A DNA stretch of 64,000 nucleotides from Deltaproteobacteria bacterium HGW-Deltaproteobacteria-2 (GCA_002840505.1 PHBC01000003.1:488899-552898); one strand, 5' to 3'. Counted from the stretch's first letter, positions 1 through 64,000 are shown. Numbers and translations: made by a program. The notes: generated from the letters alone by a model not told the origin.

Positions 1-2
1 GC

Positions 3-425
3 GGTATTGCCTGTTCCGCGCAAGGACACAAAACAGCTTCCGGCACTTACCTGATTGATTTGCTGCTGGCCAACGTCTGCAAACAAAACGTAACCAGATT
101 TCCCTATGAGATTGCAAGGCTAGCGGAAGATATCGCCGGCGGATTAATGGTCACGATGGCTTCGGAAAAAGATTTGCGTCATCCGGAAATCGGTAAAATA
201 GTCGAAAAATATTTTAAAGGAATCGCTTCGGTATCCACTGAGAACCGTTGCCGTATTCTAAGACTGGTGGAAAATATCACCCTGGGCACAGCCGCAGTCG
301 GTTACCGCACAGAATCCATGCATGGCGCCGGTTCACCTCAGGCACAGCGTATAATGATTTCCCGTCAGGGGAATCTCGAATATAAAAAGAAGCTGGCTAA
401 AGAAATCGCCGGAATAAAAGAATAA
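3..425 (+). CDS. 4-hydroxybutyryl-CoA dehydratase-like protein, C-terminal part (5' cut by window)
   Basis: The reading frame is open from base 3, so this is the 3' end of a gene that begins outside the window. The visible 140 residues match the C-terminal helical domain of the 4-hydroxyphenylacetate 3-hydroxylase/4-hydroxybutyryl-CoA dehydratase family, with the DIAGG signature, a T-x-x-SEKD stretch and the HGAGSP motif. The complete gene at 2411 carries the equivalents DIAGG, PHEKD and HGGGSP, so the two are paralogs. The cluster-binding Cys and His residues lie in the missing part and cannot be judged. Family members dehydrate or isomerise short hydroxyacyl- or enoyl-CoA esters with FAD and a 4Fe-4S cluster. 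The substrate here is unknown. Confidence 0.8.
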   Translation, partial: GIACSAQGHKTASGTYLIDLLLANVCKQNVTRFPYEIARLAEDIAGGLMVTMASEKDLRHPEIGKIVEKYFKGIASVSTENRCRILRLVENITLGTAAVGYRTESMHGAGSPQAQRIMISRQGNLEYKKKLAKEIAGIKE

Positions 426-564
426 TTCATGTGACGTGGTATATTAACATGGTTATATCGATTTGCAGTCAAAAGTATACCGCGGCGGCAAGGAAGAGGC
501 GACGTATGCGTATTATTTATACGTTGAGGAGCCGGTGACGCAGCCAACAAAGGTAGACGAATGA

Positions 565-879
565 ATGCAAATTGATATCGGTATAAAATATTGCGGCGGG
601 TGCAATCCCATTATAGACAGAGCAAAACTGGTGCGGGAGATAGAAAAGCTGCTGCCACCGGAATACAGTTTTTCAAAAGATCAATCCTCCAATAATTGGG
701 ACTTAGGTATTCTTGTCTGCGGTTGCCTGACCGCATGCACGGATAAACCAGAATTTAAAAATCTCGCCCGGAAATGGATTACCATCGCCGGGAATTCCGT
801 TAATATGGATAGCGCACCGGAAGAAAAACTAGCTGCTATTGTCGCCAGTAAAATAAAAATAAATAATTTTATGTCCTAA
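565..879 (+). CDS. small Cys-rich protein with CGGCNP motif, unknown function
   Basis: This encodes a 104-residue protein with no signal peptide and two cysteine clusters: KYCGGCNP near residues 9-16 and VCGCLTAC near residues 51-58. The spacing suggests a metal or redox-thiol site, but I do not recognise a named family or know a function. The start is the second of two overlapping ATGs, because the first (561) runs into a stop after four codons. A weak AAAGG lies upstream. It follows the dehydratase-like gene on the same strand after about 140 bases and its end overlaps the convergent gene at 876 by four bases. It may be an accessory to the upstream enzyme, which is inference. Confidence 0.6.
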   Translation: MQIDIGIKYCGGCNPIIDRAKLVREIEKLLPPEYSFSKDQSSNNWDLGILVCGCLTACTDKPEFKNLARKWITIAGNSVNMDSAPEEKLAAIVASKIKINNFMS

Positions 880-1256
880 TGGGCATAAATTACCATTGAC
901 GAACCACCAATATACGATACACCCAAATGCGATGAATTTAAGCCAGTATTGGCCGGTGCCTGAATACTGCCTCCATGAGAACTTAAAATAATTTTGTTTA
1001 AGAAAAAAGGGGTTCTTCCCCAAAAAGTCAATTTTTTTGGGGCTAGATCATTAATTGGAGAGCTTGTTGTTCGAACACCCCAGTAGTTTGTGCCTATTGA
1101 TGTTGAACCAAGGATGAAACTACTGAAGTCAATTGAAATACCGGTCTCACCTGATATGGTGCCCAACTCGCTATCAGACATAGCGGTTTTAGCAAACGAT
1201 GCAAGGGGAATCATTAAAAATATTGCAATAAGTACTGAGATTAAAGTTTTCTTCAT
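876..1256 (-). CDS. exported protein with DUF6160-like N-terminus
   Basis: The start at 1256 is chosen because GGAG precedes that ATG, and it gives a clean signal peptide (MKKTLISVLIAIFLMIPLAS then FAKT). A longer in-frame start nine codons upstream lacks a site. After cleavage comes MSDSELGTISGETGISID, which resembles the opening of DUF6160-type exported proteins (MSD-x-EL-x-x-x-x-G-x-x-GI-x-ID). In some bacteria such proteins are linked to pilus or outer-surface systems. The remaining roughly 90 residues are rich in Ser, Gly and Thr and end in a hydrophobic segment. It converges with the CGGCNP gene. The role is unknown; a surface or envelope location is inferred. Confidence 0.65.
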   Translation of the reverse strand: MKKTLISVLIAIFLMIPLASFAKTAMSDSELGTISGETGISIDFSSFILGSTSIGTNYWGVRTTSSPINDLAPKKLTFWGRTPFFLNKIILSSHGGSIQAPANTGLNSSHLGVSYIGGSSMVIYAH

Positions 1257-1578
1257 ATTGTCTCCTTCAGTTTTATACACCATTTAAATTTACTAAGAAT
1301 GAAAGCATGTAAAGGCTTCTTATAAATAGTAAAAACTTATACGGAGAAAAATAATCAATCCCTCGAAAGAGGGATTTTTGTTTATTATGTATTGAAAGAA
1401 AACTTATTTGCCAAGGTTGACGATCTGTTTCTTTCAGGAAAGATAATTTACAGGTGATCTTAAAACCCGTTTTCAAGATAATTTCGTTCTACAACCTTGT
1501 AATTATATAATCCTCTTAATTATTTTTCAATTTATCACCATTTTTATCAGCCATTCTAGCCATGTTTTACCTTGTAAT

Positions 1579-1617
1579 ATTATTTTATTTCATAGTCTGA
1601 CTATGAAATAAAATAAT
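1579..1617. promoter_or_regulatory. 39-bp perfect palindrome, likely TetR operator
   Basis: Two 19-base arms (1579-1597 and 1599-1617) are exact reverse complements around a single central base at 1598; the core is CATAGTC-T-GACTATG. A further GACTATG half-site occurs at 1630-1636, inside the spacer of the promoter that follows. The palindrome ends just before the -35 box of the TetR-family gene, the classic position for an autoregulatory operator. Confidence 0.7.
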
Positions 1618-1619
1618 TA

Positions 1620-1648
1620 TTGACAGTGTGACTATGATAATGTATCTT
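1620..1648 (+). promoter_or_regulatory. sigma-70-like promoter for tetR
   Basis: TTGACA at 1620-1625 and TATCTT at 1643-1648 are separated by 17 bases and lie about 30 bases upstream of the TetR start codon. The -35 box abuts the long palindrome, so a repressor bound there would block polymerase. This was read by eye; no transcription start is known. Confidence 0.5.
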
Positions 1649-1675
1649 ATAACTATCTAGATGGAGGATATTATA

Positions 1676-2386
1676 ATGACGGATAAGCACCGACCGAAGA
1701 CCAGAAAAGACCGCATAATGGATGCCGCTCTGCGCATATTTGCCGAGAAAGGTTTTCAGAACGCGACGATAACTGAAATAAGCAAAGAGGCAGGAGTTTC
1801 TGAAGCCACAATCTATGAATATTTCGGCACGAAAGAAGATCTTCTTTTTGCCATTCCCGAAAAAATATCCAATGACACTTTCGAAGCATCATCAAAAGTC
1901 ATCCCCTACATAAAAGGAATTGAAGGAAAGATAAGAGCTATTATGCTTTTCTATATTGAATTATATCAATCCAATCCCGATTATTCCGCTTTAGTGTTGC
2001 TTCAGCTTATGTCCAACAAACGATTCCGGCAGACACCGGCCCATGCGGCGATACGCCGTTCGTCACATGGTCTCCTGGACTGTATCAGAGCAGGAATCAC
2101 AGACGGCACCTTTAAAAAAGACGCCAATCCTTATTTAATACGTTCCATGCTGATGGGAACCGTAGAACACTTATTCATTCACTGGCACATGCAGGGCAGG
2201 CCTAAGGGAAAAACGAGCATTGTCGATATGCTCGATCCTTTTATCGAAATTGTTTTTGACGGCATCAGAGCTAAAAAAGAAATTCCCGGCACAACTCTGT
2301 ATCTGAAACTGGAGGATGTCAACGCGCTGGGGAAACTCATTCAAAAGAAAGAAGGAGGAACTTCCTCAAAGGATAAGAACAAATAA
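1676..2386 (+). CDS. TetR/AcrR family transcriptional regulator
   Basis: This 236-residue protein has an N-terminal TetR helix-turn-helix (about residues 10-55: IMDAALRIFAEKGF, then ITEISKEAGVSEATIYEYF) and an all-helical ligand-binding half that I cannot assign to a ligand. The start at 1676 is preferred over an in-frame ATG 15 bases upstream because GGAGG sits eight bases before it. The basic Lys-rich tail is low complexity. It is followed 24 bases later by the dehydratase-like gene, so the two are probably co-transcribed from the promoter overlapping the 39-bp palindrome. The likely effector is an acyl-CoA or related intermediate of the downstream pathway, which is inference. Confidence 0.9.
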   Translation: MTDKHRPKTRKDRIMDAALRIFAEKGFQNATITEISKEAGVSEATIYEYFGTKEDLLFAIPEKISNDTFEASSKVIPYIKGIEGKIRAIMLFYIELYQSNPDYSALVLLQLMSNKRFRQTPAHAAIRRSSHGLLDCIRAGITDGTFKKDANPYLIRSMLMGTVEHLFIHWHMQGRPKGKTSIVDMLDPFIEIVFDGIRAKKEIPGTTLYLKLEDVNALGKLIQKKEGGTSSKDKNK

Positions 2387-2410
2387 CCATTATTCAAAAG
2401 AGGTACCGCT

Positions 2411-3901
2411 ATGAGAACAAAAGAAGATTACATTAACGGTTTGAAAAAAATGAAACGCAACATTTATTATGACGGCCAATTGATCGACCGGACGGACGAG
2501 CTACAAATGGATTGTCTTAATACTATCGGCGTCACATACGATGAAGCGGCCAAGCCTGAAAATCAGGAACTTTGCACGGCAATTTCTCACCTGACTGGCG
2601 AACGCATTAATCGTTTCAATCACATCCATCAAAGTACAAAGGATCTGCATAACAAACAGGATATGACCAGAATGCTGTGTCAGAAAGTAGGCGGCTGTAT
2701 CCAACGTTGCATGGGGATAGACGCTACTAATGCCATTTATAATGTCTCTTATGAAGCAGACAAGGCCAATAAAGGGGCTACTCAATACCATGAAAATTTC
2801 AAGAAATGGCTGACCCGCTTCCAGAAAGAAGACCTTGTCGGATGCTGTGCCCAGACGGATACCAAGGGTGACCGGATGCTGCGCCCCGCAGAGCAACCCA
2901 ACCAATCGGCATATTTACGAATTAAAGAAAGGCGTAAGGATGGTATAATAGTTGAAGGCTGTAAATTACATATTTCGGAAGCTTCCGTAGCCGATGAGGT
3001 TCTGGTACTGCCTACCAGAGCACTACGGCCTGAAGATAAAGACTACGCGGTGGCCTTCGCTGTTCCGGGAGACTGGGATGGAATGAAGCAGGTCGTGACA
3101 ATACATAACTACCGGCCTCGGGAACATTACAAACGCGGTTTCGTACCAGGCTATACAGATTCCTATCTGATTTTCGATAATTGTTTTGTGCCCTGGGAAA
3201 GAGTCTTCCTCGCTGGTGAAAATCTGATGGGTGGGGCATGTGCGCTTCTCTTCGCTCTATTCCACCGTCATTCTTACTCTGGCTGCAAACCGGCCATAGG
3301 CGATGTTATCCTGGGAGCGGCAGCTCTTGCCGCCGAGGTCAATAATATTCATAAAGAGTCCCATGTCCGGGAAAAGCTGGCGGAGATCATTATGACCATA
3401 GAACTGGGTTATGCCGCAGGTTACACGGCATCCGATCTGGGCAAACCTGAGTTGTACATTCCGGGAATGGGTTTTGTTCCATTCGGCCCCGGCTCCTATA
3501 TTCCTCATTCAATTTACTGCAATGTCGGCCGCTGTCTCTCGGGCGAGGCAGTATATCGCGAAGCAGAAATAATTTGTGATATCGCGGGCGGTGTTGTCGC
3601 TACTTTCCCCCACGAAAAAGATTTCAGAAATCCGGAGACAGGAGAGCTTTTACTCAAATATACAAAGCGTAACCCCAAGATGTCGGCGGAAGACCAGGCC
3701 AACTTCTGGAGATTTCTGGGAGACGGACTCTGCTCGGCAACCGGAGGTATTACAAACGTCGGCAATTATCATGGAGGCGGCTCACCGGTTATGGAACAAA
3801 TAGCAATTACCACACAATACGATATCGAATCCCGTAAAAAACTTGTAAAATACTTAGCCGGCATGAGCGGCGGAGACCGTGAAGTTTTCTGTAAAAAATG
3901 A
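2411..3901 (+). CDS. abfD: 4-hydroxybutyryl-CoA dehydratase/vinylacetyl-CoA isomerase family enzyme
   Basis: This encodes 496 residues, the usual length for the family. In the Clostridium aminobutyricum enzyme the 4Fe-4S cluster is held by C99, C103, H292 and C299. Here the same pattern is visible as C96-x3-C100 and H285-x6-C292 (FHRHSYSGC), so the dehydratase-type cluster appears intact, unlike in 4-hydroxyphenylacetate monooxygenases. FAD binding is expected. The C-terminal domain has DIAGG, PHEKD and HGGGSP. The reaction is probably a radical dehydration or isomerisation of a 4-hydroxyacyl-CoA or 3-enoyl-CoA. The paralog at the window start and the SDR and thiolase genes downstream suggest acyl-CoA catabolism, but the substrate is not determined. 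The ATG follows AGAGG. Confidence 0.87.
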   Translation: MRTKEDYINGLKKMKRNIYYDGQLIDRTDELQMDCLNTIGVTYDEAAKPENQELCTAISHLTGERINRFNHIHQSTKDLHNKQDMTRMLCQKVGGCIQRCMGIDATNAIYNVSYEADKANKGATQYHENFKKWLTRFQKEDLVGCCAQTDTKGDRMLRPAEQPNQSAYLRIKERRKDGIIVEGCKLHISEASVADEVLVLPTRALRPEDKDYAVAFAVPGDWDGMKQVVTIHNYRPREHYKRGFVPGYTDSYLIFDNCFVPWERVFLAGENLMGGACALLFALFHRHSYSGCKPAIGDVILGAAALAAEVNNIHKESHVREKLAEIIMTIELGYAAGYTASDLGKPELYIPGMGFVPFGPGSYIPHSIYCNVGRCLSGEAVYREAEIICDIAGGVVATFPHEKDFRNPETGELLLKYTKRNPKMSAEDQANFWRFLGDGLCSATGGITNVGNYHGGGSPVMEQIAITTQYDIESRKKLVKYLAGMSGGDREVFCKK

Positions 3902-3984
3902 ACCTCAGAAAGCAAAATTTTCTGGCAAATATTATAATTAAATATTAGCATGAAATTAATATACATTTAAAAATTTGTTTTAAA

Positions 3985-4084
3985 TGTCATTTCGAGAAGT
4001 TCCGACGTTTTGGAACGACGAGAAATCTTGATCTTTGTTAAATTAAGATTCCTCATCCCGATAAATCGGGATTTCGGAATGACA
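3985..4084. repeat. dispersed inverted-repeat element, family R1 (empty copy)
   Basis: The ends are TGTCATTTCGAG and TTCGGAATGACA, and inner arms GAGAAATCTT and AAGATTCCTC are also inverted. Each arm carries its own small hairpin. The same architecture recurs at 61681-62035, 62047-62146 and 62614-62708; the first of those encloses a GIY-YIG gene. Confidence 0.75.
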
Positions 4085-4131
4085 CATTTTACATTACTCA
4101 AAACTCCAAAATTTCTAAGGAGAATAAAATT

Positions 4132-4926
4132 ATGTTCGATATAGCCCAATTCTCATTAAAAGGAAAAGTGGCGGTAATTACCGGGGGCGGCCGCGGCATA
4201 GGTCAGGCGATAGCATTTGCTTTCGCGAAGGCCGGAGCCAAAGTGGTCGTTACCAGCCGCAAGGCGCAGGATCTGGAAGCAACGGCGGACGAAATCAAAG
4301 CTTTCGGCGGCGAGGCTTTTGCGCTCCCGGCTCATCTAGGTAAAACAGAAGAAATTAAAAAAATGATTGATGCCGTAATGGCACAGTACGGCAGGATTGA
4401 TATTCTGGTCAACAATGCCGGCGCCAGTCCCGCCATGGGTTCCGTCCTCGAATGTGACGACCGCCTCTGGGATAAACTGATGGACATCAATTTGAAAGGC
4501 GCTTATTTCATCAGTCAGGCCGCAGCCAATATCATGGTCAAGCAGGGCGGTGGCAAGATAATTAATGTCGCTTCCGTGGATGGCCATAATCCTGAGCCGG
4601 GATTGAGTATCTATTCTATTTCCAAAGCCGGCATAAGAATGCTGACAAAAGCATTTGCCAGCGAACTTTTACGTTACAACATTCAGGTAAATACTATATC
4701 TCCCGGACCAATCAGCACCAAGATGATGAATTCCCACTGGGGACATCTGCCACCGGAAGAAGCTCAAAAAGTAAAGGAAGCTGTGGAGAAAGCACTGCCT
4801 TCCGGCCGTCTCGGCAATCCCGATGAAATCGCCGGTGCTGCTCTTTTTCTGGCATCGGATGCTTCCAGTTATACAACTGGATCCGAAATTTTGATTGATG
4901 GCGGTTTATTACTGGGCATTCATTAA
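4132..4926 (+). CDS. short-chain dehydrogenase/reductase (SDR), FabG-like
   Basis: This is a classical 264-residue SDR. The dinucleotide-binding TGGGRGIG is at residues 17-24, NNAG near residue 91, the catalytic Ser in VASVDG, and the YSISK active site with Tyr and Lys spaced by three. The C-terminal DEIAGAALFLASDASSYTTG and DGG motifs are typical of the FabG/2-deoxygluconate dehydrogenase branch. It should interconvert a hydroxyl and a keto group with NAD(P)H in the cytoplasm. A good Shine-Dalgarno (AAGGAG) precedes the ATG. It lies between the dehydratase and the CoA-binding/thiolase genes, so oxidation of a hydroxyacyl-CoA is plausible; the exact substrate cannot be read from sequence. Confidence 0.9.
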   Translation: MFDIAQFSLKGKVAVITGGGRGIGQAIAFAFAKAGAKVVVTSRKAQDLEATADEIKAFGGEAFALPAHLGKTEEIKKMIDAVMAQYGRIDILVNNAGASPAMGSVLECDDRLWDKLMDINLKGAYFISQAAANIMVKQGGGKIINVASVDGHNPEPGLSIYSISKAGIRMLTKAFASELLRYNIQVNTISPGPISTKMMNSHWGHLPPEEAQKVKEAVEKALPSGRLGNPDEIAGAALFLASDASSYTTGSEILIDGGLLLGIH

Positions 4927-4968
4927 TCCGGCTAAGAAAAGAAATAACTTTTATAGTGTAGTTTTTTT

Positions 4969-5424
4969 ATGGCAGAAAAACCGATTACTGAAAACAATAA
5001 CTGTTTTATTCCCGAAGCTAATCCACGTGATGAAGAAATCGCTCTACTACTCAAAAACGCCCGAACGATCGCCATTGTTGGACTTTCCGATAGGCCAACC
5101 CGCGACAGCCATAGCGTTGCCCTGTATCTGATGGAAAAAGGATATCGGATCATTCCCGTAAATCCATCCTGCGCGGAGATACTGGGACAGAAATCGTATC
5201 CCGACCTTCTGTCAATAAAAGACAAAATCGACATTGTTGACATCTTCCGCAAGACTGAATTCATTCCGGAAATTATAGAAGAGGCGATACAAATCAAAGC
5301 GGGTGCCGTATGGATGCAACTCGGCCTTTTCCACGACCAGGCGGCACTAAAAGCACGGAAGGCAGGTTTGATGGTCATCCAGGCAAAATGCATTAAAATT
5401 GATCACGCAATGCTGTTAGGATAA
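4969..5424 (+). CDS. CoA-binding protein (YccU-like, CoA_binding_2)
   Basis: This 151-residue cytoplasmic protein consists of one Rossmann-type CoA-binding domain. The AIVGLSDRPTRDSHSVA loop (about residues 35-51) is the nucleotide-binding turn, followed by GYRIIPVNP and the conserved GAVWMQLGL and CIKIDH segments near the end. The family resembles the nucleotide-binding half of succinyl-CoA synthetases and binds CoA, but its cellular role is poorly defined. It starts 42 bases after the SDR on the same strand and precedes the thiolase-like gene, consistent with the acyl-CoA theme. Confidence 0.88.
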   Translation: MAEKPITENNNCFIPEANPRDEEIALLLKNARTIAIVGLSDRPTRDSHSVALYLMEKGYRIIPVNPSCAEILGQKSYPDLLSIKDKIDIVDIFRKTEFIPEIIEEAIQIKAGAVWMQLGLFHDQAALKARKAGLMVIQAKCIKIDHAMLLG

Positions 5425-5493
5425 AATGAGATACCGTTTTTAAACTGTACGCAGGTATTAAATCATACTAGAGGAAAAAAGAAGGAACGCACT

Positions 5494-6657
5494 ATGAGCC
5501 TAAAGGATAAATATGCGATCGTTGGCGTGGGCTATACCCCGCAGGGCAAGATTCCGGGGAGAACCTCTTTGAGCTTCCACCTGGAGGCATGCGTAAACGC
5601 AATCGAAGATGCCGGCTTGAAAAAGAACGATATTGACGGATTGATATGTTACCGGCATTTCCCCGCGTCATCGGATGAAAATGATCTTACTCCCTTCGTG
5701 GTAGCCCAGCATCTGGGAATAGAGCCGAAATATCTTTACCAGGATGCAAACTGCTCGCGAAGTCATTTACAGAACGCTCTAAGCGCACTGGCGTCAGGCC
5801 TGTGCAATTACGTGATAATATCATTCGGCCACAATGCCCGATCCAGCGACTCGATGCTGACGATGCTCAACGAATTTACCGGAGATGATGCAGCGTTTGG
5901 CCATTTCGGAGCAACAGGCGGGTACGCCCTGGCGGCCCAAAGAGCAATGCATGAATATAAGACGGGCCCTGAGACATGGAAGCATATCGCCGTTGGTCAA
6001 AGGAAATGGGCGTGCCTGAACCCGGAGGCTATAATGTATGGCAAACCGCTTACCTTTGAAGATTACTTAAACTACAAGTGGTTCGTGGAACCGTTTCGCC
6101 TGCCGGATAACTGTCTCCTCAACGACGGAGGCAGAGCCATTGTATTGACTTCCCTCGAACGCGCCCGCGATCTCAAACACCCTCCCGCGGTCATCATGGG
6201 ACTTGGCGGACACCATCCTTCGACGGACATCAAGTATTCCACATCAATGACCGGTCCAACCGGAGCAAAGAAAGCATCCGAGGACGCCTTCAAAATGGCT
6301 GGCATTACAATCAACGATGTGGATGCGTGTGAGATATACGACTGCTTCACCTACACGGTGGAGATCACGTTACAGGACTACGGCTTCTTCGCCCCGGGCG
6401 AAGGCGAGGACTGGTTTAAGGGCGGCACTATCGAGACCGGTGGCAGAATGCCGGTGAACACTTCGGGCGGACTCCTGTCCGAAGCATACTACATGGGCCT
6501 TACACCCTTGAGCGAAGCGGCAATGCAGATTATGGGCAGATGCGGGCAACGCCAGCTCGGCCCGCAGACGAAGACCAAGAGCCCGGAAATTATCTTATGC
6601 AGCGACAACGGCGGGATACTGCAATCACACTCGTGCTGCATTCTCAGGAGGTTATAA
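5494..6657 (+). CDS. thiolase-superfamily protein (SCPx/Ltp2-like), thiolase or aldolase
   Basis: The 387 residues follow the thiolase fold: the opening AIVGVGYTPQGK, the DANCSRSH turn with Cys87 at the nucleophile position, and YDCFTYTVEITLQDYGFF and NTSGGLLSEAYYMG towards the C-terminus. The GHP-x-G-x-(S/T)G motif of true biosynthetic or degradative thiolases is replaced by GGLLSEAYYMG. That is a feature of lipid-transfer-protein-like members, which include the Ltp2 retro-aldolases that act with a DUF35 partner and use tyrosines. A DUF35 gene starts two bases after this stop. The pair therefore either cleaves a beta-ketoacyl-CoA or performs a retro-aldol step; sequence alone does not decide. 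The ATG has an AAGGAACG site. Confidence 0.82.
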   Translation: MSLKDKYAIVGVGYTPQGKIPGRTSLSFHLEACVNAIEDAGLKKNDIDGLICYRHFPASSDENDLTPFVVAQHLGIEPKYLYQDANCSRSHLQNALSALASGLCNYVIISFGHNARSSDSMLTMLNEFTGDDAAFGHFGATGGYALAAQRAMHEYKTGPETWKHIAVGQRKWACLNPEAIMYGKPLTFEDYLNYKWFVEPFRLPDNCLLNDGGRAIVLTSLERARDLKHPPAVIMGLGGHHPSTDIKYSTSMTGPTGAKKASEDAFKMAGITINDVDACEIYDCFTYTVEITLQDYGFFAPGEGEDWFKGGTIETGGRMPVNTSGGLLSEAYYMGLTPLSEAAMQIMGRCGQRQLGPQTKTKSPEIILCSDNGGILQSHSCCILRRL

Positions 6658-6659
6658 TC

Positions 6660-7067
6660 ATGGCATACAACAAACCCCTGCCTAAATTAAATCCCGATGT
6701 AAAGCCATTCTGGGACGGATGCAAAAACCATGAGCTCAGATTTCAGAAGTGTCAAACATGCGGCCATGTACTATGGCCACCCTCCATCATATGCCCGAAA
6801 TGTTATAAGAGGGAAATCCAATGGATCATTGCCGGCGGTCATGGAACCATTTATACGTATGCCGTATATCACATCGCGTATCACGTCGGGTTTGCGAACG
6901 ATCTCCCATATGTGGTTGCCATTGTGGAACTGGACGAAGGACCACACCTCCTGACGAACATCATCGATTGCAATCCTCAGGACATCAAATGCGGCATGGA
7001 TGTGACAATTGCCTGGGATGACATAACACCGGAAGTAACTCTGCCTAAATTCAGACTTGGCCGATGA
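6660..7067 (+). CDS. DUF35 Zn-ribbon/OB-fold protein, partner of the thiolase-like protein
   Basis: The 135-residue protein has an N-terminal rubredoxin-like zinc ribbon with cysteines at 31, 34, 45 and 48 (CQTCG and CPKCY), followed by an OB-fold domain (TIYTYAVYHIAYH, YVVAIVELDEGP). The start at 6660 is supported by AGGAGG ten bases upstream, inside the end of the preceding gene; longer in-frame starts would overlap it heavily. Such proteins bind acyl-CoA and form complexes with thiolase-fold enzymes (BbsA/BbsB in anaerobic toluene degradation, ChsH2-Ltp2 in steroid degradation). Tight coupling to the gene at 5494 argues for an obligate complex. Confidence 0.9.
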   Translation: MAYNKPLPKLNPDVKPFWDGCKNHELRFQKCQTCGHVLWPPSIICPKCYKREIQWIIAGGHGTIYTYAVYHIAYHVGFANDLPYVVAIVELDEGPHLLTNIIDCNPQDIKCGMDVTIAWDDITPEVTLPKFRLGR

Positions 7068-7130
7068 AATCACATGCGCTGCGGGGTACTATTTTGTCCG
7101 GTTAAAACCAATTGTCTGGCGAAGAAACTA

Positions 7131-7302
7131 TGTCGCAATAATAAATATAACAATTTAATGTCCTCCGCTGGCGGAGGTGTCCCGATGAATCATCGGGACG
7201 GAGGTGGATAATATTCACGTAATGCGTAACTGGCCAAATTACGTATGTTTCAAAAACTTCCACCCCCTGCCCCCGCCAGCGGGGGACATTACTTATTACG
7301 CA
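7131..7302. repeat. MITE-like dispersed element, family R2, copy 1
   Basis: A core at 7157-7290 has inverted ends (AATGTCCTCCGCTGGCGG against CCGCCAGCGGGGGACATT) and an internal hairpin. A closely similar copy lies at 30259-30424, with matching sequence extending about 26 bases beyond the left inverted end. No coding capacity is seen. The stretch 7068-7479 contains nothing else I can support. Confidence 0.7.
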
Positions 7303-7479
7303 CAATCAATACATACAATTGCGACACAGTCTCTGCACCAGAATGACATAATTACTGGTTTTATACAATTTAGCAAAGCTTGTAAAAAATACTTGACGAA
7401 TGCCCGTTTTTTCAGGAAATAATACTCCGCAAAAATTTACGCTCATTATTCCAACAGGATTTATAAGGAGAAAATCGAC

Positions 7480-8019
7480 ATGATCAATAGCACTGATGCG
7501 GTTTTTGTTATAGTGGACATTCAGGGCAGCCTGGCCCAGGTTATGTGCGACAAGGAAAATCTTTTTGCCAATACCGTTAAACTTATCAAGGGATTTAAAA
7601 TTCTGAACCTGCCGGTTATCGTCACCGAACAAATCCCGCAGAAATTAGGGAAAACTTTACCTCAGATAGCCGCGGAACTTGAGGGCGTTAACCCGATAGC
7701 CAAAGAATCTTTCAGTTGCTGGGATGAAAATAATTTTAAAAATAATCTGGAAGTATTAAAACGACGGCATGTAATCCTGATTGGAATTGAATGCCACGTG
7801 TGTGTCTATCAAACCGCTCTTGATTTAATTTCCAACGGCTATACCGTTCATCTGGTTGCCGACGCGGTTTCCTCGCGCACACCGGAAAACCGTCAAATCG
7901 GAATAGACGCGATGAAAAACGCCGGAGCAAAAATAACATCAACAGAAATGGTTTTGTTTGAACTCCTGCGCACCGCTGCCGATCCGCGAGCCAAAGAGTT
8001 TTTCAAAATTGTAAAGTAA
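7480..8019 (+). CDS. isochorismatase-family cysteine hydrolase
   Basis: This is a 179-residue single-domain alpha/beta hydrolase of the isochorismatase-like family. The expected triad is visible: Asp13 in VIVDIQGSL, Lys75 in PIAKESFSCW and Cys108 in GIECHVCVYQTALDL, with a non-proline cis-peptide region typical of the group. It is most like the ISOC1/YcaC-type hydrolases of unknown substrate rather than nicotinamidases, because the metal-binding His cluster is not evident. It is cytoplasmic, with a good AAGGAG site. It stands alone between two intergenic regions and its regulation is unknown. Confidence 0.9.
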   Translation: MINSTDAVFVIVDIQGSLAQVMCDKENLFANTVKLIKGFKILNLPVIVTEQIPQKLGKTLPQIAAELEGVNPIAKESFSCWDENNFKNNLEVLKRRHVILIGIECHVCVYQTALDLISNGYTVHLVADAVSSRTPENRQIGIDAMKNAGAKITSTEMVLFELLRTAADPRAKEFFKIVK

Positions 8020-8060
8020 AAAAGTGGCGGTTATTGACTGGAGTTGCTTTTTACACGCAA

Positions 8061-8465
8061 TTATTTTGATTTATTGTACTTATATATTTCTGAAATCAGC
8101 TCGCTTCGGTCAAAATATACTTCGTTGCGTTTTATTTTTCTTTGACTGTTGAACTGTACAAAGCAAACTCCTATACATTCGATTACTTTTTGACCGACAG
8201 GTATTTTTGCTAACCATTTATTTAGAAACCCGCCCTCCATGGGAATCGGTTCAATCTGAGTCCACACCCAATCAGGATTTTGAGAAAGTAATTTTTTGAA
8301 ATACGAAAGGAGCTCTGTTTTTCCGTTAACACCGGATGGGATTGCCGGGTCAAGATAAAAGCAATCATCAGAATAAAATTCTGCCAATTTTTCAGGATTA
8401 TTCCCCGTCCACGCGGGTAACCACTTTGAAGCGAATTCTTTAGCTTCTTCTTTGCTCATTATCAT
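8061..8465 (-). CDS. SnoaL/NTF2-like polyketide-cyclase-fold protein
   Basis: The 134-residue protein has the pattern of a SnoaL-like cone fold: an N-terminal helix ending in WLPAWTGNNPEKLAEFYSDDCFYLDPAIP, then G-x-x-ELLSYFKKLL and strands ending in NEVYFDRSEL. These small folds serve as cyclases, isomerases or binding proteins and the activity cannot be predicted. GGAGGTG precedes the first of two close ATGs, which sets the start at 8465. It is convergent with the isochorismatase-like gene and lies in the same direction as the cupin and C_GCAxxG_C_C genes upstream. Confidence 0.75.
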   Translation of the reverse strand: MIMSKEEAKEFASKWLPAWTGNNPEKLAEFYSDDCFYLDPAIPSGVNGKTELLSYFKKLLSQNPDWVWTQIEPIPMEGGFLNKWLAKIPVGQKVIECIGVCFVQFNSQRKIKRNEVYFDRSELISEIYKYNKSK

Positions 8466-8554
8466 TACTTCACCTCCGTATTTAAAACATCTAACGCCAA
8501 AGCTTGGCAGATTCCCGTCGAATAATTTATCAGGTCATTTATGCCAGTGAACAA

Positions 8555-8869
8555 TTACCAATAGTGAATTGCCAGCCAAATTGTAATATTTTCCGGGTCT
8601 GTCCAGGCAACTTTGTGTCTGGTGTGCGCAGAAATATTTAGATAATCACCTTTTTTAAGATTAACTTCGTTACCATTTTCGAAAAGAATTGACCCGGAGC
8701 CTTCCAAAACAATCACCCACTCGTTTTCCTTTTGATCATACCAACCCGTCTCCGGCGAAGTATGGCCCTTAGAAAAAATTCTTTCGATTTTTATATTTTT
8801 ATGGCGAAGCAATTCTTCGAAAGACTCATGCTCTAATTTATCCGGCAATGAAGAAAATATATTTCCCAT
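8555..8869 (-). CDS. cupin-domain protein
   Basis: This 104-residue protein is a single cupin barrel: SPETGWYDQKENEWVIVLEGSGSILFE is the first cupin motif and LKKGDYLNISAHTRHKVAWTD the second. The metal-binding His pair of motif 1 is replaced (W-Y-D), while His in motif 2 remains, so metal binding is uncertain. It may be a small isomerase, epimerase or sensor domain. The gene lies between the SnoaL-like gene and the C_GCAxxG_C_C gene on the same strand; 32 bases separate it from the latter. Confidence 0.85.
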   Translation of the reverse strand: MGNIFSSLPDKLEHESFEELLRHKNIKIERIFSKGHTSPETGWYDQKENEWVIVLEGSGSILFENGNEVNLKKGDYLNISAHTRHKVAWTDPENITIWLAIHYW

Positions 8870-8901
8870 AGGTTGATGATCCTGTTTCTTCTGAGAATTA
8901 T

Positions 8902-9873
8902 TTATATCAAACTTTTGATAGCATTAGATGCTTCCGTTGTGGCAAGTTCGATCAACCCAGCGCATTTGTCAGAAGATGATATATGCTTTTGAAAATCAGT
9001 CCAGCCGGGAAATTTCTTATCCGTAATGAAACTACATTCTATCGCCCCTGCTTTTTCTACAAATTTTTGAACGATTTTTTTACCTACACAAAATGGTTCG
9101 GGGAAACCAAAAGGTTTATCTATGAGCAGATTAACATGACCAACAACAAATGCTTTGATTGTTTTAAAATAATTTGAATCACGAATATTCATACCCAATA
9201 CAAGATTTAGGCCTGCAATTGCTCCGACAAGAGCACCACAAACGCCTCCTTTATATCCCAAACCACCATCAAAAATAAAAGACAGCCGCTCCAGAAGAGG
9301 ATCACCTATACCGGTGCGATTTTTTATCCCCTTCAAGACAGCCTGCGCGCAATGTATCGGCTCATTTTGTATTTGTTCCTTTTCCATACTCAATTCAGGC
9401 AATTCTTTCTTTTGGTAAGCACACAAGTGTTTCATTGCACCCCCGATATGCCACAAACACTTTCCTACTCTATCACCTGGTAAAAGGTAGCGTAATTGTC
9501 CTCCTGTGGTATAAAAATTGATACCGCTTCTTTCTCTACACAATGACGAACCATAATTATCTTCAAACCATTTGATGTATTCCCCGACCAAAGACATTAC
9601 TCCCACCTCTGCTGTAATGCCTTTTTTCTGCAGGTCATCATCATACATAAGCGCAAGCCCCAAAGCACCGCCTGTTACTACTCCGCAGGTCGAACCGCTT
9701 GCCACGACACCACCTTCCAGTCCTGTGACGGCTTTCAGCACACGGTCTTCTCGCTTGTCTATCATATCCTGTAAAACTTCCTGAGAAGCCAGTGCGCAAT
9801 TCAAATCTTTTAATAGGCAAAAAGAGCCTCTCCATCCCCAATACCCTTCCCTTTTTTCTACAGGCTTATTCAT
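8902..9873 (-). CDS. C_GCAxxG_C_C family redox-associated protein, two-domain form
   Basis: The 323-residue protein contains two related halves. The first has CALASQEVL and the Gly-rich ASGSTCGVVTGGALGLAL; the second has CAQAVLKGI and YKGGVCGALVGAIAGLNLVL. This matches the C_GCAxxG_C_C family, whose members are usually about 150 residues with one copy, so a duplication or fusion is likely. The family is found in anaerobes and is presumed to carry a redox-active metal or thiol centre; no enzyme activity is established. No signal peptide is visible. GGAGG precedes the ATG. Confidence 0.8.
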   Translation of the reverse strand: MNKPVEKREGYWGWRGSFCLLKDLNCALASQEVLQDMIDKREDRVLKAVTGLEGGVVASGSTCGVVTGGALGLALMYDDDLQKKGITAEVGVMSLVGEYIKWFEDNYGSSLCRERSGINFYTTGGQLRYLLPGDRVGKCLWHIGGAMKHLCAYQKKELPELSMEKEQIQNEPIHCAQAVLKGIKNRTGIGDPLLERLSFIFDGGLGYKGGVCGALVGAIAGLNLVLGMNIRDSNYFKTIKAFVVGHVNLLIDKPFGFPEPFCVGKKIVQKFVEKAGAIECSFITDKKFPGWTDFQKHISSSDKCAGLIELATTEASNAIKSLI

Positions 9874-9922
9874 TAAATACCTCCAAACATTTCGCCTGGT
9901 GCAATTATAATACAGATTGGAG

Positions 9923-10459
9923 CTACTTCATCTTTGATTTTATTTTGATGGTTTTTCCGGCAACCATGAAGTCCTCTTTCCCTTGATGATGAATCGTTAG
10001 AGGTTCTTTCACGGCGGGATCAATCCAGGCCTTAACAACTTCAACGACAAAGAAACAGTATTTCTTGACCATGCTTGTGTCCACTACCCGACATTCAAAA
10101 TTCGCGTAACATTCATCAATGAGCGGCGCTTTGACCTTTGCGGCAGGCTTGGGTGTGAGATTAAATATTTTGAACTTGTCTAGCTTAGCTCCGGATATAT
10201 TGCCGCAGCCAACGACTTTTTCAGCTATGTTAACAGTAGGAATGTTAATCACACATTCTTTGATCGCCGTAAGCGGTCCGAAGGAATAATTTTGATCACT
10301 CATGACGAAGCCAATCAGCGGCGGTTCAAACTCCATCATCGTGTGCCAGGACATCGGCATGACATTCATCTTGCTAGCCCATGCAGTCGTGACCATGACA
10401 ACCGGCCCCGACTCCAGCAGGCTGTATACTTTGGAAAGAGGAAGTGATTTCTTTGCCAT
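9923..10459 (-). CDS. flavin reductase-like FMN-binding protein
   Basis: The 178-residue protein matches the flavin reductase-like (DIM6/NTAB) split-barrel family: SGPVVMVTTAWASKMNVMPMSW is the FMN-phosphate region, FEPPLIGFVMSDQNYSF the conserved Pro-Pro strand, and ECVINIPTVNIAEKV the helix typical of anaerobic members. In anaerobes such proteins commonly move electrons between small redox carriers rather than supply an oxygenase. GAGG precedes the ATG. It lies between the C_GCAxxG_C_C gene and a GNAT gene, all on the minus strand, but gaps of 50 to 76 bases leave operon structure open. Confidence 0.88.
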   Translation of the reverse strand: MAKKSLPLSKVYSLLESGPVVMVTTAWASKMNVMPMSWHTMMEFEPPLIGFVMSDQNYSFGPLTAIKECVINIPTVNIAEKVVGCGNISGAKLDKFKIFNLTPKPAAKVKAPLIDECYANFECRVVDTSMVKKYCFFVVEVVKAWIDPAVKEPLTIHHQGKEDFMVAGKTIKIKSKMK

Positions 10460-10535
10460 TTTTAAAAACCTCCTTTCAATAGCGATTAAGATTTACAATC
10501 ATTTTCCGTCTTTTTTGCCTTTTAACATATGTCGT

Positions 10536-10958
10536 TTACTCGGTGAATCCCCTGTCTTTCATCTGTTGGGCTTTCAGGAAAAGCGCCATGCCCGTTTTCA
10601 TTTTCCTGAATCCCAATGTCTGATAAAATTCTTCCTTTCCCGGTGATGCATATAAAATAAAATTACAACTAGAAAGCTTATCCATAATCGTCTTTATGAT
10701 GAGTGCCCCGATGCCCTGGGCCTGATATTCAGGAATGACCGCGACATCATAGATCGCCGCTTGAAAAACACCGTCGGAAATCGCCCGTCCGAAACCGATC
10801 AATTGATCTTCCCGATAGATAAACACGGAAACCTGACTATTCTCAAATGCTTTTTTGTGCGCGGCAGGTTCCGCATAAGCCATGCCCACGCGTTTCAGTG
10901 TTTCGGCTACAAACTGCCAATTAACATCCGCACAATCCAGTTTAATGTCCAATTCCAT
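10536..10958 (-). CDS. GNAT-family N-acetyltransferase
   Basis: This is a 140-residue GNAT fold. The acetyl-CoA pyrophosphate loop is visible in DVAVIPEYQAQGIGALIIKTIMD (Q-x-x-G-I-G), and the C-terminal ASPGKEEFYQTLGFRKM is the usual YxxxGF segment. The start at 10958 is preferred because AAAGGAG sits seven bases upstream; an upstream in-frame ATG lacks a site. The acceptor substrate is not predictable. The presence of Phe-Gly-Arg-Ala before strand four is typical of small-molecule acetyltransferases of the YhbS/AtsE type. Confidence 0.88.
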   Translation of the reverse strand: MELDIKLDCADVNWQFVAETLKRVGMAYAEPAAHKKAFENSQVSVFIYREDQLIGFGRAISDGVFQAAIYDVAVIPEYQAQGIGALIIKTIMDKLSSCNFILYASPGKEEFYQTLGFRKMKTGMALFLKAQQMKDRGFTE

Positions 10959-11521
10959 CAGAAATCTCCTTTGCCTTTTTTGGAGGAAAGAATTCCGGAT
11001 ATATAAAGCTTTAGACAAACGTGGAAGTCACCAGACAGAGCTAAAATAGAAACGTCTCCTTTTCCCATAAGAATGTCCATTCCACTCAACAACTTTTTTG
11101 TAGATGCCACGGGGATAATCATTAAATTTATCTGTGTGGAGCTATCCTCTCCGCTTCGTCCCGACAGAGTCGGAATTTAATTAACCAATTTCGATGTGCC
11201 TATCGTAACCCCATTGTGCCCCTAAGGGTATTTAGGTTATTTGCTTTGGAATTGGAGCTTCACTAATAACTTGAATCTGAGAATATGAAAATAATTTCAC
11301 TAATAGAAGCATCTTTCATCATTATTTGTCAATATTTTTTAAAAGAACCGTAAAACTGGATGCCGGATCAAGTCCGGCATGAGACAGAGGAATGGATTTA
11401 CGCTCCCCGATCAGGTCGAGGACAAGCTTCGCGGGAATTACATCTTAAGAAAACGAATTGTCAAACTGCACGTTTTTGTTTATATTGTTACGGCATAAGG
11501 ACGAGCTTTTGAGGAGAAAGA
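10959..11521. other. 563-bp intergenic region with repeat fragments
   Basis: No gene is supported here. A hairpin at 11360-11380 (ATGCCGGATCAAGTCCGGCAT) within 11353-11384 is a short member of the ACTGGAT...ATGA dispersed family (R4). A second REP-like stretch follows at 11402-11435. The last 40 bases carry the ribosome-binding site (GAGGAG) for the permease. Confidence 0.5.
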
Positions 11522-13060
11522 ATGACAACTGAAAACACCACTGGTCAGTACAGATTCTGGGGAGAGACAACCGCTTTTCTTGCCCTTTTTCTCGACAATG
11601 TCGGGACACTGATATTTTTCAGCGCTATCCTTGTCTTCACTTTCAACTATCCGGCAGATATTATCCTGACACGCATGATTCCCGGCACAGCCGTAGGAAT
11701 TTGCATAGGCGATCTTGTTTACACTTGGCTTGCGCTTCGTTTGAGAAAAAAAACAGGGCGTACCGATGTGACGGCGATGCCTCTGGGAATTGACACTCCT
11801 TCAACAATCGGCATTGCCTACGCCGTCATGGGCCCGGCTTATGTCGCCACACATGATGCGCAACTCACCTGGCACATCGGCATGGCCACTCTTTTTATGA
11901 TCGGCACGGTTAAAATAATCACTTCTTTTTTCGGCGGATGGGTTCAGCGCATCATTCCCACCGCGGGACTTTTGGGTCCACTGGCCGGAATCGGGCTTTT
12001 GCTACTCGGATTTCTGCCAATGATCGAACTATTTAACGAGGCCATTGTCGGCATGGTGGCGCTGGGGTTAATCTTTACAGCACTCATGAGCAAGATGCAA
12101 CTGCCGGGAAAGCTGCCCGGGGTTTTGGCGGCTGTAGTTCTTGGCACGGGCATTCATTTTGTACTGGGCTATGGTGGATACCTGCCGGAGTTTACCGCAC
12201 CAACACTGCAAATGACTTTTTCAATGCCTGCATTTTCCATTGATTTTATCAAAACGCTGCCGCACAGCATCCAGTATCTGACCATCGCTATTCCCTTCGG
12301 CATTCTGACGATCATCGGCGGTATCAACAATACGGAAAGTGCCCGTCTGGCCGGTGATGACTACCGCACCAGAGACATTCTGCTCACGGAGGCATTTTCA
12401 TCATTGATCGCGGCATTCTTCGGCGGAGTGGCACAAACTACGCCCTATATCGGCCATCCGGCATACAAAAAAATGGGCGCAACCTGGTGGTACACATTGC
12501 TGACCGGATTGCTGATAGGCATCTGCTCCGTGATTGGACTGCTTTCACTTTTTGTCAGTCTCATACCGCGGGCGGTTATCGCGCCTATTTTCATCTTTAT
12601 CGGTTTTGAAATCATGCGGCAGGCGTACAATGATTCGCCACCAAAACATTCTCCGGCGGTAAGTTTGAGTATCCTGCCCGTTATCGCCTCTCTTGTGCTG
12701 ATAATTCTAGGCCAGTTCATGGGAGCGATGGGTACCACACCGGATAAGCTTCCTGTGCGTTTGCAAACCATGCATCAAACACTGACGATGCTCAGCAACG
12801 GATTTATCATCACCGGGCTTCTCTGGGGAAGTATGCTGGCTTTTTTGATTGACCACCAAGCGCGGTTGGCAGCTCTTTGCGCCGCAGTCTGCGCCATACT
12901 CACACTCTTTGGCATAATCCATTCCATAATGCCGACCGGCGAATTGTATCTGCCATGGATGATTACATCACACACCCATTACATGACGGCTGCGGCGTAT
13001 TTTGCTCTTTCGGGCATCCTGCTTTTATTGACCGGAAAACAAAATGAATCAACGTTGTAA
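11522..13060 (+). CDS. NCS2-type nucleobase permease-like membrane protein
   Basis: The 512-residue protein has about 12 to 14 hydrophobic segments and the N-terminal pattern of AzgA/xanthine-uracil permease relatives: FLALFLDNVGTLIFFSAILV, then RKKTGRTDVTAMPLGIDTPS and a later GGINNTESARLAGDDYRTRDILL helix break followed by GGVAQTTPYIGHPAYKKMG. It probably moves a nucleobase or similar small solute by proton symport at the inner membrane. It is preceded by GAGGAG and stands alone. Substrate specificity cannot be set from the residues seen. Confidence 0.85.
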   Translation: MTTENTTGQYRFWGETTAFLALFLDNVGTLIFFSAILVFTFNYPADIILTRMIPGTAVGICIGDLVYTWLALRLRKKTGRTDVTAMPLGIDTPSTIGIAYAVMGPAYVATHDAQLTWHIGMATLFMIGTVKIITSFFGGWVQRIIPTAGLLGPLAGIGLLLLGFLPMIELFNEAIVGMVALGLIFTALMSKMQLPGKLPGVLAAVVLGTGIHFVLGYGGYLPEFTAPTLQMTFSMPAFSIDFIKTLPHSIQYLTIAIPFGILTIIGGINNTESARLAGDDYRTRDILLTEAFSSLIAAFFGGVAQTTPYIGHPAYKKMGATWWYTLLTGLLIGICSVIGLLSLFVSLIPRAVIAPIFIFIGFEIMRQAYNDSPPKHSPAVSLSILPVIASLVLIILGQFMGAMGTTPDKLPVRLQTMHQTLTMLSNGFIITGLLWGSMLAFLIDHQARLAALCAAVCAILTLFGIIHSIMPTGELYLPWMITSHTHYMTAAAYFALSGILLLLTGKQNESTL

Positions 13061-13075
13061 GTGGGCTATATTTCC

Positions 13076-13104
13076 TTGACATAAAAGTTCGGACTTCCTA
13101 TAGT
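13076..13104 (+). promoter_or_regulatory. sigma-70-like promoter for the exported-protein operon
   Basis: TTGACA (13076-13081) and TATAGT (13099-13104) are separated by exactly 17 bases, near consensus, and sit 54 bases before the first gene of a six-gene run of exported proteins. It is the best promoter in the window by eye. Confidence 0.65.
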
Positions 13105-13157
13105 TACACTCATGCCGATGCAACGCTTCGTCGGAAAAAACTACAAGGAGAAAAAAT

Positions 13158-13727
13158 ATGTCTTCAAAACATTATATTGGGGTATATTTGTTTGCACTTT
13201 GCTTTATCCTGATTTCTTCTATCTCCCATGCCGAACAAAGATCAACAGGCAACATTGGAATAATCAAACCAACCGTTGCTGCAGGTAAACAGGAATTAAA
13301 ACCTCTGCAACAAACTTTAATAGCAAGTCAATATGCAATGCCTAATATATATCAATTGCTACTTTTAACTATTGACAACGTGTATGCAGCAAAAAATGAA
13401 TTGCAAAGTGCCGTAGGCACAGGTTATTTACCCGCAGGTATTGATGATGAATTGCGCAGTTACTATAAGCCTCATATCAAGAATTGCCTGGCGAAAAGCT
13501 ATTCGGTTCAGGACCAGCAGGCTGCCGGCTGTGCCGGAACTGACACGGTCAACCACTGTATGGATAAATTATATAAATATTGCATTGGTTCTTATAAGGG
13601 AGGCAGCGGCAACAAGGAAAACTTTATAAAAAAATTTAAGACGGCACTTGAGCGTTCAAATGATATAAATGCGAAAAGCAAAAATTATTCCAACCAGTTG
13701 CAGACACTTTTGAATAATATGCCGTAA
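13158..13727 (+). CDS. exported Cys-containing protein, paralog A
   Basis: This 189-residue protein has a signal peptide ending near SHAEQ. The mature part opens with EQRSTGNIG...LKPLQQTL and contains a Cys module: NCLAKSYSVQDQQAAGC, then HCMDKLYKYC. The neighbouring gene at 13796 repeats the whole design (EQRAIGPKQ...IRPLQQPL; VQDQQNAGC; LCMEKVIKHC), so the two are tandem paralogs with little identity outside these motifs. The paired cysteines suggest disulfides in the periplasm or outside. I recognise no family. It is the first gene after a near-consensus promoter, with AAGGAG before the ATG. Confidence 0.75.
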   Translation: MSSKHYIGVYLFALCFILISSISHAEQRSTGNIGIIKPTVAAGKQELKPLQQTLIASQYAMPNIYQLLLLTIDNVYAAKNELQSAVGTGYLPAGIDDELRSYYKPHIKNCLAKSYSVQDQQAAGCAGTDTVNHCMDKLYKYCIGSYKGGSGNKENFIKKFKTALERSNDINAKSKNYSNQLQTLLNNMP

Positions 13728-13795
13728 AAAATGAGTCAACTATGCGTAAACAATAAGTACATTATCAAAATTGAAGATAAGGAGGATGCGAAAAG

Positions 13796-14389
13796 ATGAA
13801 AAAAATAAATGCTAAGGCAGGTGTTTTATTTTTCTTGATGCCCGTTCTATTTTTAAATTTACTTACTGCCTCCTCATATGCTGAACAACGGGCTATAGGA
13901 CCGAAACAAATTCAAAGCTCAGCTCCGGCAACCGGAACACAGGCCATCAGACCTTTGCAGCAACCTCTCATGCTACAAGGGTCATTGCCTCCTTTTGTCT
14001 GTTCTTCTACAGTTGGTGCGATAAACGATGTTATAAAAACAGCTCAAACGGAAGTGCCCACGGCGGTACAGGCATACACTAACCAGGGATTCGTTGATTT
14101 TCAGGGAACTTCGGAAAATACGGCAGGCATTTACAGAAACTATGTGCAGGACTGTTGCTCACCAAACAAAAGCTTTACGGTGCAGGACCAACAAAATGCG
14201 GGATGTTTGAATAGTGATAACGTAAAACTTTGCATGGAAAAGGTAATAAAACATTGCATCAGTCAATACCCGCAGAAGAACTCTCTTAAAGCCATGTTAT
14301 TTAATTCTCGGGACAAGGCTAATAAAGTCAGTGCCAAAACGAAACAGCTGCACGAAAATATAAACCGGCTATATGATATGATCCCGTAA
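13796..14389 (+). CDS. exported Cys-containing protein, paralog B
   Basis: This 197-residue paralog of the preceding gene has a signal peptide ending near SYAEQ. The mature protein has EQRAIGPKQI, IRPLQQPL and a C-terminal module with DCCSPNKSFTVQDQQNAGC and LCMEKVIKHC; an extra Cys pair (CC) replaces the single Cys of paralog A. AAGGAGG precedes the ATG. The retained motif order with diverged intervening sequence suggests an old duplication and different partners. The function is unknown; export and disulfide formation are inferred. Confidence 0.75.
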   Translation: MKKINAKAGVLFFLMPVLFLNLLTASSYAEQRAIGPKQIQSSAPATGTQAIRPLQQPLMLQGSLPPFVCSSTVGAINDVIKTAQTEVPTAVQAYTNQGFVDFQGTSENTAGIYRNYVQDCCSPNKSFTVQDQQNAGCLNSDNVKLCMEKVIKHCISQYPQKNSLKAMLFNSRDKANKVSAKTKQLHENINRLYDMIP

Positions 14390-14440
14390 TGCGGGATAAA
14401 AATAAGATCCACCTGATAAACGAAAGGAGGTAAAATAGAG

Positions 14441-14785
14441 ATGAAAAAATTCTTTGCGATGGTAGGTGTTTTGTTTTTCCTGGTATCAGTATTATTTTTC
14501 GTTCCGTGCAAAGGTTTTGCGATTAATCCGCAACCGGAACCACCCGGTGATAAAGCTAAATCCATCATTGTCGTTAATGAGTCCTACATAGGAACAATCA
14601 TAAAAATTGAAGGCAACAAGATTACAGTCCGCAATGAAACAGGAATGGAAAAAATAATCACAGGAAATTTCACCGGCCTAAAAATCGGCGGCAAGGTAAA
14701 GGTAACGACAAGAGACGGCCGGACATGGCTCAACCCTCAGCCCGAACCGCCACTGCCTGCCAAGGCAAAACCTTTAACCAAATAA
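14441..14785 (+). CDS. small exported protein with NPQPEPP motifs and OB-like core
   Basis: This 114-residue protein has a signal peptide (LFFLVSVLFFVPCKGFA) and two copies of the motif NPQPEPP: one immediately after the cleavage site (INPQPEPPG) and one near the C-terminus (LNPQPEPPL). Between them lies a small beta-rich domain (YIGTIIKIEGNKITVRNETG ... KVTTRDGRTW) resembling DUF5666-type OB folds. NPQPEPP peptides recur in exported proteins of related anaerobes, but their role is not known to me. An excellent GGAGG site precedes the ATG. Same strand as, and close to, its neighbours. Confidence 0.75.
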   Translation: MKKFFAMVGVLFFLVSVLFFVPCKGFAINPQPEPPGDKAKSIIVVNESYIGTIIKIEGNKITVRNETGMEKIITGNFTGLKIGGKVKVTTRDGRTWLNPQPEPPLPAKAKPLTK

Positions 14786-14842
14786 GGTTTAGCTTTTTTA
14801 AATAAGTTTAATTTTTAATTACATTATGGGGGATATTGCCTG

Positions 14843-16876
14843 ATGGCCCAAAAGTTAATGAATTGGTTTTGTGTCATTTTCGTTATTATATGCTTCCTCA
14901 CGCCGGCTTTTGCTTTGGCAGAGGAATGCATCGTTGTCACCTCCCCCATTGAAAACACCGTGATTATTGGAAAGCGCCCGGAAGTCAAAGGTGTCTTTCG
15001 CTGTACCCTGACTCCCGGATCGTATGTTGTCATGCTCGATGGAGTCGATGTAACACAGCTCATGGATGTAACCGCTGAAGGATTTACTTACCGGCCAGAA
15101 ATGCTCGTAACTACGGGTAGTCACTCGCTGTCCGTCAGTTATACGGGCGCGGACAATTTGCCGCATCAATTTGCCGTTAATTTCAGCATCCGCCATTCGG
15201 AAAAGTTCGGCGAAATTTACTCCAAGAATGATGTATCTCTTCTATACGAAGGCGCACTGGTAAGAAAAGACAGCGCAGCCGATGCAGCCGCACCGATATA
15301 TACGGAAGGTCAAAACGTTGCCCCTTCAACAACGGCAACTTATCCAAGCTCTAAAATCGAAGGAAATCTGGCATCGGAAAGCAGGGTAAAAGAAGGGCCG
15401 TGGAATGTCGCTTTCACAACTAATGTGCGATACTTCGATCAGGATATCCCTGTAATGGATCCGTTGAAAAAAGGGCTTACCGTTGCCAACTGGCTGTTCA
15501 CAGGTAACTACGAAAAGGATCGTGTCAAAATGAAGCTCAGCGCGGGGGATGTCATGATAAATGAAACCCCGTATACGATATCCGGTTTTTCCAGAAAAGG
15601 AACCATGTTCAATGGTGAAGCTGGTCCGGTTTATGCCAATGTTTTCAGCGCCCGCAGTGCACAGACCTTCGGCGTCGACGGCGGTATCGGCATCGGCGAT
15701 GTGAGTGAAGATCACATATTCGGCGCCTCCGCCGGCGTCAAGCTTTTTGAAAATAAAGTTGATGTCCGGACAATTTATGTGACCGGAACAGATCCGTCTG
15801 CGGCGGGACTTCCCGCTTCCATAACGCCGCCATCCGAACAGCCAAATGTATACGGAAACTCAACAACCACAGGAAACAAACAAGGAGATGTCGTTGGTTT
15901 TCTGCTGACTACAGATTTTTTACAGAATCGTCTCAGGACGGAGATGGAGGCCGACTTTACGCGATACGATCCGGATATCGCCGATGAGTTTGACAAAAGA
16001 AGCTCCTCCGCCTACAGGGCTAAAATTGGCGGCGCCATCAACTGGTTTACTTATGATGCGTTATACGAATATATCGGGAAATACTACGGTGTCGTCGGGA
16101 ATCCTTCGCTGGCAAAAGACAGACAGGGCTTCAGTCTGCAAAGCGGCATCAACCTGTCAGATCAGAATCTCAATGTTATGGCATCCCGCTATTCGGATAA
16201 CGTCGATTCGGATCCTCTCTTTCCGGAAATCGTCAGCACCCAGGGAAGCATCTCTTATCAGTTCAACAAGATTCCCTACGTTCCTATGGGATTAACATAT
16301 CAAAAAATTATTCAGGAAAGCTCAAAGGAACCCGTTGGCAGTACGCGTATGGATATGAACACCGATACCTATTCGGCCAGAATTGGTTTCACTAAGGGCA
16401 GCTTTACGGTCAATTTTGCGCCGTCTTATTCGCTAATCAACGACAAGACACCAGCGGATGCTGATATGACAAACATTTCTTATGCCGCAACGGCGGCCTA
16501 CGCCCTGCCTAATCTTTCCATTGCTCCGGCATTCTCCTGGACTAAAACACGTAATCATGCAACGAATGTCTGGACAGACACCTTTGTCTATAATCTCGAC
16601 TTTCGCTCACGCTTTTTCCACGACAGAATCTCCTTTGACGCCGGCGGCACTTATACGGCATCAACAGCGGATAACAATTCTGTGGACAGTGGAACTTGGA
16701 ACGCGCGGGCAGCCGTATCTTACCGGCTCAATGATCACCTGAAAACATTTGTCAAACCTGCGGTGGGATTGCGTTTGAGCTATCTGAAAACGGACGATAA
16801 AATAAATGCGGGAATGGATAAAGACGAATTTAGTTTGTTTGTTGTTCTGGAAGCAGCAATGCCCATTATATTTTAA
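14843..16876 (+). CDS. predicted outer-membrane beta-barrel protein
   Basis: The 677-residue protein has a signal peptide (VIFVIICFLTPAFALAE), an N-terminal Ig-like domain of about 100 residues (IVVTSPIENTVIIG, ... SHSLSVSYTG), and then a long series of alternating amphipathic strands (FTTNVRYFDQDIP, FSLQSGINLSDQNLNVMASR, SFTVNFAPSYSLI). It ends in MPIIF: a C-terminal Phe is the typical recognition signal for the BAM machinery. It is probably an outer-membrane channel or anchor for the surrounding exported proteins. No named family is recognised. The start has only a weak GGGGG site; an ATG 18 bases downstream is the alternative. Confidence 0.75.
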   Translation: MAQKLMNWFCVIFVIICFLTPAFALAEECIVVTSPIENTVIIGKRPEVKGVFRCTLTPGSYVVMLDGVDVTQLMDVTAEGFTYRPEMLVTTGSHSLSVSYTGADNLPHQFAVNFSIRHSEKFGEIYSKNDVSLLYEGALVRKDSAADAAAPIYTEGQNVAPSTTATYPSSKIEGNLASESRVKEGPWNVAFTTNVRYFDQDIPVMDPLKKGLTVANWLFTGNYEKDRVKMKLSAGDVMINETPYTISGFSRKGTMFNGEAGPVYANVFSARSAQTFGVDGGIGIGDVSEDHIFGASAGVKLFENKVDVRTIYVTGTDPSAAGLPASITPPSEQPNVYGNSTTTGNKQGDVVGFLLTTDFLQNRLRTEMEADFTRYDPDIADEFDKRSSSAYRAKIGGAINWFTYDALYEYIGKYYGVVGNPSLAKDRQGFSLQSGINLSDQNLNVMASRYSDNVDSDPLFPEIVSTQGSISYQFNKIPYVPMGLTYQKIIQESSKEPVGSTRMDMNTDTYSARIGFTKGSFTVNFAPSYSLINDKTPADADMTNISYAATAAYALPNLSIAPAFSWTKTRNHATNVWTDTFVYNLDFRSRFFHDRISFDAGGTYTASTADNNSVDSGTWNARAAVSYRLNDHLKTFVKPAVGLRLSYLKTDDKINAGMDKDEFSLFVVLEAAMPIIF

Positions 16877-16890
16877 ACGGAGGAATTTTT

Positions 16891-17973
16891 ATGAAAAAAC
16901 TTATCTTAGCCCTTCTTGTCTTGATACTGACCGGACTCCTCGCTCCCTCTTTTTCTCAGGCAACCGTTATTGTAATACCTTCTTCCGTTAATGTTGTCCG
17001 GGGTCAGAGCAATACAGTTGTATTTACCTATCAATTTTCCGGCTATGTCATAGGAACCGGCACTCTGACTTCAAGCCAGGGCATATTCTTCACTCCTGAT
17101 ACCACTATCGGATATAATAATCTGCCCCTGACAGTAACGATCAGCGGCACTGTCGGAACGATTTCAGAAACCGTTGTTATTCCCGTGAATATTATGGAGA
17201 AGGCGCTGCAAAGGGGTACAGCACAATTCTTTTACCGGCGAGTTTTTACGGGCATGATAGGCACGGATACGGCAACAATCAATCTCACTGTTACGGGAGA
17301 AGCAGGAGGAACGCTGGGCATAAGACGCATTTCAGTATATTTCGGAAACGGCAGGGCCGAAACTACCGTAATGAAATATGCAAGCGATTTAAAGGCCTAT
17401 GCGGATATCAGATACAATGGTTCCGGCCTTTTGAAAGGCTATTGGGAAGTTGACGGCCGGCTTCTGTCATACGTCAGCCAACCTCTGCCCGCCGGTCAGC
17501 AAATTACTTTGGCCACACCGGACATTCCGGCGCTGCCAACCTTTGAAACCGGGACGCACACGTTGCGCTTTGTCATAACCAACCCTGAACCAGGCCAGGG
17601 GATTCCTTTGCCAGTTCTGGTATATTTCGTAACAACAGATGAAGCTGCCGTAAAACAAGCCGGATTGACTTTAAAAGCTCCCGCCGAAGCAGCAGAAGTA
17701 CCTTATGCATCGCTGAAATACGAATGGCAGTTAATCCGCGCAGAAGTTTACCTGATTCAGTTTTTTGAAGCACTGGAAACAAAACGTGTTTTTTCCGCTT
17801 ACACAAAAAAAGGTTTCTATCAGCTACCGCAGCTGGTACTTAAAAAGAATTTTGAACCCGGAAAATCTTACTATTGGCGAATTACGGCCTTTGATAAGGA
17901 ACGTCGTAAAATAGGCGAAAGCAAAACCGGTAGTTTCCGTTTTTCGTCGACTGCCGCAAACGCCGGCAAATAA
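16891..17973 (+). CDS. exported Ig-like/Fn3-like protein of unknown function
   Basis: This 360-residue protein has a signal peptide cleaved near SFSQA. The N-terminal part (about residues 25-100) is an Ig-like domain (VIVIPSSVNVVRGQSNTVVF), the middle is unassigned beta structure, and the C-terminal 80 residues resemble an Fn3-type domain ending YYWRITAFDKERRKIGES. GGAGG lies ten bases before the ATG and only 14 bases separate it from the barrel gene, so coupling is likely. It could be a periplasmic or surface partner of the barrel; this is inference. Confidence 0.7.
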   Translation: MKKLILALLVLILTGLLAPSFSQATVIVIPSSVNVVRGQSNTVVFTYQFSGYVIGTGTLTSSQGIFFTPDTTIGYNNLPLTVTISGTVGTISETVVIPVNIMEKALQRGTAQFFYRRVFTGMIGTDTATINLTVTGEAGGTLGIRRISVYFGNGRAETTVMKYASDLKAYADIRYNGSGLLKGYWEVDGRLLSYVSQPLPAGQQITLATPDIPALPTFETGTHTLRFVITNPEPGQGIPLPVLVYFVTTDEAAVKQAGLTLKAPAEAAEVPYASLKYEWQLIRAEVYLIQFFEALETKRVFSAYTKKGFYQLPQLVLKKNFEPGKSYYWRITAFDKERRKIGESKTGSFRFSSTAANAGK

Positions 17974-18009
17974 CGAGATAAAAACATAAATCAAGAGGAG
18001 TAACAAAGA

Positions 18010-19971
18010 ATGAAAAATAAAAACTATATCATTATTTTAATCATGGCCGTTATAGTGACTGTCTGGTCAGTTAGTCAAATGACACAAATAACATGGGCGG
18101 TCGAACCGGCGACTCCTCTTGTGAGCACTTACGGAATCGTAGACAGCACTTCGACCACAGCCAACCTTAAGGGAACTTACAGACCATATAAACTCCAGAT
18201 AGACAATGCTTACTTTGAATACGGCACGAGTACAAGCTACGGATCCCAGATATCGCCGTACAGGGAATGCAAAGTAACCGCTTCGGGCGAAGTCTGTGAA
18301 GCCACCGGCCAGATTACCAATCTTACACCGCAGCAGACTTACCATGTCCGTCTTGTCGTCAAATACTACGACAATGTGTGGAAAAAATGGTCTTTGGCAT
18401 ACGGCGAAGACAGGACATTCTCCACGCATATTCCCCCCAAAGCAACGACAAACGAGGCGACGGATGTTACCTCCACCTCGGCAGTGCTCCACGGAACGGC
18501 AAATCCCAATGGCAACAGCACCGATGCCTATTTCCGTTACATGCCATATTGTGTCATGTGCAATCCTTCCGGAATTGCTGTCGGTCAGAACATCGGTTCA
18601 GGCAACAGCCCGGTAACGCTGAACATCAAAGTTACCGGATTGACACCGGGAACCAGATACATGTATCGTCTGCGCGCATCCAACCAGCAGGGAGGAGAAT
18701 CATTAGGCGAATATAAAATGTTTTTCACACCATCCAAACCGACTGTAAAAACATTTGACGCATCCGACATTAAAACGCATGGGGCAACACTCAGAGGTAC
18801 AGTCAATCCTTCCGGACTCGACACAATGTACTACTTTGAATATGGAGAAACCGCATCCTACGGAATAAAGAAATCCCAGGTTTACGCCGGAAAAGGCAGC
18901 GATGTTGTGTCTGCTTCACTACCATTGACGAATAGCTTCTCTCCGGGCAAGCTTTATCACTATCGGATTGTGGCAAGCAATACACTGGGCGTAAGCTACG
19001 GTGAAGACAAAACCTTTACCACAGAAAAACTCATTGCACCTACCGCCACAACCGGAGGCGCAACGGACATAACCCTGAGCACCGCTACGCTTAACGGCGT
19101 AGTCAATCCGCATAACGACCAAACTATGTGGCACTTTGAATACCGGAAAGCCGGTGCAGAATGGAAAAAGACGGACAATGTCGGCGTCGCTGTGGCAAAC
19201 GACTGGAATATCACTGCCAAAATTTTCAGTCTGGACGCAGACACCACATATTCTTATAAACTCGTTGCCGTAAATGGCGCCGGAACAACAACAGGTGAGG
19301 AAAAAACATTTAAGACAGTGGCGGTTGCCCTTCCTACGGTGACTACGGGCGGTGTAAAGAACATAACCAAATCATCCGCGACCCTCATGGGAACAATCAA
19401 TCCAAATGATACGCCGACATCTTACTGGTTCTGGTACGGAATATCACCGCAAAATATGTACCATACACCAGGTCAGGTAGGATTGACGGGAAAGAATGAT
19501 ATACAGGTTTCCGCAGACCTCATCAGCCTGGCTCCCAATACAACTTATTATTATCGACTCTCGGCAAACAACGTAAAAGGAGCTGTTCAGGGGGAGAATA
19601 AAACATTCAATACAGCAGCAATAACCAAAGCGCCCATCGTTATTACAGGCCACTCAAGGAATGTTACGGCTTCGTCAGCCACCATCGGAGGAACGGTTAA
19701 TCCGAACGGAATGGCTACCTCATATTATTTTGAGTATGGTATTTCCCCGGCCTTTGGGGGCAAGGTTCCTTTGACGCCGCAATCGGCGGGCAGCGGGACA
19801 AGCGCCGTTAACGTTACAACTCCTCTGGCGGGATTGAATGCAAACACGACCTATTATTACCGGCTTGTTGCAGTCAACAGCGACGGAACCAGCAATGGGG
19901 CAAATATGACTTTCAAGACGGCATCCGGCATGTTAATCAAAGTACCGACTTCGCCGGCAATACGCAAATAA
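18010..19971 (+). CDS. exported protein with six Fn3-like repeats
   Basis: The 653-residue protein has a signal peptide followed by six tandem repeats of roughly 90 to 105 residues. Each begins A-T-x-x-A-T-D-(I/V)-T-x-x-(S/T)-A-T-L-x-G-x-x-N-P, contains (Y/W)-x-F-x-Y-G in the middle and ends T-Y-x-Y-R-L-x-A-x-N-x-x-G-x-x-x-G-E-x-K-T-F. This is a fibronectin-type-III-like solenoid common in extracellular adhesins and wall-associated enzymes. There is no catalytic domain or visible C-terminal sorting motif. GAGGAG precedes the ATG. As the last and largest member of the run it may be the exposed component. Confidence 0.8.
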   Translation: MKNKNYIIILIMAVIVTVWSVSQMTQITWAVEPATPLVSTYGIVDSTSTTANLKGTYRPYKLQIDNAYFEYGTSTSYGSQISPYRECKVTASGEVCEATGQITNLTPQQTYHVRLVVKYYDNVWKKWSLAYGEDRTFSTHIPPKATTNEATDVTSTSAVLHGTANPNGNSTDAYFRYMPYCVMCNPSGIAVGQNIGSGNSPVTLNIKVTGLTPGTRYMYRLRASNQQGGESLGEYKMFFTPSKPTVKTFDASDIKTHGATLRGTVNPSGLDTMYYFEYGETASYGIKKSQVYAGKGSDVVSASLPLTNSFSPGKLYHYRIVASNTLGVSYGEDKTFTTEKLIAPTATTGGATDITLSTATLNGVVNPHNDQTMWHFEYRKAGAEWKKTDNVGVAVANDWNITAKIFSLDADTTYSYKLVAVNGAGTTTGEEKTFKTVAVALPTVTTGGVKNITKSSATLMGTINPNDTPTSYWFWYGISPQNMYHTPGQVGLTGKNDIQVSADLISLAPNTTYYYRLSANNVKGAVQGENKTFNTAAITKAPIVITGHSRNVTASSATIGGTVNPNGMATSYYFEYGISPAFGGKVPLTPQSAGSGTSAVNVTTPLAGLNANTTYYYRLVAVNSDGTSNGANMTFKTASGMLIKVPTSPAIRK

Positions 19972-20035
19972 TGGGATCCTTTTTTTCGTTTCTTAATTAA
20001 GAAACATTGTTCACAAAACAAGACTGCATTTAAAC

Positions 20036-20072
20036 AAAAAGACCCCTGAAAAAAATTCAGAGGTCTTTTTTT
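20036..20072. terminator. bidirectional terminator
   Basis: A 15-bp stem (AAAAAGACCCCTGAA with TTCAGAGGTCTTTTT, one mismatch) is flanked by A and T tracts on both sides. It separates the exported-protein operon from the convergent gene at 20094. A perfect 18-bp palindrome (GTTTCTTAATTAAGAAAC, 19988-20005) lies just before it. Confidence 0.75.
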
Positions 20073-20093
20073 ATATACTTTTACTGATTAAGA

Positions 20094-20717
20094 TTACTGC
20101 GTAGAAACCGTCATCTCAAATGTCTGAGATAAAAGATTGTTGGTCGTATTGCAATCAAGAGACTTCGGCTGACTTGATGTTCCAAGAAGACCTTTTGCAT
20201 CGCGAACAAAAAATTCAAACAGTAGTTTTACTTGTTTTTCGTTTGGCTTGGGAGCAGCAATGGGTGGTTTGAAACCCCACTGAAGAACTTTATCCCGCGT
20301 ATATGTTTGTGTAAAGGACATGCACTGATTACTATTTAAAACCGGCCCTACTGTCTGCGTGAAAAATTTTGTTTCACCGGAAGCCGGATAACTGAACTGC
20401 GGACCATATCCGGTATATACATTAAAATGCGCTTCCAGATTGTTGCCGGGCTGATTATAATTGCCGGGCCCACTGTTGCATACCTGGCCGGTCATGGTAA
20501 ATGTCGCAACATTGCCGGATAACGTTTTTGTGACATTGAAATTTCTTACAGTTGGGTCTTTGCAAATTTCCAGAGTGGTTACAGGCGGCTGAATTGTCTT
20601 CATGTCTTTGACAGTGCTCGGCACTGTTTTTCTGTCTACCGCAAAAGAGACAGATGAAAAAACAATAAGAAGAATTGCTGTTAGAAGTACAGATAAGACT
20701 TTACTTTTTTGTTTCAT
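20094..20717 (-). CDS. exported protein of unknown function (CARDB-like beta domain)
   Basis: This 207-residue protein has a signal peptide ending near SVSFA. The mature part has a beta-sandwich pattern (VRNFNVTKTLSGNVATFTM, CNSGPGNYNQPGNNLEAHF, VKLLFEFFV) like CARDB or BACON-type domains, with four cysteines that could form disulfides. GGAGGG six bases upstream fixes the start at 20717; an earlier in-frame ATG four codons upstream overlaps that site. It converges on the exported-protein operon and its composition fits the same compartment, but nothing shows that it works with it. Confidence 0.65.
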   Translation of the reverse strand: MKQKSKVLSVLLTAILLIVFSSVSFAVDRKTVPSTVKDMKTIQPPVTTLEICKDPTVRNFNVTKTLSGNVATFTMTGQVCNSGPGNYNQPGNNLEAHFNVYTGYGPQFSYPASGETKFFTQTVGPVLNSNQCMSFTQTYTRDKVLQWGFKPPIAAPKPNEKQVKLLFEFFVRDAKGLLGTSSQPKSLDCNTTNNLLSQTFEMTVSTQ

Positions 20718-20930
20718 TTTACCCTCCATAACTCATTGAGATTTTACAAGGAGGCAAACATTCTTTTTAGTAAGATATTGCTTTCTTGTAGGTTAAATAC
20801 AGTTTGATCTTTGTCTAATGGGAACTTGCTTTTTGCGTAAGAAGTATAGAAAGGCGGTTTTCGTTTGTCAATTTATATTTTGGATCGAAAAGAAACAGCC
20901 GGCTATGTTATAGTTTAGCATATCCGGGTT

Positions 20931-21440
20931 CTAGTTTTGCACATATATTAATTTCCCCGTATCAAATCCCAGCGCGGCAGCTTTATCCACCAGGCGTTTC
21001 TTTAAATCATCATTTATTTTGGGATTGCGCGCCAGAAGCCAAAAATACGACTTATCCGGACCGCATATCAAAGCATATGAATAATTATCCTGATCCAAAT
21101 CAAAGACGACATACGATCCATAAAAAGGACCGAAGAAAGAAACTTTCAGAAATCCCTGATCTTTACGGTCAACGAAATAGCCTTTTCCTTCAGCTTCTTT
21201 CCATTTATTTTCCTTTTTCGAATAACCTCTATTGACAACCCTTATTCCGCCGTCGGGTCGCAGGCTATACTCGGCACTTACAGAGGTAAGTCCCCTTTCA
21301 AAGGAATGGTCAAGCCGCGCGATTTCGTACCACTTGCCCAGGTATCGCTCGATGTTAAAATTATCCACCGGCTTTATATTTTCAGGTACACTGACACATG
21401 CGGCCAAAAACAGGACCAGGACTATAAATATTTTTTTCAT
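20931..21440 (-). CDS. blc: lipocalin-family lipoprotein (Blc-like)
   Basis: This 169-residue protein has a signal peptide with lipobox LFLAAC, giving a lipid-modified Cys near residue 14, then the lipocalin signature N-x-x-RYLGKWYEIARLDHSFE and the conserved YVVFDLDQDNYSYALICGP and YFWLLARNP strands. Blc-type bacterial lipocalins are outer-membrane lipoproteins that bind fatty acids or lysophospholipids. The long open frame upstream of 21440 overlaps the divergent gene at 21522 and is not used. Only 81 bases separate the two divergent starts. Confidence 0.92.
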   Translation of the reverse strand: MKKIFIVLVLFLAACVSVPENIKPVDNFNIERYLGKWYEIARLDHSFERGLTSVSAEYSLRPDGGIRVVNRGYSKKENKWKEAEGKGYFVDRKDQGFLKVSFFGPFYGSYVVFDLDQDNYSYALICGPDKSYFWLLARNPKINDDLKKRLVDKAAALGFDTGKLIYVQN

Positions 21441-21521
21441 TTTTTCTTTGTCCTTTTTCTTTACAATCGTTTGAATCTGCCTTATTTTACCGGAAAATGG
21501 TTGGAATTTAAAGGAGGAAAT

Positions 21522-21905
21522 ATGAAGCTTGACGAATATTTCGAAAACATCAGCGGCGTCGGTGTTCTTTCCACCGCCGATGACCAAGGAAAGGTTAACG
21601 CGGCCATTTATGGAAGACCCCATTTTATGGATGAAAATACAGTTGCCTTTATCGCCTCCGATAGACTTACTCACGCCAATCTGAAAAAAAATCCCTCCGC
21701 GATATATCTCTTTAAAGAGGAAAGTTCTTATAAAGGATGCCGGCTTTATCTGACAAAAACACACGAAGAAAAAGACAGTCCGTTGATTGAAAAAATCCGC
21801 CGCAAGAAATATAAAGGACCCGGATACAAAAACAATACGGAATCCAAATTCCTTATTTATTTCAAAGTGGACAAAGTATTGCCGCTAATCGGTGATGGTA
21901 AATAA
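21522..21905 (+). CDS. pyridoxamine 5'-phosphate oxidase-like FMN-binding protein
   Basis: This 127-residue split-barrel protein of the PPOX superfamily opens with LDEYFENISGVGVLSTADDQGKVNAAIYGRPHF, the typical first strands, followed by VAFIASDRLTHANLKKNPSAIYLF. AAGGAGG precedes the ATG at 21522. Members bind FMN, F420 or heme, and small ones of this type often have no known substrate. It is divergent from the lipocalin gene and followed 59 bases later by the epimerase on the same strand. Confidence 0.87.
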   Translation: MKLDEYFENISGVGVLSTADDQGKVNAAIYGRPHFMDENTVAFIASDRLTHANLKKNPSAIYLFKEESSYKGCRLYLTKTHEEKDSPLIEKIRRKKYKGPGYKNNTESKFLIYFKVDKVLPLIGDGK

Positions 21906-21964
21906 ACCATCTGCAATTAATACCGTCTTGCATTTAACTCTTTTTTGACAAAAGGAGACTTATT

Positions 21965-22870
21965 ATGAATATTTTCATGACGGGTGGCACAGGGTTTGTC
22001 GGAACATATCTTACCAAAAGGATGATTTCAGAAGGACACAAAGTTACAATTCTTACACAATCATCAGGCGATGCGACTCTGAAAATGACTGGCCTCATCT
22101 ATCTGTACGGCAATCCAACAATTAAAGGAAAGTGGCAGGATGCGGTTGGAGAACATGATGTAATCATAAATCTGGCGGGAGCGTCCATCTTCAGCCGCTG
22201 GACTCCTGAACAAAAAAAGATTCTACGGGAAAGCCGCATCGAAACAACCCGCAATCTGGTTTCGGCCTTGCCAGACAATGCGAAAAACATAACATTTTTC
22301 AGCACTTCAGCTGTGGGCTATTACGGTTTTCATGCAGATGAAGAATTGACCGAAAACATGCCGGCAGGCGATGATTTTCTGGCAAAACTTGCTTACGACT
22401 GGGAGCAGGAGGCTCTCAACGCACAGGCAAAAGGAACACGGGTTGTCATCACGCGCTTCGGCATTGTATTGGGGAAAAACGGCGGAGCACTCGGTCAAAT
22501 GATTCCGTTGTTCAAGTTCTTTCTGGGCGGCCCATTGGGTAGCGGGAAGCAGTGGTTTTCCTGGGTACACATGGAAGATTTAGCTCAGGCATTTAGTTTT
22601 TTGCTCAAACACCCTGAAATAAACGGTGCAGTGAATCTTTGTTCGCCAAAGCCTGTTCGCAATGCTGATTTGGGAAAAGCTATCGGCAAAGTTTTACATC
22701 GGCCATCTTTTATGCCCTCGCCCGGTTTTATGATTAAGTTGATTCTCGGAGAATTCGGTTCCGTCTTGTTAAAAGGGCAGCGCGTAATTCCCCGCCGTCT
22801 GCTCGATGCCGGATTTAAATTTAGATATCCGAATATTGAAGAAGCATTGAGGGGCATAATTCTGAATTAG
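21965..22870 (+). CDS. TIGR01777-type epimerase (SDR superfamily)
   Basis: The 301-residue protein starts with the extended-SDR nucleotide-binding motif MTGGTGFVGTYL and contains AVGYYGFHADEELTE, RFGIVLGKNGGALGQM and FSWVHMEDLAQAFSFLL, all characteristic of the TIGR01777/YfcH group; the C-terminal DUF1731 segment (MPSPGFMIKLILGEFGSVLLKGQRVIPRRL) is intact. The catalytic Y-x-x-x-K is altered, as is usual in this group. The biochemical role is unknown across the family; links to envelope or cell-division functions have been proposed. Confidence 0.9.
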   Translation: MNIFMTGGTGFVGTYLTKRMISEGHKVTILTQSSGDATLKMTGLIYLYGNPTIKGKWQDAVGEHDVIINLAGASIFSRWTPEQKKILRESRIETTRNLVSALPDNAKNITFFSTSAVGYYGFHADEELTENMPAGDDFLAKLAYDWEQEALNAQAKGTRVVITRFGIVLGKNGGALGQMIPLFKFFLGGPLGSGKQWFSWVHMEDLAQAFSFLLKHPEINGAVNLCSPKPVRNADLGKAIGKVLHRPSFMPSPGFMIKLILGEFGSVLLKGQRVIPRRLLDAGFKFRYPNIEEALRGIILN

Positions 22871-22890
22871 GAAAGTACAACTAATAAAAA

Positions 22891-22924
22891 AAGAGGCTTA
22901 AAGAATCTTTTCTCCAAGCCTCTT
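22891..22924. terminator. intrinsic terminator between convergent genes
   Basis: AAGAGGCTT (22891-22899) and AAGCCTCTT (22916-22924) form a 9-bp stem, with A-rich sequence before and T-rich after. It lies between the epimerase and the convergent formate dehydrogenase operon and can serve both. Confidence 0.6.
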
Positions 22925-22951
22925 AAAATTTATTTTTAATTTAAACTTATC

Positions 22952-23596
22952 TTACTTTTTTATAATCAGCGTTCCTTCATGCTCCATCTCTTTATACCAT
23001 TTCGGATGAAGCATCCTTAAAACAGGTTTCTCCATATAGCCGCTGATCATTGCCGAAACACTACCGGGATTACCGATGGTACCCAGATAAAGGTGAACAA
23101 AGAAGAAAGCAAAGATAACCATAAATCCAAATACATGCAGCGTGTAGACCCAGTCCATAAGATTTGCGCCGAAAGGAAATTTCTCCGGATACCACATGAA
23201 AAAACCCGTGCCAATCATCAACAATCCAAATAACGCTACAGTCAGGAAAAACATCTTCTGACCAGGATTGTATTTGCCCGTCTCGGGTACATGATCCAGG
23301 TGCCATAAATATCCGCCCGCTGCTTTTATCCATTCCCAGTCCTCAGGAAATACAAATATACCAGCTTCTTTCCACCACATCAGTATCGCCAGAACCAGGC
23401 CTACAGCAAATACTACGGCAGTAACATCATGAACTGTCTTCAATCCGCCGACTCCGCCAAATATAACACCTAATACATTAAGCTCTCTGTACATCATACC
23501 TAATCCGGTGTAACATAAAAGAAGGCAGGATATGGCCATAAGCCAGTGTACAAATCTCTCATATAATGAAGTAACTTTAACCAGTTCTTTTTTCAT
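22952..23596 (-). CDS. fdnI: formate dehydrogenase, cytochrome b subunit (gamma)
   Basis: The 214-residue protein has four predicted membrane helices and the pattern of FdnI/FdoI cytochrome b556: an N-terminal ERFVHWLMAISCLLLCYTGL helix with the heme-ligand His, HDVTAVVFAVGLVLAI, and HVFGFMVIFAFFFVHLYLG with further His residues. It anchors the periplasmic FdhAB and passes electrons from formate oxidation to the quinone pool, or in reverse during syntrophic growth. The start at 23596 follows GGGAGG; the upstream in-frame extension overlaps the beta gene. It is the last gene of the alpha-beta-gamma operon on the minus strand. Confidence 0.92.
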   Translation of the reverse strand: MKKELVKVTSLYERFVHWLMAISCLLLCYTGLGMMYRELNVLGVIFGGVGGLKTVHDVTAVVFAVGLVLAILMWWKEAGIFVFPEDWEWIKAAGGYLWHLDHVPETGKYNPGQKMFFLTVALFGLLMIGTGFFMWYPEKFPFGANLMDWVYTLHVFGFMVIFAFFFVHLYLGTIGNPGSVSAMISGYMEKPVLRMLHPKWYKEMEHEGTLIIKK

Positions 23597-23597
23597 A

Positions 23598-24401
23598 CTA
23601 TGCACCTCCCTGCTTCTTGTCTTGATCATAATGCTCCGGATGAGGTCTATGCGGACCATGTATAAAGTAATGGAGTAACGAACCGCCCACTACACCGCCC
23701 GCGGCTAATAGACTCAGGGGCTTGAGCAGGGTTTTCCACAGCGTGACAGATTGCGGAACTTTCGGATCTTTATGGATTCCCTCGTAAATGTCAGCTTTTT
23801 CTTTCAAAACGTACATCATGTGCGTTCCGCCGACAAATTTATCACCGTAAATATTGGCATCGCTTCCTAAATACTGAACACGCCCTTCGGCAATTTTCAT
23901 GGCTTCATCCTTATCAGCCCATTTGAGAGCGCCGGTAGGGCAAGCCTTGACACAGGCCGGAGGCAATTTATTGGTGATTCTGCTTTCGCACATGTCGCAT
24001 TTGTAAACCTTTTCCGTCTTTTTGTCGTACTTGGGAACTTCAAACGGACAAGCCGAAACACATTCTTTGCAACCGATGCATTTTTCTCTGTCCATGCCCA
24101 CTGTGCCGAATTCTTTATTGTAATGAAGAGCACCGCTGGGGCAAACCGTCACGCAGGCCGCGTTAGTGCAGTGCATGCAGGCCTCTTTGCGGAACAGCCA
24201 TCTTACATCGCCTTCCGGAGCAACATAATCCTGAAAATGAATAATCATATATGTGTTTGTCTGCAAAGCAGGCGGATTTTGATAAGTGCCGGTATGTTGA
24301 GTCTGACCGGCTTTTAGTCCGTTCCACTGCTTGCAGGCCAGTTGACAGCCACGGCATGCCGTACATTTCGAAGCATCGTATAATTTAATTTTCTCTGACA
24401 T
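23598..24401 (-). CDS. fdnH: formate dehydrogenase, iron-sulfur subunit (beta)
   Basis: The 267-residue protein carries four 4Fe-4S ferredoxin motifs: CTACRGCQLACKQ, CMHCTNAACVTVCPSGAL, CIGCKECVSACPFEVP and CDMCESRI with CVKACP, plus a C-terminal transmembrane helix (LLAAGGVVGGSLLHYFI). This matches the FdnH/FdoH electron-transfer subunit. It begins one base after the alpha stop and ends one base before the gamma start, so the three are translationally close. The electron path is from the Mo/W site through these clusters to the heme subunit. Confidence 0.95.
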   Translation of the reverse strand: MSEKIKLYDASKCTACRGCQLACKQWNGLKAGQTQHTGTYQNPPALQTNTYMIIHFQDYVAPEGDVRWLFRKEACMHCTNAACVTVCPSGALHYNKEFGTVGMDREKCIGCKECVSACPFEVPKYDKKTEKVYKCDMCESRITNKLPPACVKACPTGALKWADKDEAMKIAEGRVQYLGSDANIYGDKFVGGTHMMYVLKEKADIYEGIHKDPKVPQSVTLWKTLLKPLSLLAAGGVVGGSLLHYFIHGPHRPHPEHYDQDKKQGGA

Positions 24402-24402
24402 T

Positions 24403-27400
24403 TTACTTCACCCCCTTCTTCACAACATTAGCCATGAAAGCTTTGCTCTCCGGTATCATGGTGTTGGCATCACCGATGGTCGGCGTCAAAAGGTTGGCCG
24501 CATCGCCGGTGGTGAATACTTCAGCTTTCTTGTCGCCGGGATCGTATTTTCGGTCTTTGGTTGTAATCCAACCGAAATGCCAAGGTATGCCGATTTCATG
24601 GATTTCATTGCCATCAATATTAAAAGGCTTAAAGCGAGGGGTAACAATGGCCGTACACTCCACCTCGCCCCGCGCTGAACTTACAGTACATTTATCACCG
24701 GCTTTAATATTTCTCTGTTTAGCCAATTCTTCGCTTATTTCTACGAACATACCGGGCTGCATTTCCGCCAGCCATGGACACCAGCGGGTGAGAACACCCG
24801 TCTGCCAGTGCTCGCTGACTCGGTAAGTCGAACAAATGAAGGGGAAGCGAGGATCGCAGGTTCCGACGCCGGAATACACATCCATATCGGATCCGACGCC
24901 TTTCTTATCAAACCGTTTAATGGCCGGATTATTTTTCTGCGGAGACATTAAATTTCTTTCTACGGGGCATTCCAACGGTTCGTAATGCTCGGGGAAAGGA
25001 CCATCAGCCAAGCCCGGACCATAAATACTCGCCACGCCATCCGGCTTCATAATAAACGGCGGCCTGCCTTTGCCGGGATTGCCGACACCGTCAGGAACAT
25101 CACCCTTCCATTTTTCTTCTTTCGCATCCCACGTGATAACAGCTCGGCTGGAATCCCAGGGCTTGCCGCTCGGATCAACGGAAGCTCCGTTGTAAATGAT
25201 GCGGCGATTCAGAGGCCAGCACCAGGCCCATTCGGAATAAAGTCCCAGACCTGTTGGATCGGCCTGTCCGCGGCGCATGGGCAGAATTCCTTTTTCCTTG
25301 TCTACGGAACCGCAATAGACCCAGCAACCTGATGAAGTGGAACCGTCATTCTGCAACCAGGCAAAAGTGGGAACCAAATCACCTTTCTTGAATTCCTTGA
25401 ACTCGCCCTTCTTGGTCGGATTTTCTATCTTTTTGTCTTCCAGGAAGTAGCCATTGATTTCTTTGGCCACCGTACGCGGTTCATATACGAATTCATGGCC
25501 GACATGCTTTCCATAAGGCCAGGTCAGTTTTGTTACGGCCACTGCATTAGGACCGCCCTGTTTTGAATAAAGGTTTCTTACCTTGAAGAAAAGTTCGCTC
25601 ATGATATCGCCGTCAGGTTTGGAATCCCCATAAAACGGGATGGCTTTATAACGCCACTGCTGCAGACGTCCGCTGTTGGCGATACTGCCTTCTTTCTCAA
25701 CGGAGGAAGCGCAGGGCAGCATGAAAACTTCGGTCTTGATTTTGGTCGGATCCATTCCCGGGCCGCGCCAGAATGAGCCGGTTTCGTTATCAAAAAGATT
25801 GACGTTGACCATCCAATCCACTTTACCAAGAGCCTGACGCACTTTGTTGGAATGAGCGCCGCTGCATGCGGGATTCATACCCCAGGCAAAGAAACCGGTG
25901 AATTTATTCTTGTACATCTGATCGAAAATCTGCAACCATGAATAATTCACGCCATCATCAACTTTGGGTAGTGAATTATAAGCCTCGTCGAGAGTCATAT
26001 TCGTTCCATACATGGAACGCAGGAAACTGGCGACATATTTAGGCTTATTCTTCCACCAGTTAAGAGAGTCTTTTTCTTTTGTTTTGGGCGTCTGTTTATC
26101 ATTATAGGTTGCCAGATCCTTCAGAGAACCTGTCGGAGTGTTCAGATAGCCGGGCCAGATGTGGAAGAGCAGACCATGGTCAGTGGAACCCTGAACGTTG
26201 GATTCGCCGCGCATTGCCGCAATACCGCCGCCCGCGATACCCATATTACCCAGAAGCAACTGAATAATGCACATCGTTCTGATGTTCTGCACGCCTACTG
26301 TATGCTGTGTCCAACCCATCGCGTAGAGTTCAACTCCCGCTTTGTTAGGCTTGCCGGTTGAACCATAAAGTTTGTAAACTTCAGTTAGTTTATCTTTGGG
26401 TGTTCCGGTAATCCGGGAAACAAGTTCCGGAGTATAACGGGAATAGTGTTTCTTCAAAAGCTGGAAAACACAATTGGGATCTTTGAGTGTTTTGTCTTTC
26501 TTGATCACACCGTCGGCATCCAACTGATAACCCCAGGTATCTTTTTCATACTTGCCGTCTTTCAGGCCGGAAAAAACACCGTTATTTTGTCCTGGAAGTT
26601 TCATCGCCGGATTAACCAGGAATGATGCGTTGGTGTAATTAAGAACATACTCAAGATGAAAGAGTTGTTTGTCTAAAATATATTTAATCATGCCGCCCAG
26701 GAAAGCGATATCGGTTCCTGAACGAAGAGGAGCATAAAGGTGCGCTTTGGATGCTGATTGCGTGAAGCGGGGATCAACGCAGATTATCTTTGCTCCGCGC
26801 TTATCAACAGCTTCCTGAATCCATTTGAATGATACAGGGTGATTGGAAGCCGGATTGCTTCCCATAATCAAAATTACGTCACTGTTTTTAAAATCATTCC
26901 AGTGATTGGTCATTGCGCCGCGTCCGAACGACTCTGCCAGAGCCGGTACAGTTGGACTGTGTCAGATACGGGCCTGATGTTCAATATAGACCAGACCCAA
27001 CCCCCTTAAGAATTTTTGGTACGTGTAGCATTCTTCAAGATCCATTGCCGCGCTTCCGACAGAAGCAATGCCTTCAGTGCGATTAACAACTTCGCCTTTT
27101 TCGTTTTTTACCTTGAAGCTGGCATCACGGCTTTTCTTGATGTTTTTGGCAATCTTATCTAACGCCCATTCCCATTCGACTTCTTTCCATTCCTTGGCGA
27201 AAGGCGCCCTGTAAAGAGGTTTACCTAAACGGTTTTCATTGACGGCCATCTGGTAGATCGAACCGCCTTTACTGCACAGGGCTCCCCTGTTAATGGGACT
27301 ATCAGGATCACCTTCTGTGTTGATAACCTTGCCGTCACGTACGGATACTATGATGCTGCATCCCACGGAACAATACGGACAAACGGTGGTGGTTTCTTTA

Positions 27401-27519
27401 GCATATTTGATTTTCAGTTCCTGAGCGTGCGCTGATATGGGCTTAAGACTAATCCCCAAACCACTGACCGCCGCAATAGCACCGGAAATCTTCAAGAAAC
27501 CTCTTCGGCTGACGTTCAT
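24403..27519 (-). CDS. fdnG: formate dehydrogenase, catalytic selenoprotein subunit (alpha)
   Basis: One gene of 1038 residues is read through an in-frame TGA at 26962-26964 as selenocysteine 186. The sequence around it (ARI-U-HSPTVPALAESFGRGAMTN) matches the active-site region of FdnG/FdoG. The N-terminus has a twin-arginine signal (SRRGFLK), so the enzyme is exported folded with its cofactor. The 4Fe-4S motif CPYCSVGC and the downstream bis-MGD domains follow. It oxidises formate to CO2 on the outer face of the membrane, or the reverse. AAAGGAG precedes the ATG. It is divergent from fdhD, whose product sulfurates the Mo/W site. Annotation software usually splits this gene in two at the TGA. 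Confidence 0.95.
26962..26964 (-). other. selenocysteine TGA codon in fdnG
   Basis: The TGA is followed in the same frame by a long conserved formate dehydrogenase sequence and is placed exactly where Sec occurs in homologs (V/I-U-H-x-P). The bases just after it can form a short hairpin around CCGGCTCTGG, in the position expected for a bacterial SECIS, but I have not folded it. selA, selB and selC are not in the window. Confidence 0.9.
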
Positions 27520-27702
27520 TGATGATAATCTCCTTTCCTCAAAATTTACACTTTATGCTTTTTTTATATTTAAATTTCAAATCAAACAGCAAAACCTGAC
27601 TTTCCTCAATATGACCGATAGTCAAATTTTGGCTAGATATAGCTTTTCCGCAAACCAATGTCAACTTTTTTGTGTAATTTTATTTAATAATTTCAATTAT
27701 TA

Positions 27703-27718
27703 ATGTCATTTATGACAT
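27703..27718. promoter_or_regulatory. 16-bp palindrome ATGTCAT-TT-ATGACAT
   Basis: Two perfect 7-bp arms with a 2-bp spacer lie between the divergent fdnG and fdhD genes. A further TGACA occurs nearby (27729-27733). It is a plausible dimeric regulator site; the regulator is unknown. Confidence 0.45.
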
Positions 27719-27732
27719 AATGAAAAAATGAC

Positions 27733-27755
27733 AATTATATTGAAGAAATATAGCG
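27733..27755. promoter_or_regulatory. candidate ModE-type site
   Basis: Read on the minus strand this is CGCTATAT, a 6-base spacer, then AATATAAT. That is similar in spacing and AT composition to ModE operators (CGnTATAT-N6-ATATAnCG). A ModE-like gene is at 57024. The resemblance is partial and was scored by eye only. Confidence 0.3.
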
Positions 27756-27864
27756 TATCGATTAAATTCATTGTATAAATATGGACAAATATTCTTCAAG
27801 AGTGTAATAAAAAATTATTATGCTGTGGCAAAATATTTAGGCTAACTACGAAAGGATTTTTGCT

Positions 27865-28665
27865 TTGGAAGACACAATTTACGAAGAACTAAATGTAGGC
27901 GAGATCATCAGAGACAAAAATAGTTGCCATGTTTCTGATACCAGTAAAAAGGTAATCGCTGAAATATCTCTGAAAGTCGTCGTCAACGGAACGGAACTCG
28001 TCTCGGTTCTTTGTATGAATCAGTATCAGGAAGAACTGGCACTGGGTTTCCTTTATAACGAAGGAGTTATTAATTCTTATTCGGATATCGACAATATTTA
28101 TTTCAATGACAAGATGCTGGCGGTTATTATCAACCTGAAAGAAGGAGTAATAATCGACCGGCAGGAAAGCTTAAGAAGCATCACCTCCGGCTGCGGCAAA
28201 TGTTATACCTACATCAATCCATTGAAGCAAAGCCAATACAAAGCTGTTGAGAGCAACGCAACTTATTCTATTAACACTATCCTGGATTTAATGAACAACT
28301 TTATCACCAGATCGGAAATATTCGCCAACGTTGGCGGAGTACACAGCGTGCTGTTTCATACTGCCGATTATGAGATACTGATTGAAGATATCGGCAGGCA
28401 TAACTGTTTTGACAAGATAACCGGATTGATGCTGAAGGAAAACAAGCTGGACTTATTCAGTCAGGGAATTGTTTTCGTATCGGGTAGAATATCTTCTGAA
28501 ATCATGACAAAAATTATCCGGATGGGTGTTCCGGTTTTAGTTTCAAAATCCACTCCTACCACAGCCGCCGTAAAACTGGCACAGCAACACAATGTTACTT
28601 TACTCGGATATATTAAAGACAGTGGCGGATATATCTACAGCTGTCGTGAAAGATTAGTTCCCTGA
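27865..28665 (+). CDS. fdhD: formate dehydrogenase accessory sulfurtransferase FdhD
   Basis: This 266-residue protein contains the family landmarks: EELALGFLYNEGVI, the catalytic CGKC pair (C110 and C113), GGVHSVLF, the IGRHNCFDKITG motif and SGRISSEIMTKIIRMGVPVL. FdhD receives sulfur from a cysteine desulfurase and passes it to the Mo-bis-MGD cofactor of formate dehydrogenase, which is essential for activity. A TTG start at 27865 is used with AAAGGA upstream; no good ATG is nearer. The gene is divergent from fdnG and overlaps the end of the convergent DUF364 gene by 12 bases. Confidence 0.95.
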   Translation: MEDTIYEELNVGEIIRDKNSCHVSDTSKKVIAEISLKVVVNGTELVSVLCMNQYQEELALGFLYNEGVINSYSDIDNIYFNDKMLAVIINLKEGVIIDRQESLRSITSGCGKCYTYINPLKQSQYKAVESNATYSINTILDLMNNFITRSEIFANVGGVHSVLFHTADYEILIEDIGRHNCFDKITGLMLKENKLDLFSQGIVFVSGRISSEIMTKIIRMGVPVLVSKSTPTTAAVKLAQQHNVTLLGYIKDSGGYIYSCRERLVP

Positions 28666-29427
28666 AATTTTATTAATTATATTGACAAAGCGCAGATAAG
28701 GCCGAAGCGCCGGTGTACCGCCACCCTCGGAAACGATTTGTAAAACTTTCGCGGAATCAACAACAGCAACGCCGCCCAGATGTGTTACCGGGGTATTTCG
28801 GAAAATCTCAGGCATAAGCGGAGTGGATGGCCCCAGCACAGCGACCGAACGCGGCGCACCCAGAGCGCTCACAGTTTCCTCAAATGTTTTATTCAAAAGT
28901 GTGGTTGCGGTGATAATCGCAACATCGCAATCTCGCAGCGCCTGTTGTTTGTTCTCCGGTGAAAGCAGTTCCAGTCGCTGGGGATTTTTTTCGATCACGG
29001 TCAGGATGGCTCCGGTAGCGCGGATTCTTTCGACCAGCGGCGCGAATAAGCCCACCATCACGACTTTTTCACCGGACTTCAAATTAAGATAAGTTGTTGC
29101 TTCGTTATTATCGGCACAATCAGCGGGTGGTTTAATTAAAGCGTTGGCGACAGCCAATCCTATAGCCATTTCGAGAGGGTTCTTTCCGTCAATAAGATAT
29201 TTCAGCAAATCAGCCGCGGGAGAGCCGGCAAAACTGCCCGCTGCCGGCATAACCGTGCAACCATGTGGCAACGCATCAAATAAAACAGCGGCAATTCCTG
29301 TGCAGCCATTATCCAGCCTGACGCCTACGTAACCAAGCCCGATGCGCAGATCGGCAACCTTGAGGGTTCTTGCCTCCGGTAAAATAAGATCGTATAGCCT
29401 GGCTAATATGGTTCCTGCTTTCAGCAT
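28654..29427 (-). CDS. DUF4213/DUF364 heavy-metal chelation-like protein
   Basis: The 257-residue protein has an enolase-like N-terminal DUF4213 domain (about 1-85) and a Rossmann-like DUF364 domain (about 110-245; EKVVMVGLFAPLVERIRATG, then CDVAIITATTLLNKT and SVAVLGPSTPLMP). Family members sit next to molybdenum, siderophore and metal transport genes and are thought to bind or handle metals or a metallophore; no reaction is proven. Here it lies between fdhD and an FmdE-type gene with modABC beyond, fitting a role in Mo/W handling. Confidence 0.88.
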   Translation of the reverse strand: MLKAGTILARLYDLILPEARTLKVADLRIGLGYVGVRLDNGCTGIAAVLFDALPHGCTVMPAAGSFAGSPAADLLKYLIDGKNPLEMAIGLAVANALIKPPADCADNNEATTYLNLKSGEKVVMVGLFAPLVERIRATGAILTVIEKNPQRLELLSPENKQQALRDCDVAIITATTLLNKTFEETVSALGAPRSVAVLGPSTPLMPEIFRNTPVTHLGGVAVVDSAKVLQIVSEGGGTPALRPYLRFVNIINKISGN

Positions 29428-29494
29428 TCAAATCTCCAAAAAAACTTCCTCGCCCCTGGAGGGAGGGGATTGAGGGGAGGGGGTAGCTTTAGTT

Positions 29495-29535
29495 CTCACC
29501 CTCACCCTACCCCTCTCCCCTCAAGGGAGAGGGTC
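29495..29535. repeat. REP-like hairpin, family R5
   Basis: CCCTCTCCC and GGGAGAGGG (29511-29533) form a stem with loop CTCAA, preceded by CACCCTCACCCTACC. An inverted relative (CCTCTCCC-TTGA-GGGGAGAGG then GTGAGGGTG) is at 33694-33730. Confidence 0.55.
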
Positions 29536-29555
29536 TTAAAAAACTACCGCTCAAT

Positions 29556-30146
29556 TTACTTCGTTGTTTTGACTTTTGTTACTTCCGAATAAGGCGTTTC
29601 GCCCTGACAGTTGCGGCATTTTTCGCCATCTTTCAACGGATAAGCCTCACCGCAGACAGGACAAATACCCACTGGTCCTAATTTTTTGCGACGGACTTTT
29701 TCCGGATCGACCTGCACGTGCTGAACGCCCAGTAGTCCCTGCCCCGCTTCTTTGATCTGCGCCATCAAAAGATCTTTATCCTGTTCATTCTTCTTCTTCT
29801 TTTTAAAATACCAGTCGTGTATTTCCGGCCAGGCTTCCAGTTTTTTTGTATCAAGATAAACCCTGACACCCTTGCCGCTATATTTTTCATACAGGGTGAC
29901 TGCAAACCGGCCAAAGTCAACGATAGAGAGCCAGCCGTTACCGATGGTGCATGGCGTTAAAATCTGCACGGCATCAGGCAGGCAAACCGGGGTTTCACTA
30001 ATAGCGTCAAAAAATTCTCCCTCGGGCAGATTCTTCATGGCGAGGTCAACAATAAAACCGCCGATAATCAAACCCGGCGCAAGATTGCCGTGAAATGATT
30101 TAACCAGATGGAGATACTCTTCATAGGAATAGGTACAGATGTTCAT
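29556..30146 (-). CDS. FmdE-family protein with C-terminal Zn ribbon
   Basis: The 196-residue protein begins with the FmdE pattern SFHGNLAPGLIIGGFIVDLAM, followed by CLPDAVQILTPCTIGNGWLSI, and ends with a two-CxxC zinc ribbon (CPVCGEAYPLKDGEKCRNC). FmdE domains are named after formylmethanofuran dehydrogenase operons, but bacterial copies usually sit near Mo/W enzymes and transporters without a known reaction. The conserved His and Cys residues suggest metal binding. It lies in the same direction as modABC and the DUF364 gene, separated from modC by repeats. Confidence 0.9.
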   Translation of the reverse strand: MNICTYSYEEYLHLVKSFHGNLAPGLIIGGFIVDLAMKNLPEGEFFDAISETPVCLPDAVQILTPCTIGNGWLSIVDFGRFAVTLYEKYSGKGVRVYLDTKKLEAWPEIHDWYFKKKKKNEQDKDLLMAQIKEAGQGLLGVQHVQVDPEKVRRKKLGPVGICPVCGEAYPLKDGEKCRNCQGETPYSEVTKVKTTK

Positions 30147-30258
30147 AAAATATTGTTGCTCCTTATTTCATTTCTAAATCAAAGCGCTATCTTTGTTAGT
30201 CCCGATTCATCGGGATTGTCGGCTTCTTCGACGTATCTGTCATATCGACCATAGGCTG

Positions 30259-30424
30259 TGTCGCAATAACAAATATAACTATTTAATGTCCTCCGCTGAC
30301 GGAGGTGTCACGTAGTGACGGAGGTGGATAAAAGTCACATGAGGCGAAACTGACCAATATTACGTATGTTTCAAAAACTTCCACCCCCTTGCCCCCGCCA
30401 GCGGGGGACATTACTCATTACGCA
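30259..30424. repeat. MITE-like dispersed element, family R2, copy 2
   Basis: The core at 30285-30412 has the same inverted ends as the copy at 7157-7290, and the flanking bases TGTCGCAATAA and ACGCA also match. The central loop differs by several changes and short indels. It lies between modC and the FmdE gene. Confidence 0.7.
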
Positions 30425-30437
30425 TAATAAATATTAA

Positions 30438-30515
30438 CCCCGCGTCGCTACGTTCCTGGGATAAGTGACGCTAACAAATTTCTGTTCGCTTCTCTCCAGA
30501 AATTTGAGTGTCACT
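30438..30515 (-). repeat. dispersed element, family R3, copy 1
   Basis: Read on the minus strand it starts AGTGACACT and ends TATCCCAGGAACGTAGCGACG. Related units are at 33489-33577 and 34656-34733. It overlaps the last codons of modC by two bases. Confidence 0.55.
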
Positions 30516-31227
30516 AATATACCAATGTCAGTCTTGGTTCGCGAGCCGCGCGCAGGGCCACTGCCGCCGACGGTTCTCTACGCACCATTCGCTGCATCCA
30601 TTGATCATCTATTTTGCCTTCAACAACAGGCAGAAGTTCATCAGCCAGATATAATGCTTCTGTTATATCATGTGTCACGTAAATTATCGGGAAAGACATT
30701 TTGCCTTTCAAATTTTTTAATTCTTCGCGCAGGCCGCGGCGCGTAATGGCATCCAGCGCCGAAAAAGGTTCATCCAAAAGCAGTATGCGGGGATGTCTGG
30801 CGAGCGCCTGACAAATAGCGCAACGCTGACGTTCACCACCGGAAACCATGTGGGGCTTGCGTTTTTTCAAATGACCGATTTTGAAAAGCTCGAAAAGCTC
30901 GTCAACTTCCTTTTTATCCACAGAGGCAAACGTCGCATTTTCGTAAAGATTCAAATGAGGGAAAAGCGTATAGTCCTGAAAGACATAGCCCAGGCGGCGT
31001 TTCTGCGGCGGAACATTAATGCGACGCAGAGAATCAAACCAGACTTCATCGCCGAAAACAACCTTGCCTTCTTTCGGAGTATCGAGACCGGCAAGCATGC
31101 GGATGATGGTCGTCTTGCCGCCGCCGGACGGACCGATTATCACCATCATATTCTTTTTCGCAAAGGAAAATGATATATCAAGATCAAAATATTTCAATTT
31201 CTTTTTGAAAGAAGCGGTAATGTTCAT
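30514..31227 (-). CDS. modC: molybdate/tungstate ABC transporter, ATP-binding protein
   Basis: This 237-residue ABC ATPase has Walker A GPSGGGKTT near residues 33-41, a Q-loop in GYVFQDYTLFPHLNLYEN, the signature VSGGERQR, Walker B ILLLDEPFSALD and switch VTHD. It lacks the C-terminal molbindin domain of E. coli ModC and is short, as in many delta-lineage systems. It overlaps the permease gene by four bases, and the order modA-modB-modC supports the assignment. It powers oxyanion uptake for the formate dehydrogenases nearby. Confidence 0.92.
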   Translation of the reverse strand: MNITASFKKKLKYFDLDISFSFAKKNMMVIIGPSGGGKTTIIRMLAGLDTPKEGKVVFGDEVWFDSLRRINVPPQKRRLGYVFQDYTLFPHLNLYENATFASVDKKEVDELFELFKIGHLKKRKPHMVSGGERQRCAICQALARHPRILLLDEPFSALDAITRRGLREELKNLKGKMSFPIIYVTHDITEALYLADELLPVVEGKIDDQWMQRMVRREPSAAVALRAAREPRLTLVY

Positions 31228-31883
31228 GCGCTGGATCTCTCGTTAAGTTTATTGATCAATAATAAAAAGGCATAACTGATCGGAATAAAGCTCAGCGCGA
31301 TCAGCCCTGCCGCCCGATAATCCATCATTTCCACGGCTTCGTAAATCGCGATGGAAGCTACTTTTGTTTCTCCCGGAATACTGCCTCCGACCATCAGCAA
31401 AACACCAAACGCTCCAATCGAATGCAGGAAAACTAAAACCGCGGCAGCGGCAATGCCGCTTATGGAGTTCGGAATAATCACCCGAAAAAATGCCGCTTTT
31501 TTGGATAAGCCGAGCACGTAGGCGGCCTCCAGCAACCGGCGGTCTATCTTCGAAAAGGCCGCTTTCATCGGCTGAACAGCAAAGGGAATCGAGTAAATAA
31601 TGGAGGCAATCGTTATCCCGATAAAAGTAAAAAGAAGAGATCCGCCGGTAAGCATCCCCCATGCTTTACCCACAAAACCCTTCGGTCCCATGACGATGAT
31701 CAGGTAAAAACCGATCACTGTGGGAGGCAGAGCCATCGGCAGATAAATAAGAGCTTCCAGAAAAGATTTCCCAGCGAAACGGTAATAAGCCAGCGCGTAC
31801 GCGACAGGCGCAGCGATGACCATCAAAAAAATGGTCGTCACCAATGCCAGTTTTAATGTCACATAAAGCGCCAGATAATCCAT
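31224..31883 (-). CDS. modB: molybdate/tungstate ABC transporter, permease
   Basis: This 219-residue permease has five to six hydrophobic segments and the ModB-type coupling motif (EAAYVLGLSKKAAFFRVIIPNSISGI, the EAA loop). The LIYLPMALPPTVIGFYLIIVMG helix is typical of ModB/CysTW proteins. It starts directly after the modA stop. Substrate choice between molybdate and tungstate cannot be read from the permease. Confidence 0.93.
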   Translation of the reverse strand: MDYLALYVTLKLALVTTIFLMVIAAPVAYALAYYRFAGKSFLEALIYLPMALPPTVIGFYLIIVMGPKGFVGKAWGMLTGGSLLFTFIGITIASIIYSIPFAVQPMKAAFSKIDRRLLEAAYVLGLSKKAAFFRVIIPNSISGIAAAAVLVFLHSIGAFGVLLMVGGSIPGETKVASIAIYEAVEMMDYRAAGLIALSFIPISYAFLLLINKLNERSSA

Positions 31884-32630
31884 TTAACGATAACCGTACT
31901 TAACTTTTATTTCTTTTGCGGCGGTAGAGCTTAGATATTCCATGAACTTCTCCACAGCGACGCGATTTGATGTTCTTTTCAACAGACAAGCCGACTGAAT
32001 AATTTCCGGCGCTTCATTGATAACGTAGAAACAGCCTTTTTTACCTTCAGCACTGGCTGTAGCCGACATCGCGCAGAATCCGGCATCAACTGCCGATGTT
32101 GACGCATACTGAAATGATTGTGCAATATCCTGCGCATTGACTAACCTGGTTTGCAGAGCATCCCACATGCCTACTTTTTCCAATGCTTTTTTAGCGGCGG
32201 CACCGTAAGGCGCCGTCTGAGTATTGGCAATCGCCAGCTTTTTTACCTTTTCATTCTTTAAAGCATCCTGCCAGGTTTTTGCCTTGCAGAAATCCTTATT
32301 GGCTGACCAAAGAATAGCCTGTCCTTTGGCATAAATAAAAGGCGTTCCCCCCGCACCATCTTTGTAAAGTTTGGCAGGCCTTTCCTCATCGGCAGACAAA
32401 AACAAATCATAAGGCGCGCCGTTTGTTATCTGGCTGTACAGATTTCCCGTAGAGGAAAAAGTTCCTTCAACTTTAATTTTTGTTTTCGCCTCAAAGTCAG
32501 CCGCCATTTCTTTGAAGGCTGAAATAAAATTTGCCGCTACCGCGATGGAAATTTTTTCCTCCGCAAAAGCAGAAACAGAACTCATTAAAATAATTAGAAT
32601 AAATACAGCAACAATACGAATTTTTTTCAT
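31884..32630 (-). CDS. modA: molybdate/tungstate ABC transporter, periplasmic binding protein
   Basis: The protein is about 248 residues with a signal peptide ending near SAFAEE. The mature protein follows ModA: ISIAVAANFISAFKEM at the N-terminus (the Ala-Ala-Asn-Phe loop contacts the oxyanion), FSSTGNLYSQITNGAPYDLFLSADEERP, then APYGAAAKKALEKVG and VDAGFCAMSA. It captures molybdate or tungstate in the periplasm for ModBC. The ATG at 32630 is preferred over a GTG one codon earlier. An inverted repeat sits 30 to 47 bases upstream. Confidence 0.93.
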   Translation of the reverse strand: MKKIRIVAVFILIILMSSVSAFAEEKISIAVAANFISAFKEMAADFEAKTKIKVEGTFSSTGNLYSQITNGAPYDLFLSADEERPAKLYKDGAGGTPFIYAKGQAILWSANKDFCKAKTWQDALKNEKVKKLAIANTQTAPYGAAAKKALEKVGMWDALQTRLVNAQDIAQSFQYASTSAVDAGFCAMSATASAEGKKGCFYVINEAPEIIQSACLLKRTSNRVAVEKFMEYLSSTAAKEIKVKYGYR

Positions 32631-32659
32631 CACAGCTATTTCCTTAGCACACTTCTGGT

Positions 32660-32677
32660 TATGTTACAAATAACATA
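32660..32677. promoter_or_regulatory. inverted repeat upstream of modA
   Basis: TATGTTA and TAACATA (32660-32666, 32671-32677) flank CAAA, 30 bases before the modA start. The position fits a metal- or ModE-type operator; the sequence is only loosely like ModE consensus sites. Confidence 0.4.
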
Positions 32678-32744
32678 TACGGTAACAAAAAAAACTCCCC
32701 ATCGCGAAATGCCACCCGCGTCATTCCCGCTTTCATTATTCAAC

Positions 32745-32777
32745 TTGAATATTTTATTATTGTAGTGTATTGTAGTG
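32745..32777 (+). promoter_or_regulatory. promoter with 10-bp-spaced direct repeats before the antitoxin gene
   Basis: TTGAAT (32745-32750) and TATTGT (32768-32773) are 17 bases apart. Two TTGTAGTG copies (32760-32767, 32770-32777) repeat with exactly 10-bp period over the -10 box, as expected for cooperative ribbon-helix-helix repressor binding on one DNA face. Confidence 0.5.
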
Positions 32778-32790
32778 GTGGAGGTGCAAA

Positions 32791-33009
32791 ATGAGAAGCG
32801 TTTTATCCGTCAGTTTACCCAAGAAACTGGCTACAGACCTTGATGTCCTTTCCAAAGAAACAGGAAGAAATAAAAGCGATATCGTCAAAGAGTCTCTTGC
32901 AGAATTTCTATGGGAGAACAGATTTCGTCGCATGAAAAAACGTCTGAGCAATAAAGCCAAGGCAGCTGGTTTTGTTACAGATGATGATGTTTTCAAGGCC
33001 ATATCGTGA
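32791..33009 (+). CDS. ribbon-helix-helix antitoxin
   Basis: This is a 72-residue CopG/MetJ-like protein. The N-terminal strand RSVLSVSLPKKLATDLDVLSKETGRNKSDIVKESLAEFLW is a typical RHH DNA-binding fold, and the basic C-terminal tail would wrap the toxin. GGAGGTG precedes the ATG. The stop codon overlaps the GTG start of the PIN toxin by four bases, so the two are translationally coupled. It probably represses its own promoter through the repeated TTGTAGTG boxes. Confidence 0.88.
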   Translation: MRSVLSVSLPKKLATDLDVLSKETGRNKSDIVKESLAEFLWENRFRRMKKRLSNKAKAAGFVTDDDVFKAIS

Positions 33010-33407
33010 AGGTAGTATTTGATACAAATATTCTGATAGCGGCTTTTCTGACGGAGGGTCTTTGTTCCGGTCTTTTAATCCGCGCTCGCAAACATGACTT
33101 CGATTTGATTCTCTCTGATGATATTCTCCGGGAATTTAAAGGCATCCTGACAAAAAAATTTAAAATTTCATCTTCTGACATTTCCGAAATTACAGACATT
33201 ATTACGGAAACCGCTTCAGAAATACTTCACAAAGTTAGTTCGGCCCCTCGTATTTGCCGAGATCCCGATGATGACATGATAATTGCCTGTGCCGTCGATG
33301 CATCTGCCGATTATATAGTCACGGGCGATGAAGATCTGTTGACGCTGAAGAAATTCAAGAACATTATAATTCTAAATCCCCGAAATTTTGAAACCCTCTT
33401 TGCGTAG
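33006..33407 (+). CDS. PIN-domain toxin (VapC-like ribonuclease)
   Basis: This 133-residue PIN protein has conserved acidic residues in VFDTNILIAA (first Asp), in LSDDILREF (Asp/Glu), CRDPDDDMIIACAVDASADYIVTGDEDLL (three Asp), and ends KKFKNIIILNPRNF. It belongs to the TIGR00305-type putative PIN toxin group rather than classic VapC. The start is GTG inside the antitoxin stop. It would cleave RNA when the antitoxin is degraded. The pair marks the left edge of the accessory stretch at 32.7-39.2 kb. Confidence 0.88.
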   Translation: MKVVFDTNILIAAFLTEGLCSGLLIRARKHDFDLILSDDILREFKGILTKKFKISSSDISEITDIITETASEILHKVSSAPRICRDPDDDMIIACAVDASADYIVTGDEDLLTLKKFKNIIILNPRNFETLFA

Positions 33408-33488
33408 AACATTGAACCTGTTTTTTCTCTTCACCGTTCACCATTCACTTTTCACTTTACTCTTAACCCTTAACTACTTAAAAAATTT

Positions 33489-33577
33489 AGTGAGCCAAGC
33501 TGAAAGCGAATCCCGTCGAGGCGGGATGAAGCTTGAAGCGTAAGGCGAACTATCCCAGGAGCGTAGCGACGCGGGAA
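33489..33577 (+). repeat. dispersed element, family R3, copy 2
   Basis: The element contains AGTGAGCC, a CCCGTCGAGGCGGG hairpin, GAAGCG and TATCCCAGGAGCGTAGCGACG. It occupies most of the 325-bp gap 33408-33732, which has no gene; the rest is low-complexity TTCACCATTCACTTTTC-type sequence and the R5 hairpin at 33694-33730. Confidence 0.5.
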
Positions 33578-33732
33578 ATTACTTAAATCTGTTTTTTTTA
33601 ACATAGAATATTTTTTCTTTTCACCATTCACTATTCACTTTTTACATCTTTCTTCTCGTCAGTTATTTCTTTTGCGCCGTGAATACGGAAAATCTCCTCT
33701 CCCTTGAGGGGAGAGGTCGGGTGAGGGTGTAA

Positions 33733-34353
33733 TTATTTTTTCTGCGCCGTGAATTTTTTAACGAGGTCTTCACCGAAGGTACGATAACGAGCAAGGTCTT
33801 CCGGCTTTACAGCGGGGCCGACCCAGAGACTCAACGTTGCTCCCGCTTTGGCAACCGGGCCTACTACATAGTCAGCGCATCCTTTTGCTTTCAGGCGTTC
33901 ACCTATTGACCGTACCGTGCTTTCCCCTCCGAATGCGGAATTAACTGAAAAACCGGCGCAGAGTTTGCCTTTAACTTCATTGGTGATCTTTTTAATCGCA
34001 TCAGTAATGGGCCCTGCAACGCCGCTGGCTACACTGCCGCCCCAGCAGGGACTGCCTACAATAAGCACATCATACTGATTAATGGTTTGGGGAATAAAGT
34101 CTTTGGCCAAAATAAGCGTTACAGAACCTCCGGCTGATTGAATGCCCTGAACAATGGCATTAGCCGCTTCGAGCGTGTGACCTGTTTTGGTGTGGTACAG
34201 CAATAAAGCATTCATCTTTGCTTTAACTGCCGTATTGGAGCTACCCTGAATTACTGCTGAATCCTCATTTTTCGCAATTGCAAAATTGGCAGTAAATCCG
34301 AAAATAATTAAGGCTAAAACTGAAAACAAAAGCACTCTTGATGTCGACTTCAT
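33733..34353 (-). CDS. exported flavodoxin-like protein
   Basis: The 206-residue protein has a signal peptide (VLLFSVLALIIFGFTANFAIA, positively charged start) followed by a flavodoxin fold. The FMN phosphate loop is YHTKTGHTLEAANAIVQGI, then YDVLIVGSPCWGGSVASGV and KLCAGFSVNSAFGGEST match the two isoalloxazine-binding loops. Flavodoxins are nearly always cytoplasmic, so Sec-type export is odd: FMN would have to be inserted outside. GGGAGG precedes the ATG. A periplasmic electron carrier linked to the formate dehydrogenase is conceivable but speculative. Confidence 0.85.
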   Translation of the reverse strand: MKSTSRVLLFSVLALIIFGFTANFAIAKNEDSAVIQGSSNTAVKAKMNALLLYHTKTGHTLEAANAIVQGIQSAGGSVTLILAKDFIPQTINQYDVLIVGSPCWGGSVASGVAGPITDAIKKITNEVKGKLCAGFSVNSAFGGESTVRSIGERLKAKGCADYVVGPVAKAGATLSLWVGPAVKPEDLARYRTFGEDLVKKFTAQKK

Positions 34354-34560
34354 CTTAGCACCTCCCTATAATTTAATGAGACCCAAATTTCAGAAATGAA
34401 GTGCACTGAAATTTGATGGTCGAATTATCCCCGAGGCGAAGCCGAGCGGGATTAATTGTATTCTAATTCCCCGTCCTTTGAGGCGGGGTTGTTCATTTTA
34501 TGTTTATGTGTATCGTATAATAATTATTAATGTCAATGTTTCTTGTCGTTCCCGCTCTTC

Positions 34561-34629
34561 TGTCATACCGGCTCCGCATACGCGGGATAAACTCCGGCCG
34601 GCGGTGTGCTCCTTAGGGTATATCCAGTA
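34561..34629 (-). repeat. dispersed element, family R4
   Basis: On the minus strand it reads ACTGGATATACCCTAAGG then GCACACCGCCGGCCGGAG, a TATCCCGCGTATGCGG hairpin and CCGGTATGACA. It is nearly identical to 40426-40493. Confidence 0.65.
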
Positions 34630-34655
34630 TTTCTTCCCTTCACCCTTCACCATTT

Positions 34656-34733
34656 AGTGACACTCTCTAAGCGCAAATGGAACGCAGCGCGAAGAGTAAG
34701 TGGAACTATCCCAGGCACGTAGTGCCGTGGGGC
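34656..34733 (+). repeat. dispersed element, family R3, copy 3
   Basis: The element starts AGTGACACT and ends TATCCCAGGCACGTAGTGCCG. It matches the ends of the copies at 30438 (inverted) and 33489. Confidence 0.5.
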
Positions 34734-35149
34734 ACCATCCACTTTCTTTTTAGACTGTCCTCTGCATTTATTTTACAATCCTCTAATCTTCCAAACTTCC
34801 AAACCTCCAATCTTCTAATCCTCTTCTTTCCTCCCTTCACTATTCACTCTTCATCATTCACATCTTTTTCTGTTATTTTTAACATAGAACCTAGAACGTA
34901 GAACATAGAACTTTTTAATCTTTTTTCTTGAATTCTATTAAAAAAAGGAGTTAGTTAAACTCCGTCCCACGATTGCGTAAAGTGTCGAATGACACTTTTG
35001 TTTCTGCATGTTTCACTAAAATAAATTTGTAATGTTAACTGGAGGCTGAAAACTGATATTTCAAAGTTGGCCCCACTTGCTCTTCAAGACCAGACGTTAG
35101 GCTGTCTGTTATACATGAACTCACAAATAAATATTTGGAGAGAATAATT

Positions 35150-38140
35150 ATGATCGAAGAACAGTCATTAAGATATTATTTAACCGAAAAAAACAGTTCT
35201 CTTTTTGAAATGTTCAGACGCACTGAAGACAAAGTAAGCAAAGATGTGCTTGATTATCTTTCCCAAGAAGGCTTCACCGGACATGGACGTACACATTGTG
35301 AAACCATAGAAAGAAAACTAAACGAATTTTTACCAATTAATTTCAAGAAAAATATGTCTGCGATAGAAATATATTTGTTATTAAATAGTATTTACTTGCA
35401 TGATGTCGGTATGCTTGAAAGAGATTATCCCGGACAAAGTATTTTTGAAATTCGTTCTTTACATCATCAGCGTTCAAAAAAAATAATAAAGGGAAGGTAC
35501 AAAGATTTTTTTCTCGAAGAAAGCACGTGTTTCCGAATTGCAGACATATCTTATGCGCACGGTGTTTCAGATCTTAACGAATTTGATGAGATTGATTATA
35601 TTGATGGATATGGTGATATAAGATTGAAACTTCTGATGGCTTTACTGCGAATTGGTGATGTCTTGGATTGGGCTAAAAGTAGAGCACCAATCTTGACAAA
35701 AGAAATTTTAAAAGTTGGCAGCGACAGCTGTAAATACTGGATTGACCATAATTTCATAGAGTCTATCAAATGCGACAGCAACTCTTTTCAGCTTGAAATT
35801 ATAGGTATACCCAGAGGAAAGTGGAGCAAAGATAAATTGAGCGAAATACAGAACTGGTTTCAAAGAGAGCTCGATATCTTATCACCGATTTTTGAAAGTA
35901 ATGGGCTCTCATATAAGAAGGTAAATCTTAAAATACAGAAATATAAACTTAAAGAATACACACCTGAACGTGCAGGAAAGAACCCTTTTCAATTTCTCCT
36001 TTCATATAATAACGAATCAAGAGATTTATATTTCGGTCGGCAGAAAGAATTAACAAATTTTATTGAGAATATTTTTACTAACAGATACCTGTTCCTATTA
36101 GGCGAATCTGGCATTGGTAAAACCTCTTTTATTCAAGCAGGCCTGATCCCTATCTTTGAAGAATTGGAAATTAAGCCAATATATATTGAAAACTATCATA
36201 ATGGCAAAAATGAACTATTAATGACCCTTCAAACGATATCAGAAGATGGCTCAGATGACTTGGATTTACTATTAAAAAAGATTACAGATAAGGGATTGAA
36301 GATCGCCATTGTGTTAGATCAGTTCGAAAAAAACCTTTATGACTATAGTACGACAACTGACTTTCTAAATGTCATAGAAAAGATTGTAAGAAGTGAAAAA
36401 TCAGACGTAAAAATAATGTTTGCGCTAAGAGATGATTTTACAAAAAATTTATGGGATTTTTCAAAAGAACGGAAATTAAATCTATTGAATGATAGAAATT
36501 TATTTACTTTGTATAAACCCGCAGTGAGCACGATAAAAGAGATCGTTAATAATTCACTTAAAACTGCTGGCATTTACATTAAGGATGAAGAACTAAATAT
36601 AATTATTGAAGACTTGTTTGCAATCCACCAGAAAAGCTACATATTTCTTCCTGATCTGCAGATAGTATTTTCTGTTTTGTGTGAGGAACATTTAATAAGT
36701 GGGGAAGACTTGTTTTTGCTATACAAGAAAAATAAAGGATCTGAAGCTATTATCACCGATTATTTTGCCGAGAAAATATGGAAAGATTTTACTGAAGAGG
36801 AAAAAAATATTTGTAGAACTATAATTGTACAGTTGACCACATTAGATGGCATCAGAGAGCAATTAGATTTAAATGAACTTTTAAGAAAGATTATTGCCAA
36901 CGAAGAACTTGTTAAAAATCTATTAGGCAAGTTAATAAATAAGAGAATTATAAAAAGATTTGTTGTTGAAAGAAGAGAATACTATGAGTTAATTCATGAT
37001 TTTATGGCAAAAAAATACTCTGAGACCATGACTGAAGAAGAAAAAATGAAAAAATCGCTAAATGAAATGTTGAGGCATTCTCTGAGCGACTGGATGCGAC
37101 ATGGTATTGTTATAGATGAGGATAAATTGAGATTAATTATGAAACATTTTAATGAAATCTCTTTAACAGATGATATTAGAAAATTGATAATAAGGGCTAT
37201 CTGCATGCATTCGTTCTACGCAGTGAATGATGACATGAAGCAATGGATTACAGCATTAAATATTACATCGAAAGATATGCCTTTTCTACTTGAACTTTTA
37301 CGAGCATATGTCACGAATCAACAGGGGTACAACAATTTAATATATCCTTATTCTTGGAATTTGCTTGGGCAACTTACCGATATACAAGAAATAGCAATTA
37401 CATTGCTCGAAAACTCTTCTGATATTAATTATTGCGAATGTCTTGTAGACAAAATGATTGTACGCTGGTGGCATCAAGATATTATTAAGCATGAAGACTT
37501 TTCGATCAGAGTTGTAAAGTTTCTTAATGCAATGTTTGTTCAAAAGAAGGCCAGCGATGATACTAAAACATTAAAAAGAATTCTTATTCAATTGATAAAT
37601 GCAAACAATATGAAAAATTTGTTTGAAGGTTTCGGGGCAAATAAAGATATTGTGTTTGGTATGGTGATAGAAGGTCTTATTGAATCATCTTATTCGTGGA
37701 TGGTGTTTGAGAAAGCAAAAAAGATTGGCGCATTTTTTAAAGAAGATTTAATTCGAGCACTGAAATTATTCAAAATAGAGAGCGAAGAGAGAATCTATCA
37801 TCCTTGTTTTGTGGCCATAGTGCGAGCCCTTGAGCTTCACGATTATTTTGATAAATACACTCATTATCTTCTTGATCAACCTTCATACGGAAATGTTGCT
37901 GCAAAGAGAGAGATGATCCTAGCCATCGCAGCGGTTGATCCACAAAAAGCAGAAGATACACTAATTACTTTGTTAGCTGATTCAAGTGTTCAAATTATCA
38001 AGGATGCTGCAGAAAATATAGCACGTATTGGTACAAAAAAAAGTCTCATAGCATTACAAAGGGCAATGGAAAAATCTAGATCTACAGAATTGGTTGCTAT
38101 AAAGAATGCTATTGAGGCAATTGAGTCTAGAGTAATTTAA
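35150..38140 (+). CDS. HD-domain/STAND NTPase/HEAT-repeat protein, candidate conflict or defence protein
   Basis: The 996-residue protein has three regions. Residues 40-175 look like an HD phosphohydrolase with the metal set present: H45/H49, H84-D85 (YLHDVGM), H105-H106, H137 and D170 (RIGDVLDW). Residues 278-520 match an nSTAND1-type NTPase: PFQFLL...YFGRQKEL, Walker A GESGIGKTS (318-326), Walker B IAIVLDQFEK with D390, then FALRDDF. After a winged-helix-like segment (to about 640) the rest is helical, ending in HEAT-like repeats (930-996). Regulated nucleotide-switch proteins of this type sense ligands and release an effector; here the effector would be the HD enzyme. The start at 35150 follows GGAG. 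The coding sequence is visibly AT-richer than its neighbours, suggesting transfer. Confidence 0.85.
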   Translation: MIEEQSLRYYLTEKNSSLFEMFRRTEDKVSKDVLDYLSQEGFTGHGRTHCETIERKLNEFLPINFKKNMSAIEIYLLLNSIYLHDVGMLERDYPGQSIFEIRSLHHQRSKKIIKGRYKDFFLEESTCFRIADISYAHGVSDLNEFDEIDYIDGYGDIRLKLLMALLRIGDVLDWAKSRAPILTKEILKVGSDSCKYWIDHNFIESIKCDSNSFQLEIIGIPRGKWSKDKLSEIQNWFQRELDILSPIFESNGLSYKKVNLKIQKYKLKEYTPERAGKNPFQFLLSYNNESRDLYFGRQKELTNFIENIFTNRYLFLLGESGIGKTSFIQAGLIPIFEELEIKPIYIENYHNGKNELLMTLQTISEDGSDDLDLLLKKITDKGLKIAIVLDQFEKNLYDYSTTTDFLNVIEKIVRSEKSDVKIMFALRDDFTKNLWDFSKERKLNLLNDRNLFTLYKPAVSTIKEIVNNSLKTAGIYIKDEELNIIIEDLFAIHQKSYIFLPDLQIVFSVLCEEHLISGEDLFLLYKKNKGSEAIITDYFAEKIWKDFTEEEKNICRTIIVQLTTLDGIREQLDLNELLRKIIANEELVKNLLGKLINKRIIKRFVVERREYYELIHDFMAKKYSETMTEEEKMKKSLNEMLRHSLSDWMRHGIVIDEDKLRLIMKHFNEISLTDDIRKLIIRAICMHSFYAVNDDMKQWITALNITSKDMPFLLELLRAYVTNQQGYNNLIYPYSWNLLGQLTDIQEIAITLLENSSDINYCECLVDKMIVRWWHQDIIKHEDFSIRVVKFLNAMFVQKKASDDTKTLKRILIQLINANNMKNLFEGFGANKDIVFGMVIEGLIESSYSWMVFEKAKKIGAFFKEDLIRALKLFKIESEERIYHPCFVAIVRALELHDYFDKYTHYLLDQPSYGNVAAKREMILAIAAVDPQKAEDTLITLLADSSVQIIKDAAENIARIGTKKSLIALQRAMEKSRSTELVAIKNAIEAIESRVI

Positions 38141-38278
38141 AGAGAAGGTGAGCAAGAGGGACGAAGGTGGCAAAGGGGTCAAGTCTCCTCTTGGCTCATG
38201 ATGATCAAAGATGCAATCTTTTGCTGGTTCAATCGTCCTTCGATTGAACTAAAATATTTCAGAGCAATCGGGGGTAAA

Positions 38279-38389
38279 ATAGGGACAGCGCCCTATTTCT
38301 TACCGTAGAGATCTTTAGGTTAGAACAATCCTTACAACAAACTGGATTCCCGCCGGAGTTTATCCCGCGTATGCGGGGCGGGAATGACA
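38279..38389. repeat. 111-bp direct repeat, copy 1 (contains R4 unit)
   Basis: The repeat runs from AATAGGGACAGCGCCCTATT to GGCGGGAATGACA. It aligns without gaps to 38815-38925 with four mismatches. Confidence 0.75.
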
Positions 38390-38398
38390 CCTTAAAAT

Positions 38399-38436
38399 AA
38401 AAAGCTATGCCCCTGTTCAAGGGGCATAGCTTTTTT
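38399..38436. terminator. terminator hairpin Ter1
   Basis: AAAAAGCTATGCCCCT, a short loop and AGGGGCATAGCTTTTTT make a strong bidirectional terminator. It belongs to a set of four related hairpins (38399, 38934, 39141, 40509), three of which sit next to formate dehydrogenase 3'-end sequence. Confidence 0.7.
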
Positions 38437-38464
38437 ATTTTTGTTTTAATTAATTTTTTTAAAG

Positions 38465-38494
38465 TTATGCGGCTTCCAGTTTTACCGCGCAAAC
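38465..38494 (-). pseudogene. fragment of formate dehydrogenase (fdhA) 3' end, copy T1
   Basis: Thirty bases are identical to the last 30 bases of the coding region of fdhA at 40574-40603 and encode the C-terminus VCAVKLEAA plus stop on the minus strand. Upstream of it the similarity stops. It sits next to a terminator like the one following fdhA. Confidence 0.7.
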
Positions 38495-38552
38495 TTTAAA
38501 ATAAGGGGCAGCGCCTTATTTATTTTATGCTCCAGTAATGAGATATATGAAT

Positions 38553-38810
38553 TTAATCTAAGTATTCTTTGATGTCTTGTTCATTAATTCTAATAAATTT
38601 AAAATCCGGAAAATAATCTTGAATTGCTTTTTGTCTTTTCTTGTCTTTCGCAGATAACTCACCTTCTTTTGTATAATGATGAGGTTCATCCCATTCCATA
38701 ATCAGTTTTATATCAGCATTGAAGTAATCAGGGAAAAATCCTAATTCTTCAATATAATATTCACCTTTCGTTGTTGCATAACACCCTATCGTATTATTTA
38801 TTTTGTCAGG
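38553..38810 (-). pseudogene. remnant of a PD-(D/E)XK-like nuclease domain protein
   Basis: On the minus strand an uninterrupted frame with no start codon at its head encodes about 85 residues: CYATTKGEYYIEELGFFPDY, then IKLIMEWDEPHHYTKEGE, LSAKDKKRQKAIQDYFP and FKFIRINEQDIKEYLD before TAA. The pattern E-x-D/E...H, K-D-x-x-R-Q and F-I-R-I resembles DUF559/Vsr-type endonuclease domains. The N-terminal part is missing and the frame abuts the direct repeat at 38815, so it is probably truncated by rearrangement. The family call is tentative. Confidence 0.5.
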
Positions 38811-38814
38811 GTTA

Positions 38815-38925
38815 ATAGGGACAGCGCCCTATTTCTTACCGTAAAGATCTTTAGGTTAGAACAATCCCTACAATAAACTGGATTTCCGCCGGAGTTTATC
38901 CCGCGTATGCGGGGCGGGAATGACA
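38815..38925. repeat. 111-bp direct repeat, copy 2
   Basis: This aligns without gaps to 38279-38389 with four mismatches in 111 bases. The two copies are offset by 536 bp and bracket Ter1, the fdhA fragment T1 and the nuclease remnant. Confidence 0.75.
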
Positions 38926-38933
38926 GCGTAGAC

Positions 38934-38970
38934 AAAAAGCTATGCCTCTTTTCGGAGGCATAGCTTTTTT
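38934..38970. terminator. terminator hairpin Ter2
   Basis: AAAAAGCTATGCCTC and GAGGCATAGCTTTTTT pair across a TTTTCG loop. Immediately followed by the second fdhA-tail fragment. Confidence 0.65.
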
Positions 38971-38991
38971 ATTTCAGTTAATTTTTGAAGG

Positions 38992-39060
38992 TATGCCGCT
39001 TCCAGTTTAACCACGCAAACCTTGTATTCCGGAATTTTCCCTATCGGATCCAGAATTCGG
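38992..39060 (-). pseudogene. fragment of formate dehydrogenase 3' end, copy T2
   Basis: On the minus strand it encodes PIGKIPEYKVCVVKLEAA, against PIGKIPEYKVCAVKLEAA at the end of fdhA (40574). The DNA match to 40575-40643 is high but imperfect and the stop codon is lost. It looks like the tail of a diverged formate dehydrogenase paralog, not a copy of the present fdhA. Confidence 0.65.
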
Positions 39061-39080
39061 GGGACATAACACTTAATTAT

Positions 39081-39123
39081 ACTGGATACTGGATACTGGA
39101 TACCGGCTTCCGCCGGTATGACA
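39081..39123 (+). repeat. dispersed element, family R4, short copy
   Basis: ACTGGATACTGGATACTGGA followed by a TACCGGCTTCCGCCGGTA hairpin and TGACA. The flanks (ACATAACACTTAATTATACTGG on the left, ACATAAGGAAGGACTTAGA on the right) match the flanks of the copy at 40426. Confidence 0.55.
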
Positions 39124-39140
39124 TAAGGAAGGACTTAGAC

Positions 39141-39175
39141 AAAAAGCTATGCCTCTTTGCAGAGGCATAGCTTTT
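39141..39175. terminator. terminator hairpin Ter3
   Basis: AAAAAGCTATGCCTCT and AGAGGCATAGCTTTT form the stem. It lies 140 bases before msrAB and belongs to the same hairpin set as Ter1, Ter2 and Ter4. Confidence 0.6.
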
Positions 39176-39312
39176 ATTTTTCTTAGGAGGATCTTTCTAC
39201 CTATTACGCTTCATACTTCGTTCTGACTTTGTCGGGAATAGTTCTTAGTGGGTGTCACCAGGGCTATTGCCCTTTGCTTAGCAATGATTATATTCACAAC
39301 AGAGGTAAGATT

Positions 39313-40395
39313 ATGAAAAACAAAAACGCTTACATATTGCTGATTATTTTAGTGTTTGGATTTTTATGGGTATATTCGCTTGCTGAGGTATCAACCGGGC
39401 AAGTAAAGGAAGGAAAGGTTATGGCTATCAAAACGATGGCGGAAAATGCCAAAAAAAATATGACGCCGCTTCAGTGCGATGTAGCTTTTAATAACGCGAC
39501 AGAAGCTCCGTTCAGAAACGAATATTGGAACAACCACAAAGAAGGTATTTATGTGGATATAGTATCGGGTGAGGCTCTCTTTAGCTCTGTGGATAAATTC
39601 GATTCAGATTCAGGATGGCCAAGTTTTACCCGCCCCATAGAAAAGAATGTCGTCTCAGAGAAAGCAGACAATAGTTATTTTATGAAGCAGGTGGAAATAA
39701 GAAGCAGCAAATCTGATATTCATCTGGGGCATGTTTTTGACGACGGACCAGCCCCGACCGGCCAAAGGTACTGTCTTAATTCCGCGTCATTAAAATTTAT
39801 CCCGAAAGAAAAAATGATTGAATCGGGATATGGTGACTATATGTATTTATTCAACGCTAAACCCGCCGGCTATACCGAAACGGCGATCTTTGCCGCCGGT
39901 TGTTTCTGGGGTGTCGAGGAGTACTTCAGCCGGGTAAACGGTGTAATAAAAAGTGAGTCCGGCTATACCGGCGGATTCAAGAAAAACCCGACTTATGAAG
40001 AAGTCAGCACCGGCAAGACGGGACATGCCGAAGCTGTAAGGGTGACTTTTAATCCGAAGGTGGTAAGTTACGAGATGCTGTTAAAACATTTTTGGGAATT
40101 ACATGATCCCACGAGTCTCAACAAACAAGGCCATGATTGGGGATCTCAGTACCGGTCAGCCATATTTTACACTAATGCGGAACAAAAAGAAGCCTCCAAA
40201 ACGGCTTTGGAAAAGTTGGCAAAGTCAGGCAAATATTCAGACAAAATAGTAACGGAGATTTTACCGGCCGAAGAATTTTATACAGCGGAAGAATATCATC
40301 AGGACTATTTGAAGAAAAACCCTGGCGGCTACTGTCATATCGATCTAAAAAAAGCGATCGTTAATCCCGCTGAAAGCGCGGATAAAGTGATGTAG
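39313..40395 (+). CDS. msrAB: exported bifunctional methionine sulfoxide reductase (MsrB-MsrA)
   Basis: The 360-residue protein has an N-terminal hydrophobic export or anchor segment ([21 protein letters not shown]). The MsrB domain comes first ([53 protein letters not shown] with the catalytic Cys in RYCLN), and the MsrA domain second ([12 protein letters not shown] with the catalytic Cys, SGYTGG, then EEYHQDYL). The structural Zn CxxC pairs of MsrB are absent, as in some fused forms. It should repair both sulfoxide diastereomers in the periplasm. AGAGG precedes the ATG at 39313. The gene is bracketed by duplicated R4/terminator blocks. Confidence 0.93.
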
Positions 40396-40425
40396 CAAAA
40401 CTCCGGGGACATAAAACTTAATAAT

Positions 40426-40493
40426 ACTGGATATACCCTAAGGGGCACACCGCCGGCCGGAGTTTATCCCGCGTATGCGGGGCCGGTATGACA
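40426..40493 (+). repeat. dispersed element, family R4
   Basis: ACTGGATATACCCTAAGG, GCACACCGCCGGCCGGAG, the TATCCCGCGTATGCGG hairpin and GGTATGACA follow one another. It is nearly identical to the inverted copy at 34561-34629. Confidence 0.65.
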
Positions 40494-40508
40494 TAATGAA
40501 GGACTTAG

Positions 40509-40546
40509 AAAAAGAAATGCCTCTTTTCAGAGGCATTTCTTTTTTA
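40509..40546. terminator. terminator Ter4 between msrAB and fdhA
   Basis: AAAAAGAAATGCCTCT, loop TTTC and AGAGGCATTTCTTTTTT. It lies 28 bases beyond the fdhA stop and serves both convergent genes. Confidence 0.75.
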
Positions 40547-40573
40547 TTTTTGTTTGAGTTAATTATTCAAAAA

Positions 40574-43270
40574 TTATGCGGCTTCCAGTTTTACCGCGCA
40601 AACCTTGTATTCCGGAATTTTTCCTATCGGGTCAAGAGCCGGATTGGTCAGCAGGTTCACGGATGCGTCCGCGAAATGGAAGTTCATGAAAATCGAACCA
40701 GGAGCGCTCTTCTTCGTGATGCTTGCTTTGGCTTCAACCGTGCCGCGTCGGGAGGTAACTTTGACTTTCTGGCCTTCGGCAATTTTCAGTTTATCGGCAT
40801 CTACCGGATTTATTTCCACAAGACTTTCAGGATAACGCTCAGAAAGACCTATCGAGCGGGTGGTCATGGTGCCGGTGTGGTAATGATACAGGACGCGTCC
40901 GGTGGAAAGCAGTAACGGATATTGTTTGTCCGGCATTTCATTGGGCGGTATGAATTCAATGGCGGTGAATAATCCCAGACCGCGTGAGAATTTATCCTTG
41001 TGCAGGAACTTGGTTCCCTGATGTTCCGGAGTGGGACAAGGCCACTGTATGCCGCCTTTTTCCAGACGCTCGTAAGAGATTCCCGCATAGCTGGGTGTGA
41101 CTTTCGCCACTTCTTCAAAAATCTCTTTGGCGGAAGCATATTTCATCGCGTAACCCATTTTATTGGAGATGCCGCAGATGACCTCCCAGTCGGTTTTGGC
41201 TTCACCCGGAGCTTCAACAGCTTTGCGCACGCGCTGTACGCGGCGTTCAGTGTTGCTGAACGTTCCTTCTTTTTCGGCAAAGCTGGCTACCGGCAGAACA
41301 ACGTCGGCCAACTGAGCTGTTTCCGTCATAAATAAATCCTGGACAACCATCAAATCCAGTTTTTGAAGTTCTTTTTTCACATGCTGCAAATCAGGATCGG
41401 AAAGCATGGGATTTTCGCCCATGATGTAAATCGCTTTAATCGTCCCTTTGCCGGCCGCTTCCATCATTTCCATGATGGTCAATCCCGGTTTGGGAGAAAG
41501 CTGTGCGTTCCAGGTTGCTTCAAATTTCTTGCGAATATCTTCATTAGCGACCTGCTGATAGGCCGGATAAACATTGGGCAGACCGCCCATGTCGCAGGCG
41601 CCCTGAACATTATTCTGGCCGCGTAAAGGATTCACACCGCCGCCTTCGATACCGACATTGCCGCAAAGCATGGAAAGATTGGCCATGCTCTTGACGTTGT
41701 CCGTGCCGCTGATGTGCTGGGTAATGCCCATGGCGTAAAGAATGCTGGCTCTGTTGGCCTGCGCATACATTCTGGCGGCTTTCTTTAAATCTTCCGCGGG
41801 CACGCCGGAAATCTTTTCGACCTTTTCCGGTGTGTATTTTTCGACCATCTTTTTGAGCGCGTCGAATCCTTCGGTTCTGTCTTTCACATATTCTTTGGCA
41901 TAAAGATCTTCGGCGATAATGACATTCATCAAACCGTTGATAACGGCGACATCGGTTCCGGGATTCTGACGGAGCCAGATATCGGCGTATTTGACCAGAT
42001 CGATTTCGCGGGGATCAATCACGATCAGCTTTGTGCCGCGCTTGGTAGCCCGCTTAACCTTGGCACCGATGACCGGATGATTTTCCGTAGTATTGGTTCC
42101 TGTTGCCAGAATCAGGTCTGTGAATTCAATTTCGTCAATAGAATTAGTCATTGCACCGCTGCCGAATGTGGCGGCCAGACCGGCCACCGTGACAGAGTGT
42201 CAAAGCCGGGCACAGTGATCGACATTGTTGGTGCCGATTGCCGCCCGCATGAATTTCTGAAACAGGTAATTTTCTTCATTGGTGCAACGGGCCGAAGACA
42301 GACCGGCGATACTGTCTGCACCGTTCTCTTTTTTAATTTTGGAAAGCTTATCAGCGATAAACGTAAAGGCTTCATCCCAGGTAGCTTCCGTGAAGTCTTC
42401 ATTTTTCTTATAGCGAATCAAAGGTTTTTTCAGACGATCGGGATGAGCAACGAAATCCATACCGAAACGTCCCTTAACACAAAGGCTTCCCTGATTTGGC
42501 GAGCCGTATTCGCGATTGCCCATGACCTTCACGATTTTATTATCCTTGGTAAAAAGATCCATCTGACAGCCGACACCGCAATAGGTGCAGGTGGTGCGGA
42601 CTTTGTTTAGTTCCCAGGGACGGCCGGCAAATTTTGCCTGTTTGAACGTGATGGCTCCGGTGGGGCAAACCTGCGCGCACTCGCCGCAGAATACACAGGA
42701 AGAATTGATGTAATCATCATCAAATGCCGGCCCAACCTTGGCTTCCGAACTGCGCATAGAGAAATCCAGCACTTCATTGACCTGAATTTCATTGCAGGCG
42801 CGAACGCAACGTCCGCACAGGATGCATTTGTTCAGATCGCGCTGAATCATTGTATTGCTGTTATCCATTGTATAACCAGGGGCTTTAATCTCAAAGCGGG
42901 GTTGATCAATCTTTAACCAGTAAACCAGATTCTGTAATTCACATTGCCCGTTTTGTTCGCAGCTAAGGCAATTATGGTCGCCTGATGACCAGAGCAATTC
43001 AATAATCATTTTCTGGGCAGCGCGAACTGCCGAAGTATTGGTGCGAATTACCATATTGGGACTCACCGGCATGCAACATGAAGCAACCAAACTTCGGGCA
43101 TTTTCGACTTCCACAACGCAAACACGGCATGCCCCGACGTTGGTTGTGTTCTGGTAATGACAAAGGGTAGGAATGAAAATACCGTTATCGCGGGCGCATT
43201 CCAAAATAGTTTGACCGGCGGTCACTTCAACATCTTTTCCATCAATTTTAATAGGTACCTTTTTCTCCAT
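40574..43270 (-). CDS. fdhA: formate dehydrogenase, NuoG-like N-terminus, selenoprotein catalytic subunit
   Basis: One gene of about 898 residues is read through TGA at 42200-42202 as selenocysteine 357 (ARL-U-HSVTVAGLAATFGSGAMTN). The N-terminal 200 residues resemble NuoG: a 2Fe-2S domain (CHYQNTTNVGACRVC), CLSCEQNGQCELQN, and two 4Fe-4S motifs (CILCGRCVRACN, CVFCGECAQVCP). The Mo/W domain begins at CTYCGVGC. There is no signal peptide, so it is cytoplasmic and probably works with a NuoEF-like or hydrogenase partner, which is not adjacent here. GGAG lies before the ATG at 43270; a TTG four codons upstream is less likely. The C-terminus is VCAVKLEAA. Confidence 0.93.
42200..42202 (-). other. 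selenocysteine TGA codon in fdhA
   Basis: The stop-like TGA is flanked in frame by conserved formate dehydrogenase sequence on both sides and aligns with the active-site Sec. A SECIS hairpin is expected in the bases after it; I did not fold it. Confidence 0.9.
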
Positions 43271-43657
43271 GTTATTCTCCAATCTTCAATAATCAATACT
43301 CTTATTTAAAAGAGTTTTATTTTTATTAAGTGTGGATTTCATAGCGGGAAGCGACTATATTGTCAATTCTGTCAATTATGGCCTATGTCATATTTAGCAT
43401 AAACCAAACAGACAAAACCATCAACATTTCATTAATATACTGAAGTGCTGAGGGTAAAGTATGACCTAAATAATTTTGGAATCACGGGCGTGAAACCCCA
43501 AAGCAAGCTTTGGGAAAACAATCCTCACAAACTGCGGGTATCCCTAAATCCCCCCTCCCTCGATACTGCCCGGCGAATGCCGGGGGAGGTATCCAGGCGG
43601 TGACAAGCTACATAGAATTACAAATTAAATACTTTAGATAATTGACCAGGGACTGAG

Positions 43658-43708
43658 TTAACTCAGAACATTCCAGGCGCAGATGGCCATCGGCTCATAG
43701 CCTTTGCC
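43658..43708 (-). pseudogene. gene-tail remnant ending GKGYEPMAICAWNVLS
   Basis: On the minus strand 17 codons encode GKGYEPMAICAWNVLS and TAA. The same peptide and stop are encoded at 56764-56814. The two DNA segments differ at six positions, all synonymous third bases, which shows that the sequence was under protein-level selection. The upstream coding part is missing. The parent protein is not recognised. Confidence 0.6.
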
Positions 43709-43724
43709 CTTTTCCAAGGAAAAC

Positions 43725-43757
43725 GAGAAGGCAGCGTTCATCCGACGCTGCCTTCTC
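43725..43757. terminator. hairpin downstream of the Gly/Met-rich protein gene
   Basis: GAGAAGGCAGCG and CGCTGCCTTCTC form a perfect 12-bp stem around TTCATCCGA. An almost identical hairpin lies at 45952-45984. In minus orientation it is followed by GTTTTCC, so it likely ends the gene at 43833. Confidence 0.65.
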
Positions 43758-43832
43758 TATTATGCCTGCCTCCGGGATATAATGAAAAGTATGAAACAAG
43801 GTTGAAGATCAACCAGTAAATCTGTTCTGTAT

Positions 43833-44747
43833 CTAATAAGCCGATCTGATATAGCCAGTTGCCTTGTTAATATGGACCTTGTCAACCAGGTCATTATTCT
43901 TTGTCAATATCTCCGCCTCAAAGCTGTCTCCCACATCTTTTATTTTGCCCAACTTCAGGTTGGGGTTTCTGGAAGATTTCAAATAGTCTTTCATCATGGT
44001 TTCGGCTTCCTTTGCAGTAATGGCTTTGGCCATTGGCTGGTGATGCCGACCGTATCCATGGCCAGTGTCAGAACCGTAATAACCGCCCATCATCCCCGGG
44101 CCCATGCCGGACCCCATTCCCCATCCTCTGCTGTATCCGTAACCATGGCCCATACGCAAGGCGTGATCAAACATCACCAGATGCCAGCGGCTCTGAATGA
44201 GTAAGCCATTCAACACCTGAGCCGTATCGCGATCCTCGGCCTTTTTTATGAGCCATTCATAACGGGGCAATAACTTGTTTTCCATTTTTACGCTAAGTTC
44301 GTAAGCGTCCGTCAATGCCTTATTGTCCACGACAGGGGGTGCCTTTCCATCGGCAGGCAGGCCATAGGCGGCAAAGAGCTGCTCTATCCATTCAACGTGA
44401 TTCTCCTCCTGAGGAATGACCATCATATAAGGCATATAAGCATTGAATTTTTCCTGATCGGTCTGATACTGAGCCAAAGATTCTTTTTCCAGTGTCAGAA
44501 TTTCCCTGAGTTTCTGCACCCATTCTGCGTTTTTTGGCGCTGGTAATTTGTCCGGTACTTCAAGCCAGTTACCGCCCATCATGCCATAGCCACCCATCAT
44601 TCCCGGGCCCATGCCATAGCCATAACCGTAGCCGGGTCCCATACCGTAACCATATCCGCCTCTACCGGTCTGACTCTGCACTGTAGCGGTGCCAAGGACA
44701 AAGGCCACAGCCAATATTAATGAAACAATTAAAATTGTCTTCTTCAT
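43833..44747 (-). CDS. exported Gly/Met/Tyr-rich protein with ferritin-like and PepSY-like parts
   Basis: The 304-residue protein has a signal peptide, a Gly-Tyr-Met-Pro repeat region (GYGYGMGPGYGYGYGMGPGM), a helical domain (about 80-200) with EKESLAQYQTD, EENHVEWIEQLF and a SRWHLVMFDHAL helix that looks like a DUF2202-type ferritin-like bundle, a second Gly/Met/His-rich linker, and a C-terminal PepSY-like domain (AITAKEAETMMKDYLKSS, then AEILTKNNDLVDKVHINK). Met- and His-rich segments often bind copper or other metals in the periplasm. AGGAGG precedes the ATG. The SHOCT gene upstream shares the Gly-Tyr-Met character. Confidence 0.75.
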   Translation of the reverse strand: MKKTILIVSLILAVAFVLGTATVQSQTGRGGYGYGMGPGYGYGYGMGPGMMGGYGMMGGNWLEVPDKLPAPKNAEWVQKLREILTLEKESLAQYQTDQEKFNAYMPYMMVIPQEENHVEWIEQLFAAYGLPADGKAPPVVDNKALTDAYELSVKMENKLLPRYEWLIKKAEDRDTAQVLNGLLIQSRWHLVMFDHALRMGHGYGYSRGWGMGSGMGPGMMGGYYGSDTGHGYGRHHQPMAKAITAKEAETMMKDYLKSSRNPNLKLGKIKDVGDSFEAEILTKNNDLVDKVHINKATGYIRSAY

Positions 44748-44843
44748 ACATTCCTCCTTTAGTGGTCTGTATTTTTAAGTTGCGCTAAATACTGACCAAG
44801 CAGGAAGGCCGATCAGTATTTAGCAATAAGGATTTCTTTGATT

Positions 44844-45173
44844 TTATTGTAGCTCGTTTTTCATTCGATCAAAGTCTTCTTTTGTTATTTCACCCTTGGC
44901 ATAACGCTTCTTTAGAATGTCTAGGGGGGACGCCTGTATCTGCCCGATTCCATTCTTCGATTTTACATTCTGAACAATAAAGTAAATCGCTACACCGAGA
45001 AGAATTAAAAACAATATCCCCATAAACATACCTCCATATCCATATCCAAAGCCAAACGGACATCCATAATTTCCAGTGCGATCCCAACCACCCATCATGG
45101 GACCATAAGGTCCCGAACACATGGTTAAGAGTGGCACCAATGCTAAAACAACAAATAAATAAATTTTCTTCAT
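44844..45173 (-). CDS. small membrane SHOCT-domain protein
   Basis: The 109-residue protein has a hydrophobic signal or lipoprotein-like start (LVPLLTMCSGP), a Gly/Tyr/Met-rich loop (GPYGPMMGG, FGFGYGYGGMFMG), one transmembrane helix (ILFLILLGVAIYFIVQNV) and a C-terminal SHOCT motif (DILKKRYAKGEITKEDFDRMK). SHOCT domains mediate oligomerisation. A longer in-frame start exists but the ATG at 45173 has GGAG upstream. It lies 96 bases before the Gly/Met-rich gene on the same strand and may be co-expressed. Confidence 0.82.
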   Translation of the reverse strand: MKKIYLFVVLALVPLLTMCSGPYGPMMGGWDRTGNYGCPFGFGYGYGGMFMGILFLILLGVAIYFIVQNVKSKNGIGQIQASPLDILKKRYAKGEITKEDFDRMKNELQ

Positions 45174-45476
45174 TAATTTTACTCCTTCCCAGGTCATCAT
45201 CCGGCATGGCCTGTTTAACTTGAAGCCACATTTCTCAATCAGCGTAAAAAACGCGTCTTTTACCGTAATTAAATAATCCATTTTCTCCGTGTCAATAGCC
45301 CACCGACCTTGACTTTTTGACTATTGGAGCATATATTATATGTAAACAAATGATTTGTATAGCAATTAATTAGGGAGGTGGTAGGAATCAATTAAGAAAA
45401 AATAATCAAATATGAAGGGGTTGGTGTGAATCAACGAATCAATAATGGTGATAATATATGAAAGGAGGCGATTGTC
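45174..45476. other. divergent intergenic region
   Basis: About 300 bases separate the SHOCT gene from the Usp gene. It holds the promoter at 45309-45337 and an AGGGAGGTGG tract near 45371 without a following gene. No further structure recognised. Confidence 0.45.
45309..45337 (+). promoter_or_regulatory. sigma-70-like promoter, probably for usp
   Basis: TTGACT (45309-45314) and TATATT (45332-45337) with a 17-base spacer, 140 bases before the Usp start. A long leader would result. Called by eye. Confidence 0.4.
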
Positions 45477-45923
45477 ATGTTTGCACCAAAAAGAATTCTC
45501 GTACCGACGGACTTTTCTGATTACTCGGATGAAGCGTTGAAGCAGGCATTAGAACTGGCAAAGCAATATAGTGCCAAGGTTTACCTACTGCACGTTGCAG
45601 AACCTATTAGACAATGTGCTGGAGATTATTGTTTAGATGAATCGAAAGTCAAAGCGGCGGAGAATACCGAAATCCTTCAAGCAAAGGAGAAGATGCAAAA
45701 AGAACTGAAGAAATTTCCCGAATTCCAGGAAATAGAAGTTATTACCGATATCAGGGAAGGAGAACCTGTTCAGGAGATACTCAAAGAGCAAAATGAAAAA
45801 GGTGTTGATTTAATTGTTATGCCTTCTCATGGCAAGACAGGATTTATGAAGAGGCTTATGGGCCTAATTTCTGAGAAAGTGATGGAGGAAGCTAAAAGTT
45901 CCGTTCTTCTTGTCCGACACTAG
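45477..45923 (+). CDS. universal stress protein, UspA family
   Basis: The 148-residue single Usp domain opens KRILVPTDFSDYSDEALKQALELAKQY, contains VYLLHVAEP, EGEPVQEIL and VDLIVMPSHGKTGFMKRLMGLISEKVMEEAKSSVLLV. The ATP-binding loop is G-K-T-G-x8-G-x-(I/S), so nucleotide binding is possible though the usual G-x2-G-x9-G-(S/T) is imperfect. AAGGAGG precedes the ATG. A regulator of stress survival is presumed; the partner is unknown. Confidence 0.93.
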   Translation: MFAPKRILVPTDFSDYSDEALKQALELAKQYSAKVYLLHVAEPIRQCAGDYCLDESKVKAAENTEILQAKEKMQKELKKFPEFQEIEVITDIREGEPVQEILKEQNEKGVDLIVMPSHGKTGFMKRLMGLISEKVMEEAKSSVLLVRH

Positions 45924-45951
45924 TTGGCATAGACCTTAAAAAAAGACCAAA

Positions 45952-45984
45952 GAGAAGGCAGCGTTTATCCGGCGCTGCCTTCTC
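45952..45984. terminator. terminator-like hairpin after usp
   Basis: GAGAAGGCAGCG and CGCTGCCTTCTC, loop TTTATCCGG; it matches the hairpin at 43725-43757 apart from the loop. The T-rich side faces the minus strand. Confidence 0.55.
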
Positions 45985-46113
45985 CGATAAACAAACAATC
46001 CATATATATTTGTCGTAATGGAAATATCGGGGCAGAACAAAACCTGAAAGAATATCATTGTCTGTGGGACACCAGTCAATCCGGAATCATGATATTTTAA
46101 ACTGGTAGAAGGC

Positions 46114-46939
46114 ATGTGGTTTAGAATAACACAACTCGTAAAAGGATGGCTTGGCAGGACAAGGAATATCCGTTCTTTTCCGGCAATCGGCTCTACCTTG
46201 CTGCGGACGTTTCTAATATTGCTGACTATAACACTATTGTCATATGAGACAATCAATCTTTTCTACAAAATTATCAGTTTTCTCCTGACAAAACAAACTG
46301 CCGTCGTCAAGGATCATGTTTCTTCGCCTTTTGTTACAGATTCCCGTTCCATCGAAGATTATGAGATCATTACAGAGCGTAATCTCTTTCGTTCCACTTT
46401 GAAAGCTGTTAAAGATAATGAATTGGATGGAGGGTTTCCTGCGTCTGAAGAAGGATTCACAGACTTTGATTTGAAAGGAACGGTGGCTTGTAATTCTTCA
46501 TTTGGTTATATTTTTATCGAAGATCACAAAAGCAAAAAACAGAAATTCTACCGGTTAGGAGACATGATCGGTTCTAGCAAACTGATTATCTGAAGATCAG
46601 TCACGTCCCGGTTCACCTTACAGAAATTTAACCCTGAACAGACAAACAGTAAACAATAATTTAAGTAATCTGAACGCCCTGATGAAAGGAGCTATGGTGC
46701 GTCCATTTATGCCTAAAGGCGTGCATGAGGGATTCGTTATTTCCAACATTCTCCCGAGCAGTCTCTATGAAAAGATGGGATTGCAAAACGGCGATATATT
46801 AATCGATATCAACGACAAAAAGATAATAGGTGCCGTCAGCCTTCTACGGGCGGTAGATCTAATGAAGTCCGGCAACAGCATCTCTTTAAATATTAAAAGA
46901 AAAGGACAATCAGAAACAATCAAATATTCCTTTGAATAA
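46114..46939 (+). pseudogene. gspC: type II secretion GspC-like gene, broken by frameshift and internal deletion
   Basis: The first frame (46114-46593, 159 codons) encodes a membrane helix and the start of the HR domain (YEIITERNLFRSTLK, FDLKGTVACNSSFGYIFIED, YRLGDMIG) and stops at TGA. The second frame, open from 46586, encodes NLTLNRQTVNNNLSNLNALM, then a PDZ domain (VISNILPSSLYEKMGLQNGDILIDIN) to 46939. These are consecutive parts of GspC, but the segment between them is too short for the rest of the HR domain. A +1 frame change plus a deletion near 46586-46620 explains it. No other gsp gene is in the window. Two separate short proteins are the alternative. Confidence 0.65.
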
Positions 46940-47030
46940 TTGATTCAATGATTGTTTTTCTTTCCGGTGACATCGGCATGAGGGAAAACACTGTTTGCCG
47001 CAATTAACCCGCCATTTTTACCTGAAATAA

Positions 47031-47567
47031 TTATTGCCCAACGCCCGGAAGCTTATTGAACTCTTCTATTACTTTATTGCTGAAATCCCTTTCTTTTGCA
47101 TAATAGGGTACCGGCATACGGGCAATGTCGATTACTAAAGTATATTTTTCTTTTTCAGCTACTTTGCGCACGACCTTGGTAATTTGGGGAATCAGTTTGC
47201 TGGAGGCATCTTGATCCCGTACTTTCAGTTCTTTATTTGTATCCTCAACCAATAATTGATAATCGCGTAATTTTCTTTGATAACTAGTTCCCTTTTCCCG
47301 GCGGGCATTTTCCGTCATAATAGGACCCTGTTTATCCAATTCTTCCTTAAGATTCTTCATATCTTTTTCTGCAGCAGCAATTGCTTCTCGTTTTTTATCA
47401 TACAATTGTTTGAATTCTTTCGCTGCTTTTTTACCGGCATCCGTGTTCTTCATTATTTCCGATAAGTTGATAAAACCAATTTTGCTTTCAGCGGCGTAAT
47501 CATTTGTGCTTATTAGAAAAGAAACCATCAGGACAAATCCGGCAATAAGATAAATTTTCTTTCTCAT
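47031..47567 (-). CDS. OmpH/Skp-family periplasmic chaperone
   Basis: The 178-residue protein has a signal peptide (cleaved near DYAAES) and then the OmpH pattern: KIGFINLSEIMKNTDAGKKAAKEFKQLYDKKREAI, a long coiled coil (about 60-115) and the C-terminal strand VAEKEKYTLVIDIARMPVPYY. Skp-like trimers carry unfolded outer-membrane proteins across the periplasm. It is convergent with the broken gspC and upstream of nothing obvious, unlike its usual place next to bamA/lpxD. Confidence 0.9.
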   Translation of the reverse strand: MRKKIYLIAGFVLMVSFLISTNDYAAESKIGFINLSEIMKNTDAGKKAAKEFKQLYDKKREAIAAAEKDMKNLKEELDKQGPIMTENARREKGTSYQRKLRDYQLLVEDTNKELKVRDQDASSKLIPQITKVVRKVAEKEKYTLVIDIARMPVPYYAKERDFSNKVIEEFNKLPGVGQ

Positions 47568-47806
47568 ACAAAAGCTCCTAATAATTATGAATAATTTTTA
47601 TAAAATTACCATATTGGTAATGGAATAGAATGAATCACCTGCAATGGATACAATTGAGATAAAATTTTTGTTAGACTCCGGAGCTATAAATCCGCTATTA
47701 ATTCATAGCCTCCCGGAGTCTCTGGAAAAGGAGGTTAAGCTTTTTCCAGTAAATAATAAATGTGCATTAATTTCCCTGATAATTGACTAATAAATATTTC
47801 CACATG

Positions 47807-48400
47807 TTAGTTATTAATAACAAATTTATCTCTCCTGTTTTTTACCCATGCTTCTTCATTATGAGCGGGATCAAGAGGACGCTCCATGCCATAACTGATT
47901 GTTTCGATCCTTTTTGAGGTTACGCCGGAATTAACCAGAAATTTCTTTGCTTCTTGTGCCCGTCTGTTACCCAGCGCTAGATTATATTCTGAAGTGCCTC
48001 TCTCGTCGCAATGTCCCTCAATGACAATTTTGATATTCTTGTTTTTTAGAAGGTAATCTGCGTGTCTGGAAAGAATTTTTCTGTCTTCCGGGCGGATACT
48101 ATAGCTATCAAAATCAAAATGAATATCCGTGAGATCAGATGTGGTCTGTGACACTGCCTGTGCCCTAGCCGTTTGTTCTTTGCTATTGCTTTGTTTTGTC
48201 GATTTGCTCACTGTGTTGTTCTGCTCATTTTGATTTGCTGATTTTCCGGCTGTTCCAGACTGCCCATTCTTTTTGATGGCCGATTCATTTTGAGTATAAG
48301 CAGTTCCCTCACTTTTTATTATTTGTTTTTCTGCACATCCCGCATAGGCCATGACAAAAACAATCAGACTCAAAAAAATAATCGATTTTCTCATTTTCAT
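47807..48400 (-). CDS. pal: Pal-like OmpA-domain lipoprotein
   Basis: The 197-residue protein has a lipoprotein signal (VMAYAGC), a Ser/Asn/Gln/Lys-rich linker (about 25-90) and an OmpA C-terminal peptidoglycan-binding domain: DIHFDFDSYSIRPEDRKIL, VIEGHCDERGTSEYNLALGNRRA and VTSKRIETISYGMERP. The NLALGNRRA and GHCDERG motifs mark the Pal branch. It tethers the outer membrane to peptidoglycan. No tol genes are near. An imperfect hairpin (ACTCCGG...CCGGAGT, 47674-47721) lies in the gap towards the Skp-like gene. Confidence 0.9.
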   Translation of the reverse strand: MKMRKSIIFLSLIVFVMAYAGCAEKQIIKSEGTAYTQNESAIKKNGQSGTAGKSANQNEQNNTVSKSTKQSNSKEQTARAQAVSQTTSDLTDIHFDFDSYSIRPEDRKILSRHADYLLKNKNIKIVIEGHCDERGTSEYNLALGNRRAQEAKKFLVNSGVTSKRIETISYGMERPLDPAHNEEAWVKNRRDKFVINN

Positions 48401-48715
48401 AATTTGTCTTCTTAAGAATTTATTATTAACAGTTACAATAAGTATCTTTGCTTTAAATTAGTCATCTTTCTTTAGTGCTTTTTCCGCACAATTAAAGTTT
48501 AGAAAAGTGTTCTTTAGTGAATGGAATATAAAATAGAAAGCAAAAACCGATATTAGTATTACGTTTCCTCTTTGGGAATTTAGCAAATAAGCAATTCGGG
48601 AAATTTTTGCCATGATGAAATTAGTTATATGATCCAAATTATTTAGTTGCATAACATGCTCTCAAAAACATCAACTCTTGTCCGCAAGAGAAGGACGGTA
48701 GCGAGTACTATCTGT
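48401..48715. other. 315-bp region without a supported gene
   Basis: A 64-codon frame on the minus strand (48458-48652) with one hydrophobic stretch lacks a ribosome-binding site. I see no other structure. Confidence 0.4.
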
Positions 48716-49168
48716 TTATTGCTTTTTAAAATTGTCCGTGGACTTGATTTTTTGTAGTAAATAAACAATTACTCTATTGCTTCCCTCGTCCCATCTATAA
48801 AGTTTTATTGAACTGTAATTTCTTGTATGAATTACATAGCCTACAAGAATTTTCTTATTGTTCTGATTGATGAAACAAATATTTCTACCTCTTTCGCCTA
48901 AATACCCGACAAATTCCCATGATGTTTTTTCCCCATTACTTATGCTTTCCGCATCGCCCTTAAACTCTAAATACGACTGTTCTAAAATATTGAGACTTAT
49001 GGAATCCTTTTGTGATGTAAAGCCCGTAGAAGTTGCCTTATACAATGCTTTTCCTACCCACTTTCCTTTTAGAAAAGGGATAAGTTCTTGTCCTTGAGCC
49101 AAAGAACTATTGAATAGTGTACAGGAAATAATAATTATGATCAGAACATTCTTTTTTAATAATCTCAT
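48716..49168 (-). CDS. exported hypothetical protein
   Basis: The 150-residue protein has a signal peptide (KKNVLIIIIISCTLFNSSLAQGQ) followed by a beta-rich domain: FLKGKWVGKALYKATSTG, SYLEFKGDAES, WEFVGYLGE, NNKKILVGYVIHTRN. The G-x-W-x-G opening recalls small lipocalin-like or DUF-type avidin folds, but no family is recognised. No strong Shine-Dalgarno; GATAAAA lies upstream. It is divergent from the MarR gene at 49322. Confidence 0.65.
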   Translation of the reverse strand: MRLLKKNVLIIIIISCTLFNSSLAQGQELIPFLKGKWVGKALYKATSTGFTSQKDSISLNILEQSYLEFKGDAESISNGEKTSWEFVGYLGERGRNICFINQNNKKILVGYVIHTRNYSSIKLYRWDEGSNRVIVYLLQKIKSTDNFKKQ

Positions 49169-49261
49169 TAATTTTATCCTTGGTAATATTATTCTTTACT
49201 TTTATTATTTGTTATGCTAATCGCTTAATAAAGCTACAGATAATGATTTCTACACAATTGA

Positions 49262-49273
49262 TTTGCATGCAAA
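49262..49273. promoter_or_regulatory. 12-bp palindrome, candidate MarR operator
   Basis: TTTGCATGCAAA is a perfect palindrome 49 bases before the MarR start and within the divergent promoter region. Its position suits autoregulation. Confidence 0.35.
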
Positions 49274-49321
49274 CTATATCGGCTATGACAAAATTGCAAG
49301 AACTTTTTTAAAGGATGTGCC

Positions 49322-49852
49322 ATGAGCAAAAAAAGCCCTATCATATCAAACATTATCGACAATCTTAGACGAGTATTCCAAATTTTGAATGAGCAATCCA
49401 AAAAAGTTGAAAGAGAAACCGGATTGACCAGTCCTCAACTCTGGGCAATAAAAACAATTAATGAAAATTCACCGGTTAATGTTTCAGATCTAGCCAATAA
49501 GTTATATCTGCATCCTGCTACCGTTATAGGCATTATTGATCGTTTAGAGAAACAGGATTTGGTTACAAGACGCCGGTCTAAAGACGATCGCCGTGTTGTT
49601 TGGATTGAATTGACAAGCAAAGGGCATAATCTGGTAAAATCGGCCCCGGAAGTTGCGCAGGGTTTACTTGTTGCGGGGTTAGAGGAAATTTCAGGAAACA
49701 ATCTTATAGAAATTGACAGATCAATGAAGCTTCTAGTTAAAATATTCGGTGCCCAAAAAACACCGCCCAAACTTATCCGCTCAACTGAAGTTAATGTACC
49801 GAATGATACGGATATTCAAAAGTCTGATAAACGTAAAAAACTAAGACTCTAA
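49322..49852 (+). CDS. MarR-family transcriptional regulator
   Basis: The 176-residue protein has a MarR winged helix: LTSPQLWAIKTINENSPVNVSDLANKLYLHPATVIGIIDRLEKQDLVTRRRSKDDRRVVWIELTSKG covers residues 35-100, including the DDRR wing. A basic C-terminal tail (about 150-176) is extra. It is the first gene on the plus strand before the ROK/GH15/trehalose genes and may regulate them, though 180 bases separate it from the ROK gene. Confidence 0.92.
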   Translation: MSKKSPIISNIIDNLRRVFQILNEQSKKVERETGLTSPQLWAIKTINENSPVNVSDLANKLYLHPATVIGIIDRLEKQDLVTRRRSKDDRRVVWIELTSKGHNLVKSAPEVAQGLLVAGLEEISGNNLIEIDRSMKLLVKIFGAQKTPPKLIRSTEVNVPNDTDIQKSDKRKKLRL

Positions 49853-50035
49853 TAAGTACCAATCAGTAATTTTGGAATCGCTTCAAATAATCGGGATACC
49901 TAATTTTTTAACAGACATCATGTTTCCATAGATTGAGTAATCTAACAAATGAGTATAAACTTCTTATTGAATATAATTATAGTCTCTTTAAATATGAACA
50001 CTTGTTTGGGAAGTTAGAAATCCAAGGAGAACTAC

Positions 50036-50998
50036 ATGTCCAACATGAATATCGTTTTAGGAATCGATATTGGTGGAACAAATACATCCTTTGGATTTGT
50101 CGATCGTGCAGGAACTATAATCGCTGAAACGTCTATGGGAACAAAGTCCAATGATGCGGCGGAAGACTTTGTGACCCGGCTTCATCACCGGATTGAAGAG
50201 GTTAGAACCGGCTTGCCGTCACATCATTTGTGCGGCATCGGTATCGGCGCCCCTAATGCCAATTATTATCGGGGAACCATTGAAAAAGCTGTGCATCTAA
50301 ACTGGGGAGAAACTGTAGATTTTGCCGGATTGATGCGGGCGTATTATAATATTCCTGTTTCCATCACAAACGACGCGAATGCCGCTGCCATTGGAGAGAT
50401 GCTTTTCGGCAACGCCCGTGGGATGAAAAACTTTATGGTTATTACCCTGGGGACTGGTTTAGGTAGCGGCATAGTGGTTGATGGCCGTTTGCTCTATGGG
50501 AATAGAGGCTTCGCGAGAGAACTTGGACATACGGTGGTCGATCCAGCGGGACGACAGTGCAGATGCGGTAAAAAGGGATGCCTGGAGACATACGCTTCAG
50601 CTACTGGCCTTGTGAGAACTGCTTTGTTACTCATCACGGAACGATGTGATCCGAGTCTATTAAGAACAATGGACTTTCAAAAAATAACTTCAAAGATGAT
50701 CTTTGATCTTGCCCAAAAAGGAGATGCAATTGCTTTGGAAGCTTTTGATCAAACCGCAAAGATTTTAGGAATGAAGTTGGCCGACGCTGTTGCGCTTACT
50801 GGTCCTGAAGCAATTTTTCTTTCAGGTGGATTGTCCATGGCGGGTGACATTTTGTTAAAACCGACACAGCAATACATGGAAGAGTTCCTATTTCATGCAT
50901 ACAAAGGCTCTGTAAAACTGATGTTGTCCGGAATGGCACCAGGTAAAAGTGCCATATTAGGAGCGGCAGCACTCATTTGGAGCGAGTTGGATTTATGA
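50036..50998 (+). CDS. ROK-family sugar kinase (glucokinase-like)
   Basis: The 320-residue protein has the N-terminal ATP phosphate motif LGIDIGGTNTSFGFVD, the catalytic Asp in ITNDANAAAIGE, the ROK signature GTGLGSGIVVDGRLLYGNRGFARELGH, and the zinc-binding CRCGKKGCLETYAS. There is no N-terminal DNA-binding domain, so it is a kinase, most likely glucokinase. This suits the following genes, which release glucose from trehalose or glucan and build trehalose. AAGGAG precedes the ATG. Confidence 0.92.
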   Translation: MSNMNIVLGIDIGGTNTSFGFVDRAGTIIAETSMGTKSNDAAEDFVTRLHHRIEEVRTGLPSHHLCGIGIGAPNANYYRGTIEKAVHLNWGETVDFAGLMRAYYNIPVSITNDANAAAIGEMLFGNARGMKNFMVITLGTGLGSGIVVDGRLLYGNRGFARELGHTVVDPAGRQCRCGKKGCLETYASATGLVRTALLLITERCDPSLLRTMDFQKITSKMIFDLAQKGDAIALEAFDQTAKILGMKLADAVALTGPEAIFLSGGLSMAGDILLKPTQQYMEEFLFHAYKGSVKLMLSGMAPGKSAILGAAALIWSELDL

Positions 50999-51037
50999 TT
51001 GAAGTAGTAGAAACATCAACAATATGAGGATCATGTT

Positions 51038-52762
51038 ATGAAAAACTCTCTTGAACTAGGGTTAATCGGCAACTGTCACATAGGCGCCTTGATAGATGAA
51101 TACGCTGAATTTGTGTGGTTTTGTTTACCTCGTTTTGACGGCGATCCGGTATTCTGTTCTCTTCTCAATGAACATCCGGATAGAGAAGGTTCCGGGTACT
51201 GCACTATTGAACTGCTGGATATGGTTGAAAGTAAACAGTTCTATCTGGCCAATACAGCTGTTCTGATCACACGCCTTACGGATAAACATGGTGCGATCAT
51301 AGAAGTTACTGATTTTGCACCACGATTTCATCAGTATGGACGTATGTTCATGCCCATTATGATTATTCGGCAAATCCGTCGAATTCAAGGAACGCCACGC
51401 ATATGCATACGGATTCGTCCTACGTACGAATATGGCAGTAATAGCTGCTCCATTTCCGTAACTGCGATACTGGAAGAAACTCCTTTCTTTCTCGAAGATA
51501 CAGCTACTCTTATTTTCGGACCGGACGAAACTATTCCAGATGCCATTGGTGAATTATCCCGTCGTTTTTTAGAAGAAACCATCGTCCATTGGCATGATTG
51601 GGTAAGGGACTTATCCATCCCATATGAATGGCAGGAAGAGGTTATTCGTGCGGCAATTACTTTAAAGCTAAACACATTTGAGGATACAGGCGCCATTATA
51701 GCGGCTATGACCACTTCTATTCCCGAAGCACCGGGCTCCTGTCGCAACTGGGATTATCGGTACTGCTGGCTTCGTGATTCCTATTTTGTTGTCAACGCAT
51801 TAAATCGCCTCAGCACAACAAACACGATGGAACGTTACCTAAGCTATCTTATCAATATCGTGGCTGGATCGCCAAGTGGCCGTATTCAACCCGTCTATGG
51901 CATAGATGGCAGGGCAAAATTGGACGAGAGGGAGATGAACAGTCTTCCCGGATACAGAGGCATGGGACCTGTTAGGGTTGGCAATCAAGCCTGCGAACAA
52001 GTCCAACACGATGTCTACGGTTCAGCAATACTGGCAGTGGCTCACGTGTTCTTTGATAAGCGTCTTGCACACAGAGGCGTTAATGCTCTCTTTACACGGT
52101 TGGAAAGTCTGGGTGAAATAGCCTTTATAGTTCATGATCATCCGGATTCGGGGCCATGGGAAGCAAGAAAAAATCTTCGCATTAATACCTTTTCCAGTAT
52201 TATGTGCTGGGCGGCATGTGACCGTCTGGCCAGAATCGCCGTACACCTCAGCCTAATGGAACGTGCCGTTTACTGGCGGAAAAAGGCAGATGAAATTCAT
52301 GCCACAATATGCAGGCGAGCATGGAATGAAAAAAAACAGACTTTTACCGCGACATTCGAAGGAGATTTTCTCGATGCCAGCCTGCTTCTTATCCATGACA
52401 TAGGATTTCTGCCGGCGGATGATCCGCGCTTCGCCAAAACGGTGGCCGCCATTGAACGGGAACTCAAACACGATAATTATATTTACCGTTATGTAGAGAC
52501 AGATGATTTCGGCATACCGGAAAACGCATTTGTGGTCTGCACTTTCTGGTATATTTATGCCCTGGTTGCTCTGAACCGCGGTGCTGAAGCCCGCGAGTTA
52601 TTTGAAAATATTCTGACACGGCGTAGCCGGCACGGACTTCTTGCCGAACACATTGACCCACGCACAGGCGAACCATGGGGGAACTTTGTCCAGACTTACA
52701 GCATGGTAGGGCTTATCAATTCCGCTATACGCCTCAGCAAACGCTGGGACAGCGCATTTTAA
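51038..52762 (+). CDS. glycoside hydrolase family 15 protein (glucoamylase/trehalase-like)
   Basis: The 574-residue cytoplasmic protein has the N-terminal beta domain (LGLIGNCHIGALIDEYAEFVWFCLPRFDGDPVF) and the (alpha/alpha)6 barrel with the RNWDYRYCWLRDSYFVVNAL motif, GYRGMGPVRVGNQACEQVQHDVYGS and the C-terminal LLAEHIDPRTGEPWGNFVQTYSMVGL, where the catalytic base Glu is expected. GH15 enzymes release glucose from alpha-glucans or trehalose. In the company of OtsA and OtsB, a trehalase is attractive but not proven. It follows the ROK kinase by 39 bases. Confidence 0.9.
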   Translation: MKNSLELGLIGNCHIGALIDEYAEFVWFCLPRFDGDPVFCSLLNEHPDREGSGYCTIELLDMVESKQFYLANTAVLITRLTDKHGAIIEVTDFAPRFHQYGRMFMPIMIIRQIRRIQGTPRICIRIRPTYEYGSNSCSISVTAILEETPFFLEDTATLIFGPDETIPDAIGELSRRFLEETIVHWHDWVRDLSIPYEWQEEVIRAAITLKLNTFEDTGAIIAAMTTSIPEAPGSCRNWDYRYCWLRDSYFVVNALNRLSTTNTMERYLSYLINIVAGSPSGRIQPVYGIDGRAKLDEREMNSLPGYRGMGPVRVGNQACEQVQHDVYGSAILAVAHVFFDKRLAHRGVNALFTRLESLGEIAFIVHDHPDSGPWEARKNLRINTFSSIMCWAACDRLARIAVHLSLMERAVYWRKKADEIHATICRRAWNEKKQTFTATFEGDFLDASLLLIHDIGFLPADDPRFAKTVAAIERELKHDNYIYRYVETDDFGIPENAFVVCTFWYIYALVALNRGAEARELFENILTRRSRHGLLAEHIDPRTGEPWGNFVQTYSMVGLINSAIRLSKRWDSAF

Positions 52763-52779
52763 AAGGAGGAGATATATAA

Positions 52780-55041
52780 ATGAGTCCTCAATCAGACAAA
52801 AAAACCAACTCTTTTCGATCTTTAAGACTAACGATGCGTTTTATTATCCCGTTGGTAATAGCAATGACGATACTGGCTTACGCATTGTTGCCTCTGGTGG
52901 ACAAACTTGCGTTACACTGGTTTACCAGAGATCTTGATATACGCTCTCAGCTTATTGCCAATACTATTCATGAACCTCTCGGCGATTTTCTTTTGCAGGA
53001 AAACACATACAGAATCAATTCCCTAATGAAACGGGCCATTCAAGATGAAAGGCTTTTTGCTATGGGGTTTTGTGATGGTCAAGGTAAGTTGCTTTACAGT
53101 ACACCCAAATTCCCTAAAGATCTTGCTTGTCCCTCTCCTAATTCACCAGCACCCGAAAAACCTTCCATTCTCAAACTGCCAAGCGGACTGGTGCATGTCG
53201 CTGTTAAACCTTTTCTCATTGACGGAGTGCCGTTGGGACACCTATTTCTTATCCATGATATGAGTTTTATAGAAAGCCGTAGTGCCGATACACGAAAATA
53301 TATAGTACTTTTATTTGTTATACTCTTCCTTGTTATATCTTTCATTACAGTGCTTGTTGCTCATCTTAGTTGGCGCGGCTGGATGTCCGGAGTACGTGCT
53401 CTTTTACGTGGAGAAAGTATGGTCCAGCCTTTTGCAGAAGGGCCAAATTCTGAATTGCAGCCCCTGATGGGTGATTTGCGTGCGCTGCTGCGAACAATTG
53501 ATGCTGAAAAAAGACTTGCCGACGATGTCACTATTTCCTGGAACCCGGATAAATTAAGGGAACTTCTTTTTAAGCAGCTGGCGGGAGAACAGATTCTTGT
53601 CGTTTCCAACCGCGAACCATACATTCATATGAAAGGAAAGGAAGGTATTGAAATTCAGCGCCCGGCCAGCGGTCTCGTGACAGCAGTCGAACCTGTCATG
53701 AAAGCTTGTTCAGGAACATGGATAGCACACGGTGGTGGCACTGCCGATCGTGAAGTTGTAGATAAAAATGATCACGTATATATACCGCCTGAAAATCCAA
53801 AATACACACTTCGGCGCATCTGGCTGTCACGAGAAGAGGAAAAAGGTTATTATTATGGATTTGCCAATGAGGGATTATGGCCTCTTTGCCATATCGCCCA
53901 TGTTCGTCCGATTTTTCGAACAAGCGATTGGCAACATTACGTAACAATAAATCAACGTTTTGCAGATGCTGTTGTCAAAGAAGCAAACAGAGAAGACCCC
54001 GTAGTTTTAGTTCAGGATTACCATTTCGCTTTACTGCCAGGCATGCTGCGCAAAATTCTTCCAAAATCAACTATAATAACCTTTTGGCACATTCCATGGC
54101 CCAATCCGGAATCATTTGGTATTTGTCCTTGGCGGGAAGAACTGCTTCAGGGAATGCTGGGAAGCACTATACTAGGGTTCCATACTCCGTTTCACTGTAA
54201 AAATTTTCTGGAAACTGTGGACCGGTATTTGGAAACGCGTGTAGATCATGCATCTGCCACCATATCTCACGGCGGCAATTTGACGCTAGTGGAAGCTTAT
54301 CCTATCTCCATTCAGTGGCCTCCTCCATGGCAGGACAGTCAACCCTCAACAAAAGAATGTCAAGCCGAAATTAGAAAATTTCTAAAGATTGATAACAACT
54401 GTTTAATCGGCTTGGGGGTAGATCGAATGGACTACACAAAAGGAATTCTTGAACGATTAAGAGCAGTGGAAAATCTTTTGGAACGCCATCCGGAAATGAT
54501 CGGGAAATTTTCCTTTGTCCAGATTGCTGCTCCCTCACGCGCGGTACTAGAAGAATACCAGGCTTTCGAAGCTCGTGTTAGATCGCTGGCAACACATATC
54601 AACCAGCGTTTCGCCAACGGTGCTTATCAGCCTGTTTATTTAAGGGTGGAGCATCATGAACCGGAAGAAGTCAATCGTTACTACCGTGCTGCCGATGTCT
54701 GTATGGTCACAAGCCTACACGATGGGATGAACCTGGTTTCAAAGGAATTTATTGCTTCCCGAGACGACGAAAGAGGCGTTTTGGTACTCAGTCAGTTTAC
54801 CGGTGCGGCACATGAATTGTATGAGGCCCTGATCGTCAATCCTTATCATATTGAACAGACATCCGACGCACTCTATCAAGCTCTTATAATGCCGGAATTT
54901 GAACAGCGGGAACGAATGCGCAGCATGCGATCAATGGTTCGTGATTTTAATGTATACAGATGGGCTGGAAGAATGCTAATTGACGCTTCAAAAATACGTC
55001 AGAGAGAAAAACTGGCAGCTAGAATTGGAATTGAAACATAA
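52780..55041 (+). CDS. otsA: membrane-anchored trehalose-6-phosphate synthase with N-terminal sensor module
   Basis: This encodes 753 residues against about 460 for a plain OtsA. Residues 1-270 form a sensor-like module: TM helix at 21-40, an extracytoplasmic domain at 41-173 ([15 protein letters not shown]-like Cache pattern), TM helix at 174-194 and a HAMP-like linker. The GT20 catalytic domain begins near 271: [53 protein letters not shown] and [12 protein letters not shown] are all present. It makes trehalose-6-phosphate from UDP- or GDP-glucose and glucose-6-phosphate. GGAGG precedes the ATG. The stop is two bases before otsB. The fusion implies enzyme activity controlled by an outside signal, which is inference. 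Confidence 0.92.
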
Positions 55042-55043
55042 TT

Positions 55044-55823
55044 ATGAATGAACAATTATCATATCTTTTTGAAAATGGCGCTCTTTCTAAAATGAGGAAT
55101 TTTATCGACAATCGAACTTTGTTTGCTTTTGATCTTGACGGTACTTTAGCACCAATAGCATCTAAGCCTAGCAATATAGGAATTCCAGACTCTATACGTC
55201 AGGAATTAACAACTCTCAATGAGCAGGCAGTAGTCGCAGTTATTACGGGACGATCACGCTCAGATGCTTTGTATCACCTCGGCATATCCCCGCGTTATCT
55301 AATCGGAAACCATGGCGCGGAAGGCCTTCCTGGATGGAAAAATCGAGAAAATGAATTTGTTCAAATTGCAAATCAATGGCAATTTCAATTGGATAAACTG
55401 CTTCCAGTCGATAATCGCAATGGCATTCTGATAGAGAACAAAGGTGCAACCTTGTCGATTCACTATCGTTATGTTTGTAATATTAAATATACCCATAAAA
55501 TGATTCTTCAGGCAATCTGTAAGCTTGTTCCTCAACCGCGGCAAATTGGAGGTAAATTTATCGAAAATCTTATCCCGACACATGCACCGGACAAAGGTAT
55601 TGCCCTTAGAACTTTGATGGAGGAATCCGGATGTCAGAAAGGTTTTTTTGTTGGAGATGACGAAACAGACGAAGATGTTTTTCGTATGGACAATGCAAAT
55701 CTTTTCACGGTTCGTATAGGAAGAAAAATTTCCAGCGGGGCGAGTTTCTATCTTAAGGGGCAAAATGAAATCAGACGTCTCCTGTGCGAAATCAGCAGCA
55801 TCCTCAGGCAAATTAAGAAATAG
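55044..55823 (+). CDS. otsB: trehalose-6-phosphate phosphatase
   Basis: The 259-residue HAD enzyme has motif I FAFDLDGTLAPI, motif II VITGRSRSDA, GNHGAEG, and motif IV GDDETDEDVF, all as in OtsB. It removes phosphate from the OtsA product to yield trehalose, a compatible solute and stress protectant. It begins two bases after the otsA stop, so the two are co-translated. No intrinsic terminator is obvious after it. Confidence 0.93.
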   Translation: MNEQLSYLFENGALSKMRNFIDNRTLFAFDLDGTLAPIASKPSNIGIPDSIRQELTTLNEQAVVAVITGRSRSDALYHLGISPRYLIGNHGAEGLPGWKNRENEFVQIANQWQFQLDKLLPVDNRNGILIENKGATLSIHYRYVCNIKYTHKMILQAICKLVPQPRQIGGKFIENLIPTHAPDKGIALRTLMEESGCQKGFFVGDDETDEDVFRMDNANLFTVRIGRKISSGASFYLKGQNEIRRLLCEISSILRQIKK

Positions 55824-55923
55824 CAACTCAATTTGCTATTTGTAATTAAGTCATATGTGGTCACATCACATACTGATCATTTCTCGATTCTCTGGGGGAA
55901 TCAATCCTTTACGGTAACGCAAA

Positions 55924-56409
55924 TCAGGTCAAATCTCTTATATATGGTTTAAAAATTTTATGAATTAAGGACAGCAAAATTATACTTACACCAACCGCAA
56001 CAAACACCTCTAATGATATGCCTGTTATTGCAACACCCAGAGCAGTGCCTGCCGCAGGCGGATGTTCCATATCGATTACGACCATTGTAAATATTGAAGC
56101 TCCTACAGCAAGAGAATACACTATAATCGAAAATATCAAAGCCGCAGGAGGGAACAGGGAAAACAAAAATCCAAAAAATAGGCCAACCAATTGTCCGCCA
56201 ATTACATTTCTGGGTTGTGCAGTTATGCTGTCAGGCATGGCAAATACGATAAAAGCGGTTGCACCGATTGATGCGATTATAACCGCATGCTGTAAACTCA
56301 AAAAATAAAGAACGATAAAAATAGACAAGGTGGCAAGGATGCTTTGCATTACGTAATTCTTCCAATGCTGCCTAAATTCTCTATCTATTTTTACTAAAGA
56401 TTTTTTCAT
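55924..56409 (-). CDS. HPP-family membrane protein
   Basis: The 161-residue protein has four predicted membrane helices and the family signature EHPPAAGTALGVAITG in the third. The N-terminal PDSITAQPRNVIGGQLVGLFFG is also typical. Bacterial HPP proteins are related to a chloroplast nitrite transporter, but their substrate in anaerobes is unknown. The gene is convergent with otsB and has no partners on its strand. ATTAATAAG-type sequence precedes the ATG rather than a strong Shine-Dalgarno. Confidence 0.9.
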   Translation of the reverse strand: MKKSLVKIDREFRQHWKNYVMQSILATLSIFIVLYFLSLQHAVIIASIGATAFIVFAMPDSITAQPRNVIGGQLVGLFFGFLFSLFPPAALIFSIIVYSLAVGASIFTMVVIDMEHPPAAGTALGVAITGISLEVFVAVGVSIILLSLIHKIFKPYIRDLT

Positions 56410-57023
56410 ATATTAACCTCATTTAAAACATATTTTGCGAACTGTAATGTTTGCAAAATAATACCATTAGAATAAATTTACAATAAAAGATTGCAAATAT
56501 GCTCTTATTCATTGGAAGGATATAGTCTATGATTAATTATAGATTTCAGCATGAAAGGGCGCATAAAATTAACTACAGAGAAAAATGAGGAAGAAACAAA
56601 TGCTTGACCTATAACTGTCCAAGATTCAGGACTACGGGTGGAAACAACGTAATGGATCGCATCACTGCTGCAATTAAAATTTCAAAAAGCAGATAGTACG
56701 TCGATTAGCAAAACGACATCGCTAACAAATATAGCACTTTGATATAGAATTTATTACTAATGTTTAACTTAGAACATTCCAAGCACAGATTGCCATCGGT
56801 TCATAACCTTTGCCCTGCATGATCATATCCATGTGAATCAAACTTATAGCGGAAAAATCCATATCACGCGCGAAAACTTTTCCAGCGCGGTAAAGAGTTA
56901 TTAAAAATAGTAATGATCAGGCAGAGTTATTATGACAATAAAAAAATCTGACAACGAATTTTATTGACATTTCATGGTATTTTTTTTAGTTTAGAAAATC
57001 TAGTCGGCTAGAGGAGACAATCT
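56410..57023. other. 614-bp region with a gene-tail remnant
   Basis: The region lacks an intact gene. It contains the coding-tail remnant at 56764-56814, AT-rich sequence and TTGACA near 56964 before the ModE-like gene. The stretch 56570-56760 shows nothing I can identify. Confidence 0.5.
56764..56814 (-). pseudogene. gene-tail remnant ending GKGYEPMAICAWNVLS (second copy)
   Basis: On the minus strand this encodes GKGYEPMAICAWNVLS and TAA. The frame stays open upstream to at least 56910 (including DFSAISLIHMDMIMQ), longer than the copy at 43658. All six differences from that copy in these 17 codons are synonymous. The parent gene is not in the window and is not recognised. Confidence 0.6.
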
Positions 57024-57362
57024 ATGGAAATCAAGTGTAAAGTCTGGATTGAGAAGAACGGCAAGGTTATTTTCGGCAAAGGCCGCGATAACATTCTCAA
57101 ATCTATAGATGAGCAACACAGTCTCAATGCTGCGGCCAAGGAACTGGGAATGTCCTATCGCGCAGCATGGGGAAGATTGAAAGCCTCGGAAGAACGAATG
57201 GGAATGAAGCTGGTCGAAACCAGCGCAAGAGAAAAATCTTTGCAGCTGACGCCTCTGGCCAGAAAAATAATAGATCGCTTTGATAAATTGGAACAAGACG
57301 TAGAAAATCTTTTGCACGCAGCGGATAAAGATTTTCAGAAATTGACTGATGACGGGAAATAA
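57024..57362 (+). CDS. ModE-type winged-helix regulator without molybdate-binding domain
   Basis: The 112-residue protein matches the N-terminal DNA-binding domain of ModE: KVWIEKNGKVIFGKGRDNILKSIDEQHSLNAAAKELGMSYRAAWGRLKASEERMG, then a coiled dimerisation helix. The C-terminal molbindin domains are absent, as in many small ModE-like proteins, which may sense molybdate differently or not at all. A molybdate system and two Mo/W enzymes are 24 kb away. GAGGAG precedes the ATG. It is convergent with the TetR gene. Confidence 0.87.
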   Translation: MEIKCKVWIEKNGKVIFGKGRDNILKSIDEQHSLNAAAKELGMSYRAAWGRLKASEERMGMKLVETSAREKSLQLTPLARKIIDRFDKLEQDVENLLHAADKDFQKLTDDGK

Positions 57363-57420
57363 TTCAAATTTAGAGACATCTCAATTTTAAAGTAAATCCC
57401 GGCCTGCCTCTAAAAAAGCG

Positions 57421-58062
57421 TTACGCTTTCAAACCTTTTATAACAACACTCACACTTTCTATAACAGTGGAATGGATTCTTTGCATTCGTTTTGTGGGAT
57501 TACCCGTAAAAAGATATAGCGAAATAATGCCGTTTAACATGCCCCAAATTGCGTTTTGCATCTTCCAAACGTTTTCAACTGGAGAAAATTCACCGGAATA
57601 AATGCCCTTTTGAATGATTTCGGAAATAATATTAATATTTTGATTGGTCGACCAAATGAGTTCCACGTTTTGTTTTTCCGTTAGGTTCATCTGGCCTGTT
57701 TGCAACATGAAAGTCATAAGTATTCTAAAGAGCTCATTATCATCTAAAAAATAATTAACATAAATCCTTGCATATTCCAGCAACAACTGTGAAGCCGTTG
57801 CTTCCGTAGCCGCAAAGTTTTGTAATCTTTTATAAAGCGCGATATTATCGGCAATTAATATTTGAGCATATATTTCTTCTTTACTCTCAAAGCAGAGATA
57901 AATTGACCCTTTACTGACTTCAGATTTGGAAGCAATATCATCGACGGTTACGGATTTGAAGCCCCGCTCAAAGAAAAGTTTTCGCGCTGCTTTCAAAATT
58001 GTATTTTTTCGATTTTCTTTTTCTTTTTTTCTTTTTTCTTCTAAACTCAAATCATTTACCAT
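57421..58062 (-). CDS. TetR/AcrR family transcriptional regulator
   Basis: The 213-residue protein has a basic N-terminus and a TetR HTH: RKNTILKAARKLFFERGFKSVTVDDIASKSEVSKGSIYLCFESKEEIYAQIL (about 18-68). The C-terminal half is helical and resembles the TetR_C groups that answer to fatty acids or drugs. No partner gene is adjacent: the gene upstream is exported thiol chemistry and the ModE-like gene is convergent. The target is unknown. Confidence 0.92.
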   Translation of the reverse strand: MVNDLSLEEKRKKEKENRKNTILKAARKLFFERGFKSVTVDDIASKSEVSKGSIYLCFESKEEIYAQILIADNIALYKRLQNFAATEATASQLLLEYARIYVNYFLDDNELFRILMTFMLQTGQMNLTEKQNVELIWSTNQNINIISEIIQKGIYSGEFSPVENVWKMQNAIWGMLNGIISLYLFTGNPTKRMQRIHSTVIESVSVVIKGLKA

Positions 58063-58303
58063 TATTTATCAATATTTATTTTCGATACAGACTGACACTA
58101 AATTAAATTTAGTACATGTATAGTATTGAGTTATATTATCTTTAATGCTTGAATCTTTCCCTGGGTTAGGGCCGTTTTCTAAGAATATTACTAATAATAT
58201 TTTACAATCAACCACAATTATTTAGGTGTTGATAAATTAATATCAGCATTGTGTCAAGAAAAAATCGAAGATGATATTTAATTCTTAATTATGTTCTTCT
58301 TGT

Positions 58304-58891
58304 TTAATTCAATTTTTCCATTGCCCGGACAAGTGTTTCCAGCGGCGGCCGCTGGTTGATATTATGGACATCAATGTAACGGATAATGCCTTTTTTATCG
58401 ATTACAAAAAGCGCTCTTTCAGCTACGCCATCGGAACGAAGTACACTGAATTTTTCCGCGACTGCACCGTGCGGCCAAAAATCAGACAGAACTTCAAACC
58501 ACAATTTCCCCATTTGATTCGTCCATGAAAAAAGTGTTGGAATATTATCTACCGTAATACCCAACAAAACAGCATCATGGCTATCAAATATGTCTTTAAC
58601 AATATTGTAACCGGGCCATTGATCGGAACAAACCGGTGTCCAAGCCGCCGGCACAAAAGAAATTACAACATTTTTCTTGCCGCGATAATCCTTGAGCGAA
58701 ATCGTTTTCCCGCTGACAGACTTAAGCGTAAAATCGGGTGCGGCATCTCCTTCTTTGACTTTTAATACGCTGTCAACAGGTTTTAACTCGCCTGGATTAT
58801 AAATATTATTTTTATACGCTTCGGATAAAGCGAAAGCGCTGGATGCAAAAAAACAAGTAAACAAAACCGCTAATATTATATTTTTTTTCAT
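58304..58891 (-). CDS. exported peroxiredoxin-like (redoxin) protein
   Basis: The 195-residue protein has a signal peptide ending SSAFA and an AhpC/TSA fold: GDAAPDFTLKSVSGKTISLKDYRGKKNVVISFVPAAWTPVCSDQWPGY. The peroxidatic Cys is in TPVCSDQW, with Pro-x-x-x-Thr/Ser spacing. A second resolving Cys is not visible, so a 1-Cys mechanism is likely, perhaps recycled by the CxxC protein next door, whose gene ends 10 bases upstream. It detoxifies peroxides in the periplasm of a probable anaerobe. Confidence 0.9.
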   Translation of the reverse strand: MKKNIILAVLFTCFFASSAFALSEAYKNNIYNPGELKPVDSVLKVKEGDAAPDFTLKSVSGKTISLKDYRGKKNVVISFVPAAWTPVCSDQWPGYNIVKDIFDSHDAVLLGITVDNIPTLFSWTNQMGKLWFEVLSDFWPHGAVAEKFSVLRSDGVAERALFVIDKKGIIRYIDVHNINQRPPLETLVRAMEKLN

Positions 58892-58900
58892 TGCCTGCTC

Positions 58901-59470
58901 CTATTTTAATCCGGCTGATTTAATAATTTTTTCGAGAAAAGCCTTGTTGTCTCCCAAAGCGCCCAACTTCGAATAAATAACTTCCGTTTTACCGCCTTTT
59001 AATTTCACGACAATAAAATAAGGAGTTCTTACTTCTCCGATAATTTTGTGTAATTTGAAATCTCCGTCAGGAATCAGGGGAAATGCTATTTTGTATTTAT
59101 TCTTAAAGATATCCGTTTCAAAAAGAGAATTGTTTATTCCTATGCCGATTATCTTAATTTTGTTTTTAAGAGCGGGATTTTTTTCAATTAACGTAAATAG
59201 ATTGTTAATATTAGGAGCCTCACCCTGACAGTAGGGGCAATACATGCTGAATATTTCTATAATCACCACATCAGCTTTGACCTGCTGGATTTTGAATATT
59301 CCGCTGCCGGATAACCCAAGATATTTAAGCTCAGCAGAGTTAATTGGTTTTAACAATTCGATTTCCGGAAAAACACCTCCCACTTGCGGCGGGCTAATTT
59401 CAGCGGCGCAAATTGCGGTCATCATAAATACCGCCAGAAAAAAGACTAAACTTGATATTTTTCTTTTCAT
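58901..59470 (-). CDS. exported thioredoxin-like (TlpA/ResA-type) protein
   Basis: The 189-residue protein has a signal peptide ending near ICAAEI and a thioredoxin fold with CPYC in FSMYCPYCQGEAPNINNL. It lacks a membrane anchor. The Y-C-P-Y-C site is more oxidising-looking than TlpA's C-x-P-C (DsbA has CPHC), so either disulfide reduction or formation is possible. It lies directly upstream of, and is probably co-transcribed with, the peroxiredoxin, suggesting it reduces it. Confidence 0.87.
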   Translation of the reverse strand: MKRKISSLVFFLAVFMMTAICAAEISPPQVGGVFPEIELLKPINSAELKYLGLSGSGIFKIQQVKADVVIIEIFSMYCPYCQGEAPNINNLFTLIEKNPALKNKIKIIGIGINNSLFETDIFKNKYKIAFPLIPDGDFKLHKIIGEVRTPYFIVVKLKGGKTEVIYSKLGALGDNKAFLEKIIKSAGLK

Positions 59471-59980
59471 AATCTACCCCTTCCACTGATTTTATAAAGC
59501 AATTTACTCTTGTGCTTTAAATAGCATATTTTAGTAAAAGTATTAAGCAAAATAAATAATTTCAACATATCTTTTTTCCCCCCTATTACCTGCTTCAAAA
59601 TATTTTTTCATCTCATTTTATTTTCACTGTCCGATAAATAAATGGTTATCAAGAAAACAAAATAACTAAACCGCAAAAAAATATTTGACGGCCAGATAAG
59701 TATGTGTTACTTACCCAAACCAGGCAGGCTGTCTTATGCCTCAAGATATTTGTGCAACGATCGAAATATTAACGAACTATTGGTTGACATTTTGTCAAAA
59801 CCAAATCGGGATATAAATATTAATTCGATCAAAGATCAAGTCAAGAGAACGTGGCATCATACGACCTATCGTGCCTTTGAATATATCTTGACAAAAATAA
59901 AATTTTTAAGTTAGTGATTTTTAGTTTTTGTTCACATGTATTCTTAATTATTCCGAACAATAACATTAGGAGGGTTAATT
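59471..59980. other. 510-bp upstream region of the methylmalonyl-CoA mutase genes
   Basis: The region contains a TTGACA-TTT-TGTCAA palindrome (59784-59798) about 180 bases before the mutase start and a possible TTGACG/TACTTA promoter near 59686. No cobalamin riboswitch signature was recognised. A 70-codon frame inside it (59702-59914) has no ribosome-binding site. Confidence 0.4.
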
Positions 59981-61663
59981 GTGTATTTCTCGAAAGAAAT
60001 GCAGGAAGCGTCTTTGAAACTAAACAAGAAATGGGAAGATAAAGTTCAAAAGTCGTTGAAAAATAATCCTGATCATAAAGCACACTTTTCCACGGTTTCG
60101 GATCTGGAAATTAAGAGGCTCTACACCCCGGAAGATATTAAAGATATTAATTTTGCCGAAGACATCAGTGTTCCCGGTGAATTTCCTTATCTGCGCGGAA
60201 ATCAAGTTACCGGTTACCGGGGACGCTATTGGACGTTCCGCATGTTTTCCGGCATGGGCAGCGCACAGGATACCAACCAACGCTGGCACATGCTCTTGCG
60301 CCAGGGACAAACAGGCTTAAGCACCGCTTTTGATTTCCCGACACTTATGGGCTATGACAGCGACTCACCCAAAGCGCTGGGCGAAGTAGGCAAGTGCGGT
60401 GTTGCCATAGATACCCTGGAAGATTTTATGGCTCTTATGGAAGGTATTCCTCTGGATGAGGTGACCACTTCCATGACTATTAACCCTCCTGCAACGGTTT
60501 TATTCGCGATGTATTGCGCGGCAGCGGACATCAAGGGCGTACCGCTTAATAAAATAGGCGGCACCATTCAAAATGATATGCTCAAGGAATTCATCGCGCA
60601 AAAAACATTCATGTGCCCACCGGAACCATCTGTAAAGCTGATCAGCGACACAGTCGAGTTCGGCACAAAATTTGTCCCGCGCTGGAATACAATCAGCATT
60701 AGTGGCTATCACATCCGCGAGTCAGGTTCCACCGCCATTCAGGAGTTGGCCTTTACTCTTCGCGATGGCATTGAATATGTCGAAGATGTTGTCCGCCGCA
60801 AGGGATTAAACGTTGATGACTTTGCCACACGCCTTTCTTTCTTTTTCAATTCTCATAGCGACTTCTTTGAAGAAATCTGCAAAATGCGCGCGGCCCGGCG
60901 CATGTGGGCAAAAATTATGCGCGACCGTTTCCACGCCAAAGATCCCCGCTCCCTGTGGCTGCGTTTTCACACGCAAACAGCCGGATGTTCGCTGACGGCA
61001 CAGCAACCGTACAATAACGTTGTGCGCACAACGGTGCAGGCTCTGGCGGCGGTACTCGGCGGCACACAATCATTGCACACTAATTCGCTGGATGAGGTTC
61101 TCTGCCTGCCTTCCGAGCATGCCGTAGAAATCGCTCTGCGCACACAGCAGATTTTGGCCGAAGAAACCGGTGTGGCCAATACCATTGATCCGCTGGCCGG
61201 TTCCTACTTTATTGAGTCTCTGACCAACGAAATGGAAGAAAAAGCATGGGAATATATTCATAAGATTGATGAAATGGGTGGTATGGTTGCCGCTATTGAA
61301 AAAGGTTTTCCGCAGATGGAAATATCCGAAGCTGCTTATAGGTTTCAACGACAGTTGGATGCGGGCGAGAAGATCATGGTCGGAGTGAACAAATATGCAA
61401 CCGACGCCACACATCCGATTCCGCTTGTTGATATTGATGAAAAGGTAGGCGAAGAGCAAATTAGAAGGCTCAAGGATGTACGCCGAAGACGCGATAACCG
61501 CGCTACCCAAAAGTCGCTGGATAATATAAAAAATGCCTGCAAGAAAGGCGAAAACGTAATGCCGCACTGCATCGAAGCGGTAAAAAATCTGGCTACGCTG
61601 CAGGAAATATGCGACGTTTACAGGGAAGTTTACGGGGAGTATAGGGACCCTGGGTTATACTGA
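59981..61663 (+). CDS. methylmalonyl-CoA mutase, large (catalytic) subunit
   Basis: The 560-residue protein is the TIM-barrel subunit of a split mutase. LSTAFDFPTLMGYDSDSP, DEVTTSMTINPPATVLFAMY, GTIQNDMLKEFIAQ, NTISISGYHIRESGSTAIQELAFTL and FHTQTAGCSLTAQQPYNNVVRTT are family signatures. Tyr79 in VTGYRGRYWTFRMFSG aligns with the tyrosine that marks methylmalonyl-CoA specificity, but FRMFSGM departs from the usual IRQ(Y/F)AGF. The reaction is interconversion of succinyl- and methylmalonyl-CoA, as in propionate metabolism. GTG start at 59981 with AGGAGG eight bases upstream. The B12 subunit is 500 bases downstream, past an inserted element. Confidence 0.92.
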   Translation: MYFSKEMQEASLKLNKKWEDKVQKSLKNNPDHKAHFSTVSDLEIKRLYTPEDIKDINFAEDISVPGEFPYLRGNQVTGYRGRYWTFRMFSGMGSAQDTNQRWHMLLRQGQTGLSTAFDFPTLMGYDSDSPKALGEVGKCGVAIDTLEDFMALMEGIPLDEVTTSMTINPPATVLFAMYCAAADIKGVPLNKIGGTIQNDMLKEFIAQKTFMCPPEPSVKLISDTVEFGTKFVPRWNTISISGYHIRESGSTAIQELAFTLRDGIEYVEDVVRRKGLNVDDFATRLSFFFNSHSDFFEEICKMRAARRMWAKIMRDRFHAKDPRSLWLRFHTQTAGCSLTAQQPYNNVVRTTVQALAAVLGGTQSLHTNSLDEVLCLPSEHAVEIALRTQQILAEETGVANTIDPLAGSYFIESLTNEMEEKAWEYIHKIDEMGGMVAAIEKGFPQMEISEAAYRFQRQLDAGEKIMVGVNKYATDATHPIPLVDIDEKVGEEQIRRLKDVRRRRDNRATQKSLDNIKNACKKGENVMPHCIEAVKNLATLQEICDVYREVYGEYRDPGLY

Positions 61664-61680
61664 TACCAAGTCGCCTGATG

Positions 61681-62035
61681 TGTCATTCCGAGAAGCGCAA
61701 GCAACGAGGAATCTTCATGGTATTTACGAAAACTTATTATGTATATTTGATCACCAACTGGAATAATAGAGTAACTTACATCGGAGTGACCAACGACTTA
61801 AATCGCCGGATTTATGAACACAAAAATAAGTTGATTGAAGGTTTTTCTAAAAAATACAATTTAACTAAATTAGTCTACTTCGAGGAAACAAGCGATATAA
61901 ATGCTGCGATAGCAAGGGAAAAAGAAATTAAAAAGTGGCGTAGAGAAAAGAAGGATAATCTTGTTAACCAAACAAATCCAAGCTGGGTGGATTTAAGCGG
62001 AGATTGAAAGATTTCTCCCTACGGTCGAAATGACA
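61681..62035. mobile_element. R1-family inverted-repeat element carrying a GIY-YIG nuclease gene
   Basis: The outer ends are TGTCATTCCGAGAAGCG and CGGTCGAAATGACA, with inner arms GAGGAATCTT and AAGATTTCTC: the same architecture as the empty R1 copies at 3985, 62047 and 62614. A GIY-YIG gene fills the middle, and the left arm supplies its ribosome-binding site (GAGGA). It separates the two methylmalonyl-CoA mutase subunit genes and is followed after 11 bases by an empty copy. Confidence 0.7.
61717..62007 (+). CDS. GIY-YIG endonuclease-family protein
   Basis: The 96-residue protein has the GIY-YIG core: TYYVYLITNWNNRVTYIGVTNDLNRRIYEHKNK (first strand YVYL, then YIG and the R-R-x-x-x-H helix) followed by NLTKLVYFEET, with EREI-type Glu in AIAREKEIKKW. 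The family usually numbers 80-100 residues (UPF0213-like). The start at 61717 uses GAGGA in the left repeat arm; an in-frame ATG at 61678 lies in the repeat's flank. The gene sits inside the inverted-repeat element, suggesting that its nuclease acts on that repeat. Its presence between mutase genes shows recent insertion. Confidence 0.9.
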   Translation: MVFTKTYYVYLITNWNNRVTYIGVTNDLNRRIYEHKNKLIEGFSKKYNLTKLVYFEETSDINAAIAREKEIKKWRREKKDNLVNQTNPSWVDLSGD

Positions 62036-62046
62036 TTTAGAAGTGT

Positions 62047-62146
62047 TGTCATTTCGAGGAAACCGCCGACGGCGGGTGACGAGAAATCCTGATAATGAAG
62101 ATTTCTCGCGGAGTATAATCCCGCATATGCGGGACTCGAAATGACA
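62047..62146. repeat. dispersed inverted-repeat element, family R1 (empty copy)
   Basis: TGTCATTTCGAGGAAACC and CTCGAAATGACA are the ends, with GAGAAATCCT and AAGATTTCTC as inner arms and an AATCCCGCATATGCGGGA hairpin in the right arm. It is 16 bases before the ribosome-binding region of the B12-subunit gene. Confidence 0.75.
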
Positions 62147-62178
62147 AAATTAAGGAATAATACTTTAAGGAGACAAAT

Positions 62179-62580
62179 ATGCCGGAAAGAAAAATTCGTG
62201 TGATGGTTGCCAAACCGGGGCTCGACGGCCACGATCGCGGCGCCCGAATCCTTGCACGTTGTTTCCGTGATGCCGGATTTGAAGTTGTTTATACAGGCTG
62301 CCATCAAACTCCTGAACAAATTGCTGCGGCAGCTATTCAGGAAGATGTTGATTTAGTCGGGTTGAGCTGCCTTTCCGGCGCTCATCGCGTGCTTTTCCCC
62401 CGTGTCGTGGAACTCTTACGAGAAAAAGACGCTGAGGATATTACAGTTATTGGCGGAGGAATAATTCCCGAACAGGACTTTACTATGCTTTACTCCTCCG
62501 GCATTAAAGCGATTTTTACTCCCGGCGCTTCTCTCGACTCCATTGTGGAATGGATTAAAACAAATATAAAACCGCACTAG
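62179..62580 (+). CDS. methylmalonyl-CoA mutase, B12-binding (small) subunit
   Basis: The 133-residue protein is a stand-alone cobalamin-binding Rossmann domain: [36 protein letters not shown] has the D-G-H-D-R-G base-off motif with the cobalt-ligating His, then [11 protein letters not shown] and TVIGGGIIP. It holds adenosylcobalamin for the catalytic subunit at 59981. AAGGAG precedes the ATG. Separation of the two genes by a repeat element and a nuclease gene is unusual; they are normally adjacent. Confidence 0.94.
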
Positions 62581-62613
62581 TCCAGAGTTTCTATAGCCTC
62601 TTTAACAATATGA

Positions 62614-62708
62614 TGTCATTTCGAAGTCTCGCATACGCGGGATCATACTCCGCGAGAAATCTTGATAATTGTTAAAAAATAAGATATCTCCCTTTAGTCG
62701 ATATGACA
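62614..62708. repeat. dispersed inverted-repeat element, family R1 (empty copy)
   Basis: Ends TGTCATTTCGAAG and GTCGATATGACA; inner arms GAGAAATCTT and AAGATATCTC; a CGCATACGCG hairpin lies in the left arm. It lies between the B12-subunit gene and meaB. Confidence 0.7.
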
Positions 62709-62756
62709 ACTTTTCACTTACAAACTACTTAAAATGTTTTATAAAATGAAGTGTCA

Positions 62757-63731
62757 ATGGATTCTATAATTAAGAAAATTTGTGCAGGCGATGTCCGCTC
62801 GGCCTCACGCCTCATCAGGGATATTGAAGATAAAATTCCCGAAGCCCGGGCTAAACTCAAGAAACTTTACGCTCACACCGGCAAATCCTTTATCATCGGG
62901 ATAACCGGAGCACCCGGTGCGGGCAAGAGCACTCTGACTGACGCATTGATTACCGAATTTAGAAAAAGCAACAAAACCATCGGTGTGCTGGCCGTTGATC
63001 CGACCAGCCCCTTTACCGGCGGCGCCATATTAGGTGATAGAATCCGCATGCAAAGCCATGCCGAAGATCCCGAAGTTTTTGTCCGGTCGCTGGCCACCCG
63101 CGGCGCGCTGGGGGGATTGTCTCAGGCTGCCGGCGATGCCATCCATATTATGGAAGCAATGGGTAAAGATATTATTATTGTGGAGACTGTCGGCATCGGA
63201 CAGCAGGAAATCGATATTATTAATCACGCGCACAGCGTTCTGGTCGTTTTGGTTCCGGGGATGGGCGATGAAGTCCAAACAATGAAAGCCGGATTAATGG
63301 AGATAGCGGACATTTTTGTGATCAATAAAGCTAATCGCGCCGGAGCCAAACAATTGCAAATGGAATTGACTTCGATGCTCAATCTATCACCCAAAACCAC
63401 TGATAATTGGAAACCGCCTGTTGTGATGGTTGGGGATGCTTTTAAGCCGGAAACTTTTACCGAAGATATTGCTAAGCTTTCGAAAAAAATCGAGGAACAT
63501 CATGTTTATCTGCAGCAAAGCGGTAAACTCACCGAAAGAATGCATCGCAAAGCAATGGCAGAGATCAACGACGCACTGCATGCCTGTCTGTTGGAACCGG
63601 TTATAAAATCGCTCGCTGCCAAAGGCGAACTGGAAAAATTTGCCGAAAAAATCAAAAACAGAAAAGCCGATCCTTATTCAGTAGCAGAAGAAATCACTCA
63701 AAGATTTTTAAAAAAGGAGAATGAAAAATGA
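62757..63731 (+). CDS. meaB: MeaB-type GTPase, methylmalonyl-CoA mutase chaperone
   Basis: The 324-residue G protein of the MeaB/ArgK group has the P-loop [12 protein letters not shown], switch region [18 protein letters not shown], GxxG motif [11 protein letters not shown] and base-recognition NKANRAG. It gates cofactor loading and protects the mutase from inactivation using GTP. The start is either ATG at 62757 or an in-frame GTG at 62751; neither has a strong Shine-Dalgarno. The stop overlaps the cobO start by four bases, coupling it to adenosylcobalamin supply. Confidence 0.93.
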
Positions 63732-64000
63732 AGATCGCAAAAAACACACCTGTATCTAAAACAGCCAAAAAGAAAAAATCTCCACCCGTGAAAAAAATAT
63801 CCGCCAAAGCAGCGAAAGGTTTGATAATAGTTATCACCGGAAACGGTAAGGGAAAAACAACTTCTGCTTTCGGTCAGGCCCTGCGCGCTATTGGACAAGG
63901 TTACAAGGTTTTCATTCTGCAATTTATGAAAGGAAGAGAATACGGCGAGTTTATTGCCGCGGAAAAATATCTTCCCAATTTAACCATTCGTAAATCCGGT
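63728..64000 (+). CDS. cobO: cob(I)yrinic acid a,c-diamide adenosyltransferase, N-terminal part (cut by window end)
   Basis: The gene is open to the end of the window; 91 residues are visible. A Lys-rich N-terminal extension (about 1-30) precedes the CobA/CobO-type P-loop [32 protein letters not shown]. The protein adenosylates cobalamin at its corrin cobalt, supplying the AdoCbl that the mutase needs. It begins within the stop of meaB (ATGA). The basic N-terminal stretch is longer than in E. coli BtuR. Confidence 0.9.

Follow-up and report, generated by a model that had tools for sequence, protein, structure and literature searches.

Routes for export across the outer membrane are few and are mostly named after model pathogens. 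Among the described barrels, FhaC has 16 strands, the autotransporter barrel 12, the FimD/PapC usher 24 and MtrB 26. The gene pair described below, D and E, has features in common with several of these systems. In type Vb two-partner secretion (PMC5422565), as in this pair, a barrel gene accompanies the gene of an exported partner. Type Va includes subtilase autotransporters, and in relatives of D-E the partner likewise bears a subtilase. Chaperone-usher systems of the FimD/PapC type likewise combine a wide barrel with Ig-fold partners. The porin-cytochrome conduits of the MtrB/PioB type (PMC6831781 and PMC4245776) also contain a 26-strand barrel. Finally, the TonB-dependent transducers of ECF signalling share with the protease-bearing form of D-E a barrel, a periplasmic N-terminal domain and a sigma/anti-sigma pair (PMC11637429).

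The analysed window is a stretch of 64,000 nucleotides from Deltaproteobacteria bacterium HGW-Deltaproteobacteria-2 (PHBC01000003.1:488899-552898). An earlier note, made from the sequence alone, had described in it a six-gene operon of exported proteins, and this description was borne out. Six consecutive ORFs on the plus strand (A to F, 13158-19971) encode exported-type proteins, six out of six with a signal-peptide-like N-terminus, and they are framed by a near-consensus promoter and a strong terminator (Table 1). The intergenic gaps are, in order, 68, 51, 57, 14 and 36 nt. Every start has a Shine-Dalgarno-like run rich in G, such as AGGAG, on its 5' side. Five promoter-grade sites (11/12 or as good) occur in the 64 kb when both strands are counted, and the chance of one such site falling within the 97 nt leader is p about 0.004. 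The terminator is placed between convergent genes and can therefore serve both of them. No match was returned by PADLOC for A-F.

Table 1. Features of the A-F operon and the convergent gene G (positions within the window).
Feature	Position	Strand	Basis or remark
Sigma-70-type promoter, TTGACA-17-TATAGT	13076..13104	+	11/12 consensus
A: exported Cys-containing protein, 189 aa, paralogue of B	13158..13727	+	ORF, signal-like N-terminus
B: exported Cys-containing protein, 197 aa	13796..14389	+	ORF; paralogue of A
C: small exported protein, two NPQPEPP motifs around small beta domain	14441..14785	+	
D: outer-membrane barrel, N-terminal Ig domain, C-terminal Phe	14843..16876	+	AlphaFold2, Foldseek
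E: exported partner, three Ig-like domains, constant LLxGYWEVDG domain, no protease	16891..17973	+	AlphaFold2
F: exported protein, six Fn3-like repeats	18010..19971	+	Pfam fn3 and related; repeats by sequence reading
Intrinsic terminator, hairpin about 20036-20070 then T run	20036..20077	.	RNA fold -15.5 kcal/mol, z -5.87
G: convergent exported protein	20094..20729	-	co-occurs with D-E in genus

The protein encoded from position 14843 (D) had been predicted to be a barrel ending in Phe, and structure prediction with AlphaFold2 supported this (pLDDT 82.8, pTM 0.66). In the model, an Ig domain at residues 30-117 precedes 26 barrel strands at residues 124-676. The barrel loops alternate between long and short, so that by the usual topology the termini and the Ig domain of D would lie on the periplasmic side. 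The Foldseek matches were to outer-membrane barrels of various kinds. Among those listed, MtrB had the best TM score (6r2q_B, 0.43/0.44) and FimD (3rfz) the best E-value, with a TM score of only 0.35. These matches amount to membership of neither family. No Pfam or NCBIfam family covered D, and the D profile had no sequence match in the PDB, so that for D the claim of the earlier note that no known system could be matched was upheld. One D member gave a weak Pfam Autotransporter match (E-value 0.003). A search for plasmid carriage of D gave no match.

The surface loops of barrels usually vary. Across the D family, 25 of 281 positions were invariant at the extracellular end, which was assigned from the model plus the usual barrel topology, versus 2 of 165 at the periplasmic end (p 0.0007). 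Asp makes up 11-12% of the extracellular end, but only about 3% of the periplasmic third of each strand. Such constant acidic extracellular loops suggest that a fixed partner or Ca2+ may be present there.

The reading of E as an Ig-like protein was supported by its AlphaFold2 model (pLDDT 86.5), which contains three Ig-like domains with the LLxGYWEVDG motif in the middle one. Foldseek retrieved only generic Ig chains (TM about 0.2), and nothing meaningful was found in the PDB by sequence search with the E profile. A lipobox was present in none of 41 E members, and no outer-membrane sorting signal was recognisable. Relatives of E have additional He_PIG/PKD repeats. Among 26 members of greater or variable length that were scanned, 15 end in a Peptidase_S8 domain (Pfam); the Asp-His-Ser triad motifs were all present by pattern in 13 E members. 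The S8 domain of one relative matched only generic subtilase/IetS models in PADLOC. The E of the window has no S8 domain, its chain stopping after the third Ig-like domain. The constant domain of E was also encountered as a stand-alone single-domain gene (L023 6312-7058; L049 4725-5519; L054 9860-10684; L022 3291-4022). Some of these genes adjoin D-E, and two of them (L049 and L054) have no D nearby.

D and E differ from each of the systems named above. Type Vb secretion uses POTRA domains and a 16-strand TpsB barrel, whereas D combines 26 strands with an Ig domain at its N-terminus; Pfam scans found neither POTRA nor a ShlB/FhaC family in D. The three Ig-like domains of E stand in place of the beta-helix of TpsA, the two do not share a sequence family, and no TPS domain was found in E by Pfam. 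Membership of two-partner secretion was rejected for these reasons (no POTRA, 26 strands, no TPS domain or beta-helix), and membership of the autotransporters was rejected because D and E are separate genes at every locus read. Compared with the FimD/PapC usher, D has a low structural similarity and 26 instead of 24 strands, and the operon contains no PapD-type chaperone or pilin genes. Since A-F matched no Usher or PapD family in Pfam or NCBIfam, this membership was rejected as well. Unlike the MtrB/PioB conduits, D-E has no cytochromes and no sequence match, and an Ig domain takes the place of the conduit partners. With no multihaem cytochrome partner and no family or PDB sequence match for D, it was not counted among them. 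D-E likewise departs from the TonB-dependent transducers in having no TonB-dependent receptor or plug family and, in its short form, no sigma pair.

The distribution of the genes set the D-E pair apart from the rest of the operon. An E-profile scan of GTDB contigs yielded 38 loci in Desulfobacterota, Nitrospirota, Campylobacterota and others, the phylum names being record labels, which can be wrong for bins. One carrier, Desulfocicer vacuolatum DSM 3385 (L041), is culturable. Of the 32 loci holding upstream DNA, 30 had D immediately 5' of E, and 27 pairs were 4-20 nt apart; the two exceptions (L049 and L054) were solo E-core genes in one bin. Order- and class-wide searches with D retrieved few relatives; when 395 genomes of the phylum were searched, 16 contained matches of the full-length type. 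In every readable D neighbourhood an E-domain gene was next or nearby, even for divergent D (E-value about 1e-60), with L115, L120 and L121 left out of this reading as their D ORF was not parsed. The weaker D matches in G332, G355 and G377 were other barrels, and the two of their neighbourhoods that were read contained no E neighbour. The distances of D and E were correlated (r 0.92, 30 pairs, Mantel p 0.0005), a figure to which shared descent contributes. Within the genus, D was found in four of 17 genomes. It forms two lineages there, which share about 41-43% and occupy different sites, and the pair is therefore patchy. The D tree departs from the phyla, although bins and paralogues limit what that proves.

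Exported Ig, Kre9 or Fn3 proteins are encoded beside D-E at many loci. Exported proteins with short tandem repeats (e.g., KSREFxNIDF) directly follow D-E at L027 (12222-12722), L036 (12229-12735) and L018 (5940-6431), and are possibly fibre or cargo. A giant exported protein of about 1800-2000 aa was observed in the D-E loci L035 (60-7945), L053 (3-7621) and L040 (1476-9613). These Nitrospirota and Sulfuricurvum loci have in common both the giant protein and an Fn3 protein other than F that adjoins D-E; the giant protein, the Fn3 protein and D-E possibly belong to a larger module.

The protease-bearing loci were distinguished by their regulatory genes. ECF sigma and anti-sigma genes were present at nine of nine protease-bearing loci and at none of 12 protease-free ones (Fisher 3.4e-6), the count being restricted to loci whose upstream DNA spans some 1.5 kb or more, which leaves out L116. 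The pair precedes D-E in the protease-bearing loci, and the window represents the protease-free form without it. Related loci are not independent, so a test on the D tree is fairer than Fisher's; it gave three independent supported contrasts between sigma and protease, all of them agreeing. The sigma-protease link from tree contrasts is suggestive only. The same tree implies five or more changes of the protease trait.

The genes around D-E were as the earlier note had read them individually. A and B are tandem paralogues (28% identity, 3e-24) with the common module VQDQQxAGC...CMxK....C, C bears NPQPEPP close to each terminus, and six Fn3-like repeats can be read in the sequence of F, in agreement with Pfam fn3. 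The six genes as one co-conserved system were not borne out: the conserved unit is D plus E, and the others are rare or unlinked. A/B-like genes were present in four of 154 genomes of the class, two of which hold D-E, and A had no significant Pfam or NCBIfam family. An orthologue of F adjoins D-E in a single other locus (L019), and F is absent from the 16 other genus genomes. Among the 17 genomes of the genus, C and G were both found in exactly the four that have D-E (G000, G014, G139 and G145); in two of these, they are not linked to the pair. The chance of the C and G sets matching the D-E set exactly is about 1 in 2380 if the genomes are independent, which they are not. In the permease tree the D-E genomes were neither shown nor rejected as a clade (AU p 0.084); non-monophyly is not supported, and the co-occurrence of C and G with D-E could hence reflect descent.

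C is the sole gene in its genome with the DNA-encoded NPQPEPP motif, of which the literature searched makes no mention. DNA matches to the motif in L068 and L071 fall outside C-like genes and were discounted. A shorter second C-like gene (G139:C7:10093-10284; L164 1534-1773) has DPQPEPP at its end, and the motif family is thus variable. Membership of C in ExtJ (NCBIfam NF040942) was rejected, as its score of 25.1 bits is far below the curated cutoff of 52.5 bits. In A, B, G and many exported neighbours of D-E, the signal peptide gives way to a stretch rich in Pro and Lys (e.g., KPLQQP, KTIQPP), which could serve as a linker or as an export cue common to these proteins.

In the window, A-F is flanked by an NCS2 permease gene, which ends at 13060, and by G. 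In G139, the permease gene and G converge with 105 bp between them and no A-F. In G014, a lipocalin gene begins 26 bp after the permease, and neither A-F nor G is found at that junction; the permease junction of G053 is likewise short. The short junctions in relatives indicate that the ~7 kb of A-F came or went as a unit, by gain in this genome or by loss in the others. A-F behaves as a single ~7 kb cassette at an otherwise conserved junction.

We read D-E as a two-partner outer-membrane display or export module, with a probability of roughly one half. According to this proposal, Sec would export both proteins, and D would form a wide barrel in the outer membrane, its Ig domain facing the periplasm. 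E would dock on D, or pass through it, via its constant domain, and would then be held or released at the cell surface; the contact, the location and the direction of transport are those that we infer from the models and gene order. The cargo of E would vary by extra Ig/PKD repeats and, in many species, by a C-terminal subtilase presumed to act at the surface, this form being encoded beside the ECF sigma/anti-sigma switch. Here, in a Smithella-type syntroph, E would represent a short scaffold form, co-expressed with A, B, C and F from a housekeeping-type promoter, and these four would probably be clients or components of a common surface layer. The secretion or surface-display apparatus of the earlier note is thus retained in part: the gene content fits (a barrel, exported Ig/Fn3 proteins and a subtilase in relatives), but not as a six-gene system. 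The roles that the note assigned, with the barrel as anchor, the Fn3 protein as stalk and the Cys proteins as partners, would be putative.

A bolder proposal, which we advance tentatively and consider rather doubtful, is that D-E constitutes an unnamed secretion or display system in which a 26-strand barrel would export or anchor Ig chains, with an ECF-controlled subtilase form, spread across anaerobe phyla by transfer. Its parts are of known kinds (barrels, Ig chains, subtilases and ECF switches). The D family and the D-E pairing are unnamed in the libraries and literature searched, a coverage that most subscription journals fall outside, and no paper on Smithella surface proteins was found in the same literature. 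If true, the proposal would give a new handle on surface building in syntrophic and sulfur-cycling bacteria. D-E also opens two large families of so far hypothetical proteins to clear tests.

Other explanations of the same genes were weighed. By analogy with SusC/SusD, D may serve as a large channel for uptake or exchange, with E as an accessory (a lid or binding protein) in the periplasm or at the surface. A 26-strand barrel with conserved extracellular loops, the two-gene pairing and an Ig-fold accessory would suit such a channel. However, D matched no TonB-dependent receptor or plug family, the lipobox is lacking throughout the 41 E members, transport or catabolic genes do not recur beside D-E, and the protease cargo would be left unexplained; we consider the channel unlikely. 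The subtilase form might instead be an envelope stress or surface-signalling module, its barrel and protease acting on or reporting to the ECF anti-sigma. The sigma pair before D-E at all nine testable protease loci and at none of the 12 testable others speaks for it, but simple operon autoregulation also fits this adjacency. Signalling cannot be the common function, because the window and all testable protease-free loci are without the sigma pair, and even for the subtilase form we hold it to be improbable.

We judge equally improbable a loose set in which unrelated envelope genes happen to share one promoter. The rarity of A, B and F near D-E elsewhere would be in line with a loose set, but A-F is present or absent as a block between the permease and G or lipocalin genes, D and E are paired, and C and G co-occur with them. 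Least credible, and in our estimate very improbable, is that D is the MtrB-like sheath of an electron conduit with A, B and C as redox or structural partners. MtrB gave the top TM score listed and C matched ExtJ weakly, but the former is below 0.5 and the latter far under its cutoff. The conduit is disfavoured by the lack of haem motifs: CXXCH is absent from A-F, and at least three CXXCH motifs were found in only two of the 604 proteins of the fetched loci, both at the divergent-D loci L120 and L124.

Elsewhere in the window, two formate dehydrogenase genes on the minus strand (24403-27519 and 40574-43282) are each split by one in-frame TGA. The TGA context, AR(I/L)-TGA-HS, is that of the usual selenocysteine site, and both genes probably encode intact selenoproteins.
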